From Methanohalophilus levihalophilus (GTDB lineage: Archaea > Halobacteriota > Methanosarcinia > Methanosarcinales > Methanosarcinaceae): 64,000 bases of DNA. Below are positions 1 through 64,000 of this stretch, piece by piece; within the stretch, counting starts at the first letter, position 1; every line of letters begins with the position of its first letter. The position numbers and the translations under genes are program-made. The notes below the pieces were generated by a model, which saw only the letters and a list, made by a program, of their open reading frames with translations, did no database searches and was not told the DNA's origin. The stretch covers positions 310,001 through 374,000 of the forward strand of contig NZ_JAGGLK010000003.1 in assembly GCF_017874375.1 (NCBI RefSeq), in the 5' to 3' direction.

Positions 1-81
1 GTCATGGCATGGAGAGGTTCTAAATTCAGGCTTCCGATATCCGGCAAGATTGCCTACAAAGAAGTATATCAGGAATCCTGA
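1..81 (+). CDS. C-terminal end of a gene cut by the window edge
   Basis: Frame 1 is open from base 1 and stops at TGA 79-81, giving the last 26 residues of a protein (ending KEVYQES). The reading is short, so coding status rests on the absence of stops and on the rfcS promoter-like sequence that follows it. I do not recognise the family. The gene would be upstream of and in the same direction as rfcS. Confidence 0.4.
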   Translation, partial: VMAWRGSKFRLPISGKIAYKEVYQES

Positions 82-162
82 TTACTTCCTTTTTTCATAA
101 GGCTTAAAAACCATATTGACATTATCAGTTCATCTCTTTCATATTCTGCGGGAGGAGTTTCT

Positions 163-1119
163 ATAAAAGAAGAGATCTGGATCGAAAAATACCGTCCTCA
201 AAAACTTGCCGATGTTGTGGGGCAAACCGAAGCAATTGAAAGATTAAAGTCCTATGTATCAACTCAGAATCTCCCCCATCTTTTGTTTTCAGGTCCTCCC
301 GGAGTAGGAAAAACCGCAACCGCCGTTTCTATCGCAAAGGAACTTTTTGGTGAGGACTGGAATGAAAATTTCACGGAATTAAATGCATCAGATGAGCGTG
401 GTATTGATGTGGTGCGAACCAAAATCAAGAACTTCGCAAAAACCTCTCCTATAGGAGGTGCGGATTTTAAGATCATTTTCCTTGATGAAGCTGATGCGTT
501 AACATCAGATGCACAGTCTGCTCTTCGCAGGACGATGGAGCGATACACAAGCAACTGCAGGTTTATTCTCTCATGCAACTATTCTTCCCGCATAATTGAA
601 CCGATACAATCTAGGTGTGCTGTTTACAGGTTCCGTCCACTTTCCGGCGATGCTGTCCGCGAGAGGTGCATATATATTGCCAAACAGGAGGGGCTGGATA
701 TTGCAGAAGATGGTCTTGAAGCAATAATGTATGTTTCAGGTGGGGATATGAGAAAAGCCATTAATGCTCTTCAGGCTGCTTCAATGTTTGATACTGTCAT
801 ACATTCCGATGGCATTTACAGGATAACTGCTACCGCTCATCCCGAGGAGATAGTTGAACTTCTTGAAACTGCCCTTTCAGGGAACTTCCTTCAGGCCCGA
901 AAAATGCTGGATAAACTTATGGTGGAAAGAGGTCTTTCAGGAGAGGATGTTGTTGGGCAGGTCTACAGATCACTCATTGAAATGGATATTCCGTCCAAAA
1001 AACTCGTTCATATAATGGATACTCTTGGTGAAACTGACTTCCGGCTGACCGAGGGTGCGGATGAGCGAATACAGCTTGATGCGCTTCTTGCACGACTTTC
1101 ATATTCGAATGCGGAGTAA
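163..1119 (+). CDS. rfcS: Replication factor C small subunit (clamp loader ATPase)
   Basis: AAA+ ATPase that with RfcL loads the PCNA clamp on DNA. Visible are the N-terminal EIWIEKYRP motif, the Walker A GPPGVGKT, the Walker B FLDEAD, the SRC motif (IQSRC) and the C-terminal collar region. Read from 163 the protein has 318 residues, the usual family length. The start is odd. The first standard start codon in frame is GTG 217, which would remove the conserved EIWIEKYRP segment. Upstream there is no ATG, GTG or TTG in frame, but a strong ribosome-binding site GGAGGAG (151-157) lies 5 bases before an ATA codon at 163. I therefore infer an ATA start. A one-base sequence error is the alternative. 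The function is certain and the start is not. Confidence 0.93.
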   Translation: MKEEIWIEKYRPQKLADVVGQTEAIERLKSYVSTQNLPHLLFSGPPGVGKTATAVSIAKELFGEDWNENFTELNASDERGIDVVRTKIKNFAKTSPIGGADFKIIFLDEADALTSDAQSALRRTMERYTSNCRFILSCNYSSRIIEPIQSRCAVYRFRPLSGDAVRERCIYIAKQEGLDIAEDGLEAIMYVSGGDMRKAINALQAASMFDTVIHSDGIYRITATAHPEEIVELLETALSGNFLQARKMLDKLMVERGLSGEDVVGQVYRSLIEMDIPSKKLVHIMDTLGETDFRLTEGADERIQLDALLARLSYSNAE

Positions 1120-1127
1120 TTTTCTTT

Positions 1128-1628
1128 ATGGCCATTGAAGAATCACTGGTTGATTTTCTTTCTTCCGTACCGCCATGGATTTCAACAATTTTTTTGGCAG
1201 CCCTGCCGATTTCAGAACTCAGGGGTGCTATCCCTCTTGCAATCGGTGTTTACGGGATTGAACCTTTTGATGCATACGTTCTTGCGGTAATCGGGAATAT
1301 GCTTCCCGTTATCCCTCTTTTGCTTTTTCTTGAACCGGTTTCAAACTACCTGAGGCGGTTTAAGTATATGGACATGTTTTTTGACTGGCTCTTCAACAGG
1401 ACGAGAAAAAATCACACCGACAGATTTGAAAAATTTGGGATTCTGGCACTGACACTTTTTGTGGCAGTTCCTCTGCCGGTAACCGGGGCATGGACCGGTT
1501 GTGCGGCTGCATTTGTATTCGGTATTCGCTTTAAATGGGCACTGCCAGCTATTTTCCTTGGTGTTCTCATCGCAGGAATTATTGTAACTTCACTGACAGT
1601 AGCAGGTATAAGTATTGCAGGAATCTGA
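1128..1628 (+). CDS. Small integral membrane protein, COG2426 / 'small multidrug export' family
   Basis: 166 residues with about four hydrophobic segments (near residues 15-35, 45-70, 105-130, 138-165). The motif ELRGAIPLAIG in the first third is typical of the COG2426 family, named after a presumed drug exporter but of untested function. It starts 8 bases after rfcS and probably shares its transcript. Its 3' end faces the histone gene with only 7 bases between the stops. Confidence 0.75.
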   Translation: MAIEESLVDFLSSVPPWISTIFLAALPISELRGAIPLAIGVYGIEPFDAYVLAVIGNMLPVIPLLLFLEPVSNYLRRFKYMDMFFDWLFNRTRKNHTDRFEKFGILALTLFVAVPLPVTGAWTGCAAAFVFGIRFKWALPAIFLGVLIAGIIVTSLTVAGISIAGI

Positions 1629-1635
1629 GCTTGGC

Positions 1636-1854
1636 TTAATCGTGCGATTGCATCATTTCATAAGCCAGCAGGATGTCTTCTGCCTTCACGGTCTTTCTTC
1701 CGGCATGGTTTGCCAGCTTGATTGCCTCTTTTGAAATCTTCATGCCCTGCTCTTCCAGTATTTCGGCAAGGGCTTCCCCGGCACTTTCACTGACCCTGTC
1801 TGCGCCTGCTTTCCTGATGACTCTTTCTATGGGTGCATATGGTATAATCTGCAT
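1636..1854 (-). CDS. Archaeal histone
   Basis: Small histone-fold protein that wraps DNA as a dimer. The 72 residues show the classic archaeal pattern: IPYAPIERVIRKAGADRVS (alpha1-loop1), the long central helix, and GRKTVKAEDILLAYEMM (loop2-alpha3). It has no tail extensions. I take ATG 1854; a TTG codon directly before it would add one residue. No clear ribosome-binding site is seen, so the mRNA may be leaderless or nearly so. It is convergent with the COG2426-like gene. Confidence 0.95.
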   Translation of the reverse strand: MQIIPYAPIERVIRKAGADRVSESAGEALAEILEEQGMKISKEAIKLANHAGRKTVKAEDILLAYEMMQSHD

Positions 1855-1979
1855 CAAAACAACTCTTTATCTTTTATTTATTTTACAGGCAGTCCGGATA
1901 AATAGATTTGCCGGATTTGTTTGCTATTTCGGCGCTACCAATATGATGGTTAAAAAATGAAAATCCCTGAATTAGACAT

Positions 1980-2309
1980 TCAGGACTCTTCAGAATCTGG
2001 AAATTCAATACTTACATTTCCGGATTTTTTTGCCAGCGTATCTGAGATGAAACCTGCTTCTATGCTGCATGCATGAAGAATCCCACTTGGAACAATGCAG
2101 GATCCACAAGCCTTTGCATCATGCGCTTTTCCAGTAACATAATTATCTCGGATGTCAAATATCTGCATCATGGGAACATCCAGATGGGATATCTCCGCAA
2201 TTTTGTTGCATCCGGTTTTAATATCAATTGAAATCTCTTTTCCTTTTTTTTCGCCATGTATCTTATGCTTATAGCCACATATGTTTGAATTTACTTTTAT
2301 ATCTACCAT
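1980..2309 (-). CDS. Small conserved-looking protein with cysteine motifs
   Basis: 109 residues from ATG 2309, preceded by GGAAGGAT on the minus strand. The start 75 bases further upstream has no such site. Cysteines occur as single residues near the N-terminus (NICGYK) and middle (GCNK), then as a CGSC motif and HAC near the C-terminus, so metal or redox binding is possible. I do not recognise a named function. It stands alone between the histone gene and the divergent gene at 2495. Confidence 0.6.
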   Translation of the reverse strand: MVDIKVNSNICGYKHKIHGEKKGKEISIDIKTGCNKIAEISHLDVPMMQIFDIRDNYVTGKAHDAKACGSCIVPSGILHACSIEAGFISDTLAKKSGNVSIEFPDSEES

Positions 2310-2494
2310 GAATATCCTTCCTGTTTTCTTAATACCTAGATTTCCCGAGAAACTATATAACGGTTTTGTTAAGCGCCTGCACAACCAATTATTGCCCGTG
2401 CATTTCGATATTCTTAAATATTGAGGGAAAATAGTTCCTTTATATTCTGAACATGATTACTGGCAACCATCAAAAACAAGGATGAGGGATTAAT

Positions 2495-3079
2495 TTGGAA
2501 AAAGAGAATATCATTAATCAAGTAATTGAAGAATTATCCAAGATAAAAGGCATTGGGCATTGTGAAGTTTTATCGGATGAAGACAGACGTACCATTAGTG
2601 AAATGGAAGCCAAGGCTGATGAAATGACTTTGATGGGCCTTGGAAGGGGAGATAACAAAGGAGTAAAAGAGGTACTCAAGTCTGATGTCCTGCTGGTATT
2701 TACCACTGACATGGATTACGAATGGCCTCCGGCACCTAATGTAATTCTCATGCAGGACGGGGAAGTTGTTGGTGAAGATACTGATGATGAAGATAAGCTC
2801 AAAGAATATGCAGAATCAAATGACGCTCTTGTCATGGGTAATATTGTAATCTACAATAAATGTGCTCTCTCTTCAATGGGTGGAAAATGTGAACCTCTGG
2901 TTGTGGTTCTGCCGCCGAAGAAGTGTACTGAAGTGGAGTGTCTCCCTGAGATTTCCAGTGCCCATCTGGCATCGCCCTCTCCTCCTACAGATGAATTCCT
3001 TAAAGAACGTATCTGTCAGTCAAATGAATGTGGATCAGGGACTTTCCTGCTCGGTTTTGATATCATAAATGATACTTAA
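2495..3079 (+). CDS. Uncharacterised acidic protein upstream of ramA
   Basis: 194 residues from TTG 2495, preceded by GATGAGGG. It is rich in Asp and Glu, has no membrane segment, and carries scattered cysteines (residues near 23, 123, 132, 143, 149 and two near the C-terminus at ICQSNECGSG). I do not recognise the family. It ends about 120 bases before ramA. ramA has its own TATA box, so the two may be transcribed separately. A link to methylamine use is only positional. Confidence 0.6.
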   Translation: MEKENIINQVIEELSKIKGIGHCEVLSDEDRRTISEMEAKADEMTLMGLGRGDNKGVKEVLKSDVLLVFTTDMDYEWPPAPNVILMQDGEVVGEDTDDEDKLKEYAESNDALVMGNIVIYNKCALSSMGGKCEPLVVVLPPKKCTEVECLPEISSAHLASPSPPTDEFLKERICQSNECGSGTFLLGFDIINDT

Positions 3080-3128
3080 TTTCAAAAATGAAATGCAGGG
3101 CGGCGGTTTTGCGCTCTGTACACAAAAC

Positions 3129-3137
3129 CTTATATCT
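3129..3137 (+). promoter_or_regulatory. TATA-like box upstream of ramA
   Basis: CTTATATCT lies about 70 bases before the TTG start of ramA, in a 120-base intergenic region that is otherwise AT-rich. This is a sequence match only. Confidence 0.45.
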
Positions 3138-3202
3138 ATTTAGGACATTTTATTGTTATTAGGATTCGAATAAAGCCTAGTGCTTAAGTGAGGTGACTTT
3201 AA

Positions 3203-4843
3203 TTGTATGGAATTGCTCTTGATTTGGGTACAAGTGGATTCAGGGCCCAATTGATTGATCTTGAGTCCAAGGAAACGATAAAGACAGCTATTACTATGCG
3301 GCATCCTCTTCCTGGCGGAAACGTCATGGATCATCTGGATTTTGCTATTCAGGTAGGGCCTGAAATTGCGCATCAGATTATTCTTGATACCGTAAAGGAA
3401 ATTATTGAACTCTTTAATATTGACAATGCTGAAATCGAAAGACTTGCTGTTTGTGGTAATCCAATCCAGCTTTCACTATTCCAGAATATTGAGATCCGGG
3501 ATCTTGCCTATGCAGGTGAAAGCAAACAGAAGAAACTTGGTGTTCATAACGTTACCCGCGATGCCAGGGTTTTCGAAGCAAATGAGCTTTTCAAGGATAC
3601 AATCGATCTTCCAAACTGTACTATTACTGTTCCTCCTGCAATTAAACACGAAATCGGGGCAGATGCTCTTGCTATGATGATAAAGACTGATTTCATAGAT
3701 CAGGATGCTCCTGCAATGGTAACTGATTACGGTACCAATGCAGAAATGGCTTTGAAAATAGGTGGCAAAATTATAACTGGAAGTGCTGCTGCTGGTCCTG
3801 CTATTGAAGGTCAGGGTATAAGTTCTGGTATGCTTGCCAGCCCTGGTGCAATTTCAGATGTCAATGTCGAAGGTGACTATTGGAGAATAACTATTCTCGA
3901 TGATGATATGGTTCCCCGGAGAGCTCACCTCATAGATCCTATCTCTGGTGAAATCATAGAGGAATCAGATCTGGTGGCAAAAGGTGTTACCGGTACCGGA
4001 GTGGTTTCTGCTTTGGCTGTTGCAATCAAGTATGGTGTATGCAGCGGTGTTTCCTGCTGTTTTGGGAAAATTCCTGAACTTCCGGATGGTAAGCTGATTC
4101 TTGCAAAGGGTGTTGAAATAACAACAAAAGATATTGAAGAGGCTGGAAAAGCTATTGGTGCAATACGGGCAGCTCATCTGACACTTCTCGTTGAAGCAGG
4201 AGTTCCCTATAAGGATCTTGAGTATATGTATATGTCAGGGGCTACCGGGGCTTATGTGGATGCCGACAAGGCAAGAAAGCTGGGGTCCTGTCCGAATTTT
4301 GCTAAGAATATCGTGCAATTCGGAAATACTTCTCTCTCCCTTGCAAGGGAGCTTGTTCTTGATGAATCAAAGCTTGATGAAGTAATAGAGATAGCTCATC
4401 AGATAACAGCTGATCACCTTATGATGGCAACCAGTGATGTCTTTTCCAAATTCTACCTGTGTGAACTCTCCTACTGGACGCAGGGCATGCCTATGGAAAC
4501 GTATAACCAGATGCTTGAAATGTATAATCTTCCAACACTTCCGGAGATATGTGAAGCTGTGGTTATTGAAAAGCGTGTTTCAAAGGATATTGATGATGTT
4601 GGTAAAGACGGTCTCAAAATCCTTGATGACATTGGTATTACCATTGAGGAAAAGGCACCGGACTGTATTTTGTGCCACAAATGTGAGGCAGAATGTCCGG
4701 AAGATGCCATTAAGATTGTGGAAAAGGATGGTGTCAGGTATGCCAATTATAACAGTGAAAGGTGTCTTGGAACCAGTTGTCACAGGTGCGTTGCGATTTG
4801 TCCTGTTAATGCAATCCACTACGTGAAGATCAGTCTTAAGTAA
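3203..4843 (+). CDS. ramA: Methylamine methyltransferase corrinoid protein reductive activase
   Basis: RamA uses ATP to reduce inactive Co(II) corrinoid proteins (MtmC, MtbC, MttC) to the active Co(I) state. The 546 residues begin MYGIALDLGTSGFRAQLIDL, an ASKHA-type ATPase-like opening, and continue with RamA-typical segments (AVCGNPIQLSLF, DYGTNAEMALK, SAAAGPAIEGQGISSGM). The C-terminal 80 residues hold two ferredoxin-type cysteine clusters (CILCHKCEAECP and CLGTSCHRCVAICP), the two [4Fe-4S] sites of RamA. The start is TTG 3203 with GAGGTGA 9 bases upstream. It lies directly before the trimethylamine genes, though 740 bases separate it from mttB. Confidence 0.96.
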   Translation: MYGIALDLGTSGFRAQLIDLESKETIKTAITMRHPLPGGNVMDHLDFAIQVGPEIAHQIILDTVKEIIELFNIDNAEIERLAVCGNPIQLSLFQNIEIRDLAYAGESKQKKLGVHNVTRDARVFEANELFKDTIDLPNCTITVPPAIKHEIGADALAMMIKTDFIDQDAPAMVTDYGTNAEMALKIGGKIITGSAAAGPAIEGQGISSGMLASPGAISDVNVEGDYWRITILDDDMVPRRAHLIDPISGEIIEESDLVAKGVTGTGVVSALAVAIKYGVCSGVSCCFGKIPELPDGKLILAKGVEITTKDIEEAGKAIGAIRAAHLTLLVEAGVPYKDLEYMYMSGATGAYVDADKARKLGSCPNFAKNIVQFGNTSLSLARELVLDESKLDEVIEIAHQITADHLMMATSDVFSKFYLCELSYWTQGMPMETYNQMLEMYNLPTLPEICEAVVIEKRVSKDIDDVGKDGLKILDDIGITIEEKAPDCILCHKCEAECPEDAIKIVEKDGVRYANYNSERCLGTSCHRCVAICPVNAIHYVKISLK

Positions 4844-5326
4844 CGACTTTTGAATTTACAATTTTTATCCCTTTGGATTTCTCCTTCTCATTGGGGTGGA
4901 GATTTCCAACGGGATTGGTTTTTTATTCTCCGGTGCGCCGGTTCTTCTGGGAGCGGCAATTGACCGGACATATATTATTTAAGGTTTTTGCAATTGGGCG
5001 ATTTTTTGGAATCTTTTAATTGACAATATCAGTCATGTTTTTTACGATGTATGTATTTTGCCTTCATTTCCTGATTTTGTTTTGTACATGTGTGACATAA
5101 AAAAAAGTGAACAATTTACCTTGATCTATGTTTATCTCTTTATAATCTAACCTGTTCATTCGTCTATTGATGTTGCTTTTCTCCGCAGTGACTACGGCAA
5201 AAAGCATTCGGAATCACAAATGAATTTGTTTATTGCATATATTTGTGAGCAGATGTGAAATGAACTTGCAATAAATGTCCTTTTTGTGTTAATTTCTACT
5301 TGAAATGCGGATACCGCAAGTTCGAC

Positions 5327-5338
5327 AAATATATATAG
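5327..5338 (+). promoter_or_regulatory. TATA box of the mttBC transcript
   Basis: AAATATATATAG is identical over 12 bases to the box upstream of mtbC (9482-9493). Transcription would start near 5360, giving a leader of about 220 bases before mttB. Inferred from archaeal promoter spacing. Confidence 0.65.
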
Positions 5339-5381
5339 TGGTAACTAAAACAGGCTATTGATAGCTTGCAATAAAGGTGGA

Positions 5382-5442
5382 ACTTACAACTTTACAAGTT
5401 TGGCAATTTCAAGTTTGTTACACTTATGAGGAGGTTGTAAGT
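5382..5442 (+). promoter_or_regulatory. Inverted repeat in mttB leader enclosing a Shine-Dalgarno-like site
   Basis: ACTTACAAC (5382-5390) is the exact reverse complement of GTTGTAAGT (5434-5442). The 3' arm begins at the end of the purine run GAGGAGG (5428-5434), so pairing would partly cover a strong ribosome-binding-like site. An ATG at 5449 downstream is in frame with mttB. Seen in sequence; a regulatory role is inference. Confidence 0.45.
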
Positions 5443-5583
5443 CTGTATATGGGCCAAATATTTCATTGTCGGCCTGTTGCAAATTGCCAGCATGTCCGGG
5501 CGGTTTCCTACATGGTATGGCCCCCGAATCATGCGAATATGGTTCCCCTTTGTTACACACTAAAAATTAGGAGTGAAAGGAAA

Positions 5584-7074
5584 ATGAAAGAACACTACTA
5601 TCCAGGACAGAGTCCTCTGGACGGTGTCGAGCTTAACTTGTTCTCACAGGACGATTTAAGAGCAATACACTACGCCACAATGGAGGTCTTCCAGAACCCA
5701 GGTATGCAGGTTTCCGACGCAGAAGCAAGGCAGATCTTCAAGGATGCTGGCTGTGACGTTGATGAGAAAACACAGGTTGTCAAAATCCCTGAATACCTTG
5801 TAAACAGGGCTCTTCGTGACTGCCCATCAAGCTTCTATCTCCACGCACGTGACAAGAAGCAGGATGTAAAACAGTCCCACAAAGGAAAAGTAAACTGGAC
5901 CTGTTTCGGTACTGGTGTCAAGATGTGCAACTATGAGGCACCTGGCGTATTCAAGACCGTAGATTCAGTTGAAGAAGATGTTGCAGCAACCGCAAAACTC
6001 TGTGACTGGGCAGACAATATTGACTACTACTCCCTCGCAGTTTCCGCAAGGGACTGGGCAGGCAAGGGTGCACAGGATGTTCACGAAACACTCACACCTA
6101 TGATGAACACAACCAAACACTTCCACCACATCGACCCTGTCGAGGAAAGTGTCCAGTACTACAGAGACCTTATCGTAGCTTACTATGGTGGCGACGAAGA
6201 AATGGCACAGAAGAGACCAACCATGTCTATCCTTCTCTGCCCAACCAGCCCACTTGAACTCAGTGTCAACGCATGTCAGGTCATCATTAAGGGTGCACGC
6301 TTTGGTATCCCAGTAAACGTCCTGAGTATGGCAATGTCCGGTGGTTCATCACCTGTATTCCGTGCAGGTACCCTCGTTACACACAACGCAGAAGTACTCG
6401 CAGGTATCGTACTCGCACAGCTCACCGTACCAGGTACAAAAGTACTCTATGGTAGCTCAACCACAACCTTCGACCTGAAGAGGGGTACTGCTCCAGTCGG
6501 TGCACCAGAACTTGGTTTGATCAGTGCAGCAGTCGGTAAACTCGCACAGTTCTACGGTCTTCCATCATTCGTAGCAGGTTCATAGGCAGATGCCAAGGTC
6601 CCAGACGGACAGGCTGGCCACGAGAAGACAATGACCACACTCCTTCCAGCATTTGCAGGATGTAACTCCCTGTACGGTGCAGGTATGCTCGAGCTCGGTA
6701 TGACCTTCTCACTTGAACAGTTGGTAATTGACAACGATATCATTGAGATGACAAAGTCCGCAATGCGCGGTATCCCTGTCAACGATCTCACCCTTGGTGT
6801 CGAGTCCATCCAGAAAGTAGGTATTGGAAACAACTTCCTTGCACACAAGCAGACCAGGGAATACATCGGTGTTGTATCCGATCCAAAGCTCATCGACAGA
6901 ATGATGTTCGGTGACTGGGAAGCTGCAGGTTCCAAGGACATCGCAACAGCTGCACACGAAGTTGTTGTTGACGTATTCAAGAACCACGAAGTCAAGCCAA
7001 TCGATGCTGACATCCTCAAGGACATGAAGGCTGTCGTAGACAGAGCTGACGAAGAAGTCAGGGCTTCAATGTAA
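5584..7074 (+). CDS. mttB: Trimethylamine methyltransferase with in-frame amber (pyrrolysine) codon
   Basis: MttB transfers a methyl group from trimethylamine to the Co(I) corrinoid of MttC. The frame is broken by TAG at 6583-6585 (context VAGS-TAG-ADAKVPD) and resumes with the MttB C-terminal part ([15 protein letters not shown]), ending at TAA 7074. Counted from ATG 5584 the amber is residue 334, the pyrrolysine position known for this family, and the protein has 496 residues. The start is supported by AGGAGTGAAAGG just upstream and by homology beginning at about residue 10 ([11 protein letters not shown]). Codon use is strongly biased, as in highly expressed genes. mttC follows after 25 bases. 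The pyl genes needed for decoding lie outside the window. Confidence 0.97.
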
Positions 7075-7099
7075 TTACAATATTTCAGGAGTTCTAAAA

Positions 7100-7747
7100 A
7101 TGGTTACTCAAGAAGAATTAAACGAGAAAGGAAAAGCCGCAGTTATGGATTTCGACGACGAAGCAGTTGTTGAAGTCGCAGAAGAATGCATTTCCGCAGG
7201 TCTTGATCCTGTATCACTCATTCAGGATGGTTACACTGCAGGTATGAACGAAATCGGTGACCAGTTTGAGCAGGGCACACTCTTCCTGCCACACGTTATC
7301 GCCGCATCCGAAGCAATGAGCGCAGGTGTCGAAGTACTCACCCCTGAACTCGAGAAAGCAGCAGCAGAAACCGAAAACAAGGGCACAATCGCAATCGGTA
7401 CAATCGAAGGTGACATTCACACCATCGGTAAGGACATCGTTGCAACCATGCTCAAGATCGCAGGTTTCAAAGTTGTCGACCTCGGAAGGGACGTCGCTAT
7501 TGCAGACTATGTACAGGCTGCTAAAGACGGTGCTGACATTGTCGGTTCCTCTGCACTCATGACCACCACAATGGTTCTCCAGACCCAGGTCGAAGAACAG
7601 CTCAAGGAAGCTGGCGTACGCGACAAGGTCATGACCATGGTCGGCGGTGCACCTGTCACCCAGGACTGGGCAGACAAGATCGGCGCAGACATCTACGGTG
7701 AGAACTCCGCAGATGTAATCGTCAAATGTAAGGCAGCTCTCGAATAA
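7100..7747 (+). CDS. mttC: Trimethylamine corrinoid protein
   Basis: Carries the cobamide that accepts methyl groups from MttB and passes them to the CoM methylase. The 215 residues consist of an N-terminal helical cap domain (about 1-90) and a B12-binding Rossmann domain. The corrinoid-ligating motif DxHxxG is seen as EGDIHTIGKDI near residue 113, followed by the GSSALMTTT and VGGAPV segments. CAGGAG lies before ATG 7100. It is co-transcribed with mttB and followed by a hairpin that may end or process the message. Confidence 0.96.
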   Translation: MVTQEELNEKGKAAVMDFDDEAVVEVAEECISAGLDPVSLIQDGYTAGMNEIGDQFEQGTLFLPHVIAASEAMSAGVEVLTPELEKAAAETENKGTIAIGTIEGDIHTIGKDIVATMLKIAGFKVVDLGRDVAIADYVQAAKDGADIVGSSALMTTTMVLQTQVEEQLKEAGVRDKVMTMVGGAPVTQDWADKIGADIYGENSADVIVKCKAALE

Positions 7748-7761
7748 GTTTGTCTTACAGG

Positions 7762-7783
7762 GATGTATCCTCAGGGATACATC
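7762..7783 (+). terminator. Hairpin after mttC
   Basis: GATGTATCC (7762-7770), loop TCAG, GGATACATC (7775-7783): a perfect 9-base-pair stem 14 bases after the mttC stop. The run after it is C/T-rich rather than a pure T tract, so it could be an mRNA-stabilising 3' end as well as a terminator. A second short stem follows at 7805-7820 (GGTTGT/ACAACC). Confidence 0.55.
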
Positions 7784-7830
7784 TCCCATTTCATTATTTC
7801 AGCTGGTTGTTGTTACAACCCGAAATGATG

Positions 7831-7840
7831 GTTTATATAC
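7831..7840 (+). promoter_or_regulatory. TATA-like box upstream of mttP
   Basis: GTTTATATAC lies about 100 bases before the mttP start and after the mttC hairpin, so mttP may have its own promoter. Confidence 0.4.
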
Positions 7841-7938
7841 GCCTCTAATATCTATACAACATCTCTAAAAACAAATTGTATTTGTTTCAACTATAAATTC
7901 TTGTAAATTGAGGAAATGAACTGGAGGAGGAATATTCT

Positions 7939-8988
7939 TTGGATGTTCAGGAATTAAGAAAATTAGAACTTAAGAGGAAAGTTAACAAAGGTTATATGTG
8001 GGCTTTCTTCTGTGCAGTACTTTGGGGTCTCTGGTATATCCCAGGTACAATCATTTGGGCACTCCCACCTTTTGACTCAATGTGGGTAAACATTGATGCA
8101 TCAAATGGTGCAAGTGCAGCTACAGTAGTAACAGCTTTATTGATTTCAGCTTTCAATGCATTGACCGTTATCCTTGCATTGCTTGTCTGGAACGGTGTGC
8201 TTGGTAAATTCGGCGAAATGAAGAGAACCCTTAAGGCCTTCCACCCATGCAGCAAATGGTTCTTTGCAGCATCTATCTTTGGTGGTCCTATTGCAATTCT
8301 GGGTTCATTTATTGCGATCGGCTTTGTAGGTCCTGCTTTTGGAGCAGTCGCAGCATTGTTGTACCCTGTAACTGGTTCTATTCTCGCATATCTCTGGTAT
8401 GGTGAGAAAATTACCAAGAGGGCAGCAGTCGGTATCTTCGTCATCATGATTGGTGGTATTACCATCTTCGTAGGTGGCGCACTCACAGAACTTAGCGCAG
8501 GCAGTATTGCCTGGGTAGGATATATCGGTGGTCTTATGGCTGCTGTTGGCTGGGGTGTTGAAGGTGCAATTGCAGGTAAGGGTTTGGATATTGCAGAGCC
8601 TGACGTGGGTATTACACTCAGGTTCCTTGGTGAGAACCTTATCTACTGGGTAATTCTCATACCAATCGTTGTTGTGGCTATGGGTATCCCTATGTTCTCC
8701 TATGCAATCGAAGCGCTTAACCCAATGGCAATTCTGGTTCTTGCTTTCGCAGGTATCACATTCGGTTTCTGTTACGTTTCCTGGTACAAGTCTTTCCCAC
8801 TGATTGGTGTAGGACGTGGACAGGGTGTAGCAAATCTGTATGGTCTTTGTGCTGTTATCTTTATCTACCTCTTCTTCGGCAGTGTACCGGAGTGGACGAT
8901 CTGGGTAGGAGCAGCTCTTTGTATTACCGGTAGTTTCATCATGTTCTTTGAAGAAGCCGGTGAAATCGAATCTCTGAGAGGTGACTAA
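7939..8988 (+). CDS. mttP: Probable trimethylamine permease
   Basis: 349 residues with about ten hydrophobic segments, resembling the drug/metabolite transporter superfamily (for example residues 17-36, 55-80, 110-135, 160-180 and several in the second half). The start is TTG 7939 preceded by GGAGGAGG. Its position directly after mttBC matches the mttP genes of Methanosarcina methylamine clusters, annotated there as trimethylamine permease. The substrate is inferred from that context. The stop overlaps the start region of the next gene. Confidence 0.82.
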   Translation: MDVQELRKLELKRKVNKGYMWAFFCAVLWGLWYIPGTIIWALPPFDSMWVNIDASNGASAATVVTALLISAFNALTVILALLVWNGVLGKFGEMKRTLKAFHPCSKWFFAASIFGGPIAILGSFIAIGFVGPAFGAVAALLYPVTGSILAYLWYGEKITKRAAVGIFVIMIGGITIFVGGALTELSAGSIAWVGYIGGLMAAVGWGVEGAIAGKGLDIAEPDVGITLRFLGENLIYWVILIPIVVVAMGIPMFSYAIEALNPMAILVLAFAGITFGFCYVSWYKSFPLIGVGRGQGVANLYGLCAVIFIYLFFGSVPEWTIWVGAALCITGSFIMFFEEAGEIESLRGD

Positions 8989-8989
8989 A

Positions 8990-9286
8990 ATGGCTGGAGA
9001 TCAACCAATAAAGTTCAGGATCCTTCAATTGTTCCTTGATGAACAGGAACATTGGCACAGCGAGATTGTAAAGACCATTCAGGACGAATACAATATGCAG
9101 GGCAATTTCCAGAGGGATTCCATCAACTTTGATATCCTTGAGCTGGCTTCCGGTGGCATGCTGAAATCAGTTGAAACCAAAGTTGACGAAGAAGGGGGAT
9201 ACAAGAAAGGTTTCCTTTTGCATAAATACGTGATAACAGACTTTGGAAAGACTCGTGCATCCGATGCATGTCTGGAGTATGTCTGA
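8990..9286 (+). CDS. Small winged-helix-like protein of the trimethylamine cluster
   Basis: 98 residues from ATG 8990, one base after the mttP stop. A GTG at 8981 is also in frame and would overlap mttP. The pattern FRILQLFLDEQEHWHSEIVKTI... with a later FDILELASGGML and KYVITDFGK resembles a winged-helix DNA-binding fold in which the last strand pair forms the wing. It has no membrane segment. As a mttP neighbour it may be a local regulator or a permease accessory. Function unknown. Confidence 0.65.
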   Translation: MAGDQPIKFRILQLFLDEQEHWHSEIVKTIQDEYNMQGNFQRDSINFDILELASGGMLKSVETKVDEEGGYKKGFLLHKYVITDFGKTRASDACLEYV

Positions 9287-9300
9287 TGGAGGTATGAAGT

Positions 9301-9471
9301 ATGGGAATGATAACTGATATTGCAACTTTGAACAATGCATACTATGGAGAAGGCGTGTATGATCTGTACGCTGCTCCTTTCCCTGCAGCAGAATATACTT
9401 GGATGATCGCAGTAATTATTTTGGGATTACTTGCGCTCTGGCAGGCACGTTCTTTCGTGTCTCAATTCTAA
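9301..9471 (+). CDS. 56-residue single-pass membrane protein
   Basis: ATG 9301 to TAA 9471, with GGAGG 6-11 bases upstream. The ATG at 9295 is out of frame and stops after seven codons. The protein has a polar N-terminal half (about 33 residues) and one hydrophobic helix (WMIAVIILGLLALW, residues 35-48) followed by a short basic tail. It lies 14 bases after the winged-helix gene and before the mtbC promoter, so the mttP transcript probably has three genes. It may be a small permease subunit. No family recognised. Confidence 0.7.
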   Translation: MGMITDIATLNNAYYGEGVYDLYAAPFPAAEYTWMIAVIILGLLALWQARSFVSQF

Positions 9472-9481
9472 AGTAACGACA

Positions 9482-9493
9482 AAATATATATAG
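9482..9493 (+). promoter_or_regulatory. TATA box of the mtbCB transcript
   Basis: AAATATATATAG is the same 12 bases as the mttB box. Transcription would begin near 9515, giving a leader of about 95 bases. Confidence 0.65.
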
Positions 9494-9510
9494 AGATTAG
9501 AGGCTTTAAT

Positions 9511-9543
9511 GGATACTGATGGTGGATGTTGCCATCAATATCC
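9511..9543 (+). promoter_or_regulatory. Hairpin at the 5' end of the mtbC leader
   Basis: GGATACTGATGG (9511-9522) pairs with CCATCAATATCC (9532-9543) with a single C-A mismatch and a 9-base loop. It lies about 20-50 bases downstream of the TATA box, so it falls at or over the transcription start. It could be a stabilising 5' stem-loop or a dyad operator. Confidence 0.5.
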
Positions 9544-9561
9544 ATCATTTAATTACATTTT

Positions 9562-9582
9562 TTCTATAGTTTCCCTATAGAA
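9562..9582 (+). promoter_or_regulatory. Inverted repeat before the mtbC ribosome-binding site
   Basis: TTCTATAG (9562-9569) and CTATAGAA (9575-9582) are exact reverse complements separated by five bases. The repeat ends 14 bases before the AAAAGGAGG site. This is the second symmetrical element in this leader. Confidence 0.45.
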
Positions 9583-9611
9583 TCAACATTCTTGAAAAGG
9601 AGGTTGTAACT

Positions 9612-10250
9612 ACGGCAAACGAAGAATTATACAAAGAATTGGCTGATGCAATCGTCAGCTGCAAAAAGGACGCTGTTTTAGCAGCTGTTGCAAAAGCACG
9701 CGGTACTATCGCTGCACCAGACATCATTGAGAACGGTCTGGCTGCTGGTATGAACGAAGTTGGTACACTTTTTGAGAGGGGTAAATTATTCCTTCCACAC
9801 GTCATGATGGCTGCAGAAGCCATGCAGGCTGGTGTCGACGAACTTCAGGATGAAATGGGAGAATCTTCCGGTAGTGAGAAGCTTGGTGTAATCGTCAACG
9901 GTACCGTCGAAGGTGACGTTCACGACATCGGAAAATCTATCGTATCAACAATGCTTCAGGCTGCAGGCTTTGAAGTCCACGACATTGGTCGTGACGCTCC
10001 TGTCAAAGATTTCATTGACAAGGCAAAGGAAGTTAACGCTAACATGGTCGGTATTTCTGCACTTATGACCACCACCCTTCAGGGCCAGAAAGAAGTTATC
10101 GAGGCTCTTAAGGAAGCAGGTATGCGTGACAATGTCAAGGTCATGGTCGGTGGCGCACCAGCAACCAACGCATGGGCAAAGAAGATCGGTGCTGACTGCT
10201 ATGCAGAAAATGCAACCGAAGCTGTCAACAAAGCTAAAGAATTGCTCTAA
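9612..10250 (+). CDS. mtbC: Dimethylamine corrinoid protein
   Basis: Corrinoid protein methylated by MtbB during dimethylamine use. It has the N-terminal cap domain, the DxHxxG motif (EGDVHDIGKSI) and the VGISALMTTT and VGGAPATN segments, parallel to MttC. The first standard start codon is TTG 9639, but the frame is open upstream and AAAAGGAGG (9595-9603) sits 8 bases before an ACG codon at 9612. Reading from there gives 212 residues, beginning ANEELYKELADAI after the start. No ATG, GTG or TTG is available in frame in that position (the TTG at 9604 runs straight into TAA). I infer an ACG start. Confidence 0.93.
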   Translation, partial: TANEELYKELADAIVSCKKDAVLAAVAKARGTIAAPDIIENGLAAGMNEVGTLFERGKLFLPHVMMAAEAMQAGVDELQDEMGESSGSEKLGVIVNGTVEGDVHDIGKSIVSTMLQAAGFEVHDIGRDAPVKDFIDKAKEVNANMVGISALMTTTLQGQKEVIEALKEAGMRDNVKVMVGGAPATNAWAKKIGADCYAENATEAVNKAKELL

Positions 10251-10272
10251 TCCTTTTAATAGGTGATTTGAA

Positions 10273-11676
10273 ATGGCAACAGAATACATGCTCAGGATGG
10301 GTGACGGTGAAAAGATCTTCATGACAAAGGAAGACATCCTCGCTGACATCCAGGAAGGTAGCGCTGACGCAGCAGACCTTGCAGAAGTTCCAGCACTTAC
10401 CGATGACGAAATGGACAAGATGCTGTCCATTATTATCAACCCTAACAGGATTGTAGGTGTCGAGCCAGGCAAAGAAGTTCCAATGACCCACGACATTGGT
10501 TCCATCAGGATTGATGGTGACCAGGGTAACAGTGGTGTTGGTATCCCATCCAGCCGTCTTGTCGGCTGTCAGATGCACGAGAGAGCCTTTGGTGCAGACA
10601 CAATGGAACTTGGTCACATTGACTACAGTTACAAACCCGTCAAACCTGTTATTGCACAGGAACAGCAGACAATGGAAGTTTGCCAGATGAACATGGTAAT
10701 TCCTCTGCTCTACGGTGCAATGCCAAACCTTGGTCTTTACTACACCCCTGATGGTCCTTTCGAGAACCCAGGCGACCTCATGAAAGCATTCAAAATAGCA
10801 GAAGCCCGTGAATCCATCGAGAAAGCAGGCGACCATGCAACCCGTGACATCACATGGGTCATGCAGCGTCTCCAGGCTGTTGGTTGTGACGGTGTCAACT
10901 TTGACACAATCGGCGCAGCTGGTGATGGTGACTTCTACGCATCCCTCTACGCAATCAAGGCACTCAGGGAAGAATTCCCTGGTATCTACATCGAAGCCGG
11001 TATGGCTGGTGAATGTACCCTTGGTATGCACGGAGAACTCGAATACGAAGGTAATGTTCTTGCAGGTCTCTGGCCACATGAGCAGGTCCCACTCGCAGAA
11101 GAAGCTGGTGCAAACGTGTTCGGTCCTGTCTGCAACACCAACACAAGCAAATCCGCCGCATGGAACCTTGCACGTGCAGTAACCTTTACAAAAGCAGCAG
11201 TCGAGGCAGCCAACATTCCATGTCACGTTGATATGGGTATGGGTGTCGGTGGTATCCCAATGTATGAGACTCCACCAATCGATGCAGTAACCCGTGCAAG
11301 CAAGGCAATGGTAGAGATTGCCGGCGTTGACGGTATATAGATCGGAGTCGGCGACCCACTCGGTATGCCGATTGCACACATCATGGCATCCGGTCTTACC
11401 GGTATGCGCGCAGCTGGTGACCTTGTTGCCAGGATGCAGTTCGACAGCAGCATGCGCATTGGCGAAGCTAAGGATTACGTTTCTAAGAAGATCGGTGTTG
11501 ACGTAGCAGATCTTGCCAACGAGCACGTCATGAGAGAAGTTCGTGAAGAACTCGACATTGGTATCATTACCTCTGTCCCAGGCTGTGCAAAGGGTATCGC
11601 TGCCAAGATGAACATCGAGAAAGTTCTTGACATCGAAATCAACAGCTGCCAGAAATTCAGGGAAACTACCCAGTAA
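10273..11676 (+). CDS. mtbB: Dimethylamine methyltransferase with in-frame amber (pyrrolysine) codon
   Basis: MtbB moves a methyl group from dimethylamine to MtbC. The frame contains TAG at 11338-11340 (context [18 protein letters not shown]) and continues to TAA 11676. From ATG 10273 the amber is residue 356 of 467, the known pyrrolysine position and length of the family. Typical segments are [33 protein letters not shown] and [12 protein letters not shown]. It starts 22 bases after mtbC with AGGTGAT upstream. The very biased codon use leaves a long artificial reading frame on the opposite strand. Confidence 0.97.
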
Positions 11677-11689
11677 ACCTAATTTCACT

Positions 11690-11709
11690 TGCCTGCTTTT
11701 TAGCAGGCA
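11690..11709 (+). terminator. Terminator after mtbB
   Basis: TGCCTGC, loop TTTTTA, GCAGGCA: a perfect 7-base-pair stem 14 bases after the stop, followed by a T-rich run (11713-11725). Confidence 0.75.
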
Positions 11710-11918
11710 TCACTTTTCTTTTTTTGAAAAATAGTTGTTGACTTTTTGTTATATATATTTCATAACTATTTTATAATTAAAACCCTTTTTAGTATTGGTT
11801 ATAATCTTGGTTTGTAGGGGATTCACTATAAGTCTACAGATTTCTTTGTTGCAATTCTGAAAATTAATATTTTATAAACAGTTAAAAATGCGCTACATCT
11901 TGTTTTAATGAGGATATA

Positions 11919-14114
11919 ATGGCTACAATTGAGACCAAAGAGAGATTGGGGCGCAGTCTTGGTTTTTTTGCTACATTTGCAATAGGGACTGGAACCATGA
12001 TTGGTGCAGGAATTTTTATCCTTCCTGCAATTGCGACAGCTAATGCCGGACCTGCTGCAATAATCTCTTTTTTGTTAGGCGGAGTTATTTCAATGGCTAC
12101 AGCTATAAGCATGGCTGAACTTGCAACCGGCATGCCCCGGGCCGGAGGCAGTTATCATTTTATTAGTAGAGCAATGGGAGCTGGATTTGGTGTAGTTGTT
12201 GGTTTTGGGGCCTGGTTAGCTTTAATGTTTAAAGGTTCGTTTGCTCTAATTGGTCTTGCCGATTATTTTCAGGTATTTTATAACCTTCCGATCTATTTTG
12301 TAGCAGTTGCAACGGGTTTAATTCTTCTTTTTATCAATTACAGGGGTGCCAAGAGCAGTGGCACATTACAGAATATTATCGTTGTTTTTTTATTGCTAAT
12401 ACTTGGCTTATTTATCATCAAAGGCATTTTTATACTTGATATGGAAAAATTCACTCCTGTAGTTCCCTTTGGCTACAGCTCTATTCTTGCTACCACGGGG
12501 CTTATTTTCATATCATTTTTAGGCATAACTCAACTTGCGGCAATTTCCGAAGAGGTGAAAAACCCTTCCAAAAATCTTCCAAGGGCATTTATTTCATCAG
12601 TGGCGGTTGTAACCCTGATTTATGTTGGTGTTATGGTTGTTATCAATGGGACTTTGAACCTAGAAGAATCAGTAAACACAAACACACCCCTTGTCGATGT
12701 AGCTGATTTGATGGCTGGTAATCTTGGGAAGGTGGCTATTGGAATTGCTGGTATTCTTGCTACACTTTCGACAGCAAATGCTGCTATATTGTCATCTTCA
12801 AGATTTCCCTTTGCAATGGGTAGAGATTCATTAGTACCTCAATGGTTCATGGCAATTCACAAAAAATTTGAGACTCCCTCTCGTGCGATTTTGACCACTG
12901 GAGTAGTAATGATTCTTCTCTTGTTGTTATTTGATGTAGAGCAGCTTGCAAAACTTGGAAGTACTTTTAATATATTGATATTTGTTTTGATTAATATATC
13001 AGTGATTATCCTGAGAAAAAGACACTTGGAAGGATATGAGCCTGCTTTCAGGGACCCTTTTTTCCCTCTAACACAGATTTTTGGTATTTTTGGCAGCTTA
13101 ATCCTCTTGCCTTTACTTGGGTTGTTGCCTCTGTTTTTTGTTTTATTTGTTGTATTTGTAGGATTATTTTGGTATACATTTTATTGTAAAGGGACCGCAG
13201 CTCCTGGATACAGTTTGTTCGACATGCTGGAAGACCGGGTTTCAGCTCCTTCCATTATTCCCGAATCTATGATAAAAGTTTTAGTTCCAATTTCTAATCC
13301 TCGACATGAAAGGGACCTTTTAAATTTGGCAGATTGGCTTGGGGATGATATAATTGGTCTTCACGTAGCAAAGGTTCCACAGCAGACAAGCTTGAATGCA
13401 GCTCAAGAAGCATATCATAAACGTGGTAAAGAAATAAAGCATCTATTGCAGGAAGAGTTTGAGCAGTTCCCTGCTCTTTCTGGTCACAAAAGAGAATTTA
13501 TTATTGCCTTTGATCACAGTGTTTCAAATTCAATAGTTGAGCAGGCTAATATGGAAAATGTGGATATTATCGTCATGGGATGGCATGGACATAATAGATT
13601 CAGTTATTCTCTTGGAGATGTGACAAATGAAGTACTTTCATTCTCAAAAAGTCATATTATCCTTTTGAAAGGTTATCTTCCTGAGAAGATAAAGAGAATT
13701 GTGGTAACCTATGATGGCAAAGACAATTCTAGTTATGGTGTTTATTTAGCCAAAAAGCTGGCTATAAGTACAGGAGCTTCAATTCAAGTTGTCAATATCG
13801 CCCACCCAGAGAAGGAACCCATTGACAAAAGCAAATTAATTGCAGATCTCAACAAGATAATCGGAGATGATGACAGGGTTTTTGTCACGTATGAATTCAT
13901 AGAACGATTTTCAATTGCTGATGGCATATTGGAATTTGGAAATAATGGAGATTTATTAATAATTGGAGATTCAGGTCAACGATTCAAGGTTTCGTTACTT
14001 GGAAAATTGTCTCAAAAGATAACCAAACATTCTGCCAGTCCAGTGCTAATTGTGAGGACAGCTAAACCTATATCTAGAGAAGGCTTGACTTATTGGATAA
14101 GAAAAAAGCTCTAA
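11919..14114 (+). CDS. APC-family amino acid permease with two C-terminal USP domains
   Basis: 731 residues. The N-terminal 430 or so form about twelve membrane helices and begin with the APC signature GTGTMIGAGIFILPA (residues 22-36), typical of amino acid/cation symporters. From about residue 445 a soluble part follows with two universal-stress-protein repeats (IKVLVPISNPRHERD... and IKRIVVTYDGKDNSS...), each ending in a segment like HIILLKG or SPVLIVRTA. Such fusions are thought to sense nucleotides and regulate transport. The substrate cannot be told. A TATA-like ATATATATT lies near 11750. The antiporter gene follows. Confidence 0.85.
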   Translation: MATIETKERLGRSLGFFATFAIGTGTMIGAGIFILPAIATANAGPAAIISFLLGGVISMATAISMAELATGMPRAGGSYHFISRAMGAGFGVVVGFGAWLALMFKGSFALIGLADYFQVFYNLPIYFVAVATGLILLFINYRGAKSSGTLQNIIVVFLLLILGLFIIKGIFILDMEKFTPVVPFGYSSILATTGLIFISFLGITQLAAISEEVKNPSKNLPRAFISSVAVVTLIYVGVMVVINGTLNLEESVNTNTPLVDVADLMAGNLGKVAIGIAGILATLSTANAAILSSSRFPFAMGRDSLVPQWFMAIHKKFETPSRAILTTGVVMILLLLLFDVEQLAKLGSTFNILIFVLINISVIILRKRHLEGYEPAFRDPFFPLTQIFGIFGSLILLPLLGLLPLFFVLFVVFVGLFWYTFYCKGTAAPGYSLFDMLEDRVSAPSIIPESMIKVLVPISNPRHERDLLNLADWLGDDIIGLHVAKVPQQTSLNAAQEAYHKRGKEIKHLLQEEFEQFPALSGHKREFIIAFDHSVSNSIVEQANMENVDIIVMGWHGHNRFSYSLGDVTNEVLSFSKSHIILLKGYLPEKIKRIVVTYDGKDNSSYGVYLAKKLAISTGASIQVVNIAHPEKEPIDKSKLIADLNKIIGDDDRVFVTYEFIERFSIADGILEFGNNGDLLIIGDSGQRFKVSLLGKLSQKITKHSASPVLIVRTAKPISREGLTYWIRKKL

Positions 14115-14212
14115 ACAAGCAATATTTAAGAAACCTATTTCAAGGAATAGTTTATTTGTGAATATCACAGGGAATTCGGCCAACATCAAGCATAATCTCT
14201 TTTTTACAGGGT

Positions 14213-16063
14213 ATGGATGAAACAATGGTTACATCATTATATTTTATGGAAATAATTGTTCTTTTGCTTTTATTGAGTTTGATGGCTTATACCTTAAGTA
14301 AATCATTTCATATCCCGATTATTGTATTTCTCCTTCTAGAAGGAATTATTGCCGGCCCAGAAATATTGAACATGCTGGATCCAAATGTTTTTGGTGATGG
14401 CCTAACAGTTATTGTATCACTTTCTGTGGCTATAATTGTTTTTGATGGCGGGTTGCACATTGATTTGAGGCATATCAGGACAGTCCAGCAAAGTGTTTTA
14501 CGACTTATATCTGTAGGAGTATTGATTACATTTATTTTGACGACTTTTGTCACGCACGTATTGTTAGGTGTTCCACTTGCATTAGCAGCCCTTTTTGGTG
14601 CTTTAATCTCAGCGACAGGTCCTACTGTTATAACCCCTATGGTCAAACAGGTTCGTCCTAACCACAAAGTTAGTAAGGTTCTTGAATTAGAGGGTGTTTT
14701 AAATGATGCAGGTAGCGTTATACTTGCAGCACTTATTTTTGAATGGATTGTTTCCCAGTTGTCGGGTTTTGAAGTAGTTTCCTTCATCATTTTCAGAATT
14801 TTTATAGGTGTTTTATTTGGAGTTTCCAGTGGTTTCCTTCTAAGTAGATTTTTGTCAATGGAATCTCTTATCAGTGATCAAACGACCAGGATCGTTACCA
14901 TAACAATGGTACTTGCAACTTTTGTAATCGCAGAAATTTTCGGCAACGAATCAGGCATTATGGCAGTAGCTATTTTTGGTATATATGTGGGAAGTTCTAA
15001 TGTTCCTAATAAACCTGTAATAAAAGAGTTTAAAGCAGATATTGTTATCATTTTATTGTCTTTCATTTTTTTGATACTGGCATCAATGTTGAGATTTGAA
15101 GATGTGGCTAATATTGGTTTCAAAGGTTTTGCTATTGTGTTCCTTCTAATGTTTTTCATCCGCCCAATAGCTGTATTCATTTCTACTTTTAAATCAAAAT
15201 TGTCTCTGAACGATAAATTGTTCATTTCATTTACTGGCCCAAGAGGTATTGTCCCGGCTTCTATAGCTACTTATTTTACGATAAAGCTCAATAATATGGG
15301 TATTATTGGCGGCGAATTCCTGGTAGGGCTTGTATTTTTAGCTGTTATAATTACAGTTGTAACAACTGGATTTTTATCTAAAAGAGTAGCTAAATTTTTA
15401 GGAGTGATCCCAATGGAAATACTTGTCATAGGTGGAGGAGAAGTAGGAGCAATCCTTGCTGAGAGGTTTGAGAAAAGAGGGGAGAATGTTATTGTTGTAG
15501 ACTCCTCTGAGGAAAACTGTTCAAAATTGATAAAATCTGATATCAGGGCAATTCATGGTGATGCTGAGGATGTTAAAGTCCTGAAAGAAGCAGGCATCGA
15601 AAATGCCAAATATGTTGTTGCTACGACAGATCAGGATAATACAAACCTTCTTGTGGCTCAGATTGCAAAAACCAAGTTTGGTTTTAAGGAAGATCAAATT
15701 GTTGCAAGGGTCAACAATATAGAAAATCTCCACGCCTTCTGGGATCTCGGTATACGCTCAATGAGTCCTGCTATGACAACTGCCCTTGTACTGGATAATA
15801 TGGTAGGAAGACCTCACATGTTTTCCATGTGTGAAGTGGGAGAAGGTGCTGATATTCTTGAAGTGCGCGTAAGCAATCCAAAAGTTTCCGGCAAGTCTAT
15901 AAAAGAACTAAAGCTTCCTGAAAATAGTCTTCTGCTCATGGTTAGGAGAGGCGAGCAGTCCTTTATTGCTAACGGCAACATAGTTCTTGAGTATGATGAC
16001 ATTGTCACGGTCATTGGGGAAGGTGGTGCTGCTCAGCAGATATCACAAATGTTTGAAAGGTAA
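14213..16063 (+). CDS. Cation/proton antiporter (CPA1-type) with TrkA-N and TrkA-C domains
   Basis: 616 residues. About twelve hydrophobic helices fill residues 8-395, with conserved stretches GALISATGPTVITP and the acidic EGVLNDAGSVI of NhaP/KefB-like exchangers. A RCK module follows: a Rossmann TrkA-N domain beginning EILVIGGGEVGAILAERF near residue 400 and a TrkA-C domain at the end. It probably exchanges Na+ or K+ for H+ under nucleotide control. ATG 14213 is the chosen start; ATG 14225 is also possible. The soluble-domain fusion parallels the APC-USP gene before it. Confidence 0.85.
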   Translation: MDETMVTSLYFMEIIVLLLLLSLMAYTLSKSFHIPIIVFLLLEGIIAGPEILNMLDPNVFGDGLTVIVSLSVAIIVFDGGLHIDLRHIRTVQQSVLRLISVGVLITFILTTFVTHVLLGVPLALAALFGALISATGPTVITPMVKQVRPNHKVSKVLELEGVLNDAGSVILAALIFEWIVSQLSGFEVVSFIIFRIFIGVLFGVSSGFLLSRFLSMESLISDQTTRIVTITMVLATFVIAEIFGNESGIMAVAIFGIYVGSSNVPNKPVIKEFKADIVIILLSFIFLILASMLRFEDVANIGFKGFAIVFLLMFFIRPIAVFISTFKSKLSLNDKLFISFTGPRGIVPASIATYFTIKLNNMGIIGGEFLVGLVFLAVIITVVTTGFLSKRVAKFLGVIPMEILVIGGGEVGAILAERFEKRGENVIVVDSSEENCSKLIKSDIRAIHGDAEDVKVLKEAGIENAKYVVATTDQDNTNLLVAQIAKTKFGFKEDQIVARVNNIENLHAFWDLGIRSMSPAMTTALVLDNMVGRPHMFSMCEVGEGADILEVRVSNPKVSGKSIKELKLPENSLLLMVRRGEQSFIANGNIVLEYDDIVTVIGEGGAAQQISQMFER

Positions 16064-16170
16064 AAAATATATTACTTTCAGACAGCTTTAAACAGGTATA
16101 TATCCTCTAAAGTCATACTGCCTTTTGCCTCCCCAAAATGAGAGAAAACTGGAGGTCTGAGGTAATTAGT

Positions 16171-17400
16171 ATGGAAAGAATTGTTAAAGAGATTCAGGAT
16201 AGCTTTGAGCAGCTTGGAATTTCGATTCCGGCTGAGCAAATTGAAGAGCGTCTGGACAAACTGCTTACTAAGTTCAAAGTGCCGGAAGACGAGGCGCGTA
16301 GAACCGTAATTAACTATTTCTCAAAGGAACATGGTGTGGGAAAAGAGCAACTTTTCAAGAAACGCACCTCTGAACCGTCTCAAGTGGGTGACATAACCGG
16401 TTCGGGCCAGTGGCTGAATCTCCGTGTAAAAGTTCTGCAATTATGGGATAATACTAACGAATCTATTTCCCAGGTTGGTCTTATCGGGGATGAGACCGGC
16501 AGTGTAAAGTTCATTAAATGGGCTCGTGACTCGCTTCCAGATCTTGAAGAAGGCAAATCATACCAGCTCAATAATGTTGTAACCAATGAGTGGAATGGGC
16601 GTTTTGAAATAACCCTCAATAAGACCACAAGTGTTGAAGCAATTTCAGAAGATGTAGAAGTCTCTTCTTCATCACCAACAACTGATGTTACCATCGGGGA
16701 AATCAGTGAAGCCGGGCAATGGGTGAATATCTCTGCAAAGGTCATACAGATATGGGATAATACTAACGAATCAATTTCCCAGGTTGGAATTATCGGGGAT
16801 GAATCCGGCAGTGTAAAATTCATTAAATGGGCTCGTGACACGCTTCCAGATCTTGAAGAAGGCAAATCTTATCGTTTTAACAATCTTGTGGTGAGTGAAT
16901 GGAATGGTCGCTTTGAGGTTGGGTTAAATCGAACCAGCAGCATTGAACCTCTTTCCGAGGATATTGAAATCGGACCGACTTCTTTCACCGCTGCAATGGT
17001 GGGTATCCAGGAAGGTTCCGGTTTAATTAAACGTTGTCCGGAATGCAATCGCGCCCTGACAAAAGGCGCCTGTATGGATCATGGCAAAGTGGAAGGCAAC
17101 TATGACTTACGAATAAAGGCAATTCTTGATGATGGCGCCCGTGTTCAGGACGTATTAATCGGAAGAGATTTGTCCGAACAAATGGTTGGTTTAAGCCTGG
17201 AAGAGGCCATAAGTCTTGCAGCAGATGAGCTTGATCAGAGTGTTGTTTTAACCCGTATGAGGGCAGAACTTGTTGGGAAATATTACAGCGTTGATGGCTC
17301 TCCCACAGAGAGATATTTGCTGGCTGATACGGTAAAACCGGTTTCAGATCTTGATATGTCGATTGTAGATGAACTTATAAGCGAGTTGGAGGTGGAGTAA
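16171..17400 (+). CDS. Replication protein A-like single-stranded DNA-binding protein
   Basis: Binds single-stranded DNA in replication and repair. From ATG 16171 (GGAGGTCTGAGGT upstream) it has 409 residues. An N-terminal helical part (about 1-75) is followed by two OB folds that are nearly copies of each other (LQLWDNTNESISQVGLIGDE and IQIWDNTNESISQVGIIGDE, 103 residues apart), and a C-terminal OB-like domain with a zinc-finger pattern CPEC...C..H. The two OB folds are also very similar at DNA level, including silent positions, which suggests recent duplication or gene conversion. The next gene starts directly after the stop. Confidence 0.9.
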   Translation: MERIVKEIQDSFEQLGISIPAEQIEERLDKLLTKFKVPEDEARRTVINYFSKEHGVGKEQLFKKRTSEPSQVGDITGSGQWLNLRVKVLQLWDNTNESISQVGLIGDETGSVKFIKWARDSLPDLEEGKSYQLNNVVTNEWNGRFEITLNKTTSVEAISEDVEVSSSSPTTDVTIGEISEAGQWVNISAKVIQIWDNTNESISQVGIIGDESGSVKFIKWARDTLPDLEEGKSYRFNNLVVSEWNGRFEVGLNRTSSIEPLSEDIEIGPTSFTAAMVGIQEGSGLIKRCPECNRALTKGACMDHGKVEGNYDLRIKAILDDGARVQDVLIGRDLSEQMVGLSLEEAISLAADELDQSVVLTRMRAELVGKYYSVDGSPTERYLLADTVKPVSDLDMSIVDELISELEVE

Positions 17401-17961
17401 ATGGCAGGTTACACACGTGAAGTTTCCAAAAGGGTTTTTGCTCAGGAATTCCGCAATTCTGATCTGTCATTCAGGGATGGGGACGATGTATATTCCCCAC
17501 AGTACCTGCTCACTCCTACAGGAGCAAAAGTCAATCGTCTTTTCCTTGTTGGAACATTGCTTGAAACAGAAAACATAGGTACTGAATCTGAATACTGGAG
17601 GGGCAGAGTTTCAGATCCTACAGGGTCTTTCCTGATCTATGCAGGCCAGTACCAGCCTGATGCTGCTCGCATCCTGGCAGAATGTGAAACGCCTGCATTT
17701 GTTTCAGTTGTAGGGAAACCAAGTACTTTTACAACACCTGATGGTGATGTACTAACTTCTGTTCGTCCGGAATCCATTAACATTGTGGATGACCAAACCC
17801 GCGATCTCTGGGTTCTTGACGCTGCACTCCGGACCATGAAACGTATTGAATCGCTTGATAGCAATGATGAATACGTTAGCAGGGCAAAAGAACATTATAG
17901 TACTGATGCCAAATATTATTCTAACATGGTTTTGGAAGCATTGAAGTCCCTTAAATCCTGA
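17401..17961 (+). CDS. RPA-associated protein (COG3390-type)
   Basis: 186 residues. The opening REVSKRVFAQEFRNS, followed by an OB-like core (FLVGTLLETENIG...WRGRVSDPTGSFLIYAG), is typical of the small partner encoded next to archaeal RPA genes. Its ATG directly follows the TAA of the RPA gene, indicating coupled translation and a shared complex. Function follows from the family and position. Confidence 0.88.
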   Translation: MAGYTREVSKRVFAQEFRNSDLSFRDGDDVYSPQYLLTPTGAKVNRLFLVGTLLETENIGTESEYWRGRVSDPTGSFLIYAGQYQPDAARILAECETPAFVSVVGKPSTFTTPDGDVLTSVRPESINIVDDQTRDLWVLDAALRTMKRIESLDSNDEYVSRAKEHYSTDAKYYSNMVLEALKSLKS

Positions 17962-17973
17962 GTTTTATAAGGT

Positions 17974-17994
17974 GGGATATGTATTCCATATCCC
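17974..17994 (+). terminator. Terminator after the RPA operon
   Basis: GGGATATG (17974-17981), loop TATTC, CATATCCC (17987-17994), followed by TTTGGCTTTTT. Confidence 0.7.
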
Positions 17995-18050
17995 TTTGGC
18001 TTTTTCCAAAATGACTGCTTAATTAAGGATATGAAGGAGTTGACGATATC

Positions 18051-18284
18051 ATGAAAACATATCTTTTGGTTTGGTTTAGCAGTGAAGGTGCGAATCCTTC
18101 AGAGGTTAGCAGAAGATTGATGTCACTAGGATTCAAGCCGGTTTCAGGAAACTATGATTACGTTTTTGATTGGGGAAACAGTGTTGAGTTGGATGAAATT
18201 GTGAAATTCGGTGATAAAGTACACCTAAGCCTCAAGGGCATGAACGTGAGGTTTAAAATAGAAACTATTAACGGCAAGAACTGA
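18051..18284 (+). CDS. Small uncharacterised protein
   Basis: 77 residues, ATG 18051, with AAGGAGT upstream (18031-18037). The pattern (KTYLLVWFSSEGANPSEVSRRL ... YDYVFDWG ... VHLSLKGMNVRFKIETI) suggests a small alpha/beta fold of ferredoxin-like size. I do not recognise a function. It is convergent with the phosphoesterase gene with only 3 bases between the stops. Confidence 0.65.
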   Translation: MKTYLLVWFSSEGANPSEVSRRLMSLGFKPVSGNYDYVFDWGNSVELDEIVKFGDKVHLSLKGMNVRFKIETINGKN

Positions 18285-18287
18285 ATT

Positions 18288-18818
18288 TTATTTTTCCCGA
18301 TTGAGATCTCGTGAAAAAGCAACATACCCGCAGCTGGAACCTTCAACTTCAATAAAGCTAACTTTCAGTTTTCCATTTTCAATGTTTAGTTCTGCCATCA
18401 TAGGATCTGACATTCGGGGATTTGTGGGTGATCCAGGGCACAAAAGAACAACATCACTTTCTTCGTATACCGGATGGTGTATATGTCCGAAAATAAGGAT
18501 GTCAACACCCATTTCGAGTGCTTTGTATCTGATTGCAGTTGTGTCGTTAACTGAGAGGGCGCCTTCATGGACAACTCCAATCCTGATACCTTCTACCTCA
18601 AATTTGAGGGTTTTTGAAAGTGTTTTTCTAACTTCGTAAGGATCGGTATTCCCATAAACGGCTTTTAATTTTCCGGTGTTTTCAAATGCCTTGTAGGCTT
18701 CAAACGAAGCAAAATCACCAGCATGAATTATCATGTCATGGTCTTTCATATGCCTGTTCACACAATCTGGAATAGTGCCGGATTTCAGATGTGTGTCTGA
18801 AAGAACAAGTATTTTCAT
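18288..18818 (-). CDS. YfcE/MJ0936-type metallophosphoesterase
   Basis: 176 residues with the calcineurin-like phosphoesterase motifs: SDTHL (residues 7-11), HAGDF, YGNTD, VHEGA (where VHG is usual) and FGHIHHP. These proteins hydrolyse phosphodiesters with two metal ions. The physiological substrate is unknown. It is the last gene of a three-gene operon after two regulators, 8 bases after the previous stop. Confidence 0.88.
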   Translation of the reverse strand: MKILVLSDTHLKSGTIPDCVNRHMKDHDMIIHAGDFASFEAYKAFENTGKLKAVYGNTDPYEVRKTLSKTLKFEVEGIRIGVVHEGALSVNDTTAIRYKALEMGVDILIFGHIHHPVYEESDVVLLCPGSPTNPRMSDPMMAELNIENGKLKVSFIEVEGSSCGYVAFSRDLNREK

Positions 18819-18826
18819 GAATTGCC

Positions 18827-19615
18827 TCAGTGAAGGCTAAGATCTACAAGCTCATACTCGAGATTTTCCATCTCCAGGCGGCTCATAATTGGTGGAACTT
18901 CTTCATCAATGGCCACGATGATGGATGATACACCGTGATATGCAGCTTCCACAATAGATTCCTTGGCACCATAGCGCACATCCGGCTCGACATCAATCTT
19001 ACGCAATGCGATAAGGGATTCAACCCCAATGGCGGCAATGTAATCCTTTGAGCTTGTAAGGGTCTTGAGACGTGTAAGATCCACATTGCGTGATCCGTCA
19101 CGCTCACTACGGGGGATTTTACAAACGGTTATGGCAGAAGTCTCAAGGTCTATCATTCCGGTAAGGTTTGTTACGCCTACGTCTTCTCCCTTTTCAACTG
19201 CTGAGATAGTAATGCCTCTTGCATCTACCTCATCGGTTTTGCTGACGTAGAGGAGTCCTTTTCTCATGTGAAGAAATACTTCGTTGCCCTTTTCCAGTTT
19301 TTCATCTGCGATAGCAGTCCATGTGGATACATGACTGATTATATCGCTCATGACAAAATTAGCATATTTCTTCATGTCTGAAGCGTTTTCCAGAACCCAC
19401 TCTACACCTTTTTTCGTTATCCTGTACCTTACCCTTCCATCGGAGTAAATGTATCCATCAGCGGTGAGATCTTTAATATATTCGGAAACCGCCTGAGGAG
19501 TTACTCCTATTTTCTCGGCTATTTCCTTTTGCCTTACATTTGGCTGGTGTGCGGCAACTTCAATAAGTATCTGGAATTTGGTGATACCACTTTTACTCTG
19601 AAGAATGTCAATCAT
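18827..19615 (-). CDS. Winged-helix transcriptional regulator with C-terminal sensor-like domain
   Basis: 262 residues. Residues 1-75 form a winged helix (VRQKEIAEKIGVTPQAVSEYIKDL as the helix-turn-helix, then the wing GRVRYRITKKGVEWV). The remaining 185 residues form a domain with alternating strands (AITVCKIPR, GVSSIIVAIDEEVPP) that may bind a ligand. This architecture is common in methanogens but has no assigned function I know of. Its ATG overlaps the stop of the upstream regulator (ATGA), so the two are translationally coupled. Confidence 0.75.
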   Translation of the reverse strand: MIDILQSKSGITKFQILIEVAAHQPNVRQKEIAEKIGVTPQAVSEYIKDLTADGYIYSDGRVRYRITKKGVEWVLENASDMKKYANFVMSDIISHVSTWTAIADEKLEKGNEVFLHMRKGLLYVSKTDEVDARGITISAVEKGEDVGVTNLTGMIDLETSAITVCKIPRSERDGSRNVDLTRLKTLTSSKDYIAAIGVESLIALRKIDVEPDVRYGAKESIVEAAYHGVSSIIVAIDEEVPPIMSRLEMENLEYELVDLSLH

Positions 19616-20121
19616 TTATCTTCCTCGTTCATTTTGAGCCTTTGACCCATAACGGTTAACCTGTCTGAACGCCTTGCAAGTGATCTGACATACAGGGGGC
19701 TCCTGTTAAGTGATCTTGTTAATGAACTCATTGAATGGTTGCCGTTTTCAACTTCACGTTCAAGATCTCTGATCAAATCCTTGATTTCCTCATAAGGGGT
19801 AAACGTCAGGGTAATTATTTCACTCAGGTCTTCAAATGAACACTGGAAGTTTGCCTGTGCCTTGGAGTAAGATGAATGGTATTCTTTTTCGGGTTTTTCA
19901 CCAGGTTTTGGCATTCTCCACTGGATTTCCAGTAATCCGCATCTTTTCAGTATATTCAGACTTTCTTCCACGTCAAAACCCATTACTTCATCGAGCTGGG
20001 ATTTAGTCATCCACTCGGCAGTCAATGCGTTAAATACCTGTTTGTGTTCCTTCGACTGGAACGTCTGAAGGAGGGGGACTAGTTCTGATGGGTCATTTAT
20101 TATTCGGGTACGCCTTGGCAT
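19612..20121 (-). CDS. ArsR-like archaeal transcriptional regulator
   Basis: 169 residues from ATG 20121, chosen because GAGGT sits 7 bases upstream; TTG two codons earlier is the alternative. The region FQSKEHKQVFNALTAEWMTKSQLDEVMGFDVEESLNILKRCGLLE is a winged helix-turn-helix. The C-terminal half is a helical, charged region with possible coiled coil (residues 95-160). It is first in the operon and divergent from the gene at 20267, so it may control both from the 145-base gap. Confidence 0.72.
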   Translation of the reverse strand: MPRRTRIINDPSELVPLLQTFQSKEHKQVFNALTAEWMTKSQLDEVMGFDVEESLNILKRCGLLEIQWRMPKPGEKPEKEYHSSYSKAQANFQCSFEDLSEIITLTFTPYEEIKDLIRDLEREVENGNHSMSSLTRSLNRSPLYVRSLARRSDRLTVMGQRLKMNEEDK

Positions 20122-20266
20122 TACCAATACCTCGGTTAGGGGGTGGGGGATTTAAAATGAGCAGTTCGTATATTTTGCCTAGAGTAATTGGTTTTAAGCT
20201 TAATAAACCTTTCAATCTAACAAAGCACCGATAAGTTTATTCAGTTCTGTTACCAATTAAAGTAAT

Positions 20267-20872
20267 ATGTCCGATGCTCTTTGTGATACTATTCTTGGTC
20301 TTCTAGAGGGTGGCAAGCAATTGTCTATCAGCCACATCACAAGAGATCTGAAAGAGATGGATATGGAGGAGCACCGCCTCGTAATCACAGGGTATCTCAG
20401 GGCACTTCGTGACGTTGGAAAACTGGCCGAAATTGAAGTTCCTCCTTCCAAGACTTATAAACTCCTTGAAGAGTCAGAAAAAGGTGAGAAAGATATCTAT
20501 TCACTTTTGCAGGATTCTCTCAATAAAATTGAATCAAAAGAACGGTTTAATGTAGCTGTCTTTTTAGTAACTAACCTCTTTGAACGTCCAATATTTAAGG
20601 AAGAGCTAAAGCTTCTGGGAATAACTGAAAACCAGATAAAAACTTCATTGTCCAATCCTTCCGGAATTGTAAAGCAGGTACCTGACTCAGAGGCAAAAGG
20701 ACTGCGCAAATCTATTAATAAAATTTCAATTCCCAAGTCTGATCCTGCTTACAACTTAGACGGAGGAAACGAAGAATTAGCTCTTGAAGCATTTCCAGCA
20801 CTCGTTGAAATCTCCAGAGCTACAGTAGATCTTCATGGTCTGGTGCCTACAAGGCTTGACTCTTATCTGTAA
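20267..20872 (+). CDS. Uncharacterised protein with an N-terminal winged-helix-like region
   Basis: 201 residues. Residues 1-60 (CDTILGLLEGGKQLSISHITRDLKEMDMEEHRLVITGYLRAL) look like a winged helix, followed by a helical middle and a C-terminal segment (EISRATVDLHGLVPTRLDSYL). I do not recognise a named family. It is divergent from the regulator operon and convergent with leuS, with a perfect hairpin between the stops. Confidence 0.6.
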   Translation: MSDALCDTILGLLEGGKQLSISHITRDLKEMDMEEHRLVITGYLRALRDVGKLAEIEVPPSKTYKLLEESEKGEKDIYSLLQDSLNKIESKERFNVAVFLVTNLFERPIFKEELKLLGITENQIKTSLSNPSGIVKQVPDSEAKGLRKSINKISIPKSDPAYNLDGGNEELALEAFPALVEISRATVDLHGLVPTRLDSYL

Positions 20873-20885
20873 AATAACGAAGCAA

Positions 20886-20909
20886 AATAAGGGAATTGCT
20901 TCCCTTATT
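20886..20909. terminator. Bidirectional terminator between the 20267 gene and leuS
   Basis: AATAAGGGAA (20886-20895), loop TTGC, TTCCCTTATT (20900-20909): a perfect 10-base-pair stem. It includes the leuS stop codon (20905-20907), so the leuS terminator starts inside its coding end. Confidence 0.7.
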
Positions 20910-23790
20910 CAATGTAAATTGCAGGTCTGAAAGGTGCTGCAAAGCGTGCCTTATTTTCAGGATCGTATGGTTTCTCTCCTTCGTTGAAGACTTCCACCTT
21001 ACATCCAAGCTCTTTCTCAAAGAATGTGTTTGCCTCATCAAGCGCTTCTTTCTCAGTTAGGGTAAATCCTGACATTATCCTGAATTTTTCGTCATTCATG
21101 GCCTTGACATCCTCAACAAGCTTCTTTGCAAATTTCGGGATTTCCTTTCCATAACGCTTCATTTCAGGATTCTGCATGAGTTCCTTGATAAGCACTCCAG
21201 GATTCAGGTTTCCTTCTGAGTGCATTGCGAGTGCCTTGTTGAAAGCTTCTGTCTTCCATGAGGCTGCAGTATAAAGTATGACTTTTGAAGGAGTCATTCC
21301 GGTAACTTTTGTAATCTCTTCAACATCGGAAAGTGTGCTGTCTATGAGCTCTTCAGCAGCTTCCGCATTGTTGTCCACAAGTGACTCGTCATATTCGGGG
21401 TATGGAGCAAGGGATATCGGATCATCGATTTCGTGTCCCATTTCTGCCCAGATTTCTTCACAGAGGTGAGGTGTGAACGGTGCCATCAGTCTTGCCCAGG
21501 TATCAAGGATACAGTAAAGCATGTTTTCACCGCCCCTGCGCTGGTACCACTTGACATCGTTGAGCAGCAGGAAGAAAGCGTTCTGCAATGCCTGTCTTGT
21601 ACGAATACTCTTCAGAGCTTCGTTTGTCTGCTGTATACGATACTGCAGGCGACTCAGCATCCACTTGTCAACGGTGGTATAATCATTTACATCACCAAGA
21701 CATACTCCGGATTCGCTGACATCCTTTACAAAACTGTAGAACCTGTCAATCTGGCGACGGGCAGTTTCGATGCCTTCATTCTTCCAGTCCGCATCCTGTG
21801 TCTGCTCAGCACTTGAAAGGATATACATCCTGGAAATGTCCGCTCCATAATGATCAACAGCTTCCCTGAGCGTAAGAAGTGGTCCCTTTGACTTACTCAT
21901 CTTCTGGCCTTCTAGGGATACAAATCCATTGATGGCTATTGAGCGGGGCCATTTGTCTTCATCGAATATTGCAACGTGGTGGAAGAGGAAGAACAACAGG
22001 TGGTTTGGAATGAGATCCTTTCCTGAAGATCTGAGATCAACCGGATACCAGTACTCAAAGTCCTTCTTTATTTCCTCGATTGTGGTGGAATCAATTCCAC
22101 TCTTCTCAGAGGCATCTGCGACGGTTCCTTTGTCGAGCAGTATATAATCGAAAAGTTCAGGTACGAGCTGCTCGGTGGTTATGCCGTTTGCAAGGAACTT
22201 TGCAACAACATAATATGACATGTAAATGGTGGAATCACCAAGGGATTCGATGAGCCAGTCCTGATCAAAAGGCAATCTTGTACCAAGCCCTTTCTTTCTG
22301 GCGCATGCCTTGTCCTTGAGCCAGTCTACCTTGTTATTGAACTCAACCCTGAGGTCTTCGGGAATGATATCCATGTTTTCAATGCAGCGATAGACTTTGT
22401 CTTTCCACTCTGGGTCAGAGTAATTAAGGAACCACTGTCCTTTCACCATGTTCACAACACAAGGGGTACCGCAACGGCATGTTACCGGTTCGCTGAATTC
22501 ATAGAATATTTCACCGACTCCGTCACTTACCAGATCACGTGTCAGAACATCCTTGATCTTTGAAACAGGCATGCCGGAGTATTTCCCGGTGATTTCCTTC
22601 AGGACACCACCGTGGAATTCCCTGCGGTATACAACTTTGGTAGCATCCTCGGCTTTTGGATCATCCTGATCCACAACACCATATTCCTCCGCTGCTTCAA
22701 CTGCGGGGAACTCGCCGAATTCGGGAACCTGTATGAGTGAAATAAGTTTTATGTCCCTCAGACTTTCGGCTATTCCATAGGTGGAGAGGTCAGCATCGTA
22801 TAGATCTTTCAGTGCGAGGTAGTCGTATGGTGCGTGTGCGGGTACACTCATAACAACTCCGCTTCCGTTGTCTCCCCTGACAAATGATGCCGGGAGGGTA
22901 ATTACATCGTCTTTTGTAAGCGGGTTTGTTACTTTGATGCCAATGAAATCCTTTGCGTCGACATCTTCAATGAACTCAACTTCCCTGTCAGTGAAGGTAA
23001 GTTTGAAATAAGCATCCTTGCTCACCATCCAGACTTCATCAAGATCGCCGCTTTTGACCCTTGCCTTTACATATTCGACATCCGGGTTAATCCAGAGGTT
23101 TGTTACACCGAATGTGGTTTCAGGACGAAGGGTTGCACAGGGCAGAATGACTCCGTCGTAGGAGAATTTGATTAATGTGTAATCGACAATTGTTGCTTCC
23201 TCTCCTTTGAGGATATCGTGATCTTCAACCGGATTGTCATCGTTTGGACACCACTTAACCGGGTGTGAACCTTTCACGATAAGGTTTTTCTCATGGAGCA
23301 AATTGTACTGCCACTCGATGAATTTCTTGTATGAATCGTCGGTTGTAGTGAATTTGCGTCTCCAGTCAATGGAATATCCGATTGAGCGCATTGCTTTTTC
23401 GGCTTCAACACTGAAATATTCCACGATTTTCTCGGGATTATCAAGTGTTGGAAGTACATCTTCAGGGATCCTGTGGAACCTTGTGTAGACATCCATTGTC
23501 TGGGGGTCTTTGTTTTGAACAAGTTCCGCAAGACCTACAATAGGAGTTCCGGTTACGTGGAAACCCATTGGGTAGAGGACATTGTAACCCTGCATCCTTT
23601 TGTGTCTTGCTACAACATCGCCGATTGTGAAGGTACGTGTGTGGCCTGCATGAAGATTCCCGTTTAAGTAGGGGTATGGTATGGTAATGAAATATTTTTC
23701 CCGGTCATCAGGTTCGGGTTCAAAAACCCTGCTTTCAGACCATATTTTTTGCCATTTTGCCTCTACTTTCTGCGGGTTATAATCTTCCAT
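20905..23790 (-). CDS. leuS: Leucyl-tRNA synthetase (archaeal type)
   Basis: Charges tRNA-Leu with leucine. The 961 residues have the class I signatures HAGHTRTF (HIGH, with the preceding PYLNGNL) near residue 45 and KMSKSKGP near residue 640. A long editing (CP1) insertion lies between, containing CATLRPETTFGVTNLWI, and the anticodon-binding domain follows. AGAGGGA lies before ATG 23790. Length and C-terminal region match archaeal/eukaryotic rather than bacterial LeuRS. It is divergent from cgi121. Confidence 0.97.
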   Translation of the reverse strand: MEDYNPQKVEAKWQKIWSESRVFEPEPDDREKYFITIPYPYLNGNLHAGHTRTFTIGDVVARHKRMQGYNVLYPMGFHVTGTPIVGLAELVQNKDPQTMDVYTRFHRIPEDVLPTLDNPEKIVEYFSVEAEKAMRSIGYSIDWRRKFTTTDDSYKKFIEWQYNLLHEKNLIVKGSHPVKWCPNDDNPVEDHDILKGEEATIVDYTLIKFSYDGVILPCATLRPETTFGVTNLWINPDVEYVKARVKSGDLDEVWMVSKDAYFKLTFTDREVEFIEDVDAKDFIGIKVTNPLTKDDVITLPASFVRGDNGSGVVMSVPAHAPYDYLALKDLYDADLSTYGIAESLRDIKLISLIQVPEFGEFPAVEAAEEYGVVDQDDPKAEDATKVVYRREFHGGVLKEITGKYSGMPVSKIKDVLTRDLVSDGVGEIFYEFSEPVTCRCGTPCVVNMVKGQWFLNYSDPEWKDKVYRCIENMDIIPEDLRVEFNNKVDWLKDKACARKKGLGTRLPFDQDWLIESLGDSTIYMSYYVVAKFLANGITTEQLVPELFDYILLDKGTVADASEKSGIDSTTIEEIKKDFEYWYPVDLRSSGKDLIPNHLLFFLFHHVAIFDEDKWPRSIAINGFVSLEGQKMSKSKGPLLTLREAVDHYGADISRMYILSSAEQTQDADWKNEGIETARRQIDRFYSFVKDVSESGVCLGDVNDYTTVDKWMLSRLQYRIQQTNEALKSIRTRQALQNAFFLLLNDVKWYQRRGGENMLYCILDTWARLMAPFTPHLCEEIWAEMGHEIDDPISLAPYPEYDESLVDNNAEAAEELIDSTLSDVEEITKVTGMTPSKVILYTAASWKTEAFNKALAMHSEGNLNPGVLIKELMQNPEMKRYGKEIPKFAKKLVEDVKAMNDEKFRIMSGFTLTEKEALDEANTFFEKELGCKVEVFNEGEKPYDPENKARFAAPFRPAIYIE

Positions 23791-23984
23791 AAATGTCCCT
23801 CTGTTAGTTGTAAGGATCTTCTTTTGGTTCCTTATAAGTAAATAATGTGAATAAATTACTCTCCGAGCTTATCCCGTTCTACTATGTACTTATTATTAAA
23901 GCTATTTGTGCAGTCTTTTTTCTTTGGTTTCGAGACTCTTTACCGTCATATTTATTATTTAAATGCGAATCAGTAACTTTTGCC

Positions 23985-24497
23985 ATGGAAAGAGAGATTG
24001 TTGAAGGTATCCTTTTCGTAGAAGATTTGCAGGAATTCTTGAGTGAGATTCGCTCTCTTGCATCCTCAAACGAAGTTATAATCCAGGCAATGGATGCAAG
24101 CAAGCTTGTGGGATTATCCCATATCGATCTGGCAATGCGCAAGGCCATGCGGGCTTTTGAGGAGCAGCAAAACGTAGCCCGTGACCTCGGAGTCGAAATG
24201 ATGCGATATGCTTCCGGGAAACGCCAGATAGCCGAAGCATTCTCGTTGGGTCTTTCAGAAGGTGAAAACCACGTGGCTTTCGTGGTTCTGGGGGAACTGG
24301 AGGAAGCAGTCTTACAAACCTCGGATGTACTTCGCGATTTTGTTGAAATCTCATCAGTGATTGAATTCAGGCCGGAGAAAAGGGATGTTTTGATAGATCA
24401 CTTCGAAATCCATGAGGCTGAGATTATTGCAGTGGGGGATGCAAGACTCCCGGATCTTGTGCTTGAGAGAGTTGCTTTGGTTGATGTGCTGAAGTGA
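23985..24497 (+). CDS. cgi121: KEOPS complex subunit Cgi121
   Basis: 170 residues from ATG 23985. Part of KEOPS, which makes the t6A modification of tRNAs decoding ANN codons; Cgi121 recruits the tRNA. The segments VIIQAMDASKLVGLSHIDLAMRKA and ENHVAFVVLGE with a late EFRPEKRDVLIDHFEI match the family. An in-frame extension to 23847 has a hydrophobic, unlikely sequence and is left out. Confidence 0.85.
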   Translation: MEREIVEGILFVEDLQEFLSEIRSLASSNEVIIQAMDASKLVGLSHIDLAMRKAMRAFEEQQNVARDLGVEMMRYASGKRQIAEAFSLGLSEGENHVAFVVLGELEEAVLQTSDVLRDFVEISSVIEFRPEKRDVLIDHFEIHEAEIIAVGDARLPDLVLERVALVDVLK

Positions 24498-24614
24498 AAA
24501 ATCTGATTGTCCCTAATTACTGCTAAATATGTAAGGTTGATTCGCAGGACGTTATGTCAAAAAATTAATTTTGCACAGAAATAATTTATTCTTTCAACCC
24601 ATTTAACAATTTAA

Positions 24615-25490
24615 ATGATTGGAATTTTTAATATAGGCAATATTTTTGATGCAGAAACCAAGATGGGAAACGATGTAGTTTTTAAATCTCTCTTAATAAC
24701 TCTAGTTTTAGCATTTTTATTGTTTATTTTTGAGAATGAGAGCAATTTTCTGAGTCATTTTTCACCAAAAGCTTTCATATATCCTTTTGTTGCAGCAGCG
24801 ATAGTTTTGCATATCACAAAATACAAATCTCTTTCAAAGTTGTATCGAAATTATTTTGTATTGAACAAAATAACTGTTTTTTAGTTAATATCCGAAGTAT
24901 TCGTTGTATCTCTTGCTCTTCCATTGTTGTTACATACTATTAATTTGCATATTTATTACGTCTTTTTTTGGTTATTTGCTTTTTTTGTAGGTGGTTTGCA
25001 TAGGATTATCATTCAGTGTACGCCAGCTCTTTTTGATGCCTATATATCTGAATATATGGATTTAATCCAACTTTATGGATACATAAAGGCTTCATCTCAT
25101 GCTTTTTTGGTTTTGCTACTTGCTAAGGTAATCTTGCTAGTAGATCCTATTTCATTGTGGGAGAATGATTTTAGAACATTTTTTTCAATACTCTTGTTCT
25201 TATTTTTGATGTATTTGAGTTTCAAATTTATTTTTTATTACATCAGTAATCTATATCCATATTTTAATAGGGACACAGAGATCGAAAATACGGTTTTATT
25301 AATACGAAAGGTTGCTGAAAATAAGAGAATCAGCTCGAAGTCATTAATTCATTCTTTTGATCAAGAAATGGAGAGTTTTATAAAAAGAAAGATTGAGACC
25401 TTATTGGAAGGAAATATCTTTTTGGAAGTTGATGGGAAAAAAGTGCTACTTCGTCCTGCTTATCAATACGTGTATGAGCAACTCGAATAA
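24615..25490 (+). CDS. Membrane protein with an in-frame amber codon: candidate pyrrolysine or read-through protein
   Basis: The frame from ATG 24615 reaches TAG at 24882-24884 (codon 90) and then stays open for about 200 more codons to TAA 25490, 291 residues in all if TAG is read. Both halves are hydrophobic with matching character. Two helices precede the amber (residues 24-42 and 53-67). About four follow (near 95-107, 109-126, 152-172, 182-208), and a charged C-terminal region of 75 residues looks helical/winged. The downstream half has no good start of its own: its first start codon is TTG 24924, with a pyrimidine-rich sequence before it and 13 sense codons between it and the TAG. TAG ends no other gene I checked here. 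Alternatives are two separate genes or a nonsense mutation. AT-rich and of no recognised family. Confidence 0.55.
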
Positions 25491-25621
25491 AACATAACTA
25501 TCCTATTGTTAAAATGCATAACCCAACAATTCTTGATTTTCTATCTTTGACAAGGTTCCCAACGGAAAAAACTTAACTTATCCCACATTATTACCGCATA
25601 AGAAATAATCGAGATGATATC

Positions 25622-26710
25622 ATGCCCCACCCCAAGACAGCAGAAAACATGATGAAAAGCGCAGGCCCGATTGAGAATGAAGTTCTTCCTCACCTTATAC
25701 ATGTAACCGAGGCTGCGGCTATTGCAGCTGCACACCAGATAGGACGTGGTGACAAGAATTATGCAGACCACGTTTCAGTGGAAGCCATGAGGAGAATGCT
25801 CAACTGCCTTGATATCAAAGGCACCATCAAAATTGGGGAAGGGGAACGTGACGAAGCTCCCATGCTGTACATCGGGGAAGAGGTTGGAACCGGGGAAAGT
25901 GATATTGAAGTAGATATTGCAGTTGATCCGCTGGAAGGAACCAACCTGACTGCAGACGGAATTCCAGGTTCCATTTCCGTAATGTCGATGGCCGAACCCG
26001 GTGGATTATTCCACGGCCCGGATGTATACATGGACAAGATTGTAGTGGGGCCTGAGGTTGTCAAGTATGAACTTGATCACCCCGATGAACAGATTGATCT
26101 GGATGCGCCCGTAAAACAGAATCTTGAAATCGTAGCCCATGCACTTGATCGCAGTATCGAGGAACTTGTAGTTGTTATACTTGAAAGGGATCGCCACAAG
26201 GCAAAGATCGAGGAAATCCGCAAAGCCGGCGCCCGTGTCAACCTTGTTCAGGATGGTGATTTGATGCCAGGTGTTGCCACGGCAATAAGAGGTTCAGGTA
26301 TCCACGTGGTAATGGGTGCAGGCGGCTCAGGCGAAGCTGTCCTTACGGCATCAGCCATTAAGATTCTTGGCGGAAAAGTGCTCGCACGTCTGGTTCTCCC
26401 GACAGTTGCCAATGGCAAATCACAGGAAGAAATTGATGCGGAATACGAGGAAAAGATGCCTCGTCTCAACAAGATGGGAATTACCATGGAAAACATGAAC
26501 GAGATCCTGGACACTGAAAAACTCGTTCCAGGCAAGGATGTAATCTTTGCTGCAACCGGTGTAACCACAGGGAATCTCCTCAAAGGCGCAAACCTTTTCG
26601 GCAAAGGTGATGCCAGGGTTCACAGTATTTCCATGGGCTCCTCCGGGGTTGTCAAATTCACGGATACAATTTACATCGGGGACAAGGACGAGACCCCCCT
26701 GCGTTTGTAA
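25622..26710 (+). CDS. glpX: Class II fructose-1,6-bisphosphatase (GlpX type)
   Basis: Dephosphorylates fructose-1,6-bisphosphate in gluconeogenesis. The 362 residues show GlpX motifs IGEGERDEAPMLYIGEEVG and DIAVDPLEGTNLTADG (metal and substrate site), and GAGGSGEAVLTASAIK. ATG 25622 is preceded by GAGATGAT. The GlpX family is widespread in bacteria, so bacterial origin is plausible. It sits near other sugar-phosphate genes (PGK, two ADP-dependent kinases). Confidence 0.94.
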   Translation: MPHPKTAENMMKSAGPIENEVLPHLIHVTEAAAIAAAHQIGRGDKNYADHVSVEAMRRMLNCLDIKGTIKIGEGERDEAPMLYIGEEVGTGESDIEVDIAVDPLEGTNLTADGIPGSISVMSMAEPGGLFHGPDVYMDKIVVGPEVVKYELDHPDEQIDLDAPVKQNLEIVAHALDRSIEELVVVILERDRHKAKIEEIRKAGARVNLVQDGDLMPGVATAIRGSGIHVVMGAGGSGEAVLTASAIKILGGKVLARLVLPTVANGKSQEEIDAEYEEKMPRLNKMGITMENMNEILDTEKLVPGKDVIFAATGVTTGNLLKGANLFGKGDARVHSISMGSSGVVKFTDTIYIGDKDETPLRL

Positions 26711-26725
26711 TTTTGAACTCACGGA

Positions 26726-28015
26726 GTGAGCATTTCAGTGAAAGTATATCTTGCAACCTTCGGATGTGCGGCCAATCAGTCCTCATCCGAAATAATGGCA
26801 TCCAGCATTCTTGAAAAGGGATATTCTCTGAGCAATGAAGCGGATGCTGAGGTTGTAGTCTGCAATACCTGTACTGTGAAATACACCACCGAGCAGAAGA
26901 TTCTCCATAAAATCAAACAATGGGGGTTTGAAGGCAAAGAAGTTGTAGTAACCGGCTGTATGCCGGAAGTGCAACTGGAAGATATTCTTGAAAGCAATCC
27001 CGATGTCCACATCATGGGAATCAACTCAATTGCCGATGTTTGCAGCGTACTTGAGCGGATTGAATCTGGCGAAAAAGGGCTAAGGGTTTCAACTTCTGCT
27101 CCGGAAGGCTTTTTGAATATCCCTCGCAAGCGGTTCCATTCATCAATTCATATCTGTCAGATCTCACAGGGTTGTGACAATAGCTGTTCTTACTGTATTG
27201 TGACACTTGCCAGAGGGCCGCTGAAATCCTTTGAACCTGAAGCGATTGTCGAGGATATCCGGCAGGCAATTGCAGAAGGCTGCAGGGAAATCTGGTTAAC
27301 GTCACAGGATGCTGCCCAATATGGGAACGACATCGGGACTAACATCGGGGATTTGCTAAAGCAAATTTCTGCAATTGAAGGAGATTTCCGGGTTCGTGTA
27401 GGGATGATGAATCCCTTTTCGGCCTATCCGATTCTGGATGAGATGATTGAAGGTTTCTCCAATCCGAAAATCTACAAGTTACTTCATCTTCCAATCCAGT
27501 CGGCCTCTGACAAAGTCCTTCAAAGGATGAACCGGCATCATACAATTGAAGAAGCAAACGTAATCATCAGACGTTTCAGGGATGCTTTCCCGGAAAGCAC
27601 TATTTTCACGGATATCATTGTGGGATTCCCGGGAGAATTCGACGAGGATGCTGCGTTAACTGAAGAATGGGTAAAACAAATCAGGCCGGATAAAGTAAAT
27701 ATTTCCCGTTACACTCCCCGACCACACACCAAGGCATGGGATTTCCGCAACATTGATTCAAGAATAGTCGTGGAAAGATCCGGCAGGCTTCATGAATTGT
27801 GTGATTCCATCAAACTGGAATCAAAGGAGAAAATGGTGGGCTGGAAAGGGGAAGTCTTTGTCTCCAAGAAAGCCAAAGTAAAAGGGTTCATGGCCCGCAC
27901 GGATGCCTACCTGCCTGTTGTAATCCCTCAGGAAGAAGGGGTATCCGAAGGCCAGAGAATAATGGTGGAAATTACGGAGGCCACGCCCGGATACTTTATC
28001 GGCAGGCCTCTTTGA
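26726..28015 (+). CDS. tRNA t6A methylthiotransferase (MtaB/CDKAL1 family)
   Basis: Radical SAM enzyme that adds a methylthio group to t6A37 in tRNA (ms2t6A). Domains in order: an N-terminal UPF0004 domain with cluster cysteines (FGCAANQ, CNTCTVK, GCMPE), a radical SAM core (CDNSCSYCIV, residues near 148-156) and a C-terminal TRAM-like domain from about residue 375. 429 residues is normal for the archaeal form. The start is GTG 26726 or GTG 26738; both follow GGAG. Its substrate modification depends on KEOPS, a subunit of which is encoded 2 kb upstream. Confidence 0.93.
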   Translation: MSISVKVYLATFGCAANQSSSEIMASSILEKGYSLSNEADAEVVVCNTCTVKYTTEQKILHKIKQWGFEGKEVVVTGCMPEVQLEDILESNPDVHIMGINSIADVCSVLERIESGEKGLRVSTSAPEGFLNIPRKRFHSSIHICQISQGCDNSCSYCIVTLARGPLKSFEPEAIVEDIRQAIAEGCREIWLTSQDAAQYGNDIGTNIGDLLKQISAIEGDFRVRVGMMNPFSAYPILDEMIEGFSNPKIYKLLHLPIQSASDKVLQRMNRHHTIEEANVIIRRFRDAFPESTIFTDIIVGFPGEFDEDAALTEEWVKQIRPDKVNISRYTPRPHTKAWDFRNIDSRIVVERSGRLHELCDSIKLESKEKMVGWKGEVFVSKKAKVKGFMARTDAYLPVVIPQEEGVSEGQRIMVEITEATPGYFIGRPL

Positions 28016-28059
28016 ACAATTTATTGGCTCTGTAGAAATCCTCACAGGAATACAAATGT

Positions 28060-28128
28060 AACCACAGAGAACACAGAGCTCACAGAGGATTTTCTCCCTC
28101 TCTGTGTTCTCTGTGAACTCTGTGGTTC
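28060..28128. repeat. Inverted 'CACAGAG' repeat element
   Basis: Between convergent genes. The left side has three 9-base steps ending in CACAGAG (ACCACAGAGA, ACACAGAG, TCACAGAG). The right side is its approximate reverse complement (CTCTGTG, TTCTCTGTG, ACTCTGTGGTT). The outer arms AACCACAGAG and CTCTGTGGTT match exactly, giving a long, imperfect hairpin with a loop near 28088-28097. Similar CACAGAG-type palindromes are known as dispersed intergenic repeats in many prokaryotes. It could also serve as a bidirectional terminator. Confidence 0.75.
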
Positions 28129-28161
28129 ATATGTGAAGTATAAGTTTTCTACAAGGCCAAT

Positions 28162-28725
28162 TTATTTTTTCATTAAATCGAGGACGTCGCAAACCTTGTT
28201 TGCAGTGTCGATGACGGTTTTCATGCCTTCTTCATCATCTGTGGAAGCCTTGCGGGTAATACCTCCGAAGTGGCCACCATCGCCGACAATGATCATACCA
28301 TGGATATGCATCCAGTCCTGTATTACCTGAACTGTCTTTTCCTGACCGCCGTTTCTTGAACCTCCAACTGCCATTGCAGCTCCGATTTTGTTTGCAAGTC
28401 TGAAATTGTGTCGCCTGTGCACTACACTCCTGTCAAACAGGGCTTTGATCTGGGCGGTTGGGCTGCCGAAATAAACCGGGGATGCAGCGATAATCGCGTC
28501 TGCTTCCACAAGCTTATCATAGACATCGGTCATGCCGTCTTTGATTACACATTCATCTTTTTCATAACAGCTTCCACATGCTGTACACGGTTTTATCTCG
28601 TTTTTAGAAATGTAAACATGGTCAGTTTCAAATCCCCTTCCCTGTGCGATTTTCAGGGCTTCTTCGATCATGTTTTCGGTGTTTCCACCGGATTTTGGGC
28701 TGCCGGATATTCCAAGAATTTTCAT
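28162..28725 (-). CDS. Iron-sulfur flavoprotein / NADPH-dependent FMN reductase family
   Basis: 187 residues from ATG 28725 (AGGTGAT upstream); an upstream TTG/ATG extension is not needed. MKILGISGSPKSGGNTENMI is the flavodoxin-like FMN phosphate-binding loop. The cysteine group CTACGSCYEKDEC is a compact C-x2-C-x2-C-x5-C motif as in the Isf family, which binds a [4Fe-4S] cluster next to FMN. Isf proteins reduce O2/H2O2 or accept electrons from ferredoxin in methanogens. It is alone on the minus strand, divergent from the acetyl-CoA synthetase gene. Confidence 0.85.
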   Translation of the reverse strand: MKILGISGSPKSGGNTENMIEEALKIAQGRGFETDHVYISKNEIKPCTACGSCYEKDECVIKDGMTDVYDKLVEADAIIAASPVYFGSPTAQIKALFDRSVVHRRHNFRLANKIGAAMAVGGSRNGGQEKTVQVIQDWMHIHGMIIVGDGGHFGGITRKASTDDEEGMKTVIDTANKVCDVLDLMKK

Positions 28726-28845
28726 ATAATCACCTGCAACTGCATACAATTTCTCTCATTATTAGCTTTTGGGTTTTACCCGTGCCCTACAAATTTATCT
28801 ATCATTGAAACTTCTATTCAATGGACTAAATATACGGGTATACTC

Positions 28846-30942
28846 ATGCTTGACAAGCTTTTTAATCCACTTTCGGTGGCGGTAATTGGTGCATCACGTA
28901 CGAAGGGGAAAGTGGGTCGTGCGGTACTGGATAACCTCATGCTTGACTTTAAGGGAAAAATCTATCCGGTGAATCCTACGGTTTCTGATATCCATGATCT
29001 CCAGTGTTTTCCCTCCATTGATGCAATTCCCGACAAAGTGGACCTTGCGGTAGTTGTTGTGCCCGCAAAAGCGGTTCCTGCTGTGATGGAAAAATGCGGG
29101 GAATCAGGAGTCAGTTATGTTGTTGTAATCTCAGCCGGCTTCAAGGAAGCAGGAATCGAAGGTTCCAAACTTGAAAGGCAATGTGTTGAAATTGCAAACA
29201 AATACGGTATGAAAATGGTAGGGCCAAACTGTCTTGGAATCATCAACCCCCTTGCAGGACTTAACGCCACTTTTGCCGCATCAATGGCAAATCCGGGAAA
29301 TATTGCCCTCATGTCACAATCCGGCGCAATTTGTACTTCAGCCCTTGATTGGGCGGAAGAAAAAGGGGTGGGTTTTTCCAGATTTGTAAGTCTCGGCAAC
29401 AAAGCAGATCTTGGTGAGAATGATTTTCTCCTTGAGTTTGCAGACGACCCGGATACCAAAGTTGTTGCAGCATATCTTGAAGGTGTAAAAAACGGACCTG
29501 AATTTGTTAAAATTGCCCGGGAAGTTTCAGCAAAAAAGCCGATAGTAATTGTAAAATCAGGAAGAACTTCGGCGGGTTCGAGAGCCGTTTCATCACACAC
29601 AGGGACGCTGGCAGGTTCAGATCAGGCTTACAATGCGGCATTTTCAAGCAGCGGAGTCCTTCGTGCAACTTCCATGGAAGAAATGTTTGATTACATGCGT
29701 GCCTTTTCATCTCAGCCTTTACCAGCTGGGCGCAATATCGCAATCCTTACCAATGCGGGAGGATTGGGAATACTTGCAGCAGATGCTTGTCTTACAGAAG
29801 GGCTTTCTCTTGCTTCATTTGATGAGGAAACGATTGAAAAACTGAGGGTGGAATTGCCTGCAGCAGCAAGTCTTTACAACCCTGTGGATGTTCTGGGAGA
29901 CGCAAGTGTGGAGCTCTACGGTTTTGCTCTCAAGACTTTGATTTCAGATCCAAATGTGCATGGAGTTATTGTCCTGACCTCCCCTCAGGCAATGACTGAT
30001 GTGGAAAATATTGCCAAAACGGTAACCGAGCTATCTCCTGAAAAACCGGTTTTATGCAGCTTTGTTGGCGGAACACGTGTAAGGGAGGGATTATCAATTC
30101 TTGATAACAACGGTTATCCCGGATACCAGTTCCCCGAAAAGGCAGTTTCCAGCATGAGGGCTCTTTGTGATTATTCGGATATCAAAAACCATGTCTATGA
30201 CAATCCTGAATCAGTTGAAGTGGACAAGTCCGCAGTTTCCAAAGTATTCAATCAGGCAGCCTGGGAAGACAGAAGAATACTCGGTCTTGAATCGTTTGAT
30301 CTGCTGCGCTCCTATGGAATTCCGGTAATTCCGACTGCATCGGCTTCCAATGCAAAAGAGGCGGTTAATCAGGCAGAGGAAATGGGGTACCCTGTAGTCA
30401 TGAAAATATTATCCCCGGACATTTCCCACAAAACAGATGTTGGCGGGGTTCGACTTAACCTGAATGATGCTGGAGAAGTGGAACGTGCCTATCACACAAT
30501 GGTTTCAGATGCCCGGCGTTACATGCCTTCTGCAAGGATTCATGGGGTTCAGGTGCAGAAAATGATCACCGGTGGAATTGAGGTTATTATCGGCATGAAC
30601 CGTGACGTCCAGTTCGGGCCGTTGGTGATGTTCGGACTTGGAGGAACATATGTGGAAGTGCTCAAGGATGTTGCATTCCATCTTGCTCCTCTGAGCAAAA
30701 AGGAGGCTCATTCCATGATGGCTTCCATCAAGACATACCCGTTGCTCACAGGTGTACGCGGTGAGCGTCCTTATGACATTGATGCAGTTGCGGATGCACT
30801 TTGTCGTGTGTCCCAGCTGGTTTACGAAAATCCTGAATTGCTTGAATTTGAGATAAATCCCCTTATGGTATTGCCTGAGGGGCAAGGCTGTGTTGCCATG
30901 GATATGCGTGGGACAATTGAGAGCAAGGGGGCTGACATATGA
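28846..30942 (+). CDS. Acetate-CoA ligase (ADP-forming), fused alpha and beta parts
   Basis: Interconverts acyl-CoA + ADP + Pi with acid + CoA + ATP. From ATG 28846 it has 698 residues. The alpha part comes first: a CoA-binding Rossmann domain (VAVIGASRTKGKVGRAVLDNL) and the ligase domain with the phosphohistidine segment SHTGTLAGSDQAY. An ATP-grasp beta part follows from about residue 480 (GYPVVMKILSPDISHKTDVGGVRLNL). An upstream in-frame stretch reaching 28408 overlaps the opposite flavoprotein gene and is not coding. The DRTGG protein follows 31 bases later. Confidence 0.92.
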   Translation: MLDKLFNPLSVAVIGASRTKGKVGRAVLDNLMLDFKGKIYPVNPTVSDIHDLQCFPSIDAIPDKVDLAVVVVPAKAVPAVMEKCGESGVSYVVVISAGFKEAGIEGSKLERQCVEIANKYGMKMVGPNCLGIINPLAGLNATFAASMANPGNIALMSQSGAICTSALDWAEEKGVGFSRFVSLGNKADLGENDFLLEFADDPDTKVVAAYLEGVKNGPEFVKIAREVSAKKPIVIVKSGRTSAGSRAVSSHTGTLAGSDQAYNAAFSSSGVLRATSMEEMFDYMRAFSSQPLPAGRNIAILTNAGGLGILAADACLTEGLSLASFDEETIEKLRVELPAAASLYNPVDVLGDASVELYGFALKTLISDPNVHGVIVLTSPQAMTDVENIAKTVTELSPEKPVLCSFVGGTRVREGLSILDNNGYPGYQFPEKAVSSMRALCDYSDIKNHVYDNPESVEVDKSAVSKVFNQAAWEDRRILGLESFDLLRSYGIPVIPTASASNAKEAVNQAEEMGYPVVMKILSPDISHKTDVGGVRLNLNDAGEVERAYHTMVSDARRYMPSARIHGVQVQKMITGGIEVIIGMNRDVQFGPLVMFGLGGTYVEVLKDVAFHLAPLSKKEAHSMMASIKTYPLLTGVRGERPYDIDAVADALCRVSQLVYENPELLEFEINPLMVLPEGQGCVAMDMRGTIESKGADI

Positions 30943-30973
30943 AGCAGGTAGATAATTTAGCGGAGGGTAATTA

Positions 30974-32050
30974 ATGGGTTCAATTCTTGTAAGTTCTTCT
31001 GAACAGTATTCCGGGAAAAGTTCACTGTGTATAGGTCTCGCTGTAATTCTCAAAAACAAAGGATTTTCAGTCGGGTACATGAAACCAGTTGGAAATTTGC
31101 TTGTGGATGTTGATGGTACACTTTCAGATGAGGACTCCGAGCAAGCTCTCCAGATTCTGGGTCTAACCGATGATCGCCAGTATATGACTCCTGTAATGCT
31201 GACAGAAAACCTGATTGAAGATGCACTTCACGATGAAGATGGCAAGCTTGAGGATAAAATACTTCATTCATATTCCCAAATCGCAGAAGGGAAAGATGCG
31301 GTTGTAATTGAAGGCAGTGGCGGTATCGGCGGTGGTATGATGTACAATCTTTCGGACCCCCATGTTGCTTCGCTACTGGATACCAGAATTCTCCTTATAA
31401 CACGATATGATTCCATACAGGCTGTTGACAGGATTCTCTGCGACATCAAACTCATTCCTGAACCATGGATGCTTGCCGGTGTCATCCTGAATGAAGTGGA
31501 AGAAAACGATCTCAAACAGGTTAAAGAACTGGTTGTTCCTTTCCTGAAGCGCAAAGAGATTGAAGTTCATGGCATAATCCCGAAAGACAGGACATTGCGC
31601 TCAATAACTATTTCCGAAATAGTGGAAGATTTACATGGGGATGTGCTTTCAGGATCTGAAAATCTTGGTGAACTCATTGATCATTATCTAGTAGGTGCAA
31701 TGGAAGTAAATTCTGCAATTAAGTACTTCAGACGTAGTCCAAATAGTGTGGTTATAACGGGAGGAGACCGCTCTGATGTACAGATGGCAGCAATTGAGGC
31801 AGGTGTGAAAGCTCTTGTTCTCACCGGCAATCTCAGACCCAGTGAAGCTGTGCTTGGAAGTGCCGATGAGGCAGGTGTCCCGATAGTTCTTGTCAGGGGG
31901 GACACAATGTCAACCATTGAAAGGATGGAAGCATTGATTGGTCATACCCGAATAGGGCAAAAGACCAAGCTTTCGAGAATTGTGGAACTAGTTGAAGATA
32001 ATGTGGATATCGATTCCATAATTTCATCCATGGGTCTTGGAGAGGAATAA
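30974..32050 (+). CDS. BioD-like/DRTGG domain protein (phosphotransacetylase N-terminal-like, COG0857)
   Basis: 358 residues. The N-terminal P-loop domain (ILVSSSEQYSGKSSLCIGLA) resembles dethiobiotin synthetase. A DRTGG domain follows (about residues 215-320, with SVVITGGDRSDVQMAAIEAG). This is the architecture found at the N-terminus of some phosphotransacetylases, but no acetyltransferase domain is present. It probably senses nucleotides or regulates the adjacent ADP-forming acetyl-CoA synthetase. GGAGGG lies before ATG 30974. Confidence 0.85.
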   Translation: MGSILVSSSEQYSGKSSLCIGLAVILKNKGFSVGYMKPVGNLLVDVDGTLSDEDSEQALQILGLTDDRQYMTPVMLTENLIEDALHDEDGKLEDKILHSYSQIAEGKDAVVIEGSGGIGGGMMYNLSDPHVASLLDTRILLITRYDSIQAVDRILCDIKLIPEPWMLAGVILNEVEENDLKQVKELVVPFLKRKEIEVHGIIPKDRTLRSITISEIVEDLHGDVLSGSENLGELIDHYLVGAMEVNSAIKYFRRSPNSVVITGGDRSDVQMAAIEAGVKALVLTGNLRPSEAVLGSADEAGVPIVLVRGDTMSTIERMEALIGHTRIGQKTKLSRIVELVEDNVDIDSIISSMGLGEE

Positions 32051-32109
32051 CTATATAGATACACGTAGATTCTAGCCCGTAAGGATATCATAATTGGTTT
32101 GTATTGGTG

Positions 32110-33351
32110 ATGAATACCGTGACAACAAAGGAATATCTCACGATTGATGATCTTGATGTTGACGATAAGACTGTTTTTGTAAGGGTGGACATCAATACGC
32201 CTATGGATCCTGAAGGGAATATACTGGATGATATGCGTATCGTCAGTCACATCCCGACAATTAAGGATCTTTCTAATGCAAAAGTGGTTCTTCTTGCCCA
32301 CCAGAGCAGGGCGGGAAAGAGCGACTTTACTACCATGGCACCGCATGCAGAGAAGTTATCCCGCTATCTCGGCAAACATGTGGAATATGTCGATGATATT
32401 TTCGGAAGCCACGCACGCTCAAGAATAGATTCCATGGAAAACGGTGACATAATCTTACTTGAAAATGTGAGGTTTTACTCCGAGGAAACTATCTCTCGAT
32501 CTTCAGAAGAGCACTCTGAAACTCATATGGTAAAAAAACTACTGCCTCACATTGATGTTTTCCTCAACGATGCTTTTGCAGTATCACACCGTTCACACCT
32601 GTCCCTTATGGGATTCACCGATTTGGTTCCCACGGGTGCAGGAAGGGTTGTTGAAAAAGAAATTGAAGCGTTAAACAGGAGTATCAGGGAAGGCGGAAAT
32701 CCCTGCATATTTGTGCTTGGAGGGGCTAAGGTAGATGACTCTCTGAGGGTTGCGGCGCATGTCCTTTCAAACGGTGGGGCTGATCGGGTCCTTGTCACCG
32801 GTGTTGTTGCAAATGTAATGCTTGCAGCTTCTGGAATAAATATCGGCAACAGAAACATGGATTTCATAAAGGCTCAGGGCTATGCGGATCAGATTGAAGT
32901 GGCAAAATCCCTGCTTGACAGGTTCAACGGGAAAATTGGGATGCCAAAGGATGTTGCACTCAATGACGGTGGCAAACGCATTGAAGTCCAGATTGAAGAT
33001 GTTGGTGATTCGGGGCTTCCAATAAACGATATAGGTCTGGAGACTATTGTGGCTTATTCATCTGAAATAAGCGCTGCAAAAACCGTAGTTCTCAACGGCC
33101 CTGCAGGAGTTTCGGAACTTGACGGCTTTGAATTGGGTACTTATGAAATTATCAAGGCTGCAACAGAAGCGGACTACTCGGTTGCCGGCGGTGGACACAT
33201 TTCTGCTGAAGTTCGCCAGATGGGATTTGAAGATCGCTTCTCTCACGTGAGCACTGGCGGAGGATCGTGCATTGACTATCTTGCCGGGGATAAATTACCT
33301 GCAATCGAGGCTCTTTACAAAGCCGCACAATCACACCAGAATAAGAAATAA
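32110..33351 (+). CDS. pgk: Phosphoglycerate kinase
   Basis: Interconverts 1,3-bisphosphoglycerate and 3-phosphoglycerate. 413 residues from ATG 32110; TTG 32104 and GTG 32107 are in frame just before it. PGK features are VFVRVDINTPMD near the start, the nucleotide-binding VLGGAKVDDSL and the C-terminal VAGGGHISAEV and STGGGSCIDYLAG. AMMECR1 follows after 14 bases. Confidence 0.95.
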   Translation: MNTVTTKEYLTIDDLDVDDKTVFVRVDINTPMDPEGNILDDMRIVSHIPTIKDLSNAKVVLLAHQSRAGKSDFTTMAPHAEKLSRYLGKHVEYVDDIFGSHARSRIDSMENGDIILLENVRFYSEETISRSSEEHSETHMVKKLLPHIDVFLNDAFAVSHRSHLSLMGFTDLVPTGAGRVVEKEIEALNRSIREGGNPCIFVLGGAKVDDSLRVAAHVLSNGGADRVLVTGVVANVMLAASGINIGNRNMDFIKAQGYADQIEVAKSLLDRFNGKIGMPKDVALNDGGKRIEVQIEDVGDSGLPINDIGLETIVAYSSEISAAKTVVLNGPAGVSELDGFELGTYEIIKAATEADYSVAGGGHISAEVRQMGFEDRFSHVSTGGGSCIDYLAGDKLPAIEALYKAAQSHQNKK

Positions 33352-33365
33352 ACGGGGAGTATTTC

Positions 33366-33959
33366 ATGCTGGACGCAAAAGAAGGTGAGCTTGCAATAGC
33401 ACTTGCAAGGAAAACAATTGAAGAGTATCTTAAGACCGGGAATCGACTGAATCCGGAGGACGAAAACCTTCCTCCGATTTTCCAGGAACTTAGAGGTGTC
33501 TTTGTAACACTTAACAAAAAAGATGATCTTAGAGGTTGCATAGGTCATCCGTATCCAGATTCTATCCTTCAGGATGCGTTAGTTGATTCCGCGATTTCAG
33601 CAGCAACCCATGACCCGCGTTTTCCGGAAGTGATTTCGGATGAATTGCCTTCAATAACAATTGAAGTTTCAATTTTAACCCCTCCGGAAAAAATTGCAGC
33701 CTCTCCGCAGGAACTTCCACAGCTTATTGAGATAGGCAAACACGGTCTTATTGTAAAACAGGGGTTTTATCAGGGTTTGCTTCTTCCACAGGTTGCTCCT
33801 GAAAATAACTTTGATGCTGTGGATTTCCTCAGTCACACATGTCTGAAAGCAGGTCTTTCGCCAGATGCATGGCTTACAGGTGCTGAAGTATATTGGTTTG
33901 AAGGACAGATTTTTTCAGAGAAAACACCTGCCGGTGAAGTTGTGGAAAAACAGTTTTGA
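33366..33959 (+). CDS. AMMECR1 domain protein
   Basis: 197 residues. The family hallmark LRGCIGHP is at residues near 58-65, followed by ATHDPRFPEV and the C-terminal KAGLSPDAWL. Function is unknown across life despite strong conservation. ATG 33366 is preceded by GGGGAG. It probably shares the pgk transcript. The stop is 8 bases from that of the convergent gene. Confidence 0.92.
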   Translation: MLDAKEGELAIALARKTIEEYLKTGNRLNPEDENLPPIFQELRGVFVTLNKKDDLRGCIGHPYPDSILQDALVDSAISAATHDPRFPEVISDELPSITIEVSILTPPEKIAASPQELPQLIEIGKHGLIVKQGFYQGLLLPQVAPENNFDAVDFLSHTCLKAGLSPDAWLTGAEVYWFEGQIFSEKTPAGEVVEKQF

Positions 33960-33967
33960 GCTGCTCA

Positions 33968-34387
33968 TTACCTTTGTTCAAGGAAAAGAACAAGCTCTTC
34001 CACATTTATACAAATTCCCACGGCACATTCTTCGATCATCAGGTTAACAATTCCTTCGATACCGAGGGTACGAAAATCCGTTCGTAGGCCGACAATGGGA
34101 ATACCTCTTGCCCATGCATATCCGATTTCCCATGCAGTTCCGGAATCAACGTCACTGCCTCCATCAAGGATAGCAACAACGAGGTCGGATTTGTCAATTC
34201 CTTCTACGTTTTTCTTAAAAAGAGTGGCATTATCCAGTTTTTCCCGACTCTTTGAATTGTCTGCGGAATCTTCCTGAGGGAGGAACACTTCATATCCTGC
34301 ATTCCTTAGCATTCCTGCGAGCTTCCTGTTGAATTCCCTTTCAGCTTCTGAGAACAGTGGACCTGCAAGATAGATTGTTCCTTTCAT
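33968..34387 (-). CDS. Nucleoside 2-deoxyribosyltransferase family protein
   Basis: 139 residues. It has the family opening IYLAGPLFSEAEREFN, the catalytic-loop region DLVVAILDGGSDVDSGTAWEIGYAWARG, and a C-terminal NVEEL. Members cleave or exchange N-glycosidic bonds of nucleosides or nucleotides. The substrate here is not known. It is transcribed alone, divergent from argC. Confidence 0.88.
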   Translation of the reverse strand: MKGTIYLAGPLFSEAEREFNRKLAGMLRNAGYEVFLPQEDSADNSKSREKLDNATLFKKNVEGIDKSDLVVAILDGGSDVDSGTAWEIGYAWARGIPIVGLRTDFRTLGIEGIVNLMIEECAVGICINVEELVLFLEQR

Positions 34388-34452
34388 GTGCTCTGACCTC
34401 GTTTAAGAATTAATAACAAGCTTAATTAGTAGTAGGGAAATACATAGGGTTT

Positions 34453-35472
34453 ATGAAAGATAAGGCTAATGTGGCGATAATCGGTGCTTCCGGCTATACC
34501 GGGGGAGAGCTGATGCGCCTTCTTCTCAATCATCCTGATATGAATGTTACCATGGCTACGTCCCGGCGGCTTGCGGGCGAGTCCGTATCCACAGTACACA
34601 AAAACCTTGATGGTCTGATGGATCTCAAATTCACTGATTTTGATGCATCCGCTGTAAAGGAACAATGTGATGCAGCATTTCTTGCAGTACCTCACGGAAC
34701 AGCAATGGATGTTGTTCCTGAATTAATTGACAGCGATCTTAAAATTGTAGACTTAAGTGCTGACTATCGCCTTCCTGCAGATGTTTTTGAGCAGGTTTAT
34801 GGAATTGCACACAAAGACCCAAGAGATGTGATATTCGGTCTTCCTGAGCTTCACCCTGAAGTGAAAAATGAGAAGTTTGTTGCAAATCCCGGTTGTTACC
34901 CCACAGGTGCGACTTTATCAGCAGCTCCCCTGGCTCATGAAGGTTTGCTTGATATGGCTATATTTGATTCCAAGTCAGGTGTAACCGGTGCAGGGATTAA
35001 TCCGACCCCTGTGTCACATTATCCCAACATGGCTGAGAACGTGCAGCCTTACAAACTGACTAATCACAGGCATCGGGCAGAGGTGAAGCAGGAATTAACC
35101 GCTCTAGGTGGTGAATTCGATTTGAGTTTCACTCCACATGTGGTTCCTGCAATAAGGGGTATCCTGACCACTGCACACCTGTTTACCCGCCAGTCTTTGT
35201 CTGCGGAAGATGTAAAAAACATATACGAAAAGTTCTATGAGAACAGTCCTTTTGTGCGGGTAATTGACGGAATCCCGTCACTGGGAAGTGTACGTGGTTC
35301 AAACTTCTGCCATATAGGTTTTGAAGTTGACGAACACAACAACCGTATCGTAGTTATTTCAGTAATTGACAATCTTGTGAAAGGTGCTTCAGGCCAGGCA
35401 ATCCAAAACATGAATTTGATGTGTGGCTTTGAAGAAACTGCCGGGATCTGGAATGCAGGTCTTGCTCCGTAA
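34453..35472 (+). CDS. argC: N-acetyl-gamma-glutamyl-phosphate reductase
   Basis: NADPH-dependent third step of arginine synthesis. The 339 residues contain the Rossmann opening VAIIGASGYTGGELMRLL and the catalytic cysteine in NPGCYPTGATL (near residue 147), and HRHRAEV later. It is first gene of an apparent argC-CBS-argJ operon. Confidence 0.96.
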   Translation: MKDKANVAIIGASGYTGGELMRLLLNHPDMNVTMATSRRLAGESVSTVHKNLDGLMDLKFTDFDASAVKEQCDAAFLAVPHGTAMDVVPELIDSDLKIVDLSADYRLPADVFEQVYGIAHKDPRDVIFGLPELHPEVKNEKFVANPGCYPTGATLSAAPLAHEGLLDMAIFDSKSGVTGAGINPTPVSHYPNMAENVQPYKLTNHRHRAEVKQELTALGGEFDLSFTPHVVPAIRGILTTAHLFTRQSLSAEDVKNIYEKFYENSPFVRVIDGIPSLGSVRGSNFCHIGFEVDEHNNRIVVISVIDNLVKGASGQAIQNMNLMCGFEETAGIWNAGLAP

Positions 35473-35488
35473 ATTAGAGGTGAGAAAC

Positions 35489-35953
35489 ATGGATGTTAAA
35501 GAGGTAATGATTTCTGATGTAATTTATTGTTCGCCGGATGATGAAGTGAGCAAGGTTGCCCGGATGCTCAAGGATAATAATATCAGCGGCATGCCGGTGG
35601 TAGACGGTGATAAGGTGGTTGGCATGATTTCGGAGTTTGATCTCCTGAAATTGCTGGAAATCCCGGAACACAGTGATCTCTGGTTGCCAAGTCCGTTTGA
35701 AATAATCGAAGTTCCGATACGTGAACTTATAAGCTGGGAAGAAACAAAGCGCATGCTATCTGATGTAGGTGCAATGCCAGTCAAGAAACTCATGGAAAAA
35801 GACGTGTATTCGGTTTCCCCGGGAAATTCCATTGAGGATGCTTCCACATTAATGGCCAAACACAAAATTACCCGTCTTCCAGTACTTGAAAATGGCGTAT
35901 TGGTAGGTATTGTTACACGTGGAGATATCATCCGCGGACTGGGAAATATCTAA
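35489..35953 (+). CDS. CBS-domain pair protein
   Basis: 154 residues from ATG 35489 (AGAGGTGAG upstream). Two CBS motifs are present: VKEVMISDVIYCSPDDEVSKVARMLKDNNISGMPVVD and VKKLMEKDVYSVSPGNSIEDASTLM...RLPVLENGVLVGIVTRGDII. CBS pairs bind adenosyl nucleotides. With no other domain it may act as an energy-sensing partner. It sits between argC and argJ with 16- and 13-base gaps. Confidence 0.9.
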   Translation: MDVKEVMISDVIYCSPDDEVSKVARMLKDNNISGMPVVDGDKVVGMISEFDLLKLLEIPEHSDLWLPSPFEIIEVPIRELISWEETKRMLSDVGAMPVKKLMEKDVYSVSPGNSIEDASTLMAKHKITRLPVLENGVLVGIVTRGDIIRGLGNI

Positions 35954-35966
35954 TCTAAGGTGGATA

Positions 35967-37148
35967 ATGAAAGTAATAGATGGTGGAATCTGTGCCGTAA
36001 AAGGTGTCCGTGCAACTGGCATAAAAGACGGCAAGATGGGTCTTGCAATTATCGCAGCAGAAGGGCCAGCAGCCGGTGTGTTCACCAGGAATCGGATTAT
36101 GGCAGCTCCCGTTCGGTTAACTCGCGATATCATATATGAAAAGGGTCAACTTTCCGCTACCATCGTTAATAGCGGCAATGCCAATGCATTCACTGGCAGT
36201 AAGGGGCAGGAGGACGCAATGGACATGGCCTCTCTTGCAGCCGATGTTCTTGGAGTGGATGAAGCCCACGTAGCAGTAGCTTCCACCGGTGTAATTGGCA
36301 GGAAAATGGATATGGACTGGATAAAGGGTCATGTTCAGGAAGTAGCTGACAATCTTACGGATAAGGCTGAAGGGTCTGCAGCAACAGCCCGCTCCATTAT
36401 GACCACCGATACATTCCCGAAGGAAATTGCCATTGAGCTGGATTCAGGAATACGTATCGGAGGTATTGCTAAGGGGGCAGGAATGATTGAACCCAACATG
36501 GGTACAATGCTTTCTTTCATTTACACTGATGCTGTTCTGGATATGAGGGAGCTTCGGGACGCTCTGAAACTTGCGAATTCCGTTAGTTTCAACATGGTTG
36601 TAGTGGATGGAGATACCAGTACGAATGACATGGTTCTCCTTACGGCAACAGGCAAATCTTCGATTGAGCCGAGGTATGAGGATTTCCAGGAAGGCCTTGA
36701 GTATGTCATGAAAGAACTGGCAAAAATGATTGCCCGTGATGGTGAAGGTGCTTCACACTTCATTGAGGCACATGTAAACGGTGCTACAACAGAAGATGAT
36801 GCAAGGCTTGCGGTAAAAAGTATCCTGCGTTCACCTCTGGTAAAAACCGCTATCTTTGGGCGGGATCCGAATTGGGGGCGTATTGTGGCGGCAGCCGGGT
36901 ATTCAGGTGCATCCATGGAAGAAAAATACATGTCCCTGTCATTTTCTGATGGGACTACCGAAGTGCCTCTTGTGGTTCAGGGTAGAGTGGTTGACGACGA
37001 AAATGTACTCAGCTCACTGGAAAAAATCATGGAATCCGAAGACATAATTATTTCAGTGGATCTCGGTATGGGATTCCATTCCGCAACTGCATGGGGTTGT
37101 GACTTTACATATGATTATATAAAGATAAATGCCGAATATACTACCTGA
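35967..37148 (+). CDS. argJ: Bifunctional ornithine acetyltransferase / N-acetylglutamate synthase
   Basis: Transfers acetyl from N-acetylornithine to glutamate in the cyclic arginine pathway. 393 residues from ATG 35967. The self-cleavage and nucleophile site reads EPNMGTMLSFI, with Thr as the new N-terminal nucleophile; most members have Ala where this one has Gly before Thr. KGAGMIEP and GRDPNWGRIVAAAGYSG are typical. It completes the argC-CBS-argJ group. Confidence 0.95.
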   Translation: MKVIDGGICAVKGVRATGIKDGKMGLAIIAAEGPAAGVFTRNRIMAAPVRLTRDIIYEKGQLSATIVNSGNANAFTGSKGQEDAMDMASLAADVLGVDEAHVAVASTGVIGRKMDMDWIKGHVQEVADNLTDKAEGSAATARSIMTTDTFPKEIAIELDSGIRIGGIAKGAGMIEPNMGTMLSFIYTDAVLDMRELRDALKLANSVSFNMVVVDGDTSTNDMVLLTATGKSSIEPRYEDFQEGLEYVMKELAKMIARDGEGASHFIEAHVNGATTEDDARLAVKSILRSPLVKTAIFGRDPNWGRIVAAAGYSGASMEEKYMSLSFSDGTTEVPLVVQGRVVDDENVLSSLEKIMESEDIIISVDLGMGFHSATAWGCDFTYDYIKINAEYTT

Positions 37149-37171
37149 GAGTTTAGGGGTTTTGGTATTTA

Positions 37172-38629
37172 ATGGACGCAGATGAGTGGGAAGAGCGATA
37201 CGCAAAGGCTTATGAATCCATAAGTTCCAGTATTTCCAATGTAAGGGGTGTTTTTGTTGCCTATAATAGTAATATAGATGCCATCAAACACATCCACAGC
37301 GGCGATATTGAACGGCTGCTAAAGAATCTGGATATTGAAAAAGTACAGGAGAAGATCTATTCCTATCCTCGTCAGATAGACACCCCCTATGATTTTCTGG
37401 CACGCCTTTTAATTGCAATGAGAGATGGCAAGGCAGCCGAGGTTCCGACATATTCCACTGATATACATGAGTGGTTAACCGACAACTTTGTTTTTGATAG
37501 TGCACGAATGGGCGGACAGGCAGGGATAATTTCCAATCTGCTTGCAAGCATGGATATGAAACGGGTCATAGCCTATATTCCCTGGCTTTCAAGGGAGCAG
37601 GCAAATTATTTTGTTGAATCTGATAATCTGGTCCATCCGATTGTAAGGGATGGAAAACTTGAATTGCTGCACCCTACAAAGGCCTACAATCCAGAATACA
37701 AATCCAAGGTTAACTGGATTATTGAGTTCCCCAAAGATCTCAAGGTAAATTTTGGCGAAGAACAGTTCATAGTTCCAAGAAATAACCGGTTGATAATTTC
37801 ATCCCGGCCACCGTGGATTCGCATTGATATTAGTGATGAAGTTTACTCTCATCTGACGGATTTCTGCGGGCATGTGGATGGTGCTATTCTTTCCGGCTAC
37901 CAGATGATAAAAGAAGATTATGAAGACGGAACTACGTACAAGGACCATGTTAAGAACTCTGTTGACTTAATTGAAAGCCTGAAAGCATGTAATCCTGATG
38001 TAAGAATACACGTGGAATTTACGTCCATACAGAATAAGACAATCCGTTCTGCAATTCTTAATGATATTGTGAAAAGTCATGTCCACTCTCTTGGACTTGA
38101 CACTGTGGAAGTTGCCAATGCTCTTAATGTGCTGGGGCATGAAGAACTTGCATATTCAGTAATAAGTAAAGGTGAGAATGCAATTATTTCTCTCTATGAA
38201 GGCGCTGTCAGGCTTTTGCATGGTCTTAAGCTTGAGAGGATACACATTCATTCTCTTGGATACTACATATGTGTGGCTTCAACTGACTGTCCGGTTACTC
38301 CGGAAGATCACCTTGAATGTCTTCTTTTCTCGTCCTGTGCTGCAGCTTCAAGGGCTATAATGGGCGACATCAAACATTTCGATGATATTGAGTTTGGACT
38401 TGATGTCCGGATTTCACAAAAAGGGATGGATGAAATCGAAAAGCTGGGTACGTATCTGGTAAGGCAGGGTGTATGCAGTATGGATGAGTTCCGGGATGGC
38501 TGTATTCGTACACCTCATCACGATGTGCTTGTGAATCCCACAAAAGTAGTTGAAGACCCGGTAGGTACAGTTGGTATTGGTGATGCAATTTCGGCAAGTG
38601 CATTTGTTGCAATGCTCTCAAAAATGTAA
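37172..38629 (+). CDS. ADP-dependent phosphofructokinase/glucokinase family, copy 1
   Basis: Sugar kinase of the ribokinase fold that uses ADP as phosphate donor in the modified archaeal glycolysis. The 485 residues include AYNSNIDAIKHI near the start, the family signature ARMGGQAGIISNLLA and the C-terminal catalytic GIGDAISAS (Asp as base). Length fits ADP-dependent phosphofructokinase. Whether it acts on fructose-6-phosphate, glucose or both cannot be told. A paralogue follows 14 bases downstream. Confidence 0.9.
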   Translation: MDADEWEERYAKAYESISSSISNVRGVFVAYNSNIDAIKHIHSGDIERLLKNLDIEKVQEKIYSYPRQIDTPYDFLARLLIAMRDGKAAEVPTYSTDIHEWLTDNFVFDSARMGGQAGIISNLLASMDMKRVIAYIPWLSREQANYFVESDNLVHPIVRDGKLELLHPTKAYNPEYKSKVNWIIEFPKDLKVNFGEEQFIVPRNNRLIISSRPPWIRIDISDEVYSHLTDFCGHVDGAILSGYQMIKEDYEDGTTYKDHVKNSVDLIESLKACNPDVRIHVEFTSIQNKTIRSAILNDIVKSHVHSLGLDTVEVANALNVLGHEELAYSVISKGENAIISLYEGAVRLLHGLKLERIHIHSLGYYICVASTDCPVTPEDHLECLLFSSCAAASRAIMGDIKHFDDIEFGLDVRISQKGMDEIEKLGTYLVRQGVCSMDEFRDGCIRTPHHDVLVNPTKVVEDPVGTVGIGDAISASAFVAMLSKM

Positions 38630-38643
38630 TCCGGGTGTAGATC

Positions 38644-39969
38644 ATGAAAGTCCTCTGTGGTTATAATGCCAACATTGATGCGGTCTATCCAATCTCTGGA
38701 GCAGAGGTGGAGATTCTGCTGGCATCGGCTGATACTAAATTGGTAGAGGAAAAAATCCAGAATCCTCCCGGGGTAATCCACGAACTCGAAGATCTGCTTG
38801 CAGGGCTTATATTTTACATGAAATCCGGTCATGGCGGCGAGTGGTTTGTTCATTCTCCTGAAGTTCTGAATCTATTGAGGGAGCGTTTTCTTCCGGATTC
38901 CCATATACGTATGGGTGGGAATATGGCAATCATGTCAAATGTGTTTGCTGCTTTGGGTGTGGATCATATTGTTCCTAATATTGTCATCCTGCCGGAAAGT
39001 CAAAAAAATCTCTTTGCAAAGCATTCGATTCTTTTCCCTGAAAATGGCGATTATCAGTCTAATCCGGAAAATGAGCCGATTCATTTTGTATTTGATTTCA
39101 AAAAGGGGGATAGTTTTTCCTTTAACGGAAAACGCATCGAAGTCCCAAGAGAAAACAGGTTCATCGCAACATTTGATGATGTGAACGCAGAGCTGGAAAT
39201 CTCTCCCTTTTTCCATGAATACTCAGATGAACATATCATGGAAATGAATGGTGCTATAGTCTCGGGATTTCACATGTTGCAGCCTTTCTATGAAGATGGA
39301 ACTTCCTTTTCTGATAAATTGAAACCAGCTCTTTTACAAATTACAGGATGGAAAGAAAAGAACAGTTCCATGCCAATTCATGCGGAACTTGGCCACTTTG
39401 CATCTGTTGATATTGAGGTTGAAGTATTTACTCATCTTGCCCGCATTGTCGACAGCATCGGAATGAACGAAGACGAACTCGCAGATCTTGTAGCAACGAT
39501 TGATTCCCCGGTTCCCGGTGTCCGGGAAATGAACATGAAAGCCCTTCTGGAAGCTGCATGCAGGTGCATGGATGTTTCCGAAAAACTTCCAACATTGATT
39601 ATTCATACACGAGATCTTGTTTTTTCCGTATCAAGGGATGAGAAGCAGGTATTCTCATGTATTGAATCACTCGATTTCGGGATAAAAACGGCTGCTGCAT
39701 TTGCCTCTTCCGGAAAGCTTGAATCGCGAGAGTTTGTGGAAAAAGCTTCTGCATCTCTGGAACGGAGTGAGTATGGGGTTAAGGAAATACGCGAGATTAC
39801 CACTCTTATTGGTGGCGTAAAGGAGTCTGCAGGCATCCGTGGTACCTATGATGCTTATGAAGTCTGTGCAATTCCAACATTGATAGCTGAAAAACCGGTA
39901 GTTACGGTTGGACTTGGGGATACTTTTTCTGCGGCTTCGTTTTTGCGTTTTCTGGAATTGAACAACTAA
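38644..39969 (+). CDS. ADP-dependent sugar kinase family, copy 2
   Basis: 441 residues, shorter than copy 1 but with the same landmarks: CGYNANIDAVYPI, IRMGGNMAIMSNVFAALGV and GLGDTFSAAS as the catalytic loop. It is co-transcribed with copy 1. Similarity between the two is clear but not close, so they probably differ in substrate. This is inference. Confidence 0.88.
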   Translation: MKVLCGYNANIDAVYPISGAEVEILLASADTKLVEEKIQNPPGVIHELEDLLAGLIFYMKSGHGGEWFVHSPEVLNLLRERFLPDSHIRMGGNMAIMSNVFAALGVDHIVPNIVILPESQKNLFAKHSILFPENGDYQSNPENEPIHFVFDFKKGDSFSFNGKRIEVPRENRFIATFDDVNAELEISPFFHEYSDEHIMEMNGAIVSGFHMLQPFYEDGTSFSDKLKPALLQITGWKEKNSSMPIHAELGHFASVDIEVEVFTHLARIVDSIGMNEDELADLVATIDSPVPGVREMNMKALLEAACRCMDVSEKLPTLIIHTRDLVFSVSRDEKQVFSCIESLDFGIKTAAAFASSGKLESREFVEKASASLERSEYGVKEIREITTLIGGVKESAGIRGTYDAYEVCAIPTLIAEKPVVTVGLGDTFSAASFLRFLELNN

Positions 39970-40060
39970 AACCTAAAAACATTTCGTGTAAGAAGGCTTC
40001 GCGGGGATAGGTATTTATACGGCAAACCCAGTTAATCAGGTAAAGTTGTGGTGAATCAAG

Positions 40061-40780
40061 ATGATTGGAGTTTCTTCGTTTGCGTATCATGATCTGCCTC
40101 TTTCGGAAGCGTTGTCCAGAATAGAAAACATTGCTCCGTGTGCAGAAATCTTTTCTGAAGGACAACATGACCTCTTAAATGAAAACGAGGTGGCTTTCTC
40201 CTATGATCTGGAATACACTGTTCATGCACCGACTTCCGATTTGAATCTGGCCAGTATAAGGGAACCAATCAGGAAAGCATCAATTGAGATTCTTACTGAA
40301 ATGGCGGAAATCTGCGTAAAACTGGATAGCAAAATAATGGTTGTTCATCCCGGATATGTTGCATTTCCACATGACAGGGAGCTTGCTCTCAAAGCATTCA
40401 GCAAATCTGTTTCTCTACTGGAGCAGATTTATTCGGAGACAGGTGTGAAGATTTGTGTGGAAAACATGCCGATGTGGGAGTGTTTTTTATTTCGGGAACC
40501 CGGGCTTGATATTGGAAACAATTTCTTTACTCTTGATGTTGGCCATGCAAATACAATGGGCAATCTCTCAGATTTCCTTGAAATGGAGATATCCCATTTC
40601 CACCTTCATGATAACAACGGTGAAGGGGACGATCATCATCCAATTGGGGCAGGAGAGATAGATTATGCTTCCCTGCAATCCCTGTTGCTCAAAAATAGCT
40701 CTATCAAGATTGTTGAGAACAGATGTGAAGCAGATGTGATGGAGAGCATCCGAGTCCTCCAGCAAATGGGTATTAACTAA
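40061..40780 (+). CDS. Sugar phosphate isomerase/epimerase-like TIM barrel
   Basis: 239 residues of the xylose isomerase-like/AP endonuclease 2 superfamily. Metal-binding positions are suggested by VVHPG, the VENMP glutamate, LDVGHAN, FHLHDNNGEGDDHHPIGAGEIDY and a final VENRCE. The exact reaction is unknown. It is encoded after the ADP-dependent kinases, separated by about 90 bases. Confidence 0.85.
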   Translation: MIGVSSFAYHDLPLSEALSRIENIAPCAEIFSEGQHDLLNENEVAFSYDLEYTVHAPTSDLNLASIREPIRKASIEILTEMAEICVKLDSKIMVVHPGYVAFPHDRELALKAFSKSVSLLEQIYSETGVKICVENMPMWECFLFREPGLDIGNNFFTLDVGHANTMGNLSDFLEMEISHFHLHDNNGEGDDHHPIGAGEIDYASLQSLLLKNSSIKIVENRCEADVMESIRVLQQMGIN

Positions 40781-40824
40781 AAACCGGATGCAAATCTGAA
40801 AATCAATACTTTTATGTGAGATAC

Positions 40825-41340
40825 ATGGAACAATCATTTAACAGTGTTTTTACTGCTTTGGGAAGCGATACACGCCTAAAAATGCTGAAACTTCTGGCCG
40901 AAAAAGAAATGCACATATCGGAACTTGCAAGGGTTCTGGAGATCTCTGTTCCTGTCGCAGCTAAACACGTTAAGGTTCTTGAAAAAGCTGAACTGGTTGA
41001 AAGGAAGATATTTGGGAAATCCCATGTTCTTTCCCCAAACAAATCCAGAATTTTAACGGCTGTAGACTGTTTTGCTCCGACTAAAAAAATTGAAGTGGAA
41101 AAAGGTGCGACTCTCCTTGATGCTTTGACAAACGTGGCTTCGGTGGAAGTAAAACAGAAAGGTGAACGGGAGATGATTGTTTCCACGGATGGGGACGAGG
41201 GTTTCTATCTCTACGAGATTAACGGTCAGCTTGGAAATACGGCTGTCAGGAAATATAAACTTGAAGACGATATTACTGTAGAGTGGAAAAAGCTGGAACC
41301 GATAACTAAAATTAAGCTAGATATCCACGTTAAAAAGTGA
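40825..41340 (+). CDS. ArsR-type regulator fused to a DUF4430-like domain
   Basis: 171 residues from ATG 40825. Residues 1-75 are an ArsR winged helix (LGSDTRLKMLKLLAEKEMHISELARVLEISVPVAAKHVKVLEKAELVERK). The rest (FYLYEINGQLGN...) resembles the DUF4430/transcobalamin C-terminal-like fold seen in secreted proteins, here inside the cell. It may sense a small ligand. Target unknown. Confidence 0.75.
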   Translation: MEQSFNSVFTALGSDTRLKMLKLLAEKEMHISELARVLEISVPVAAKHVKVLEKAELVERKIFGKSHVLSPNKSRILTAVDCFAPTKKIEVEKGATLLDALTNVASVEVKQKGEREMIVSTDGDEGFYLYEINGQLGNTAVRKYKLEDDITVEWKKLEPITKIKLDIHVKK

Positions 41341-41411
41341 ATTATTCACGATTGAATACTTTCAGGGTGCTTACTTTTTGGTTATATGTGGAGCATGCTT
41401 ACAGGTAAGTG

Positions 41412-42548
41412 ATGAATGAACAGCCCTCCGGACATCATTTTACTCTTACGGAAAGAATGCAATTTCTTTCCTCCGGGACCAAATACGATAGTTGCAACCA
41501 GAGTGCTGTCTGTCATGCTTTTGGTCCCGATGGCAGGTGTATCCAGCTCTACAAAACATTGCTCACAAATTACTGTTCCGGGGAATGCACTTATTGTCCT
41601 AATCGTTGTGAGAGGGATGTAACGCGGGTGTCTCTTTCGCCGGAGGAAATAACCAAAATCACCTGGTCCCTTTACAGGAAGAATGCTATTGAAGGGCTAT
41701 TCCTTTCTTCCGGTGTGATAGGAGAACCCGAACTCACTTCCCAAAAACAGCTTGAAGTCGCTACTCTCATGAGGCAACAGGGCTTCAATGGCTATATACA
41801 TCTGAGATTAATGCCCGGAACTCCGAAATATTTGCTTGAACAGATAGCTGAAGTTGCCAACAAGTTCGGAGTAAATGCCGAAACCACAAACAAATCCAAC
41901 TATTCGGAAATTTGTCCAAATTTCGATTACCAGAATGATGTCTTGCAGAGGCTAAACTGGACAGACAAAATCATCCAGAAGAAGCGCAGGGAATTCCGGG
42001 GAACCAATAGGATAGTGGGTGCTAATGACACGCAGTTTGTTGTTGGCGCTGTAAATGAACCTGATTCTGAAATTGTGAATACAGTAAGTGATTTCATGGA
42101 AAACTATTCTCTTCGCCGCCCTTATTTCATGAGCTTTGATCCGGTTCCCGACACACCACTTTTTGGGAACACCCCTTCTCCACAATGGAGGGAGCAACGA
42201 CTCTATCAGGTTTCTTTCCTCCTGAAGGAGTATGGGATAAAAGCGGATGACTTCGACATGGTCTATGATGAAAATGGTTTTCTTTCCAATTCAGATCCAA
42301 AACTTGAACTTGCAAAGGCAAATCGGGACATGTTTCCCGTTGATGTAAACTCAGCATCATTTTCCGATCTCATCCGGGTTCCAGGTATCGGTCCCATAAG
42401 CGCGGATCGGATTCTTCATTCAAGACCATTGTTTGAAGAAAAGGAACTCACAAGAATGGGAGTTGTTGTGGGAAGAGCCCGGCCGTTTATCAGGATCCAT
42501 GGCAAGTCACAGGCTTCCCTTAGTGACTTTTTGGGGGCATGCAGTTGA
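41412..42548 (+). CDS. Putative DNA modification/repair radical SAM protein with HhH domain
   Basis: 378 residues from ATG 41412; GTG just before it is also in frame. The radical SAM motif is CSGECTYC (residues near 56-63), and a further cysteine follows in CPNRC. A C-terminal helix-hairpin-helix is present (VNSASFSDLIRVPGIGPISADRIL). This matches the protein family (TIGR03916) usually paired with a 'DNA metabolism' partner (TIGR03915), sometimes linked to a uracil-DNA glycosylase domain. The partner gene overlaps its end by 10 bases. Confidence 0.88.
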   Translation: MNEQPSGHHFTLTERMQFLSSGTKYDSCNQSAVCHAFGPDGRCIQLYKTLLTNYCSGECTYCPNRCERDVTRVSLSPEEITKITWSLYRKNAIEGLFLSSGVIGEPELTSQKQLEVATLMRQQGFNGYIHLRLMPGTPKYLLEQIAEVANKFGVNAETTNKSNYSEICPNFDYQNDVLQRLNWTDKIIQKKRREFRGTNRIVGANDTQFVVGAVNEPDSEIVNTVSDFMENYSLRRPYFMSFDPVPDTPLFGNTPSPQWREQRLYQVSFLLKEYGIKADDFDMVYDENGFLSNSDPKLELAKANRDMFPVDVNSASFSDLIRVPGIGPISADRILHSRPLFEEKELTRMGVVVGRARPFIRIHGKSQASLSDFLGACS

Positions 42549-43396
42549 TAATAACTTTTTTCCCGATTGTGGGTAGTGCCTTGCGGGCTTCGTTATATCT
42601 TCTGGAGCATCCGGATGCTGAGCTTGTTTGTGGGTGGAATTCGGAAGAAATTGAGAGCAAACTCCGTTTCATAAAAAAAGACGGAACTGAAAACATATTG
42701 CATGCAGAAGACGTGTGCTATGATGAAATGCCAAAACTTATGAAAAAGCTTTTTAGCAGCAAATGGCACAAATTTTCGAAAGCCGATTCATCACCGGTGA
42801 AGTACATTGATCGCGTACTCAGGCATTCTTCGGCCGATCCGGCTGAATTTGTTCGTTTTCTGGCAGGGTGCAATGGTAATATTGACATTCTTTACAATAA
42901 GCAATCCCGTATAGGTAAGAAATACTACAATTACATGAGGGAAGTGACAAAAAGCTATCATTCACTTTGCATGTTCGGAAGAACCGAAGTCTTTGAGAAT
43001 CTGCTTCTGACTGAAATTAATCCCCAACATGCCATTAGTGATCTCTTTTGTAAGTGGCTCGGGAGACGAAATCCGGATTATCCGGTAGCAGTAATCCAGA
43101 ATGATACAGCATACATTGCAAATGGCGAATACCTTGGTTACAGGCACTTTGATGTTCTCCCGGTATCTGAAATTGAACATCTGTGCTCATCAAAACGTGA
43201 TGAAGAACTTGAAGATTTGTGGGACATGTACTATTGCACACAGATGATTGAAAACCGGAGAAATCACAAACTTGCAAAGAAGATGCAACCTTCTTACACT
43301 TCAGGTATAAGCAGGATGGCTGCAAAGGACAGGTATCGTGTAGAGAGAGGAATCAACAAAACCACTCTTGCTGATTTCACAGGCAATTCGGGGTGA
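42539..43396 (+). CDS. Probable DNA metabolism protein (partner of the radical SAM protein)
   Basis: 285 residues, ATG inside the end of the radical SAM gene. Segments such as YNYMREVTKSYHSLCMFGRTEVFENLLLTEINPQHAISDLFCKWLGRRNPDYPVAVIQND match the TIGR03915 family that accompanies the radical SAM/HhH protein. The biochemical role is not established. The overlap suggests translational coupling and a shared complex. Confidence 0.85.
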   Translation: MQLIITFFPIVGSALRASLYLLEHPDAELVCGWNSEEIESKLRFIKKDGTENILHAEDVCYDEMPKLMKKLFSSKWHKFSKADSSPVKYIDRVLRHSSADPAEFVRFLAGCNGNIDILYNKQSRIGKKYYNYMREVTKSYHSLCMFGRTEVFENLLLTEINPQHAISDLFCKWLGRRNPDYPVAVIQNDTAYIANGEYLGYRHFDVLPVSEIEHLCSSKRDEELEDLWDMYYCTQMIENRRNHKLAKKMQPSYTSGISRMAAKDRYRVERGINKTTLADFTGNSG

Positions 43397-43402
43397 GAAT
43401 TA

Positions 43403-45499
43403 ATGGAAGGCTTGCAGAGTATTCCTCGAATTGGGGAAAAGATGGCACAGCGATTTATTTCTCACTTCGGGAGCGAGAGGGAAGCAATGGCTGCCATCGT
43501 GGGTGCGGATATTGCGGGGATTTCCGAGATTGATGGTATCGGACGGCGATATGCTATTTCACTTGTTCAGGATGTTCGTGCAAAGGCAGAAGGTATCGAT
43601 TCAACTGCTTTCCTGAAGAATAACGAAATTACAGACATATATGAAAAACTAATTGGGATAATCCAGTCATTTGCATCCACATCTTATGCAAGGGACAAAA
43701 TGAATATATTCATCCCTTATCCCGCGAGCAGACAGGACCTCATTGAAAAAAACAGAGATATGATTTCAGGTTATATCTCCAGTTGTGACAGGATTGTTGG
43801 TAACCATCAGCTTTGTGAATTGCTTTCCGAAATAAAACCGCTTCGTGAAAATATTCATTTACCACGTGTAAGAGATCGTGTAATTGTAGTATCCAACCCG
43901 AAAGATTTCTCTTTTGCAAAGGAACGCTTTGGAGCTAATATTCCGGTGCAACTCGCTGAAAATGAACGGGAATTCGTTGATGTTGCCAGTGGTTATTCAC
44001 AGGTTCTGGCAGTAGGGGAGCTGTTTTTTGAGTTTAGTATCCCTGATGAAATAACTCCTGAATTCATTTCCAGCTTGCACGATGTTGATGAATCTTTTGT
44101 TTTTCCGGAGGGTCTAATTGCTTATTTTGTTTCCAACATGTCTGAGATAAATCACGCAGCGGAAGTTGCCCGTATGCTCAGAGACGCCGGTCTTTCATTT
44201 ATGGATTGCTTACCAGATATCGATACTTTGCAGGCCCTAATTTCCCGTATAGATTCAGATGGCAATATTTCAATTGGGACAGATAGGGAAGTTGACAGGC
44301 TGGCAGGAATTACTGAACACATGGATGCTACAGTAAAAAGATCACTTGAAACTGCAAATCAGCAGATAGATTCTGTTCTTGGAAACAGCCAGCTAACTCT
44401 TAGTGGAAAAGACATGGTGGATATCATCAAAGGTGAAATCTCTATGAATGAACTTCTTTCCAAAGAGATGGAAGATTCCTACATGCAAATCCTGAAGTCT
44501 ACCAAGGAGTCAATTGTAGCGGGTCTCGGATTAAATTCGAGTGAATCTCTCTTATTAGATGGAATTTTCCCGGATCGAGTTGCATATCCATTGGAGATAG
44601 ATGACTCTAGGTTTGAATTATTTAAATCTGAAATAAACAGGAAATTCTTCCAGCGTCAGGTGGAATTCAAGCGCTCTTTTGCAAGAGATCTTCTTGAATT
44701 CCGTTCTTTAGTAAGGAAAATGGTGCGGAACTTGCTGGAGTTTGATGTCGGGTTTACGATAGCACGTTTCTCCAGAGCCTTTGACATGAAGATGCCTGTG
44801 CTGATAGAAGATGGAATTGCATTCAGAGGTGCTAAAAATCTGTTCCTTGCAAACCGTGGTTTCGATGTTGAAGCAGTTGATTATTCAGTAGGATCAACAT
44901 CCCTTGATCCTGATGGAAACAAATCCCCGGTTGTGCTGCTAAGTGGCGTAAATTCAGGTGGTAAAACTTCCCTTCTTGAACTGATTGCCCAGTGCACCAT
45001 TCTTTCACACATGGGATTTCCGGTTCCCGCAAGTTATTTTGAAATCGGTCTTACGGAGGGAATAAACTATTTTGGCAAATCGAAGGGAACACTTGATGCC
45101 GGGGCTTTTGAAACTACCTTGAAAATGTTTTCTTCACTTAATGACGCCACTCCAAAAATGGTTCTGGTTGATGAACTTGAGTCAATTACCGAACCGGGTG
45201 CATCAGCAAAAATCATAGCCGGAATTCTTGAGATGCTTTCAGAAAACCAGAAAAACACGGCGGTATTTGTTTCCCACTTATCAGAATTGATTCTCGAAAA
45301 TGTTTCCACCTCCATTCGAGTTGATGGGATAGAGGCTGAAGGGCTGGATTCGGATTTGAAATTAGTTGTTAACAGGAATCCTCAATACAATCATATTGCA
45401 AAAAGTACACCTGAGCTAATTGTGGAAAAATTGTTTAAAACAGGTGGCGTGGCCGAACAACAGTTTTACGGCAGGCTCCGGGAAAAATTCGGGAATTGA
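43403..45499 (+). CDS. MutS-related ATPase with N-terminal helix-hairpin-helix
   Basis: 698 residues. An HhH pair at the N-terminus (SIPRIGEKMAQRFISHFGS ... ISEIDGIGRRYAISLV) is followed by a long helical clamp-like middle and a MutS-family ATPase domain: Walker A SGVNSGGKTSLLE, Walker B MVLVDELE and the SHLSEL switch. It lacks the mismatch-recognition domain of MutS1, so it is closer to the MutS2/MutS5-like archaeal group. It follows the two DNA-modification genes after 6 bases. Its stop (45497-45499) directly abuts the hisB stop on the other strand. Confidence 0.88.
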   Translation: MEGLQSIPRIGEKMAQRFISHFGSEREAMAAIVGADIAGISEIDGIGRRYAISLVQDVRAKAEGIDSTAFLKNNEITDIYEKLIGIIQSFASTSYARDKMNIFIPYPASRQDLIEKNRDMISGYISSCDRIVGNHQLCELLSEIKPLRENIHLPRVRDRVIVVSNPKDFSFAKERFGANIPVQLAENEREFVDVASGYSQVLAVGELFFEFSIPDEITPEFISSLHDVDESFVFPEGLIAYFVSNMSEINHAAEVARMLRDAGLSFMDCLPDIDTLQALISRIDSDGNISIGTDREVDRLAGITEHMDATVKRSLETANQQIDSVLGNSQLTLSGKDMVDIIKGEISMNELLSKEMEDSYMQILKSTKESIVAGLGLNSSESLLLDGIFPDRVAYPLEIDDSRFELFKSEINRKFFQRQVEFKRSFARDLLEFRSLVRKMVRNLLEFDVGFTIARFSRAFDMKMPVLIEDGIAFRGAKNLFLANRGFDVEAVDYSVGSTSLDPDGNKSPVVLLSGVNSGGKTSLLELIAQCTILSHMGFPVPASYFEIGLTEGINYFGKSKGTLDAGAFETTLKMFSSLNDATPKMVLVDELESITEPGASAKIIAGILEMLSENQKNTAVFVSHLSELILENVSTSIRVDGIEAEGLDSDLKLVVNRNPQYNHIAKSTPELIVEKLFKTGGVAEQQFYGRLREKFGN

Positions 45500-46075
45500 T
45501 CAAAGGCAGCCTTTTGTGCTTTTGACACTTTCCCCTTCAATAAATGTTGCAGTCTTCATGGAATATGCAAATGCCTTGAACAGTGCTTCAATCATGTGAT
45601 GATCGTTGTGCCCTGTCACTCTTGAGTGCATGGTAATTCCGGCATTGTTGGTTATAGACTCGAAAAAGTGTCCTACCATTTGGGTGCTGAAATCTCCAAC
45701 TCTTGGTGATGTGAATTTTGCATCCATTACGTGGTAGCTCCTGCCTCCAATATCCAGAATAACTTCTGCAAGTGCTTCATCCATTGGAACCCGGGCATCC
45801 CCAAAGCGAACAATACCCTTTTTATCGCCAAGAGCTTCATTGAGGGCTTTTCCCAGTACTATCCCGACGTCTTCTATGAGGTGGTGACCATCGACTATTA
45901 GGTCTCCTTCGGCCTTGACTTTAAGATCAAACCCTGAATGCCTTGTAAAAGCATCCAGCATGTGGTCGAAAAAACCAATCCCGGTGTCAATTTCAGCTTT
46001 ACCTTCGCCGTCGAGGTTAATCTCAAGTGAAATCTCGGTTTCACTGGTCTTCCTGGATATTGCTGCAGTTCGCAT
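45500..46075 (-). CDS. hisB: Imidazoleglycerol-phosphate dehydratase
   Basis: Sixth reaction of histidine synthesis. The 191 residues carry the manganese-binding histidine groups [18 protein letters not shown] and [16 protein letters not shown]. It is the last gene of hisG-hisA-hisB. Confidence 0.96.
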
Positions 46076-46092
46076 AATAATCGCTCATCCCA

Positions 46093-46833
46093 TCAATCTT
46101 CTTCACTGATGGTATTTATTGCTTCTGTCAGTGTGAACTTGTCTGTGTAAAGTGCACTTCCAACTACTACGCCAATTGCCCCGGTTTTCTTCAGTTCCTT
46201 GATGTCTTCAAGCGTTGTAACGCCACCGGATGCAATTACCGGGATGTTTACAGATTTGACCAGATCGATGGTAGGTTGTGCATTTATCCCTTCCATAAGG
46301 CCTTCGCTGTCAATATTTGTAAAAAGAATGCTTCCCGCACCTTTTTCTTCCAGAATTCTCCCAAGTTCCGGTGCGGTTTGGTCAGCAAGTTCAGTCCAGC
46401 CTTTGATGGATACTTTTCCTTCCTTTGAATCCAGTGCAACATTGATATGTTCACTTCCAAAATCGCCGGCAAGTCTTGCGACAAGTTCAGGATTTTCAAC
46501 GGCCGCAGTTCCAAGGATAACCCTGTCCACTCCAATTTCAAGTAATTCTGCAGCATCTTCATAGCTGCGGATTCCTCCGCCAACCTGAATTGATACACCT
46601 TCTTCGCGGGCAAGGGCAACAATTTTTTCGATGAGATTCTTGTTTTTACGTTCGCCTTCAATGGCGCCGTCGAGATCAATCAGGTGAAGGGTTTTGGCAC
46701 CTTGCTGAATCCAATCTCTTGCTACTGCTATAGGGTCATCCAGGGAAATCCTTTCATTGTCGGGCTGACCCTGTATCAACTGGACGCACTTCCCATTTTT
46801 CATATCAACTGCAGGCATCACTTCAAATGTCAT
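46093..46833 (-). CDS. hisA: Phosphoribosyl-formimino-AICAR-phosphate isomerase
   Basis: TIM-barrel isomerase of histidine synthesis. The 246 residues contain MPAVDMKNGKCVQL (catalytic Asp near residue 10), QVGGGIRSYEDAAELL, NVALDSKEG, FTNIDSEGLMEG and ASGGVTTLEDI. It lies 11 bases downstream of hisG. Confidence 0.96.
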   Translation of the reverse strand: MTFEVMPAVDMKNGKCVQLIQGQPDNERISLDDPIAVARDWIQQGAKTLHLIDLDGAIEGERKNKNLIEKIVALAREEGVSIQVGGGIRSYEDAAELLEIGVDRVILGTAAVENPELVARLAGDFGSEHINVALDSKEGKVSIKGWTELADQTAPELGRILEEKGAGSILFTNIDSEGLMEGINAQPTIDLVKSVNIPVIASGGVTTLEDIKELKKTGAIGVVVGSALYTDKFTLTEAINTISEED

Positions 46834-46844
46834 AAATTACACCT

Positions 46845-47699
46845 TCAGGGAATTAATCTCTCAATCGGGACAACCAGAATTCCACTGGCACCTGCTTCCT
46901 TAAGCTTGCTTACAGTTGCAAACACAACATCCGCATCAATAACTGCGTGGACAGCCAGCGTATCGCTCTTGGATTCCACTTTCATGACCGTAGGGCCTGC
47001 AAGGCCGGGAAGTATGTCTTTGATGGTATCAAGTTTCTGATGAGGCACATTCATCATGAGATATCTCTTGTTCTTGGCGTGCAATACACTCTCAAGAGCA
47101 GTCTTTATGTGGAGCACTTTCTCGTTGTTTTCCTTTGTTTCAGAATTGGCAATAAGGTATACCGAAGACTTAAACACATCAGCAATTGGTTTCAGGTGAT
47201 TTGTAACAAGTGTGGTTCCTGAACTGGAAATATCTACAATTGCATCTGCTATTCCCACATGGGGTGTCATCTCGCAGGCACCGCTTACTTTGATGACTTC
47301 AATCTCAATTCCAAGGTTTCCAAAATAGTTTTTAGTAATGTTGGGGAATTCTGTTGCAACACGCATTCCCTGAAGATCTTCAGGGCTTACAATACTGGAT
47401 TCTTCTGGAACTGCCAGTACCAGGTTTGCCTTCCCGAAATTCAGATCAAGAAGTATCTCAACATTGGATTCGGTTTCTGAAATCAAGTCAAGTCCTGTGA
47501 CGCCAATATCAGCAGCTCCATCCTGCACGTATTCAGGAATATCCGCCGCTCGTGCGAACAGGAATTGTATTTCAGGATCAGATGTTTTTGCAAAGAGTTT
47601 CCGGCTTGATCCGCCGAGAACCGGGAGACCGGCTTCTTTGAATAACTGGACTGTGGGGTCGTGAAGCCTTCCCTTGTTAGGTATTGCGATACGTATCAT
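46845..47699 (-). CDS. hisG: ATP phosphoribosyltransferase (long form)
   Basis: First committed step of histidine synthesis. 284 residues from ATG 47699, matching the HisG opening IRIAIPNKGRLHDP; an upstream in-frame extension to 47738 is not part of the family. DIGVTGLDLI and the phosphate loop SSGTTLV are visible. The C-terminal 80 residues (TIKDILPGLAGPTVM...ASGILVVPIERLI) form the regulatory domain of the long, HisZ-independent type that histidine inhibits. Confidence 0.95.
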   Translation of the reverse strand: MIRIAIPNKGRLHDPTVQLFKEAGLPVLGGSSRKLFAKTSDPEIQFLFARAADIPEYVQDGAADIGVTGLDLISETESNVEILLDLNFGKANLVLAVPEESSIVSPEDLQGMRVATEFPNITKNYFGNLGIEIEVIKVSGACEMTPHVGIADAIVDISSSGTTLVTNHLKPIADVFKSSVYLIANSETKENNEKVLHIKTALESVLHAKNKRYLMMNVPHQKLDTIKDILPGLAGPTVMKVESKSDTLAVHAVIDADVVFATVSKLKEAGASGILVVPIERLIP

Positions 47700-47749
47700 T
47701 GTGTGCCTCTTTTGCGGAACAATTTTACTTCGCGCCAAAAAAGGTTTTT

Positions 47750-47760
47750 CTATATATAAT
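47750..47760 (-). promoter_or_regulatory. TATA box of the his operon
   Basis: On the minus strand ATTATATATAG lies about 50 bases upstream of the hisG ATG, in the 223-base divergent gap between hisG and metK. On the plus side a weaker TTAAATATAG (near 47830) may serve metK. Confidence 0.5.
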
Positions 47761-47922
47761 AGTTGGTGTTTTATTCAAGCTGTTCTGATTATAACTGCTG
47801 GTTATGAATAATTTGCAGTATAGTAACTATTAAATATAGACGGATTGTTCATAGTGTACTAATCTTCTTAAGGATAATTTTAGATTAATACTTCTAACGA
47901 TGTGTTTTATGAGGTCTGAATA

Positions 47923-49134
47923 ATGCGGAATATAAAGGTAGAAAAACTCGTACAGACGCCAGTCGAAAAAAGGGAAACAGAATTGGTGGAAAGGAAGGGT
48001 ATCGGCCATCCTGACAGTATTTCAGACGGTCTTGCAGAAGCTGTGAGCCGTGCGCTTTGTAAGGAATACATTGAAAAATGTGGAACCGTGCTGCACCATA
48101 ACACTGATGAAACACAGATTGTAGCAGGTCGCTCCAAGCCTGCGTTTGGTGGCGGTGAAGTCATAAAACCAATCTATACTCTGCTGGTTGGAAGAGCAAC
48201 CAAGGAATTCGACGGTGTTGAAATTCCCGCAGAAGCAGTAGCACTTTCAGCTGCTCGTTCTTACCTTAAGAAAACGATCCCAAACCTTGATCTGGAAAGG
48301 GATATGATTGTAGACTGTAAGCTTGGTACTGGTTCTTCAGATCTCAGGGATGTTTTTGCAAGAGAAAAAGTTCCTATTGCCAACGACACCTCCTTTGGTG
48401 TTGGTCATGCTCCTTTCTCCGATCTTGAACGCATTGTTTACAACACCGAAAGGGAACTTCTTACAGATCTCAAGAAAAAAATGCCTGCTGTAGGTGAGGA
48501 CATCAAGGTCATGGGTCTTCGTGATGGTGAGGATATAACTCTTACAATTTGCTGTGGTATGGTCGGCAGGTATGTTGATGACATGGATGCATACATTAAC
48601 TACAAGGATGAAATGACCGAGTATGTGCTTGACCTGGCCCAGAAGCACACCGACAGGAACGTTTCTGCTCGCATCAATGCTGCAGATACCAAGTGCAGCA
48701 CGGGTTGCAATGATTGCGGATCTATTTTCCTGACGGTTACAGGTACTTCCGCAGAAATGGGTGATGACGGTTCAGTCGGCCGTGGAAACCGCTGCAACGG
48801 ATTGATTACCCCTGGCAGGCCTATGAGTATGGAAGCTACAAGTGGTAAGAATCCGATTAATCATATCGGTAAGATTTACAACCTGCTTTCAACCCAGATG
48901 GCAAGGGATATTGTTCAGGAAGTTCCGCAGATTGAGGAAGTATATGTACAGCTTCTTTCCCAGATAGGCAAACCAATTGACCAGCCATTGGTAGCCGGTT
49001 TGCAGGTAATTCCTGAAGATGGCGCAAACTTTGCCGCAATTAAGGATGAAGCTGAAGCTGTTGCAGATGATTGGCTTTCAAACATAACAAAAATCACTGA
49101 AATGGTGGTTAACGGGGAACTGGATACTTTCTGA
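47923..49134 (+). CDS. metK: Archaeal S-adenosylmethionine synthetase
   Basis: Makes S-adenosylmethionine from methionine and ATP. The 403 residues are of the archaeal type (COG1812): [21 protein letters not shown] near residue 26, [34 protein letters not shown], and [14 protein letters not shown]. It has little likeness to bacterial MetK apart from catalytic residues. ATG 47923 follows GAGGT. The enzyme supplies SAM to the radical SAM enzymes of this window and to methyltransferases. Confidence 0.96.
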
Positions 49135-49209
49135 GTTCCCTTTTTTTGGCCCTTTCTCCGAAAAGGCTAAGTAGGATTGTACCAATCAAAGTGTCTCGCT
49201 GGTGAAAGT

Positions 49210-49316
49210 CCCGCCTTAACTCAGTGGTAGAGTGCGCGGCTGTAGTTTGGTCGATGTGGTTCTCCACATTCCGCGCAGGCACCGCGATGTCCCCGGTTCG
49301 AGTCTGGGAGGCGGGA
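49210..49316 (+). tRNA. tRNA-Tyr(GTA) with a 35-base intron
   Basis: Acceptor stem CCCGCCT (49210-49216) pairs perfectly with AGGCGGG (49309-49315); the discriminator is A. D stem ACTC/GAGT, anticodon stem CGCGG (49235-49239) / CCGCG (49282-49286), anticodon GTA at 49242-49244, T arm CCCGG-TTCGAGT-CTGGG. An intron of about 35 bases (49246-49280) sits after position 37, the standard archaeal site. The C1-G72 pair is the tyrosine identity element of archaea. CCA is not encoded. Confidence 0.93.
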
Positions 49317-49343
49317 TCATTCTTCTTTCAACAGCATAAGGCT

Positions 49344-49365
49344 TAAATATCAACACTGATATTTA
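49344..49365 (+). promoter_or_regulatory. TATA box/inverted repeat upstream of tRNA-Asp
   Basis: TAAATATC (49344-49351) and GATATTTA (49358-49365) are exact reverse complements. The first arm forms the TATA-like CTTAAATAT about 60 bases before the tRNA. Confidence 0.45.
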
Positions 49366-49408
49366 GGTGCTGCTCACACTAAAACAAAGACGGATTGCCC
49401 GAAACATT

Positions 49409-49481
49409 GTCCGAATAGTGTAGAGGCCTATCATGGAGCCCTGTCGAGGCTCCGACCCGGGTTCGAATCCCGGTTCGGGCG
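49409..49481 (+). tRNA. tRNA-Asp(GTC)
   Basis: Acceptor GTCCGAA (49409-49415) with TTCGGGC (49474-49480), including one T-G wobble at pair 2:71. Anticodon stem GAGCC/GGCTC with GTC at 49443-49445. T arm CCGGG-TTCGAAT-CCCGG. Discriminator G, no encoded CCA. Twelve bases upstream a second copy GCCCGAA (49397-49403) would pair perfectly with the 3' acceptor strand. Confidence 0.92.
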
Positions 49482-49495
49482 TCCAAAATTTAGAG

Positions 49496-49513
49496 CCCCG
49501 GAATCTTCCGGGG
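49496..49513. terminator. Terminator hairpin between tRNA-Asp and the TPR gene
   Basis: CCCCGGAA (49496-49503), two-base loop, TTCCGGGG (49506-49513): a perfect 8-base-pair stem, followed on the plus strand by TCTTCTAAAACTCTTCTC. It can serve both convergent units. Confidence 0.65.
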
Positions 49514-49566
49514 TCTTCTAAAACTCTTCTCTAAAAATAAAAGTTAAAGAGCAGTGCTCTTTTTCC

Positions 49567-52500
49567 TTATGATTGCTTCAATAACTTTGGCGAAGCTTTC
49601 CAGTCTTTCTTTGTCTTCTTCTGGTTGCCCATCGCCAGTCCTTTATTGAACCATGCATCAACATTTTCAGGCTGAATTTTGGTTACCCTGTCAAATGCTT
49701 CAACGGCTTCCTTGAATCTACCCAGATTACCCAATGCGAGTCCTCTGTTGAACCATGCGTCAGGGTTTTTTGGCTGGATACCGGTCACCTTCGTGAAAGC
49801 TTCTGCTGCTTCTTTATATTTATCCAGATTGTCCAGTATGATGCCCTTGTTAAACCAGAAGTCCGGATTTCCGGGGTTTGCTTCAATGACTTTTTCATAA
49901 GCTTCCAGTGCTTCTTTGAATTTTCCCAGGCTTCCCGCCACAAAAGCTTTATTTTCCCATGCCTGGCTGTTCTTTGGGTTTATCTGGAGAACTCTTGTAA
50001 ATGCCTGTAATTCTTCCTCATACTTTTCCAGGCCCCTTGAAAGAATTCCTTTATTATACCATGCCTTTTCGTTCTCAGGGTTAATTTCCGTCACCCTGTC
50101 ATAAGCATGAATAGCTTTTTCCGGTTTGCCAAGGGAGTTTAGTGAATTGGCCTTGTTAATCCAGGCTATTTCATTATCAGGTATGTCATCTGTGACTTTA
50201 TCGTATGCGAGAATTGCATTTTCGAAGTTTTTAAGCCCTTCGTACAGCACACCCTTGTTAAACCAGGCCTCAGTCCTCTTCGGATTAATTTCCAGCACTT
50301 TATCGTATGTTTCCAGAGCTTCTTTGGATTTCTTAAGATCCTGCAAAACCAGTGCGCTGTTAAACCATGCTTCTTCGTTCTCAGGGGCTAGTGCGGTAAC
50401 TTTCTCAAATGCTTCCAATGCTTCCTTATTTTGATTCAGTTTCCTCTGGACAATTCCCTTATCAAACCATGCAAATTCATTTTTCGGATTTATCTCCAGA
50501 ATCTTATCGTAAGCTGTGACTGCTTCCTTGTATTTTTTCAGCTCGTTTAAAATTGTAGCCTTGCTAACCCATGAACTTTCGTTTTCAGGATTTAGCTCAA
50601 TGAGTTTGTTAATTGCTACGAGTGCTTCTTCATTTTTGCCAAGGTTTCTCAGCAACGTAAACTTATTTTCCCATGCGAGCCTGTTATCTGGCTGGAGGCG
50701 GCTGAGTTCGTCAAAGGCTTCAAGTGATTCACTGTCTTTTCCTAAAAGTTGCAGGATAATGGCTTTGTTTTCCCAGGCTTTTGCATTCTTTGGCTGCAAC
50801 TTCAAAAATACGTCAAACGCTTGCAGGGCTTCTTCATGCTTTTTAAGATTGAGTAATAGCGTTGCCTTGTTTTCCCATGCATGATGGTTTTTATTATTTA
50901 TCTGGACAACTTCATCATATGCTTTGACAGCTTCTTCAAACTGTTTTAGCTCTTCCAAAGCTGATGCCTTGTCCTCCCAGAGACTTTCCTTTTTCGGGTG
51001 GAATTCAATTAGCTTTCCAAGGGCAACAAGTGATTCCTTATGCTTGCCCAGGTTTTTCAATATGGAAGCTTTATTTTCCCATGTGCCTTCATTATCAGGA
51101 TCAAGGTTCAACAGCTTGTCATAAGCCTGCAGTGCATCTTCGTGCCTTTCAAGCTTCTCCAGTATGTTTGCCTTATCTTCCCACAGGTTCTTGTCTTTGG
51201 GTTTGGCACTGAGAATCTTTTCAAATGCTTCCAGTGCTTCCTCATGTTTTTCCAGATTTTTCAGTATGTTTGCCTTATTTTCCCAGGCCTCTATATTTTC
51301 TGGCTGGAATTCAATGAGCTTGCTAAAAGCTGCTAATGCATCTTCGTGCTTTTCAAGATCATTCAACAGGAATGCCTTATTGGACCATGCTTCCTGATTT
51401 TCCGGATTAATGCCTATAAGTGAATTGTATGCCTGCAGTTCTTCTTCATGCCTGCCCAGTTTTTCCAGCACAGAAGCTTTTTCATTCCACAGACTTTCCT
51501 TCTCGGGATGGAATCCAATAAGTTTCTCAAGCACTTCTATAGATTCTTCATCACGATCAAGGTTTTTCAATATGGAAGCTTTACTTTCCCATGCATTCTG
51601 GTTATTAGGGTCAATTTTCAGCAGTTTATCATATGCCTGCAGTGCATCTTCATATCTTTCCAGTTTTCCTAATATGAATGCTTTATCTTCCCAGAGGTTA
51701 CCCTTTTCCGCATTCTCCACGAGGATCTTTTCATAAGCTTCCAGCGCATCTTCATATTTTTCAAGCTTTTTCAGCAGGTAAGCCTTGTTCTCCCATGCAT
51801 TCTGATTATTCGGATTAATTTGTAAAAGCTCGTTATATGCAGTAAGAGCTTCTTCATTCCTCTGCAACTTTTCCAGAAGACTGGCTTTATCTACCCACAA
51901 GTTCTCGCTTTCAGGGTGGAATTCAATAACCTTGTCAAAAGCCTCCAGCGCTTCCTCATCCTTATCCAGATTTTTCAAAATCGCGGCCTTGTTTTCCCAT
52001 GCGTTTTCATTTTCAGGCTCGATTTCAATTATTTTATCAAATGCTTCCAGTGATCTTTCATACTTTCCGAGATCTTGCAATGCACTTGCTTTCTCTTCCC
52101 AGAACTTCCTGTTATTCGGCTGGAATTCAAGAAGTTTTTCAAATGCCTGCAGGGCTTGTTCCTGCTCACCCAGCCTTTTCAGGAGATAAGCCTTCTCCTT
52201 CCATGCGGTTTCATTACCGGAATTTAGCTGCAATACTTTTTCATATGCTTGCAATGCATCCCGGTATTTCTCAAGATTATTCAGGATAACTGCTTTGCTC
52301 TCCCACCCATGCTGGTTTTCCGGATTTATCTGCAAAACACTCTCATATGCCTGCAATGCCTCATCGTATCTCTTGAGATCTCCCAATGTTGCAGCTTTAT
52401 TTTCCCAGGCCTGTTCATCTTCTGGTTTGATTTCGATTTGCCTGTCATATGCAAGCAACGCTTCATCCTGTTTTCCAAGGTTTAGCAAAACATTTGCCTT

Positions 52501-55089
52501 GTTGCTCCATCCATTCGCATTTTTCGGATTAATCTCCAGCAATTTGTCAAATGCTTCCAGCGATTCCTCGTATTTGCCCAGCCCACCGAGCGCAGAGGCT
52601 TTGTTTTCCCACGCCTTCTCGCTTTCAGGCTTAATCTCAATTAGTTTTCCGGCTGTCTCCAGTGCTTTTTCATGGTCGCCAAGATCTTCAAGCAGGGTGA
52701 CTTTGTTCTCCAATGCGTCGTCATTTACAGGATTAATTTCCAGCAGCTTTTCGTATGTGACCAGGGCTTCTTCACGATTGCCCAGGGTTCCCAGTACTTC
52801 GGCTTTGTTTTCCCATGCCTTCTCATTCTCAGGGTTAATCTGGATTACCTTATTCACTGCCTTTAGCTGCTCTTCGTAATCACCTTGATTACCAAGGAGT
52901 GTGACCTTGTTCTCCCATGCTTTTTCGTTGTTGGGGTTTATCTGCAATAATCTGTCAAATGATTCCAGCTCTTCCTTTTCCCTTCCCAGTTTTTTCAGAG
53001 CGATGGCTTTGTTTTCCCATGCATCCTCATTTGAGGGGTTAATCCGGATCACTCGATCAAAAGCTTCCAGCTGGTCATCGTAGCGTTCAAGGTTTTTCAG
53101 GACAATTCCTTTATTGAACCACGCTCTCTCGTTTTTAGGCTCAAGCTCTGTCAGCCTTTCAAATGCGACAAGGGCATCATCATACCTTTCAAGGTTCCCC
53201 AGGGCAATTCCTTTATTTCCCCATGCCCGCACATCATCAGGGTAGATTTCCAGCAGCTTATCAAATGATTCCAATGCTTTTTCATGTTCTCCAAGGCTTC
53301 CAAGTGAAACCCCTTTGTTGAACCATGCACAGTCATTCCCGGGTTGTATTTCAAGAAGTCTGTCAAATGCCTGCACTGCTTCTGCATATTTTCCCAGGTT
53401 TTCCAGCGTCAAACCTTTCCTTTCCCATGCATCCGCATTTTCCGGTTGTAATCGAATCAGCCTGTCAAAAGCCTCTAGTGCATCTTCGTATCTTCCAAGG
53501 TTTTCCAGTGCCAGTCCTTTATTTTCCCATGCATCCGCATTTTCCGGTTGTATTTCAATCAACCTGTCGAAAGCAAGGACCGCTTCTTCATGTCTCCCAA
53601 GATCTTCGAGAACATATGCCTTATTTTCCCATGCATCTGCATTTCCCGGCTGCATTTCTGTAAGTTTGTCAAATGCTTTTAAGGCCTCTTCATTCCTCTT
53701 CAGGTTTTTCAGGACATAGCCTTTATTTCCCCATGCATCCGCATTCTTTGGATCAATTTCAATTTGCCTGTTGAAAGCCTGCAGAGCCTCTTCATATTTT
53801 CCGAGGTGCAGCAGGGTAAGTCCTTTATTATACCAAGCAGTCCCGTTTTTCGGCTGGAGTTCAGTAACGCGACTAAAAGCGTCAAGAGCTTCAACATGTC
53901 TTCCGAGAGTCCTTAGTGCAACACCTTTATTTCCCCATGCATCTGCATTTTTAGGGTCAAGTTCAGTAACTCTCGCAAAAGCCCGTACTTCTTCATCATA
54001 TCTTTCGAGGTTTTTCAGCACGATTCCCTTGTTAAACCACGCCGGTACATTTTCCGAATCGATTTCAATAATTGTTTCGAAGACGTCCAGTTCTTCTTCA
54101 AAACGTTCCAGATTCTCAAGCACAACTCCTTTGTTGAACAAATTTTCAACATTTTCAGGTTGCAGTTCTACCAGTTTGTTGAATGTTTCAAGGGCTTCAT
54201 CGTACCTTTGCAAATTCTGGAGTGCCAGCCCTTTATTGCCAAGAGCGTCATAATTTTCCGGGTCAATCCTGATTACTCTGTTATAGGCTTCCAACTCATC
54301 TTCATATCTTTCCAGATTGCTCAGGACAACTCCTTTGTTTCCCCATGCTGCTATGTTTTCAGGCTCGAATTCAATGACCTTGTTGTAAGCTGTTAGTGCC
54401 TGCTCGTACCTTTCCAGATTCAGAAGGGTAAATCCTTTATTGAACCATGCAGCCACATTCTGGGGTTCAATCCTGATAATTCTATTAAAAACCTGCAGGG
54501 CTTCCTCATGTTTCCCAATGTTTTCCAGCAGAATTCCCTTGTTTCCCCATGCATCGACATTTCCGGGTTGCAGTCCAGTTACCTGATCCAGGGCTTTCAG
54601 GGCTTCTTCATACCGTTCGAGATTTGCCAGAGTGAGTCCTTTATTAAACCATGCATCTGCATTTCTGGGCTCTATTGCAATGACCTTATTGAAAGCCTGC
54701 AATGCTTCCTCGGCTCTTCCAAGATGTTCCAGCGCAAAACCCTTATTTCCCCATGCATTGGCATTTTCTGGCTTCAGGGCTATAAGTCTGTTAAACGCCT
54801 GTAGTGCTTCTTCGTATCGGCCAAGGTTGCTCAATGCAATTCCTTTGTTTCCCCATGCATTGGCATTTTCAGGCTCAAGCTCTATGGCTTTGCTGAATGC
54901 CCTTAATGAGTCTTCATATTCTCTCAATATTCCAAGCACAGTCCCTTTGCTAAGCCATATAGCTGTGTTTTTTGGATCAATTTCTATAGCTTTGTCAAAA
55001 TTGTCTGAAGCCTCTTTGTATTTTTCTTTCTCCATCAGTTCGAGGCCTTTGCCATACAAAGTTTCGGAGTCCATGGGAATGTCTCTCAT
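49567..55089 (-). CDS. Giant tetratricopeptide-repeat protein
   Basis: 1840 residues made almost wholly of 34-residue TPR units, about 54 copies, with a consensus like AWxNKGxxLxxLGRYEEALxAFxxxIEIxPEN. No signal peptide, membrane helix or catalytic domain is seen, so it is probably a cytoplasmic scaffold. Early repeats mostly carry WGNKG or WFNKG; middle repeats mostly WENKA. Start ATG 55089 or 55074 (MDSETLYGKG); the latter has GAGAG upstream. The last 20 residues (QKKTKKDWKASPKLLKQS) lose the TPR pattern. One base out of frame, the DNA reads QPEEDKERLESFAKVIEAII and stops at 49544, so a frameshift near 49625 is likely. Confidence 0.88.
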   Translation of the reverse strand: MRDIPMDSETLYGKGLELMEKEKYKEASDNFDKAIEIDPKNTAIWLSKGTVLGILREYEDSLRAFSKAIELEPENANAWGNKGIALSNLGRYEEALQAFNRLIALKPENANAWGNKGFALEHLGRAEEALQAFNKVIAIEPRNADAWFNKGLTLANLERYEEALKALDQVTGLQPGNVDAWGNKGILLENIGKHEEALQVFNRIIRIEPQNVAAWFNKGFTLLNLERYEQALTAYNKVIEFEPENIAAWGNKGVVLSNLERYEDELEAYNRVIRIDPENYDALGNKGLALQNLQRYDEALETFNKLVELQPENVENLFNKGVVLENLERFEEELDVFETIIEIDSENVPAWFNKGIVLKNLERYDEEVRAFARVTELDPKNADAWGNKGVALRTLGRHVEALDAFSRVTELQPKNGTAWYNKGLTLLHLGKYEEALQAFNRQIEIDPKNADAWGNKGYVLKNLKRNEEALKAFDKLTEMQPGNADAWENKAYVLEDLGRHEEAVLAFDRLIEIQPENADAWENKGLALENLGRYEDALEAFDRLIRLQPENADAWERKGLTLENLGKYAEAVQAFDRLLEIQPGNDCAWFNKGVSLGSLGEHEKALESFDKLLEIYPDDVRAWGNKGIALGNLERYDDALVAFERLTELEPKNERAWFNKGIVLKNLERYDDQLEAFDRVIRINPSNEDAWENKAIALKKLGREKEELESFDRLLQINPNNEKAWENKVTLLGNQGDYEEQLKAVNKVIQINPENEKAWENKAEVLGTLGNREEALVTYEKLLEINPVNDDALENKVTLLEDLGDHEKALETAGKLIEIKPESEKAWENKASALGGLGKYEESLEAFDKLLEINPKNANGWSNKANVLLNLGKQDEALLAYDRQIEIKPEDEQAWENKAATLGDLKRYDEALQAYESVLQINPENQHGWESKAVILNNLEKYRDALQAYEKVLQLNSGNETAWKEKAYLLKRLGEQEQALQAFEKLLEFQPNNRKFWEEKASALQDLGKYERSLEAFDKIIEIEPENENAWENKAAILKNLDKDEEALEAFDKVIEFHPESENLWVDKASLLEKLQRNEEALTAYNELLQINPNNQNAWENKAYLLKKLEKYEDALEAYEKILVENAEKGNLWEDKAFILGKLERYEDALQAYDKLLKIDPNNQNAWESKASILKNLDRDEESIEVLEKLIGFHPEKESLWNEKASVLEKLGRHEEELQAYNSLIGINPENQEAWSNKAFLLNDLEKHEDALAAFSKLIEFQPENIEAWENKANILKNLEKHEEALEAFEKILSAKPKDKNLWEDKANILEKLERHEDALQAYDKLLNLDPDNEGTWENKASILKNLGKHKESLVALGKLIEFHPKKESLWEDKASALEELKQFEEAVKAYDEVVQINNKNHHAWENKATLLLNLKKHEEALQAFDVFLKLQPKNAKAWENKAIILQLLGKDSESLEAFDELSRLQPDNRLAWENKFTLLRNLGKNEEALVAINKLIELNPENESSWVSKATILNELKKYKEAVTAYDKILEINPKNEFAWFDKGIVQRKLNQNKEALEAFEKVTALAPENEEAWFNSALVLQDLKKSKEALETYDKVLEINPKRTEAWFNKGVLYEGLKNFENAILAYDKVTDDIPDNEIAWINKANSLNSLGKPEKAIHAYDRVTEINPENEKAWYNKGILSRGLEKYEEELQAFTRVLQINPKNSQAWENKAFVAGSLGKFKEALEAYEKVIEANPGNPDFWFNKGIILDNLDKYKEAAEAFTKVTGIQPKNPDAWFNRGLALGNLGRFKEAVEAFDRVTKIQPENVDAWFNKGLAMGNQKKTKKDWKASPKLLKQS

Positions 55090-55368
55090 AAAGTTATGTG
55101 GTGCCTGTATTATTTATTAGTAGTATATTATAAATGTTGTTGCATATTCTACTGCTACTTGAATAAAGGTGTTTCTTCCATTTAAAATCGTGTTTTTTTC
55201 TTGCCCATACTCTGCTAAAAAATTGAAAGTAAACTTATTATCTAACTTCTGGGAATTAGCTTTCCTTCTCACGGTAAGCTACAAATACCATGAATTGGTT
55301 GAGATTAGCGAACAGACTGTAATTAATCTTAGTAATTCTTTTATTCCAAAATCGGTAGATGTGATCAA

Positions 55369-56223
55369 ATGCCTTACAGGATACTCGAGAAGCGTGAACT
55401 TGTTCCAAATACATATCTCATGAAAATTGAGGCCCAGGACGTAGCAAAGGCTGCAAAGGCCGGGCAATTTATTATTCTTCGCATAGATGAAAGCGGGGAA
55501 CGCATTCCTCTTACAATTGCGGACTATGATCCGGATGAAGGACATGTAACCATTATTTTCCAGACAATGGGAAAAACAACAAAACAGCTTTCAAAGATGT
55601 CCGAAGGCGAATCAATTGAAGACTTTGTGGGTCCTCTCGGAACTCCATCTGAAGTCGAAAAACTGGGCACCATTATCCTTGTTGGGGGTGGTGTAGGTAT
55701 TGCTCCTGTCTATCCGCAGGCCAGGGCTTACAGGGAAGCAGGGAATCACGTAATTTCAATTATAGGTGCTCGCAGTGCAGATCTTTTGATTCTCGAGGAT
55801 GAGATGGCTGCTGACAGCGATGAACTGTACATTGCGACTGACGATGGAAGTAAAGGCCATCACGGCTTTGTAACCGATATTGTAAAAGAAATTCTTGACA
55901 GTGGCAGGGATATTGCAAGGATTGTTGTTATTGGCCCTCCTATCATGATGAAGGTTGCAGCAGGTGTTATCAAGCCCTATGGTGTTGAGACCCTTGTCAG
56001 CCTGAACCCGATAATGATTGATGGAACCGGAATGTGTGGCGGATGTCGTGTTTCCGTTGGTGGGGAAACCAAATTTGCATGTGTTGACGGTCCTGAATTT
56101 GATGCTTCAAAGGTTGATTTTGATCTTTTAATGAGTCGCTTATCCCTTTATCGCTCTGATGAACAGGAATGCTCAGAAGACTATGAACGCAGATGCAGTG
56201 AGGAGGAGTGCAAATGTCAGTAA
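55369..56223 (+). CDS. NfnA/SudB-like FAD/NAD-binding subunit
   Basis: 284 residues of the ferredoxin reductase-like family (sulfide dehydrogenase / dihydroorotate dehydrogenase electron-transfer type). The FAD-binding barrel (FIILRIDESGERIPLTIADYD) is followed by the NAD domain (IILVGGGVGIAPVYPQARA) and a [2Fe-2S] cysteine group MCGGCRVSV...FACVDG near residues 222-244. With the next gene it resembles NADH-dependent NADP:ferredoxin oxidoreductase (Nfn) or sulfide dehydrogenase. It overlaps the next gene by 10 bases. Confidence 0.88.
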   Translation: MPYRILEKRELVPNTYLMKIEAQDVAKAAKAGQFIILRIDESGERIPLTIADYDPDEGHVTIIFQTMGKTTKQLSKMSEGESIEDFVGPLGTPSEVEKLGTIILVGGGVGIAPVYPQARAYREAGNHVISIIGARSADLLILEDEMAADSDELYIATDDGSKGHHGFVTDIVKEILDSGRDIARIVVIGPPIMMKVAAGVIKPYGVETLVSLNPIMIDGTGMCGGCRVSVGGETKFACVDGPEFDASKVDFDLLMSRLSLYRSDEQECSEDYERRCSEEECKCQ

Positions 56224-57605
56224 AACAGAAAATGGCTGAGCAAAAACCAGAAGAGCGTATAAAGAACTTTGATGAGGTAGCTCTCGGATACACAGCTCAA
56301 GAAGCAGCTCTTGAAGCTGGCAGATGCCTCGAATGCAGGAAACCAAAATGTGTAGAGGGCTGTCCGGTAAATATTGACATTCCCGGATTCATATCACAAA
56401 TAAAACTTGGTAAGCTTGATGAAGCCGTAAGGGTTCTCAAAGATTCCAATGCTCTCCCCGCAGTTTGCGGTCGTGTCTGCCCACAGGAAGAGCAGTGTGA
56501 GATGCTTTGCATACTTGGCAAGAAAGGTGAACCTGTAGCTATTGGTCGTCTTGAGCGCTACTGCGCAGATTATGAAAGGGAAAAGGAAGTTGCTATTCCT
56601 GAAAAACCCGACCCCACCGGGAAAAAAGTTGCGGTTGTAGGTTCCGGTCCAGCAGGTTTAACTGCAGCTGCCGACCTTGCAAAAGCAGGTCATGCAGTGA
56701 CGATATTCGAGGCCCTCCATGAAACCGGCGGAGTGCTTGTTTATGGTATTCCGGAATTCCGTCTCCCAAAGGCAATCGTGAAGGAAGAAGTTGAGTACAT
56801 CAAGCATCTTGGCGTCGATGTTAAAGTTGATTACGTAATTGGAAGGATAAAGACCCTTGATGACCTGAAAGAAGAATTTGATGCGGTCTTTATCGGAACA
56901 GGTGCAGGTCTTCCAAAATTCATGGGAATTGAAGGTGAGAATCTCAATGGTGTTTACTCAGCAAACGAGTTCCTCACAAGGGTCAACCTCATGAAAGCCT
57001 ACAAGTTCCCTGATTATGATACGCCTATCAAGCAGGGACACCATGTTGTGGTAGTAGGTGGCGGTAATGTCGCTATGGATGCTGCCCGTAGTGCTCTCAG
57101 GCTTGGCGCAGACGAGGTTTCAATTGTCTACCGCAGAAGTGACGATGAAATGCCTGCCCGCCGTGAGGAAATCGAGCATGCAAAGGAAGAAGGCATTGTT
57201 TTCAGGCTTTTAACAAACCCAACCCGTATTCTTGGTGGAGACAACAATGAAGTTGTAGGTGTTGAGTGCATCAAGATGGAGCTAGGAGAACCTGATGATT
57301 CAGGCCGAAGGCGTCCTGTTGCAGTTGAAGGCAGTGAATATGTTGTTGACGCAGATATCGTGGTAATGGCCATAGGCACTTCCCCGAATCCTGTCATTTT
57401 CGCAGGTTCCGAAGGTCTTGAAACCTCCTCTTGGGGTACTATCATAGTTAATGAGGAAACCATGATGACATCTGTCGAAGGTGTCTGTGCAGGTGGTGAC
57501 GCTGTAACCGGTGCTGCTACCGTCATCAGCGCAATGGGTGCCGGCAAACAGGCTGCAGCAACGATTAACAAGTATCTTGTTGAAGGGAAATCCACAAAGG
57601 ATTAA
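56214..57605 (+). CDS. NfnB/SudA/GltD-like flavoprotein subunit
   Basis: 463 residues from ATG 56214, chosen because GGAGGAG ends 5 bases upstream. An N-terminal cysteine-rich region holds two [4Fe-4S] sites (CLECRKPKCVEGCPVNIDIPGF and CGRVCPQEEQCEMLCILG). The FAD motif VAVVGSGPAGLTAAADLAKAG and the NADPH motif VVVGGGNVAMDAARSALRLGA follow. The same domain set occurs in glutamate synthase small subunits and Nfn. Paired with the upstream gene it points to Nfn/sulfide-dehydrogenase-type electron transfer; no glutamate synthase large subunit is next to it. Confidence 0.9.
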   Translation: MSVKQKMAEQKPEERIKNFDEVALGYTAQEAALEAGRCLECRKPKCVEGCPVNIDIPGFISQIKLGKLDEAVRVLKDSNALPAVCGRVCPQEEQCEMLCILGKKGEPVAIGRLERYCADYEREKEVAIPEKPDPTGKKVAVVGSGPAGLTAAADLAKAGHAVTIFEALHETGGVLVYGIPEFRLPKAIVKEEVEYIKHLGVDVKVDYVIGRIKTLDDLKEEFDAVFIGTGAGLPKFMGIEGENLNGVYSANEFLTRVNLMKAYKFPDYDTPIKQGHHVVVVGGGNVAMDAARSALRLGADEVSIVYRRSDDEMPARREEIEHAKEEGIVFRLLTNPTRILGGDNNEVVGVECIKMELGEPDDSGRRRPVAVEGSEYVVDADIVVMAIGTSPNPVIFAGSEGLETSSWGTIIVNEETMMTSVEGVCAGGDAVTGAATVISAMGAGKQAAATINKYLVEGKSTKD

Positions 57606-57631
57606 ATCCCTTCTTTACTTTCTTTTTTATA

Positions 57632-59653
57632 ATGGCCAAACAACCAAAGAGGAGTTCATTCTCCCTTGTTTCAGCATCTTCGAAGCCTTCCGGGTCTTCT
57701 CACGGGAGAAAGATGCAGAAAAAATCATCTCACTCCAGGAAATCCGGTGAGAAATCAGGGAACGTAATCTATTGGTGTAAGACCTGCAATGTTCCTCTGA
57801 TCGGGAAAAAATGTCATATATGCGAGGGTTTTGGAGACGAAGTCCCACTTGGTCAGCCAGGAGATGTGCGCTTTTGCTCCCCTTATGAACGCGATGTTCT
57901 CAGCGATTTGTTGTTGCGTGACTATAACTGCAGCCCATTTTGGAAACGTGTCATTCTGCTTAACAAAGTTCCGGGTGATGATCGTAACGATGAGGTAATA
58001 GTGGATGGCTATCGCGTTGGTTTTCTCTATTTTGACTTGCTCGAAAATGATTATTTTTTCGAACCGACTCCCGAAGGGGCTTCTATTATCTCAAATTTCA
58101 CCACCAAAAGGTATGTTGAACTACATCCAACAAAAAAGAGGGTTGGCGGAAAGAAACTCCGATTGGAGGCAATCGACTCCTATTCCGATGATTTCCGCAA
58201 GAATTCTCCTGTTCTTTTGTTCATGGGTTCAAAAGTGGGTGTGGGAATCGCGCTTGAAGACCCTGAAAAATTTGAAACTTCAACATCACATGTACTGAAA
58301 GTGAAAGGTTTTGTAAAGGGCAAACTTGAATTAAACCGTAAAATTCCTTCAATGGAAAAAGTTATTCAGGCCAATTTCCCCGACCTTGAAAAAATTGAAA
58401 GCGAAGCTATCAGAGACATCCGGGATGTTGCAGGAAAAGAAAAATACCGTAAACTTCCGGTAACCGTCTCTTTTAGCGGTGGTAAAGATAGTCTGGTTGC
58501 ACTTTCCCTTGCTATGGATGCATTATCCACAAAGAGACTGGAAGCCTTTTTTGTTAACACGGGTCTTGAATTTCCGGAAACTGAAAAATTCGTACATGAT
58601 TTCTGCAACCAATATGGAATATCCCTTACAGAGGAAAAAGCAGAGGGTGCTTTCTGGGAAAATGTCGATAAGTTTGGCCCGCCAGGTAAGGATTTCAGAT
58701 GGTGCTGCAAGGTCTGTAAGCTGGGCCCTGCAAATGCTGTGATGAAAAAATGCGGGCAGAAAAACGAATTATGCCTGACAATAGACGGGAAACGGAAATA
58801 CGAATCATTTTCCCGTTCAAAAACGAAGGCAACCGAGATGAATCCCTTTGTTCAGGGTCAGCTTAATATTTTCCCGTTGCGCAACTGGAGGGCTTTTGAA
58901 GTCTGGTTATACATTTACTGGAAAAAACTTCCGTATAATCCTCTTTACGATATGGGTTTTGAGAGGGTTGGATGTTATCTCTGTCCATCTTCCCTTGCAA
59001 GTGAATTCAAGCGTCTGAAGGAACTTCATCCTGACCTCTACTCCCGGTGGTACAACCATCTGCTTGAATGGGCGAAATCAAAAGGTCTGTCCGACTCCTA
59101 TATTGACTACGGTTTCTGGAGATGGAAAGAGCTTCCTGCGAAGATGCAGTTGCTTGCTGAAAAAATGACTATGTCCACGTCAGCAGACGAAGTGGGGAAT
59201 GAATTCAGTATTGACATTGCTTCTGGTTATTCTCCGTGCAAGGATGGCAGCTATTCCATGGAACTTGCGGTTTCCGGCGTGTCGCTGCATGAAGCGGCAT
59301 CTGTTTTGAAAGTTCTTGGTGATGTTGTATTTGCCGGGGAATTGGGGATTGGTCTTCTCAAGACAAAAGATGCTACTCTCAAATTCTTCCGTTCGGGAAA
59401 TGTAAAAATCACCGGACGCTCAAAAAAAGATGTTGAAAAGCTATACTATAGGGCAACAAAACAACTTTTGAGAATTGCAAAATGCACAGGTTGTGGTGTT
59501 TGTATTCATGCCTGTCCTGTAGATGCGATTGCAGTCGGAAAGGATGGGAAGATCGAATTGGGAGACTCGTGTACTCATTGCGGTAAATGTACGGATTCAT
59601 GTGTTGTAATCCGTTATTCAAGAGAGAGTTTTCCAGATCCCGGGAACATTTAA
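57632..59653 (+). CDS. PAPS-reductase-family protein fused to zinc-ribbon and ferredoxin domains
   Basis: 673 residues. N-terminal basic tail, then a zinc-ribbon-like group (CKTCNVPLIGKKCHIC, residues 49-64), a PUA-like region (residues about 120-225), and a PP-loop sulfotransferase domain (SFSGGKDSLVALSLAMDAL near residue 282) with CCKVCKLGP and ERVGCYLCPSS cysteines. The C-terminus carries a 2x[4Fe-4S] ferredoxin (CTGCGVCIHACPVDAI and CTHCGKCTDSC). The family is common in methanogens; a role in sulfur transfer or thio-modification of RNA is suggested by the PUA and PP-loop domains but not proven. Confidence 0.85.
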   Translation: MAKQPKRSSFSLVSASSKPSGSSHGRKMQKKSSHSRKSGEKSGNVIYWCKTCNVPLIGKKCHICEGFGDEVPLGQPGDVRFCSPYERDVLSDLLLRDYNCSPFWKRVILLNKVPGDDRNDEVIVDGYRVGFLYFDLLENDYFFEPTPEGASIISNFTTKRYVELHPTKKRVGGKKLRLEAIDSYSDDFRKNSPVLLFMGSKVGVGIALEDPEKFETSTSHVLKVKGFVKGKLELNRKIPSMEKVIQANFPDLEKIESEAIRDIRDVAGKEKYRKLPVTVSFSGGKDSLVALSLAMDALSTKRLEAFFVNTGLEFPETEKFVHDFCNQYGISLTEEKAEGAFWENVDKFGPPGKDFRWCCKVCKLGPANAVMKKCGQKNELCLTIDGKRKYESFSRSKTKATEMNPFVQGQLNIFPLRNWRAFEVWLYIYWKKLPYNPLYDMGFERVGCYLCPSSLASEFKRLKELHPDLYSRWYNHLLEWAKSKGLSDSYIDYGFWRWKELPAKMQLLAEKMTMSTSADEVGNEFSIDIASGYSPCKDGSYSMELAVSGVSLHEAASVLKVLGDVVFAGELGIGLLKTKDATLKFFRSGNVKITGRSKKDVEKLYYRATKQLLRIAKCTGCGVCIHACPVDAIAVGKDGKIELGDSCTHCGKCTDSCVVIRYSRESFPDPGNI

Positions 59654-59667
59654 TAAAAAAGATTGTT

Positions 59668-59693
59668 TCAGGCAGGTCTTGACTCCCGCCTGA
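59668..59693. terminator. Bidirectional terminator-like hairpin
   Basis: TCAGGCAGG (59668-59676) and CCCGCCTGA (59685-59693) pair with one mismatch across an 8-base loop, between the convergent PAPS-reductase-like and cytochrome genes. Confidence 0.55.
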
Positions 59694-59702
59694 TAGCTAT
59701 TC

Positions 59703-61097
59703 TCATTTCTTCGATTTCAGGAAGATAAACAAGCCAGCCAGTATTCCTGCAATTGCAAGAGTTATCCCGAATCCGGGTGTTGCAGCAGTTTCTTCGTTTG
59801 GTTGTGTGCCTGTGTCTTCAAGTCCCAGCTGTTCCTGAAGCTCGGCATTTAACCTAATCTGCTCAGCCATTTCTACAAGCTCAGCTTTGTCTTTTAGTAG
59901 CTCATAGAAGCCGTGCCACTGGACAAAGTCAGGTCCGAACATGAATGCTCCCATTCTTGCACGCCTGCCTTCATGGTGCCATACTTCGTAGATCTTGAAT
60001 TCGATTGGCTCATCGAAAGCCTGCTCGGTTAGAAGTCCTTCTTCATAGAGCTCATCAACGATTGCCTTTGAATCCGCATACTTCTTGTTATAGAGTTCTA
60101 CGGCAGCATCACCGTTTTCATAGTAGTTCAAAACCCAGTCTTCTGAGTGACACTCAAGACATACTGATTGCATGCTCTCACGTTTCTCTTCCCAGGTAGA
60201 GCCGTCGCCGATAGGCGTTCCGAGAATGTTTGCCACATTGTCGGTTTTTCTGGATACAGGAGTTTCAAGTTCCCATGAAAGGCGTGCTCCGACATCGTGA
60301 GTTGTATCGAGTTCGTCAGTTCCTGACATGTGACATGCAGCACAGGTTGGTGTTCTGTAATCCTCTCCAGGTTTCCAGTCGTCAGCATCCCAGTTCCATT
60401 CATCGCCTTCGGTGTTGTAGATTGCTCCATGCTTTGACTCAAGGTAAATTTCAGTCTGGGGATGATCCGGCCCGAGGTGACATTGTTCACAGGATTCGGG
60501 TTTTCTTGCTTCCTCAACTGAGAATTTATGGCGTGTGTGGCAGGAAGCACATGATCCAAGACTGCCATCGGGGTTAATTCTTCCAATACCATTGTTTGGC
60601 CAGACTGCAGGGTCATCTGTGCTTTTTCCTGTCATATTGGTGCCATGGCATCCCTGGCAACCGTTAACAGTTGCATTGTGGCTTGCAGTTGAGTATCCGT
60701 CAAGGGTGATTTCACTCTCAAGATAGGGCAATTTCTGGTTATAGAAATCGACTTCATAGTATTTTGCTCCAAGGGCATGGAGACTTTGCGCATTCTCTGC
60801 AACTTCTTTTTCGTGACAGGTTGCGCAGTCGTTGGGTGAAACTACGGGAGAAATATAGAATCCGTTATGTTCTGTAGCATCCGGATCGGTTGGTTCTGCA
60901 GTATGACAATCACTGCAACTTATGCCGGATTCTGCATGTTTGCTTTGTTCCCAATCATCTACAACGGCAGGAAAGTCTCCGATTGCGGAGTGGCAATTCT
61001 GGCATCGTTCACCATCATCGGCGGATGCCGCAAGCGGAAATAACAGTAAGAGAAAAACTGCAATTATCGCTACCTGGGCGGACTTCCTTATTCCCAT
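59703..61097 (-). CDS. Membrane-anchored octaheme cytochrome c, hydroxylamine-oxidoreductase type
   Basis: 464 residues. A signal peptide (residues 1-26) is followed by eight CxxCH heme sites: CQNCH, CSDCH, CATCH, CQGCH, CASCH, CEQCH, CAACH and CLECH. Spacing and the segments LGPDHPQTEIYLESKHG, CHMSG...THDVGARLSWELE and ARMGAFMFGPDFVQWHG match the HAO-like octaheme family. A C-terminal helix (residues 441-460) anchors it outside the membrane. The position I believe corresponds to the cross-linking Tyr of true HAO (in GxDYxQWHG) is Phe here, which would favour a reductive or other role. GAGGGTG lies before ATG 61097. Distinct from the heptaheme MmcA of Methanosarcina. Confidence 0.88.
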   Translation of the reverse strand: MGIRKSAQVAIIAVFLLLLFPLAASADDGERCQNCHSAIGDFPAVVDDWEQSKHAESGISCSDCHTAEPTDPDATEHNGFYISPVVSPNDCATCHEKEVAENAQSLHALGAKYYEVDFYNQKLPYLESEITLDGYSTASHNATVNGCQGCHGTNMTGKSTDDPAVWPNNGIGRINPDGSLGSCASCHTRHKFSVEEARKPESCEQCHLGPDHPQTEIYLESKHGAIYNTEGDEWNWDADDWKPGEDYRTPTCAACHMSGTDELDTTHDVGARLSWELETPVSRKTDNVANILGTPIGDGSTWEEKRESMQSVCLECHSEDWVLNYYENGDAAVELYNKKYADSKAIVDELYEEGLLTEQAFDEPIEFKIYEVWHHEGRRARMGAFMFGPDFVQWHGFYELLKDKAELVEMAEQIRLNAELQEQLGLEDTGTQPNEETAATPGFGITLAIAGILAGLFIFLKSKK

Positions 61098-61285
61098 ATT
61101 ACACCCTCTGATTTTTTAGGTATAATTTTATTGTAATTCTATTAAAGGTAGGAAGTATAGCATTGGAAACCAATGTTGTTTTCATGTCTGGTGTCGGACT
61201 GCAGGATGAATAGAGCAATATAAATACAACTATTTTTATACTATTAAATCATTGGAAGTAGTTACCAACAATGTGGGGAGTTTCT

Positions 61286-62728
61286 ATGTGGAAAATGCCA
61301 GCTGCTCTTCTTTTGATGCTGATTTTGCTAACAGGTTTATCCGCGGCTCCGGGTACTGCAGGCAACTATCTCACTGTTAAGGAAGGTTCTTCAACCTACC
61401 TCGGACTGATTCAGGGAAAATACTATGTTGCGACTGTTTCGGATATTAATTGGGACAATAATGTCCCAAAAGCTCATGTCGAAATGTTTAGTTTCACCAC
61501 GCATGGGGATAATCAGGTGGTCTATGAATCTGAGTTTGACAGAATTCTCGCTAAATCGGATACAATTACCCTGAGGCGTACTGGCTATGATCCCATTGAA
61601 ATCAAAATAATTTCTATTTCAGAAGAATATGTAAAATTGGATTTCGGTGAATACAATTTGATATTAGTGGAACCATTTGATGGCTGGTCGGTAGAAGAAT
61701 ATCCTCTCTCTTCAAATTCCCTGAAATCTTCTTCATTTGTTCTTCCGCTAGCTATATTGGCGCTTTTAGGCATTCTCTCTTTCCTTTATTTTTACCAAAA
61801 GAGAAAACAGGATCAAAATCCGAATTCAGATGGCGGGATTCATGGTTTCTTTCCGGATGGTTCGTCACCTACTCTTCCAACTACTGCATCAGAAAGCCAT
61901 AAGGGTGGTATTATTACAAAATCGGCTTTCAGTTATAAGGGTGCAACAATCGTTTACAAGGTAAGGGTTGAAAACCCAACCACCGAACCAATAGGGGATC
62001 TTCAGGTCAGTCTTTTTGTTCCAAATGTTTTCCTTATTGAAGATAAGCAGAAATCGATATCAATGCTTGAGCCGGGAGAAAGTAAGACTGTTACGTTTGA
62101 AATCAGGCCCACAGGGGAATGTGGGGATTGTAATGTATCAGGAAAACTGAATTATTATGATTATTTGGCAAAAGAAAGGTGCGAAATCAATATTGAGAAA
62201 AAATCCATTTGTATCATCTGTCCAATGCTGCACCCCGAACCAATCAGTGAAAATGAATGGCGTTCCACTCTCCTTAATTTCACAAAAACAGAGGAAGGCA
62301 CAAGGGAGATTGATATGGCCGCTTTTGCCTTATTTGAAGTTACTTCCGACATCTTTCAGGACATGAACCTCTACATGCTTGAACCGAAGATCACTGAATC
62401 TCCAAATCTATATCGTGCTGTAACAAGATTTTATGGTGAGGGAGTCAAAAACCTGAAATATGCAGCACAGATTGAAGTTGTTGGCGGAGAACAAAAATCT
62501 CGTTTGATTCTCAAAGCATGGGCCGAAAAAGAGGAAGCTCTTACAGGTTTCTATCACGGTATGCTTGATGAAATAGAGAAAAGAATACACGTGAAAGAGC
62601 TTATCGATAGTACAATAGTTTACAATTTCCACTATGGTGACAACGTTGAAACCACAATCACTGACTCTCTTGTGCAAAGGTCAAATATTGGGCTTAGTAA
62701 GCATGGGGCTTCTCCTTCAAGTGATTAA
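61286..62728 (+). CDS. Uncharacterised secreted/membrane protein
   Basis: 480 residues from ATG 61286 (GGGGAG 5 bases upstream; ATG 61271 lacks a site). Signal peptide at residues 1-20, an outer domain of beta character (about 22-140), one membrane helix (about residues 152-170), and a larger second part containing a CARDB/NEW3-like beta domain (VYKVRVENPTTEPIGDLQVSLFVPNVF) and a cysteine pair CGDC with CIICP. The last 150 residues are alpha/beta. I do not recognise a named family. Divergent from the octaheme cytochrome gene, sharing a 188-base promoter region. Confidence 0.7.
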   Translation: MWKMPAALLLMLILLTGLSAAPGTAGNYLTVKEGSSTYLGLIQGKYYVATVSDINWDNNVPKAHVEMFSFTTHGDNQVVYESEFDRILAKSDTITLRRTGYDPIEIKIISISEEYVKLDFGEYNLILVEPFDGWSVEEYPLSSNSLKSSSFVLPLAILALLGILSFLYFYQKRKQDQNPNSDGGIHGFFPDGSSPTLPTTASESHKGGIITKSAFSYKGATIVYKVRVENPTTEPIGDLQVSLFVPNVFLIEDKQKSISMLEPGESKTVTFEIRPTGECGDCNVSGKLNYYDYLAKERCEINIEKKSICIICPMLHPEPISENEWRSTLLNFTKTEEGTREIDMAAFALFEVTSDIFQDMNLYMLEPKITESPNLYRAVTRFYGEGVKNLKYAAQIEVVGGEQKSRLILKAWAEKEEALTGFYHGMLDEIEKRIHVKELIDSTIVYNFHYGDNVETTITDSLVQRSNIGLSKHGASPSSD

Positions 62729-62879
62729 TAGGCTGGGAATCAAAAAACTCGGTTGCATGGTTTTCAAATGATTTATGATGGTTATTTTTGGTAGAATCCA
62801 GAATTGTCCGGGTGAATAGTGAAATATTAATAATGTTGCTGCTTATTAGTATGCGACAGAATGGGTATCAGGGTTTACA

Positions 62880-63974
62880 ATGCTCTTTCGAAAACCAGAT
62901 GGTTTGGCCATACTTGCTTCAAATAAATGGAACATAATAATAGCCCTGCTTTTATTGATTTTATTTTTGGCACTTGCATTGATTTTACTTCCTCTCGGGG
63001 ATGGTATTGTCCTCGGACTTGTATTTGCATATATATGCCGCCCAATTTATGTCAAACTCAAAAAATGGAATCACATAGGTGCATTTATTGCAACAATGTT
63101 CATTGTGACCCCACTTGTTATCATTATTGGAATAGGAGTCGTGGAGATTTTCCGTCAATTGGTCTGGGTTATTGAAAACCAGACTGAAGTTATCAGCATT
63201 TTGTTTGACATTGTAAGGCAGATTGTACCTGAAGCCTATTCGGCAAGAGTAAATGAAGCTATCTGGAGTTCCTCCATCTCAATTTTGTCGCTCATAGGTC
63301 AACTTGGATTTATTTCCTATGCCAAGGGGCTGGCAATGTTCATGATAAATCTCATAGTGGCAGTTTTTGTCTGCTATTTCCTTCTGCAGGATGGTGAAGA
63401 GGTTTACCAGTCCTTCATGAAAATTGTTCCTGATGAACTAAAGAAGTTGATGATACAATATCTCAAGGAATTGGACACAATTCTGGGTGGCATCTTCATA
63501 GGAAATGCCTATGCTGCACTGACAGTAAGTACCATTTCAATAGTTGTCTTTTATGCATTTGGATTGTCTCATATACTTGCTCTTGCGACATTGGTTTTTA
63601 TTGCATCCGTAATTCCTTTCTTTGCAGGATACATGATTCTTGTTGCGCTCTCAATTATCAGGTACTTTGAATTTGGTTTGCAGTCTGCAATTGTGTTCTT
63701 CATGGTTTCAAGTATCATTATCTATGCACCACCTGAACTATTCCTGAGACCTTATCTCGTTAGCCTGAAATCCCAGATTCATCCAGTCATCCTTTTGGTT
63801 GTATTCCTGGGCGGTGGTTTTGTAGGTGGAGTTGCCGGGTTCTTTGCGGCTCCCATAATTCTTGGTGCACTAATCGCAGCCTACCGTGTTTACACGAATA
63901 CTACTTCTGAAGCAATAGCATCAGAAGAGAAAGAAGATAATGACGGTGCTTTCACAGAAGAGTTGGCTGCATAA
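62880..63974 (+). CDS. AI-2E/PerM-family membrane transporter
   Basis: 364 residues with about eight membrane helices. Typical family segments are a paired helix at the N-terminus (LLLILFLALALILLPLGDGIVLGLVFAYICRPIY), the helical middle, and the conserved late region PHILALATL-like and APPELFLRPYLVSLKSQIHPVILLVVFLGGGFVGGVAGFFAAPI. Family members export small molecules or act as Na+/H+ antiporters; the substrate here is unknown. Confidence 0.88.
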   Translation: MLFRKPDGLAILASNKWNIIIALLLLILFLALALILLPLGDGIVLGLVFAYICRPIYVKLKKWNHIGAFIATMFIVTPLVIIIGIGVVEIFRQLVWVIENQTEVISILFDIVRQIVPEAYSARVNEAIWSSSISILSLIGQLGFISYAKGLAMFMINLIVAVFVCYFLLQDGEEVYQSFMKIVPDELKKLMIQYLKELDTILGGIFIGNAYAALTVSTISIVVFYAFGLSHILALATLVFIASVIPFFAGYMILVALSIIRYFEFGLQSAIVFFMVSSIIIYAPPELFLRPYLVSLKSQIHPVILLVVFLGGGFVGGVAGFFAAPIILGALIAAYRVYTNTTSEAIASEEKEDNDGAFTEELAA

Positions 63975-64000
63975 ATCCTTTGTGACGTTGAAAAAGGTTA

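Follow-up and report, generated by a model that had tools for sequence, protein, structure and literature searches.

The closest described counterpart of the gene considered here is thg1 (tRNA-His guanylyltransferase) of Methanosarcina acetivorans, in which an in-frame UAG was gained neutrally (Heinemann et al. 2009, via PMC2933860); this codon can be translated as pyrrolysine (Pyl), and activity does not need Pyl. Neutral UAG codons in other genes were proposed by a 2013 survey (PMC3639795), whose method could not detect genes whose homologues all lack TAG, and a 2024 review describes in-frame ambers as rare outside methyltransferases (PMC11467909). In the methyltransferases MtmB, MtbB and MttB, TAG sits at a conserved position and Pyl serves in catalysis. 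Furthermore, an archaeal "Pyl code" in which all TAG codons stand for Pyl was reportedly described by Kivenson et al. in Science in 2025.

The frame at 24615-25490 (+) of the window, i.e., the whole stretch of 64,000 nt that was analysed, resembles each of these systems in part. Like thg1, it is an ordinary gene with a species-specific TAG and homologues with a sense codon; thg1, in contrast, was assayed biochemically, whereas the focal membrane-protein gene is known from its sequence and has few homologues. The focal TAG is probably translated as Pyl by the machinery that also serves mtbB and mttB, both present in the window, but unlike theirs it is not conserved. The host resembles the archaeal Pyl code in the rarity of TAG as a terminator and in its many ordinary genes with an in-frame TAG, although about five of the 439 sampled host genes may still end at TAG. 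With homologues that all lack TAG, the focal gene belongs to the class outside the reach of the 2013 method, and it joins the ordinary genes with an in-frame TAG, a kind already known from thg1. The features of the window are as follows.

5581..7074, plus strand: mttB, trimethylamine methyltransferase, with an in-frame TAG at 6583 (TIGR02369, 704 bits)
10273..11676, plus strand: mtbB, dimethylamine methyltransferase, with an in-frame TAG at 11338 (TIGR02368, 864 bits)
24498..25560, plus strand: AT-rich extra segment between a Cgi121-like gene and an FBPase/GlpX-like gene (comparison with congeners)
24615..25490, plus strand: focal membrane-protein gene with a C-terminal winged-helix domain, TAG putatively read as Pyl (homologues span both halves)
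24615-24617 and 25488-25490, plus strand: ATG start and TAA stop of the focal gene
24882..24884, plus strand: codon 90, an in-frame TAG within predicted transmembrane helix 3 (homologue alignment and structure model)
24894..24896, plus strand: codon of Glu94, invariant in all four homologues, between the TAG and TTG 24924 (alignment)
25275..25478, plus strand: predicted C-terminal winged helix-turn-helix, residues 221-288 (AlphaFold2 pLDDT 80-87 over most of it)

The focal gene occupies one 291-codon frame whose only interruption is the TAG, in agreement with the description given in the earlier note. Because an in-frame TAA (24612-24614) directly abuts the ATG on its 5' side, the frame cannot begin farther upstream; no obvious ribosome-binding site was seen upstream of this ATG. 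The approximately 200 coding-like codons previously reported beyond the TAG are also confirmed: 201 codons are open (chance p ~4e-7 at the local stop rate of 7.0% per codon), and an open run of that length arose in 0 of 20,000 simulations of the intergene under a first-order Markov model. Chance is excluded as the origin of the post-TAG open frame. The host coding-score method overlooked the gene, presumably because of its odd composition.

Three homologues (L002, L003 and L007) were recovered from as many other family genomes, two by a search of relatives (25-32% identity) and the third with a profile built from those two; the former label of orphan is therefore nearly, but not wholly, correct. 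None is a close homologue (24-27% identity). Each is a single frame of 302-347 aa with no internal stop and aligns with the focal protein end to end across the amber site, which is flanked on both sides by invariant residues. The codons of the homologues at this site are ATA (Ile), TTA (Leu) and TAC (Tyr), so the conserved TAG position of functional Pyl proteins of the MtmB/MtbB/MttB type is not found. Homology and coding run unbroken across the TAG in one frame, as for a Pyl-decoded codon, and the combination of a lineage-private TAG, sense codons in the homologues and an otherwise intact frame is that of a neutral Pyl gene of the thg1 type. Judging from the alignment, 24615-25490 is one gene, not two. 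The homologue at L002 1459-2370, in the PylS-bearing genome G034, has TAG as its own end.

AlphaFold2, run on the four-row alignment, returned a modest model (mean pLDDT 64, pTM 0.63) consisting of a bundle of membrane helices followed by a winged helix-turn-helix at 221-288. Residue 90 falls within helix 85-107, the third hydrophobic helix, near whose start the amber had been placed from the letters alone, and the C-terminal domain, then described as charged, can be refined to a winged helix-turn-helix on the basis of AlphaFold2, Foldseek and an HTH_45 match in homologue L007 (20.2 bits, below the curated cut-off of 25.5). In the Foldseek comparison, this domain resembles MarR-type regulators over 64-66 residues with a probability of up to 0.97 and E above 1. 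Whole-protein Foldseek matches (E > 0.3) were dismissed as meaningless, and the PADLOC matches of the homologues (CARF-TM, PDC-S27) were set aside as weak and confined to the winged helix. Pfam, NCBIfam, PHROGs and PADLOC gave no family for the focal protein. The model suggests a membrane-tethered DNA-binding or regulatory protein as the likeliest role.

The gene is present in 4 of the 112 genomes of the family, the focal one included, and searches of 186 genomes of the order and of 393 genomes sampled evenly across the phylum found no further full-length homologue. Plasmid and viral collections gave no homologues, and two scans of genome contigs returned one, already found by the genome search. 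No congener carries the gene; the focal ORF is missing at the junction of the Cgi121-like and FBPase/GlpX-like genes in 7/7 congeners. No repeats flanking the inserted segment were found. The GC content of the ORF (29.6% vs 43% for the window) would fit an accessory gene of acquired origin. Read by eye, the neighbours of the homologues include cas1-like and UvrD-like genes in one case and restriction-like and HEPN/nucleotidyltransferase-like genes in another, which suggests accessory islands without a fixed partner gene.

The host genome holds a complete set for Pyl decoding: a tRNA-Pyl with anticodon CTA (CUA), found by ARAGORN on contig C2, and PylS, PylB, PylC and PylD, each above the NCBIfam curated cut-off, with the pyl cluster on the same contig. 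The PF21360 profile, a wrong probe, gave no PylC, although the NCBIfam model finds it. In the window, mtbB and mttB reach full length only with TAG read. The use of TAG was followed over 464 kb (a 400 kb sample plus the window, 22% of the genome) with 439 called genes. TAG ends 13 of these genes (3.0%), and 8 of the 13 apparent ends run on as coding, in 7 genes: mtbB, mttB and the following five.

L025:15208-17616, minus strand: PEP synthase, full length; TAG 16264-16266 is codon 451 and falls within the PEP-utilizers (mobile) domain
L036:8356-9507, plus strand: geranylgeranyl-reductase-family (FAD-binding) protein with one in-frame TAG, codon 106 (Pfam domain spans the TAG)
L033:190-999, minus strand: TPD-domain protein with one in-frame TAG, codon 160 (Pfam domain spans the TAG)
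L021:777-1973, plus strand: TSP3-repeat protein with one in-frame TAG, codon 169 (Pfam domain spans the TAG)
L036:15440-17038, minus strand: integrase-like gene interrupted in frame by TAG twice, at 16796-16798 and 16010-16012 (no match to a Pfam family)

With its TAG read, PEP synthase scores 1178 bits across the whole length of TIGR01418; an annotation would show it as a pseudogene or in two pieces. The TAG of the TPD gene occurs only in the host species: it is absent in the 107 other family genomes with the gene (108 in total), and at this site the nearest congener, 76% identical, uses a sense codon. Across the 464 kb, neither TAA nor TGA turned up within a gene. Among stops between strongly coding stretches, 6/7 TAG are intragenic vs 0/52 TAA/TGA (all boundary-like on reading), as judged by eye from context, because simply counting the coding-like stretches that follow stops also scores same-frame adjacent genes. 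In the window, a mechanical ORF search gives three frames ending in TAG, of which one is the N-terminal part of mttB and two are antisense, and the coding-score method calls TAG ends for mttB and mtbB alone, in each case for the N-terminal part; the two lists agree with the earlier observation that no real gene of the window ends in TAG. As read from these genes, TAG is a working sense codon in the host, and the earlier assertion that the cell must decode it is upheld both by them and by the complete Pyl cassette. Extrapolation from 8 genes in 464 kb, or from 5 in the 400 kb sample alone, gives ~25-40 per genome; the host has perhaps 25-40 genes with an in-frame TAG, among which the focal gene holds no special status as a new pyrrolysine protein.

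Collectively, the most probable explanation (about 0.8) is a single intact gene whose UAG at codon 90 is decoded as Pyl, the TAG being a near-neutral point mutation. The codon would be read by tRNA-Pyl(CUA), which PylS loads with pyrrolysine synthesised by PylBCD, giving a 291-residue membrane protein with a C-terminal winged helix and Pyl at position 90. The TAG would have arisen from a hydrophobic codon by point mutation, in an accessory gene absent in the congeners, and would persist because Pyl decoding renders the mutation near-neutral. The Pyl side chain is a lysine acylated on its epsilon-nitrogen and uncharged; a transmembrane helix could accommodate it close to its beginning. Since TAG is a working sense codon in the host, a full-length Pyl-containing product is likely to be made, and Pyl at 90 is most likely tolerated there without having a function. 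The designation "new pyrrolysine protein" in the earlier note is thus retained for the probable presence of Pyl, given the Pyl system and the sense use of TAG, and dropped for a functional, selected Pyl, in view of the sense codons of the homologues. Their uninterrupted frames, with a sense codon at 90, instead bear out the alternative raised there, a nonsense mutation tolerated through Pyl.

It would be very surprising if the locus comprised two genes, an 89-codon one stopping at the TAG and a downstream one. TTG 24924, the sole alternative start nearby, does open a 188-codon ORF, but no credible ribosome-binding site was seen for it, and the homologues contradict a split: none of the three exists as two separate halves. 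Moreover, the invariant Glu94 lies four codons past the TAG and precedes this TTG, which indicates that coding runs straight across the TAG. An early pseudogene is unlikely, though less so; in that case the TAG would abolish, or nearly abolish, the function of a foreign gene that the host does not need, and little if any full-length protein would result. A recently inactivated gene that carries one nonsense mutation would present the same picture, this is a rare AT-rich accessory gene in no congener, and the coding-score model of the host overlooks it. Amber readthrough can also be partial: for an introduced amber codon in M. acetivorans it was only about 20-30% (PMC2933860), so that, by analogy, an 89-residue truncated product may predominate here. 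Decay is opposed by the 291 codons without a second disabling change and by the retained conserved motifs; furthermore, the in-gene stops found in the genome are all TAG, which random decay would not give, and PEP synthase and other genes show TAG readthrough.

A functional or regulatory Pyl is quite improbable. Residue 90 could itself do a job, or, an equally doubtful proposal, the TAG could be a methylamine-dependent switch, giving a short two-helix fragment in the absence of methylamines and the membrane-tethered winged-helix protein when Pyl is available. Pyl supply is substrate-dependent in the bacterium Acetohalobium arabaticum (PMC11467909), and truncation would uncouple the winged-helix domain. 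A functional Pyl is nevertheless unsupported, because the homologues have I, L or Y in place of a conserved TAG, the congeners lack the gene and the parallel TAG of the TPD gene is private to the host species; scattered TAGs in unrelated housekeeping genes also argue against it. The switch, if true, would mean that the Pyl system regulates a non-methyltransferase gene.

With near-neutral Pyl decoding as the preferred reading, the focal gene itself is a modest case, and its genomic setting is useful. Given that TAG lies within PEP synthase and other housekeeping-type genes and is nearly gone as a terminator, standard annotation will split or miss perhaps a few dozen genes. The host genome is a good test of the extent of UAG reassignment in methylotrophic methanogens and of whether Pyl in ordinary proteins is neutral.

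Among relatives, TAG ends 1.2-2.9% of the genes in five PylS-bearing genomes vs 14.3% in one without PylS (Fisher p = 6e-7 for the host genome vs the latter). In the relative without PylS, every TAG before a long coding-score frame looked like a gene boundary; the PylS-bearing relatives, like the host, carry in-gene TAGs in ordinary genes. These lie at L083 1634 and L087 729 (G002), L045 11433 (G007), L060 18718 and L064 11712 (G009), and L070 2625 (G017), and the types recognised by eye are a trypsin-like protease, an acetyltransferase, an MFS transporter, FrhB-like and subtilase-like proteins and a transposase.

Some TAGs, e.g., that of pylB, probably still act as stops in the host. Five of its 13 apparent TAG ends, pylB among them, reach another stop within 1-39 codons, and tails after TAG are not clearly shorter than those after TAA/TGA (p = 0.07). 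The pylB gene ends at TAG (L029:11243-11245, minus strand), with pylC starting two bases downstream. It also ends at TAG in congener G002 (L088 near 19363, plus strand), and readthrough would add 39 codons in both species. Termination of pylB with TAG is described for several Methanosarcinaceae, and M. acetivorans pylB with the TAG changed to TAA is functional (PMC2933860). Two provirus-like genes ending in TAG (L031:781-1674 and 7617-7997, plus strand) have the next stop 5 and 1 codons on, respectively. At L098 11049 (G013), a hemA-like gene ends in TAG and a hemB-like gene follows in the same frame a few codons on; readthrough would fuse the two, so that either this TAG stops translation or a fusion is made.
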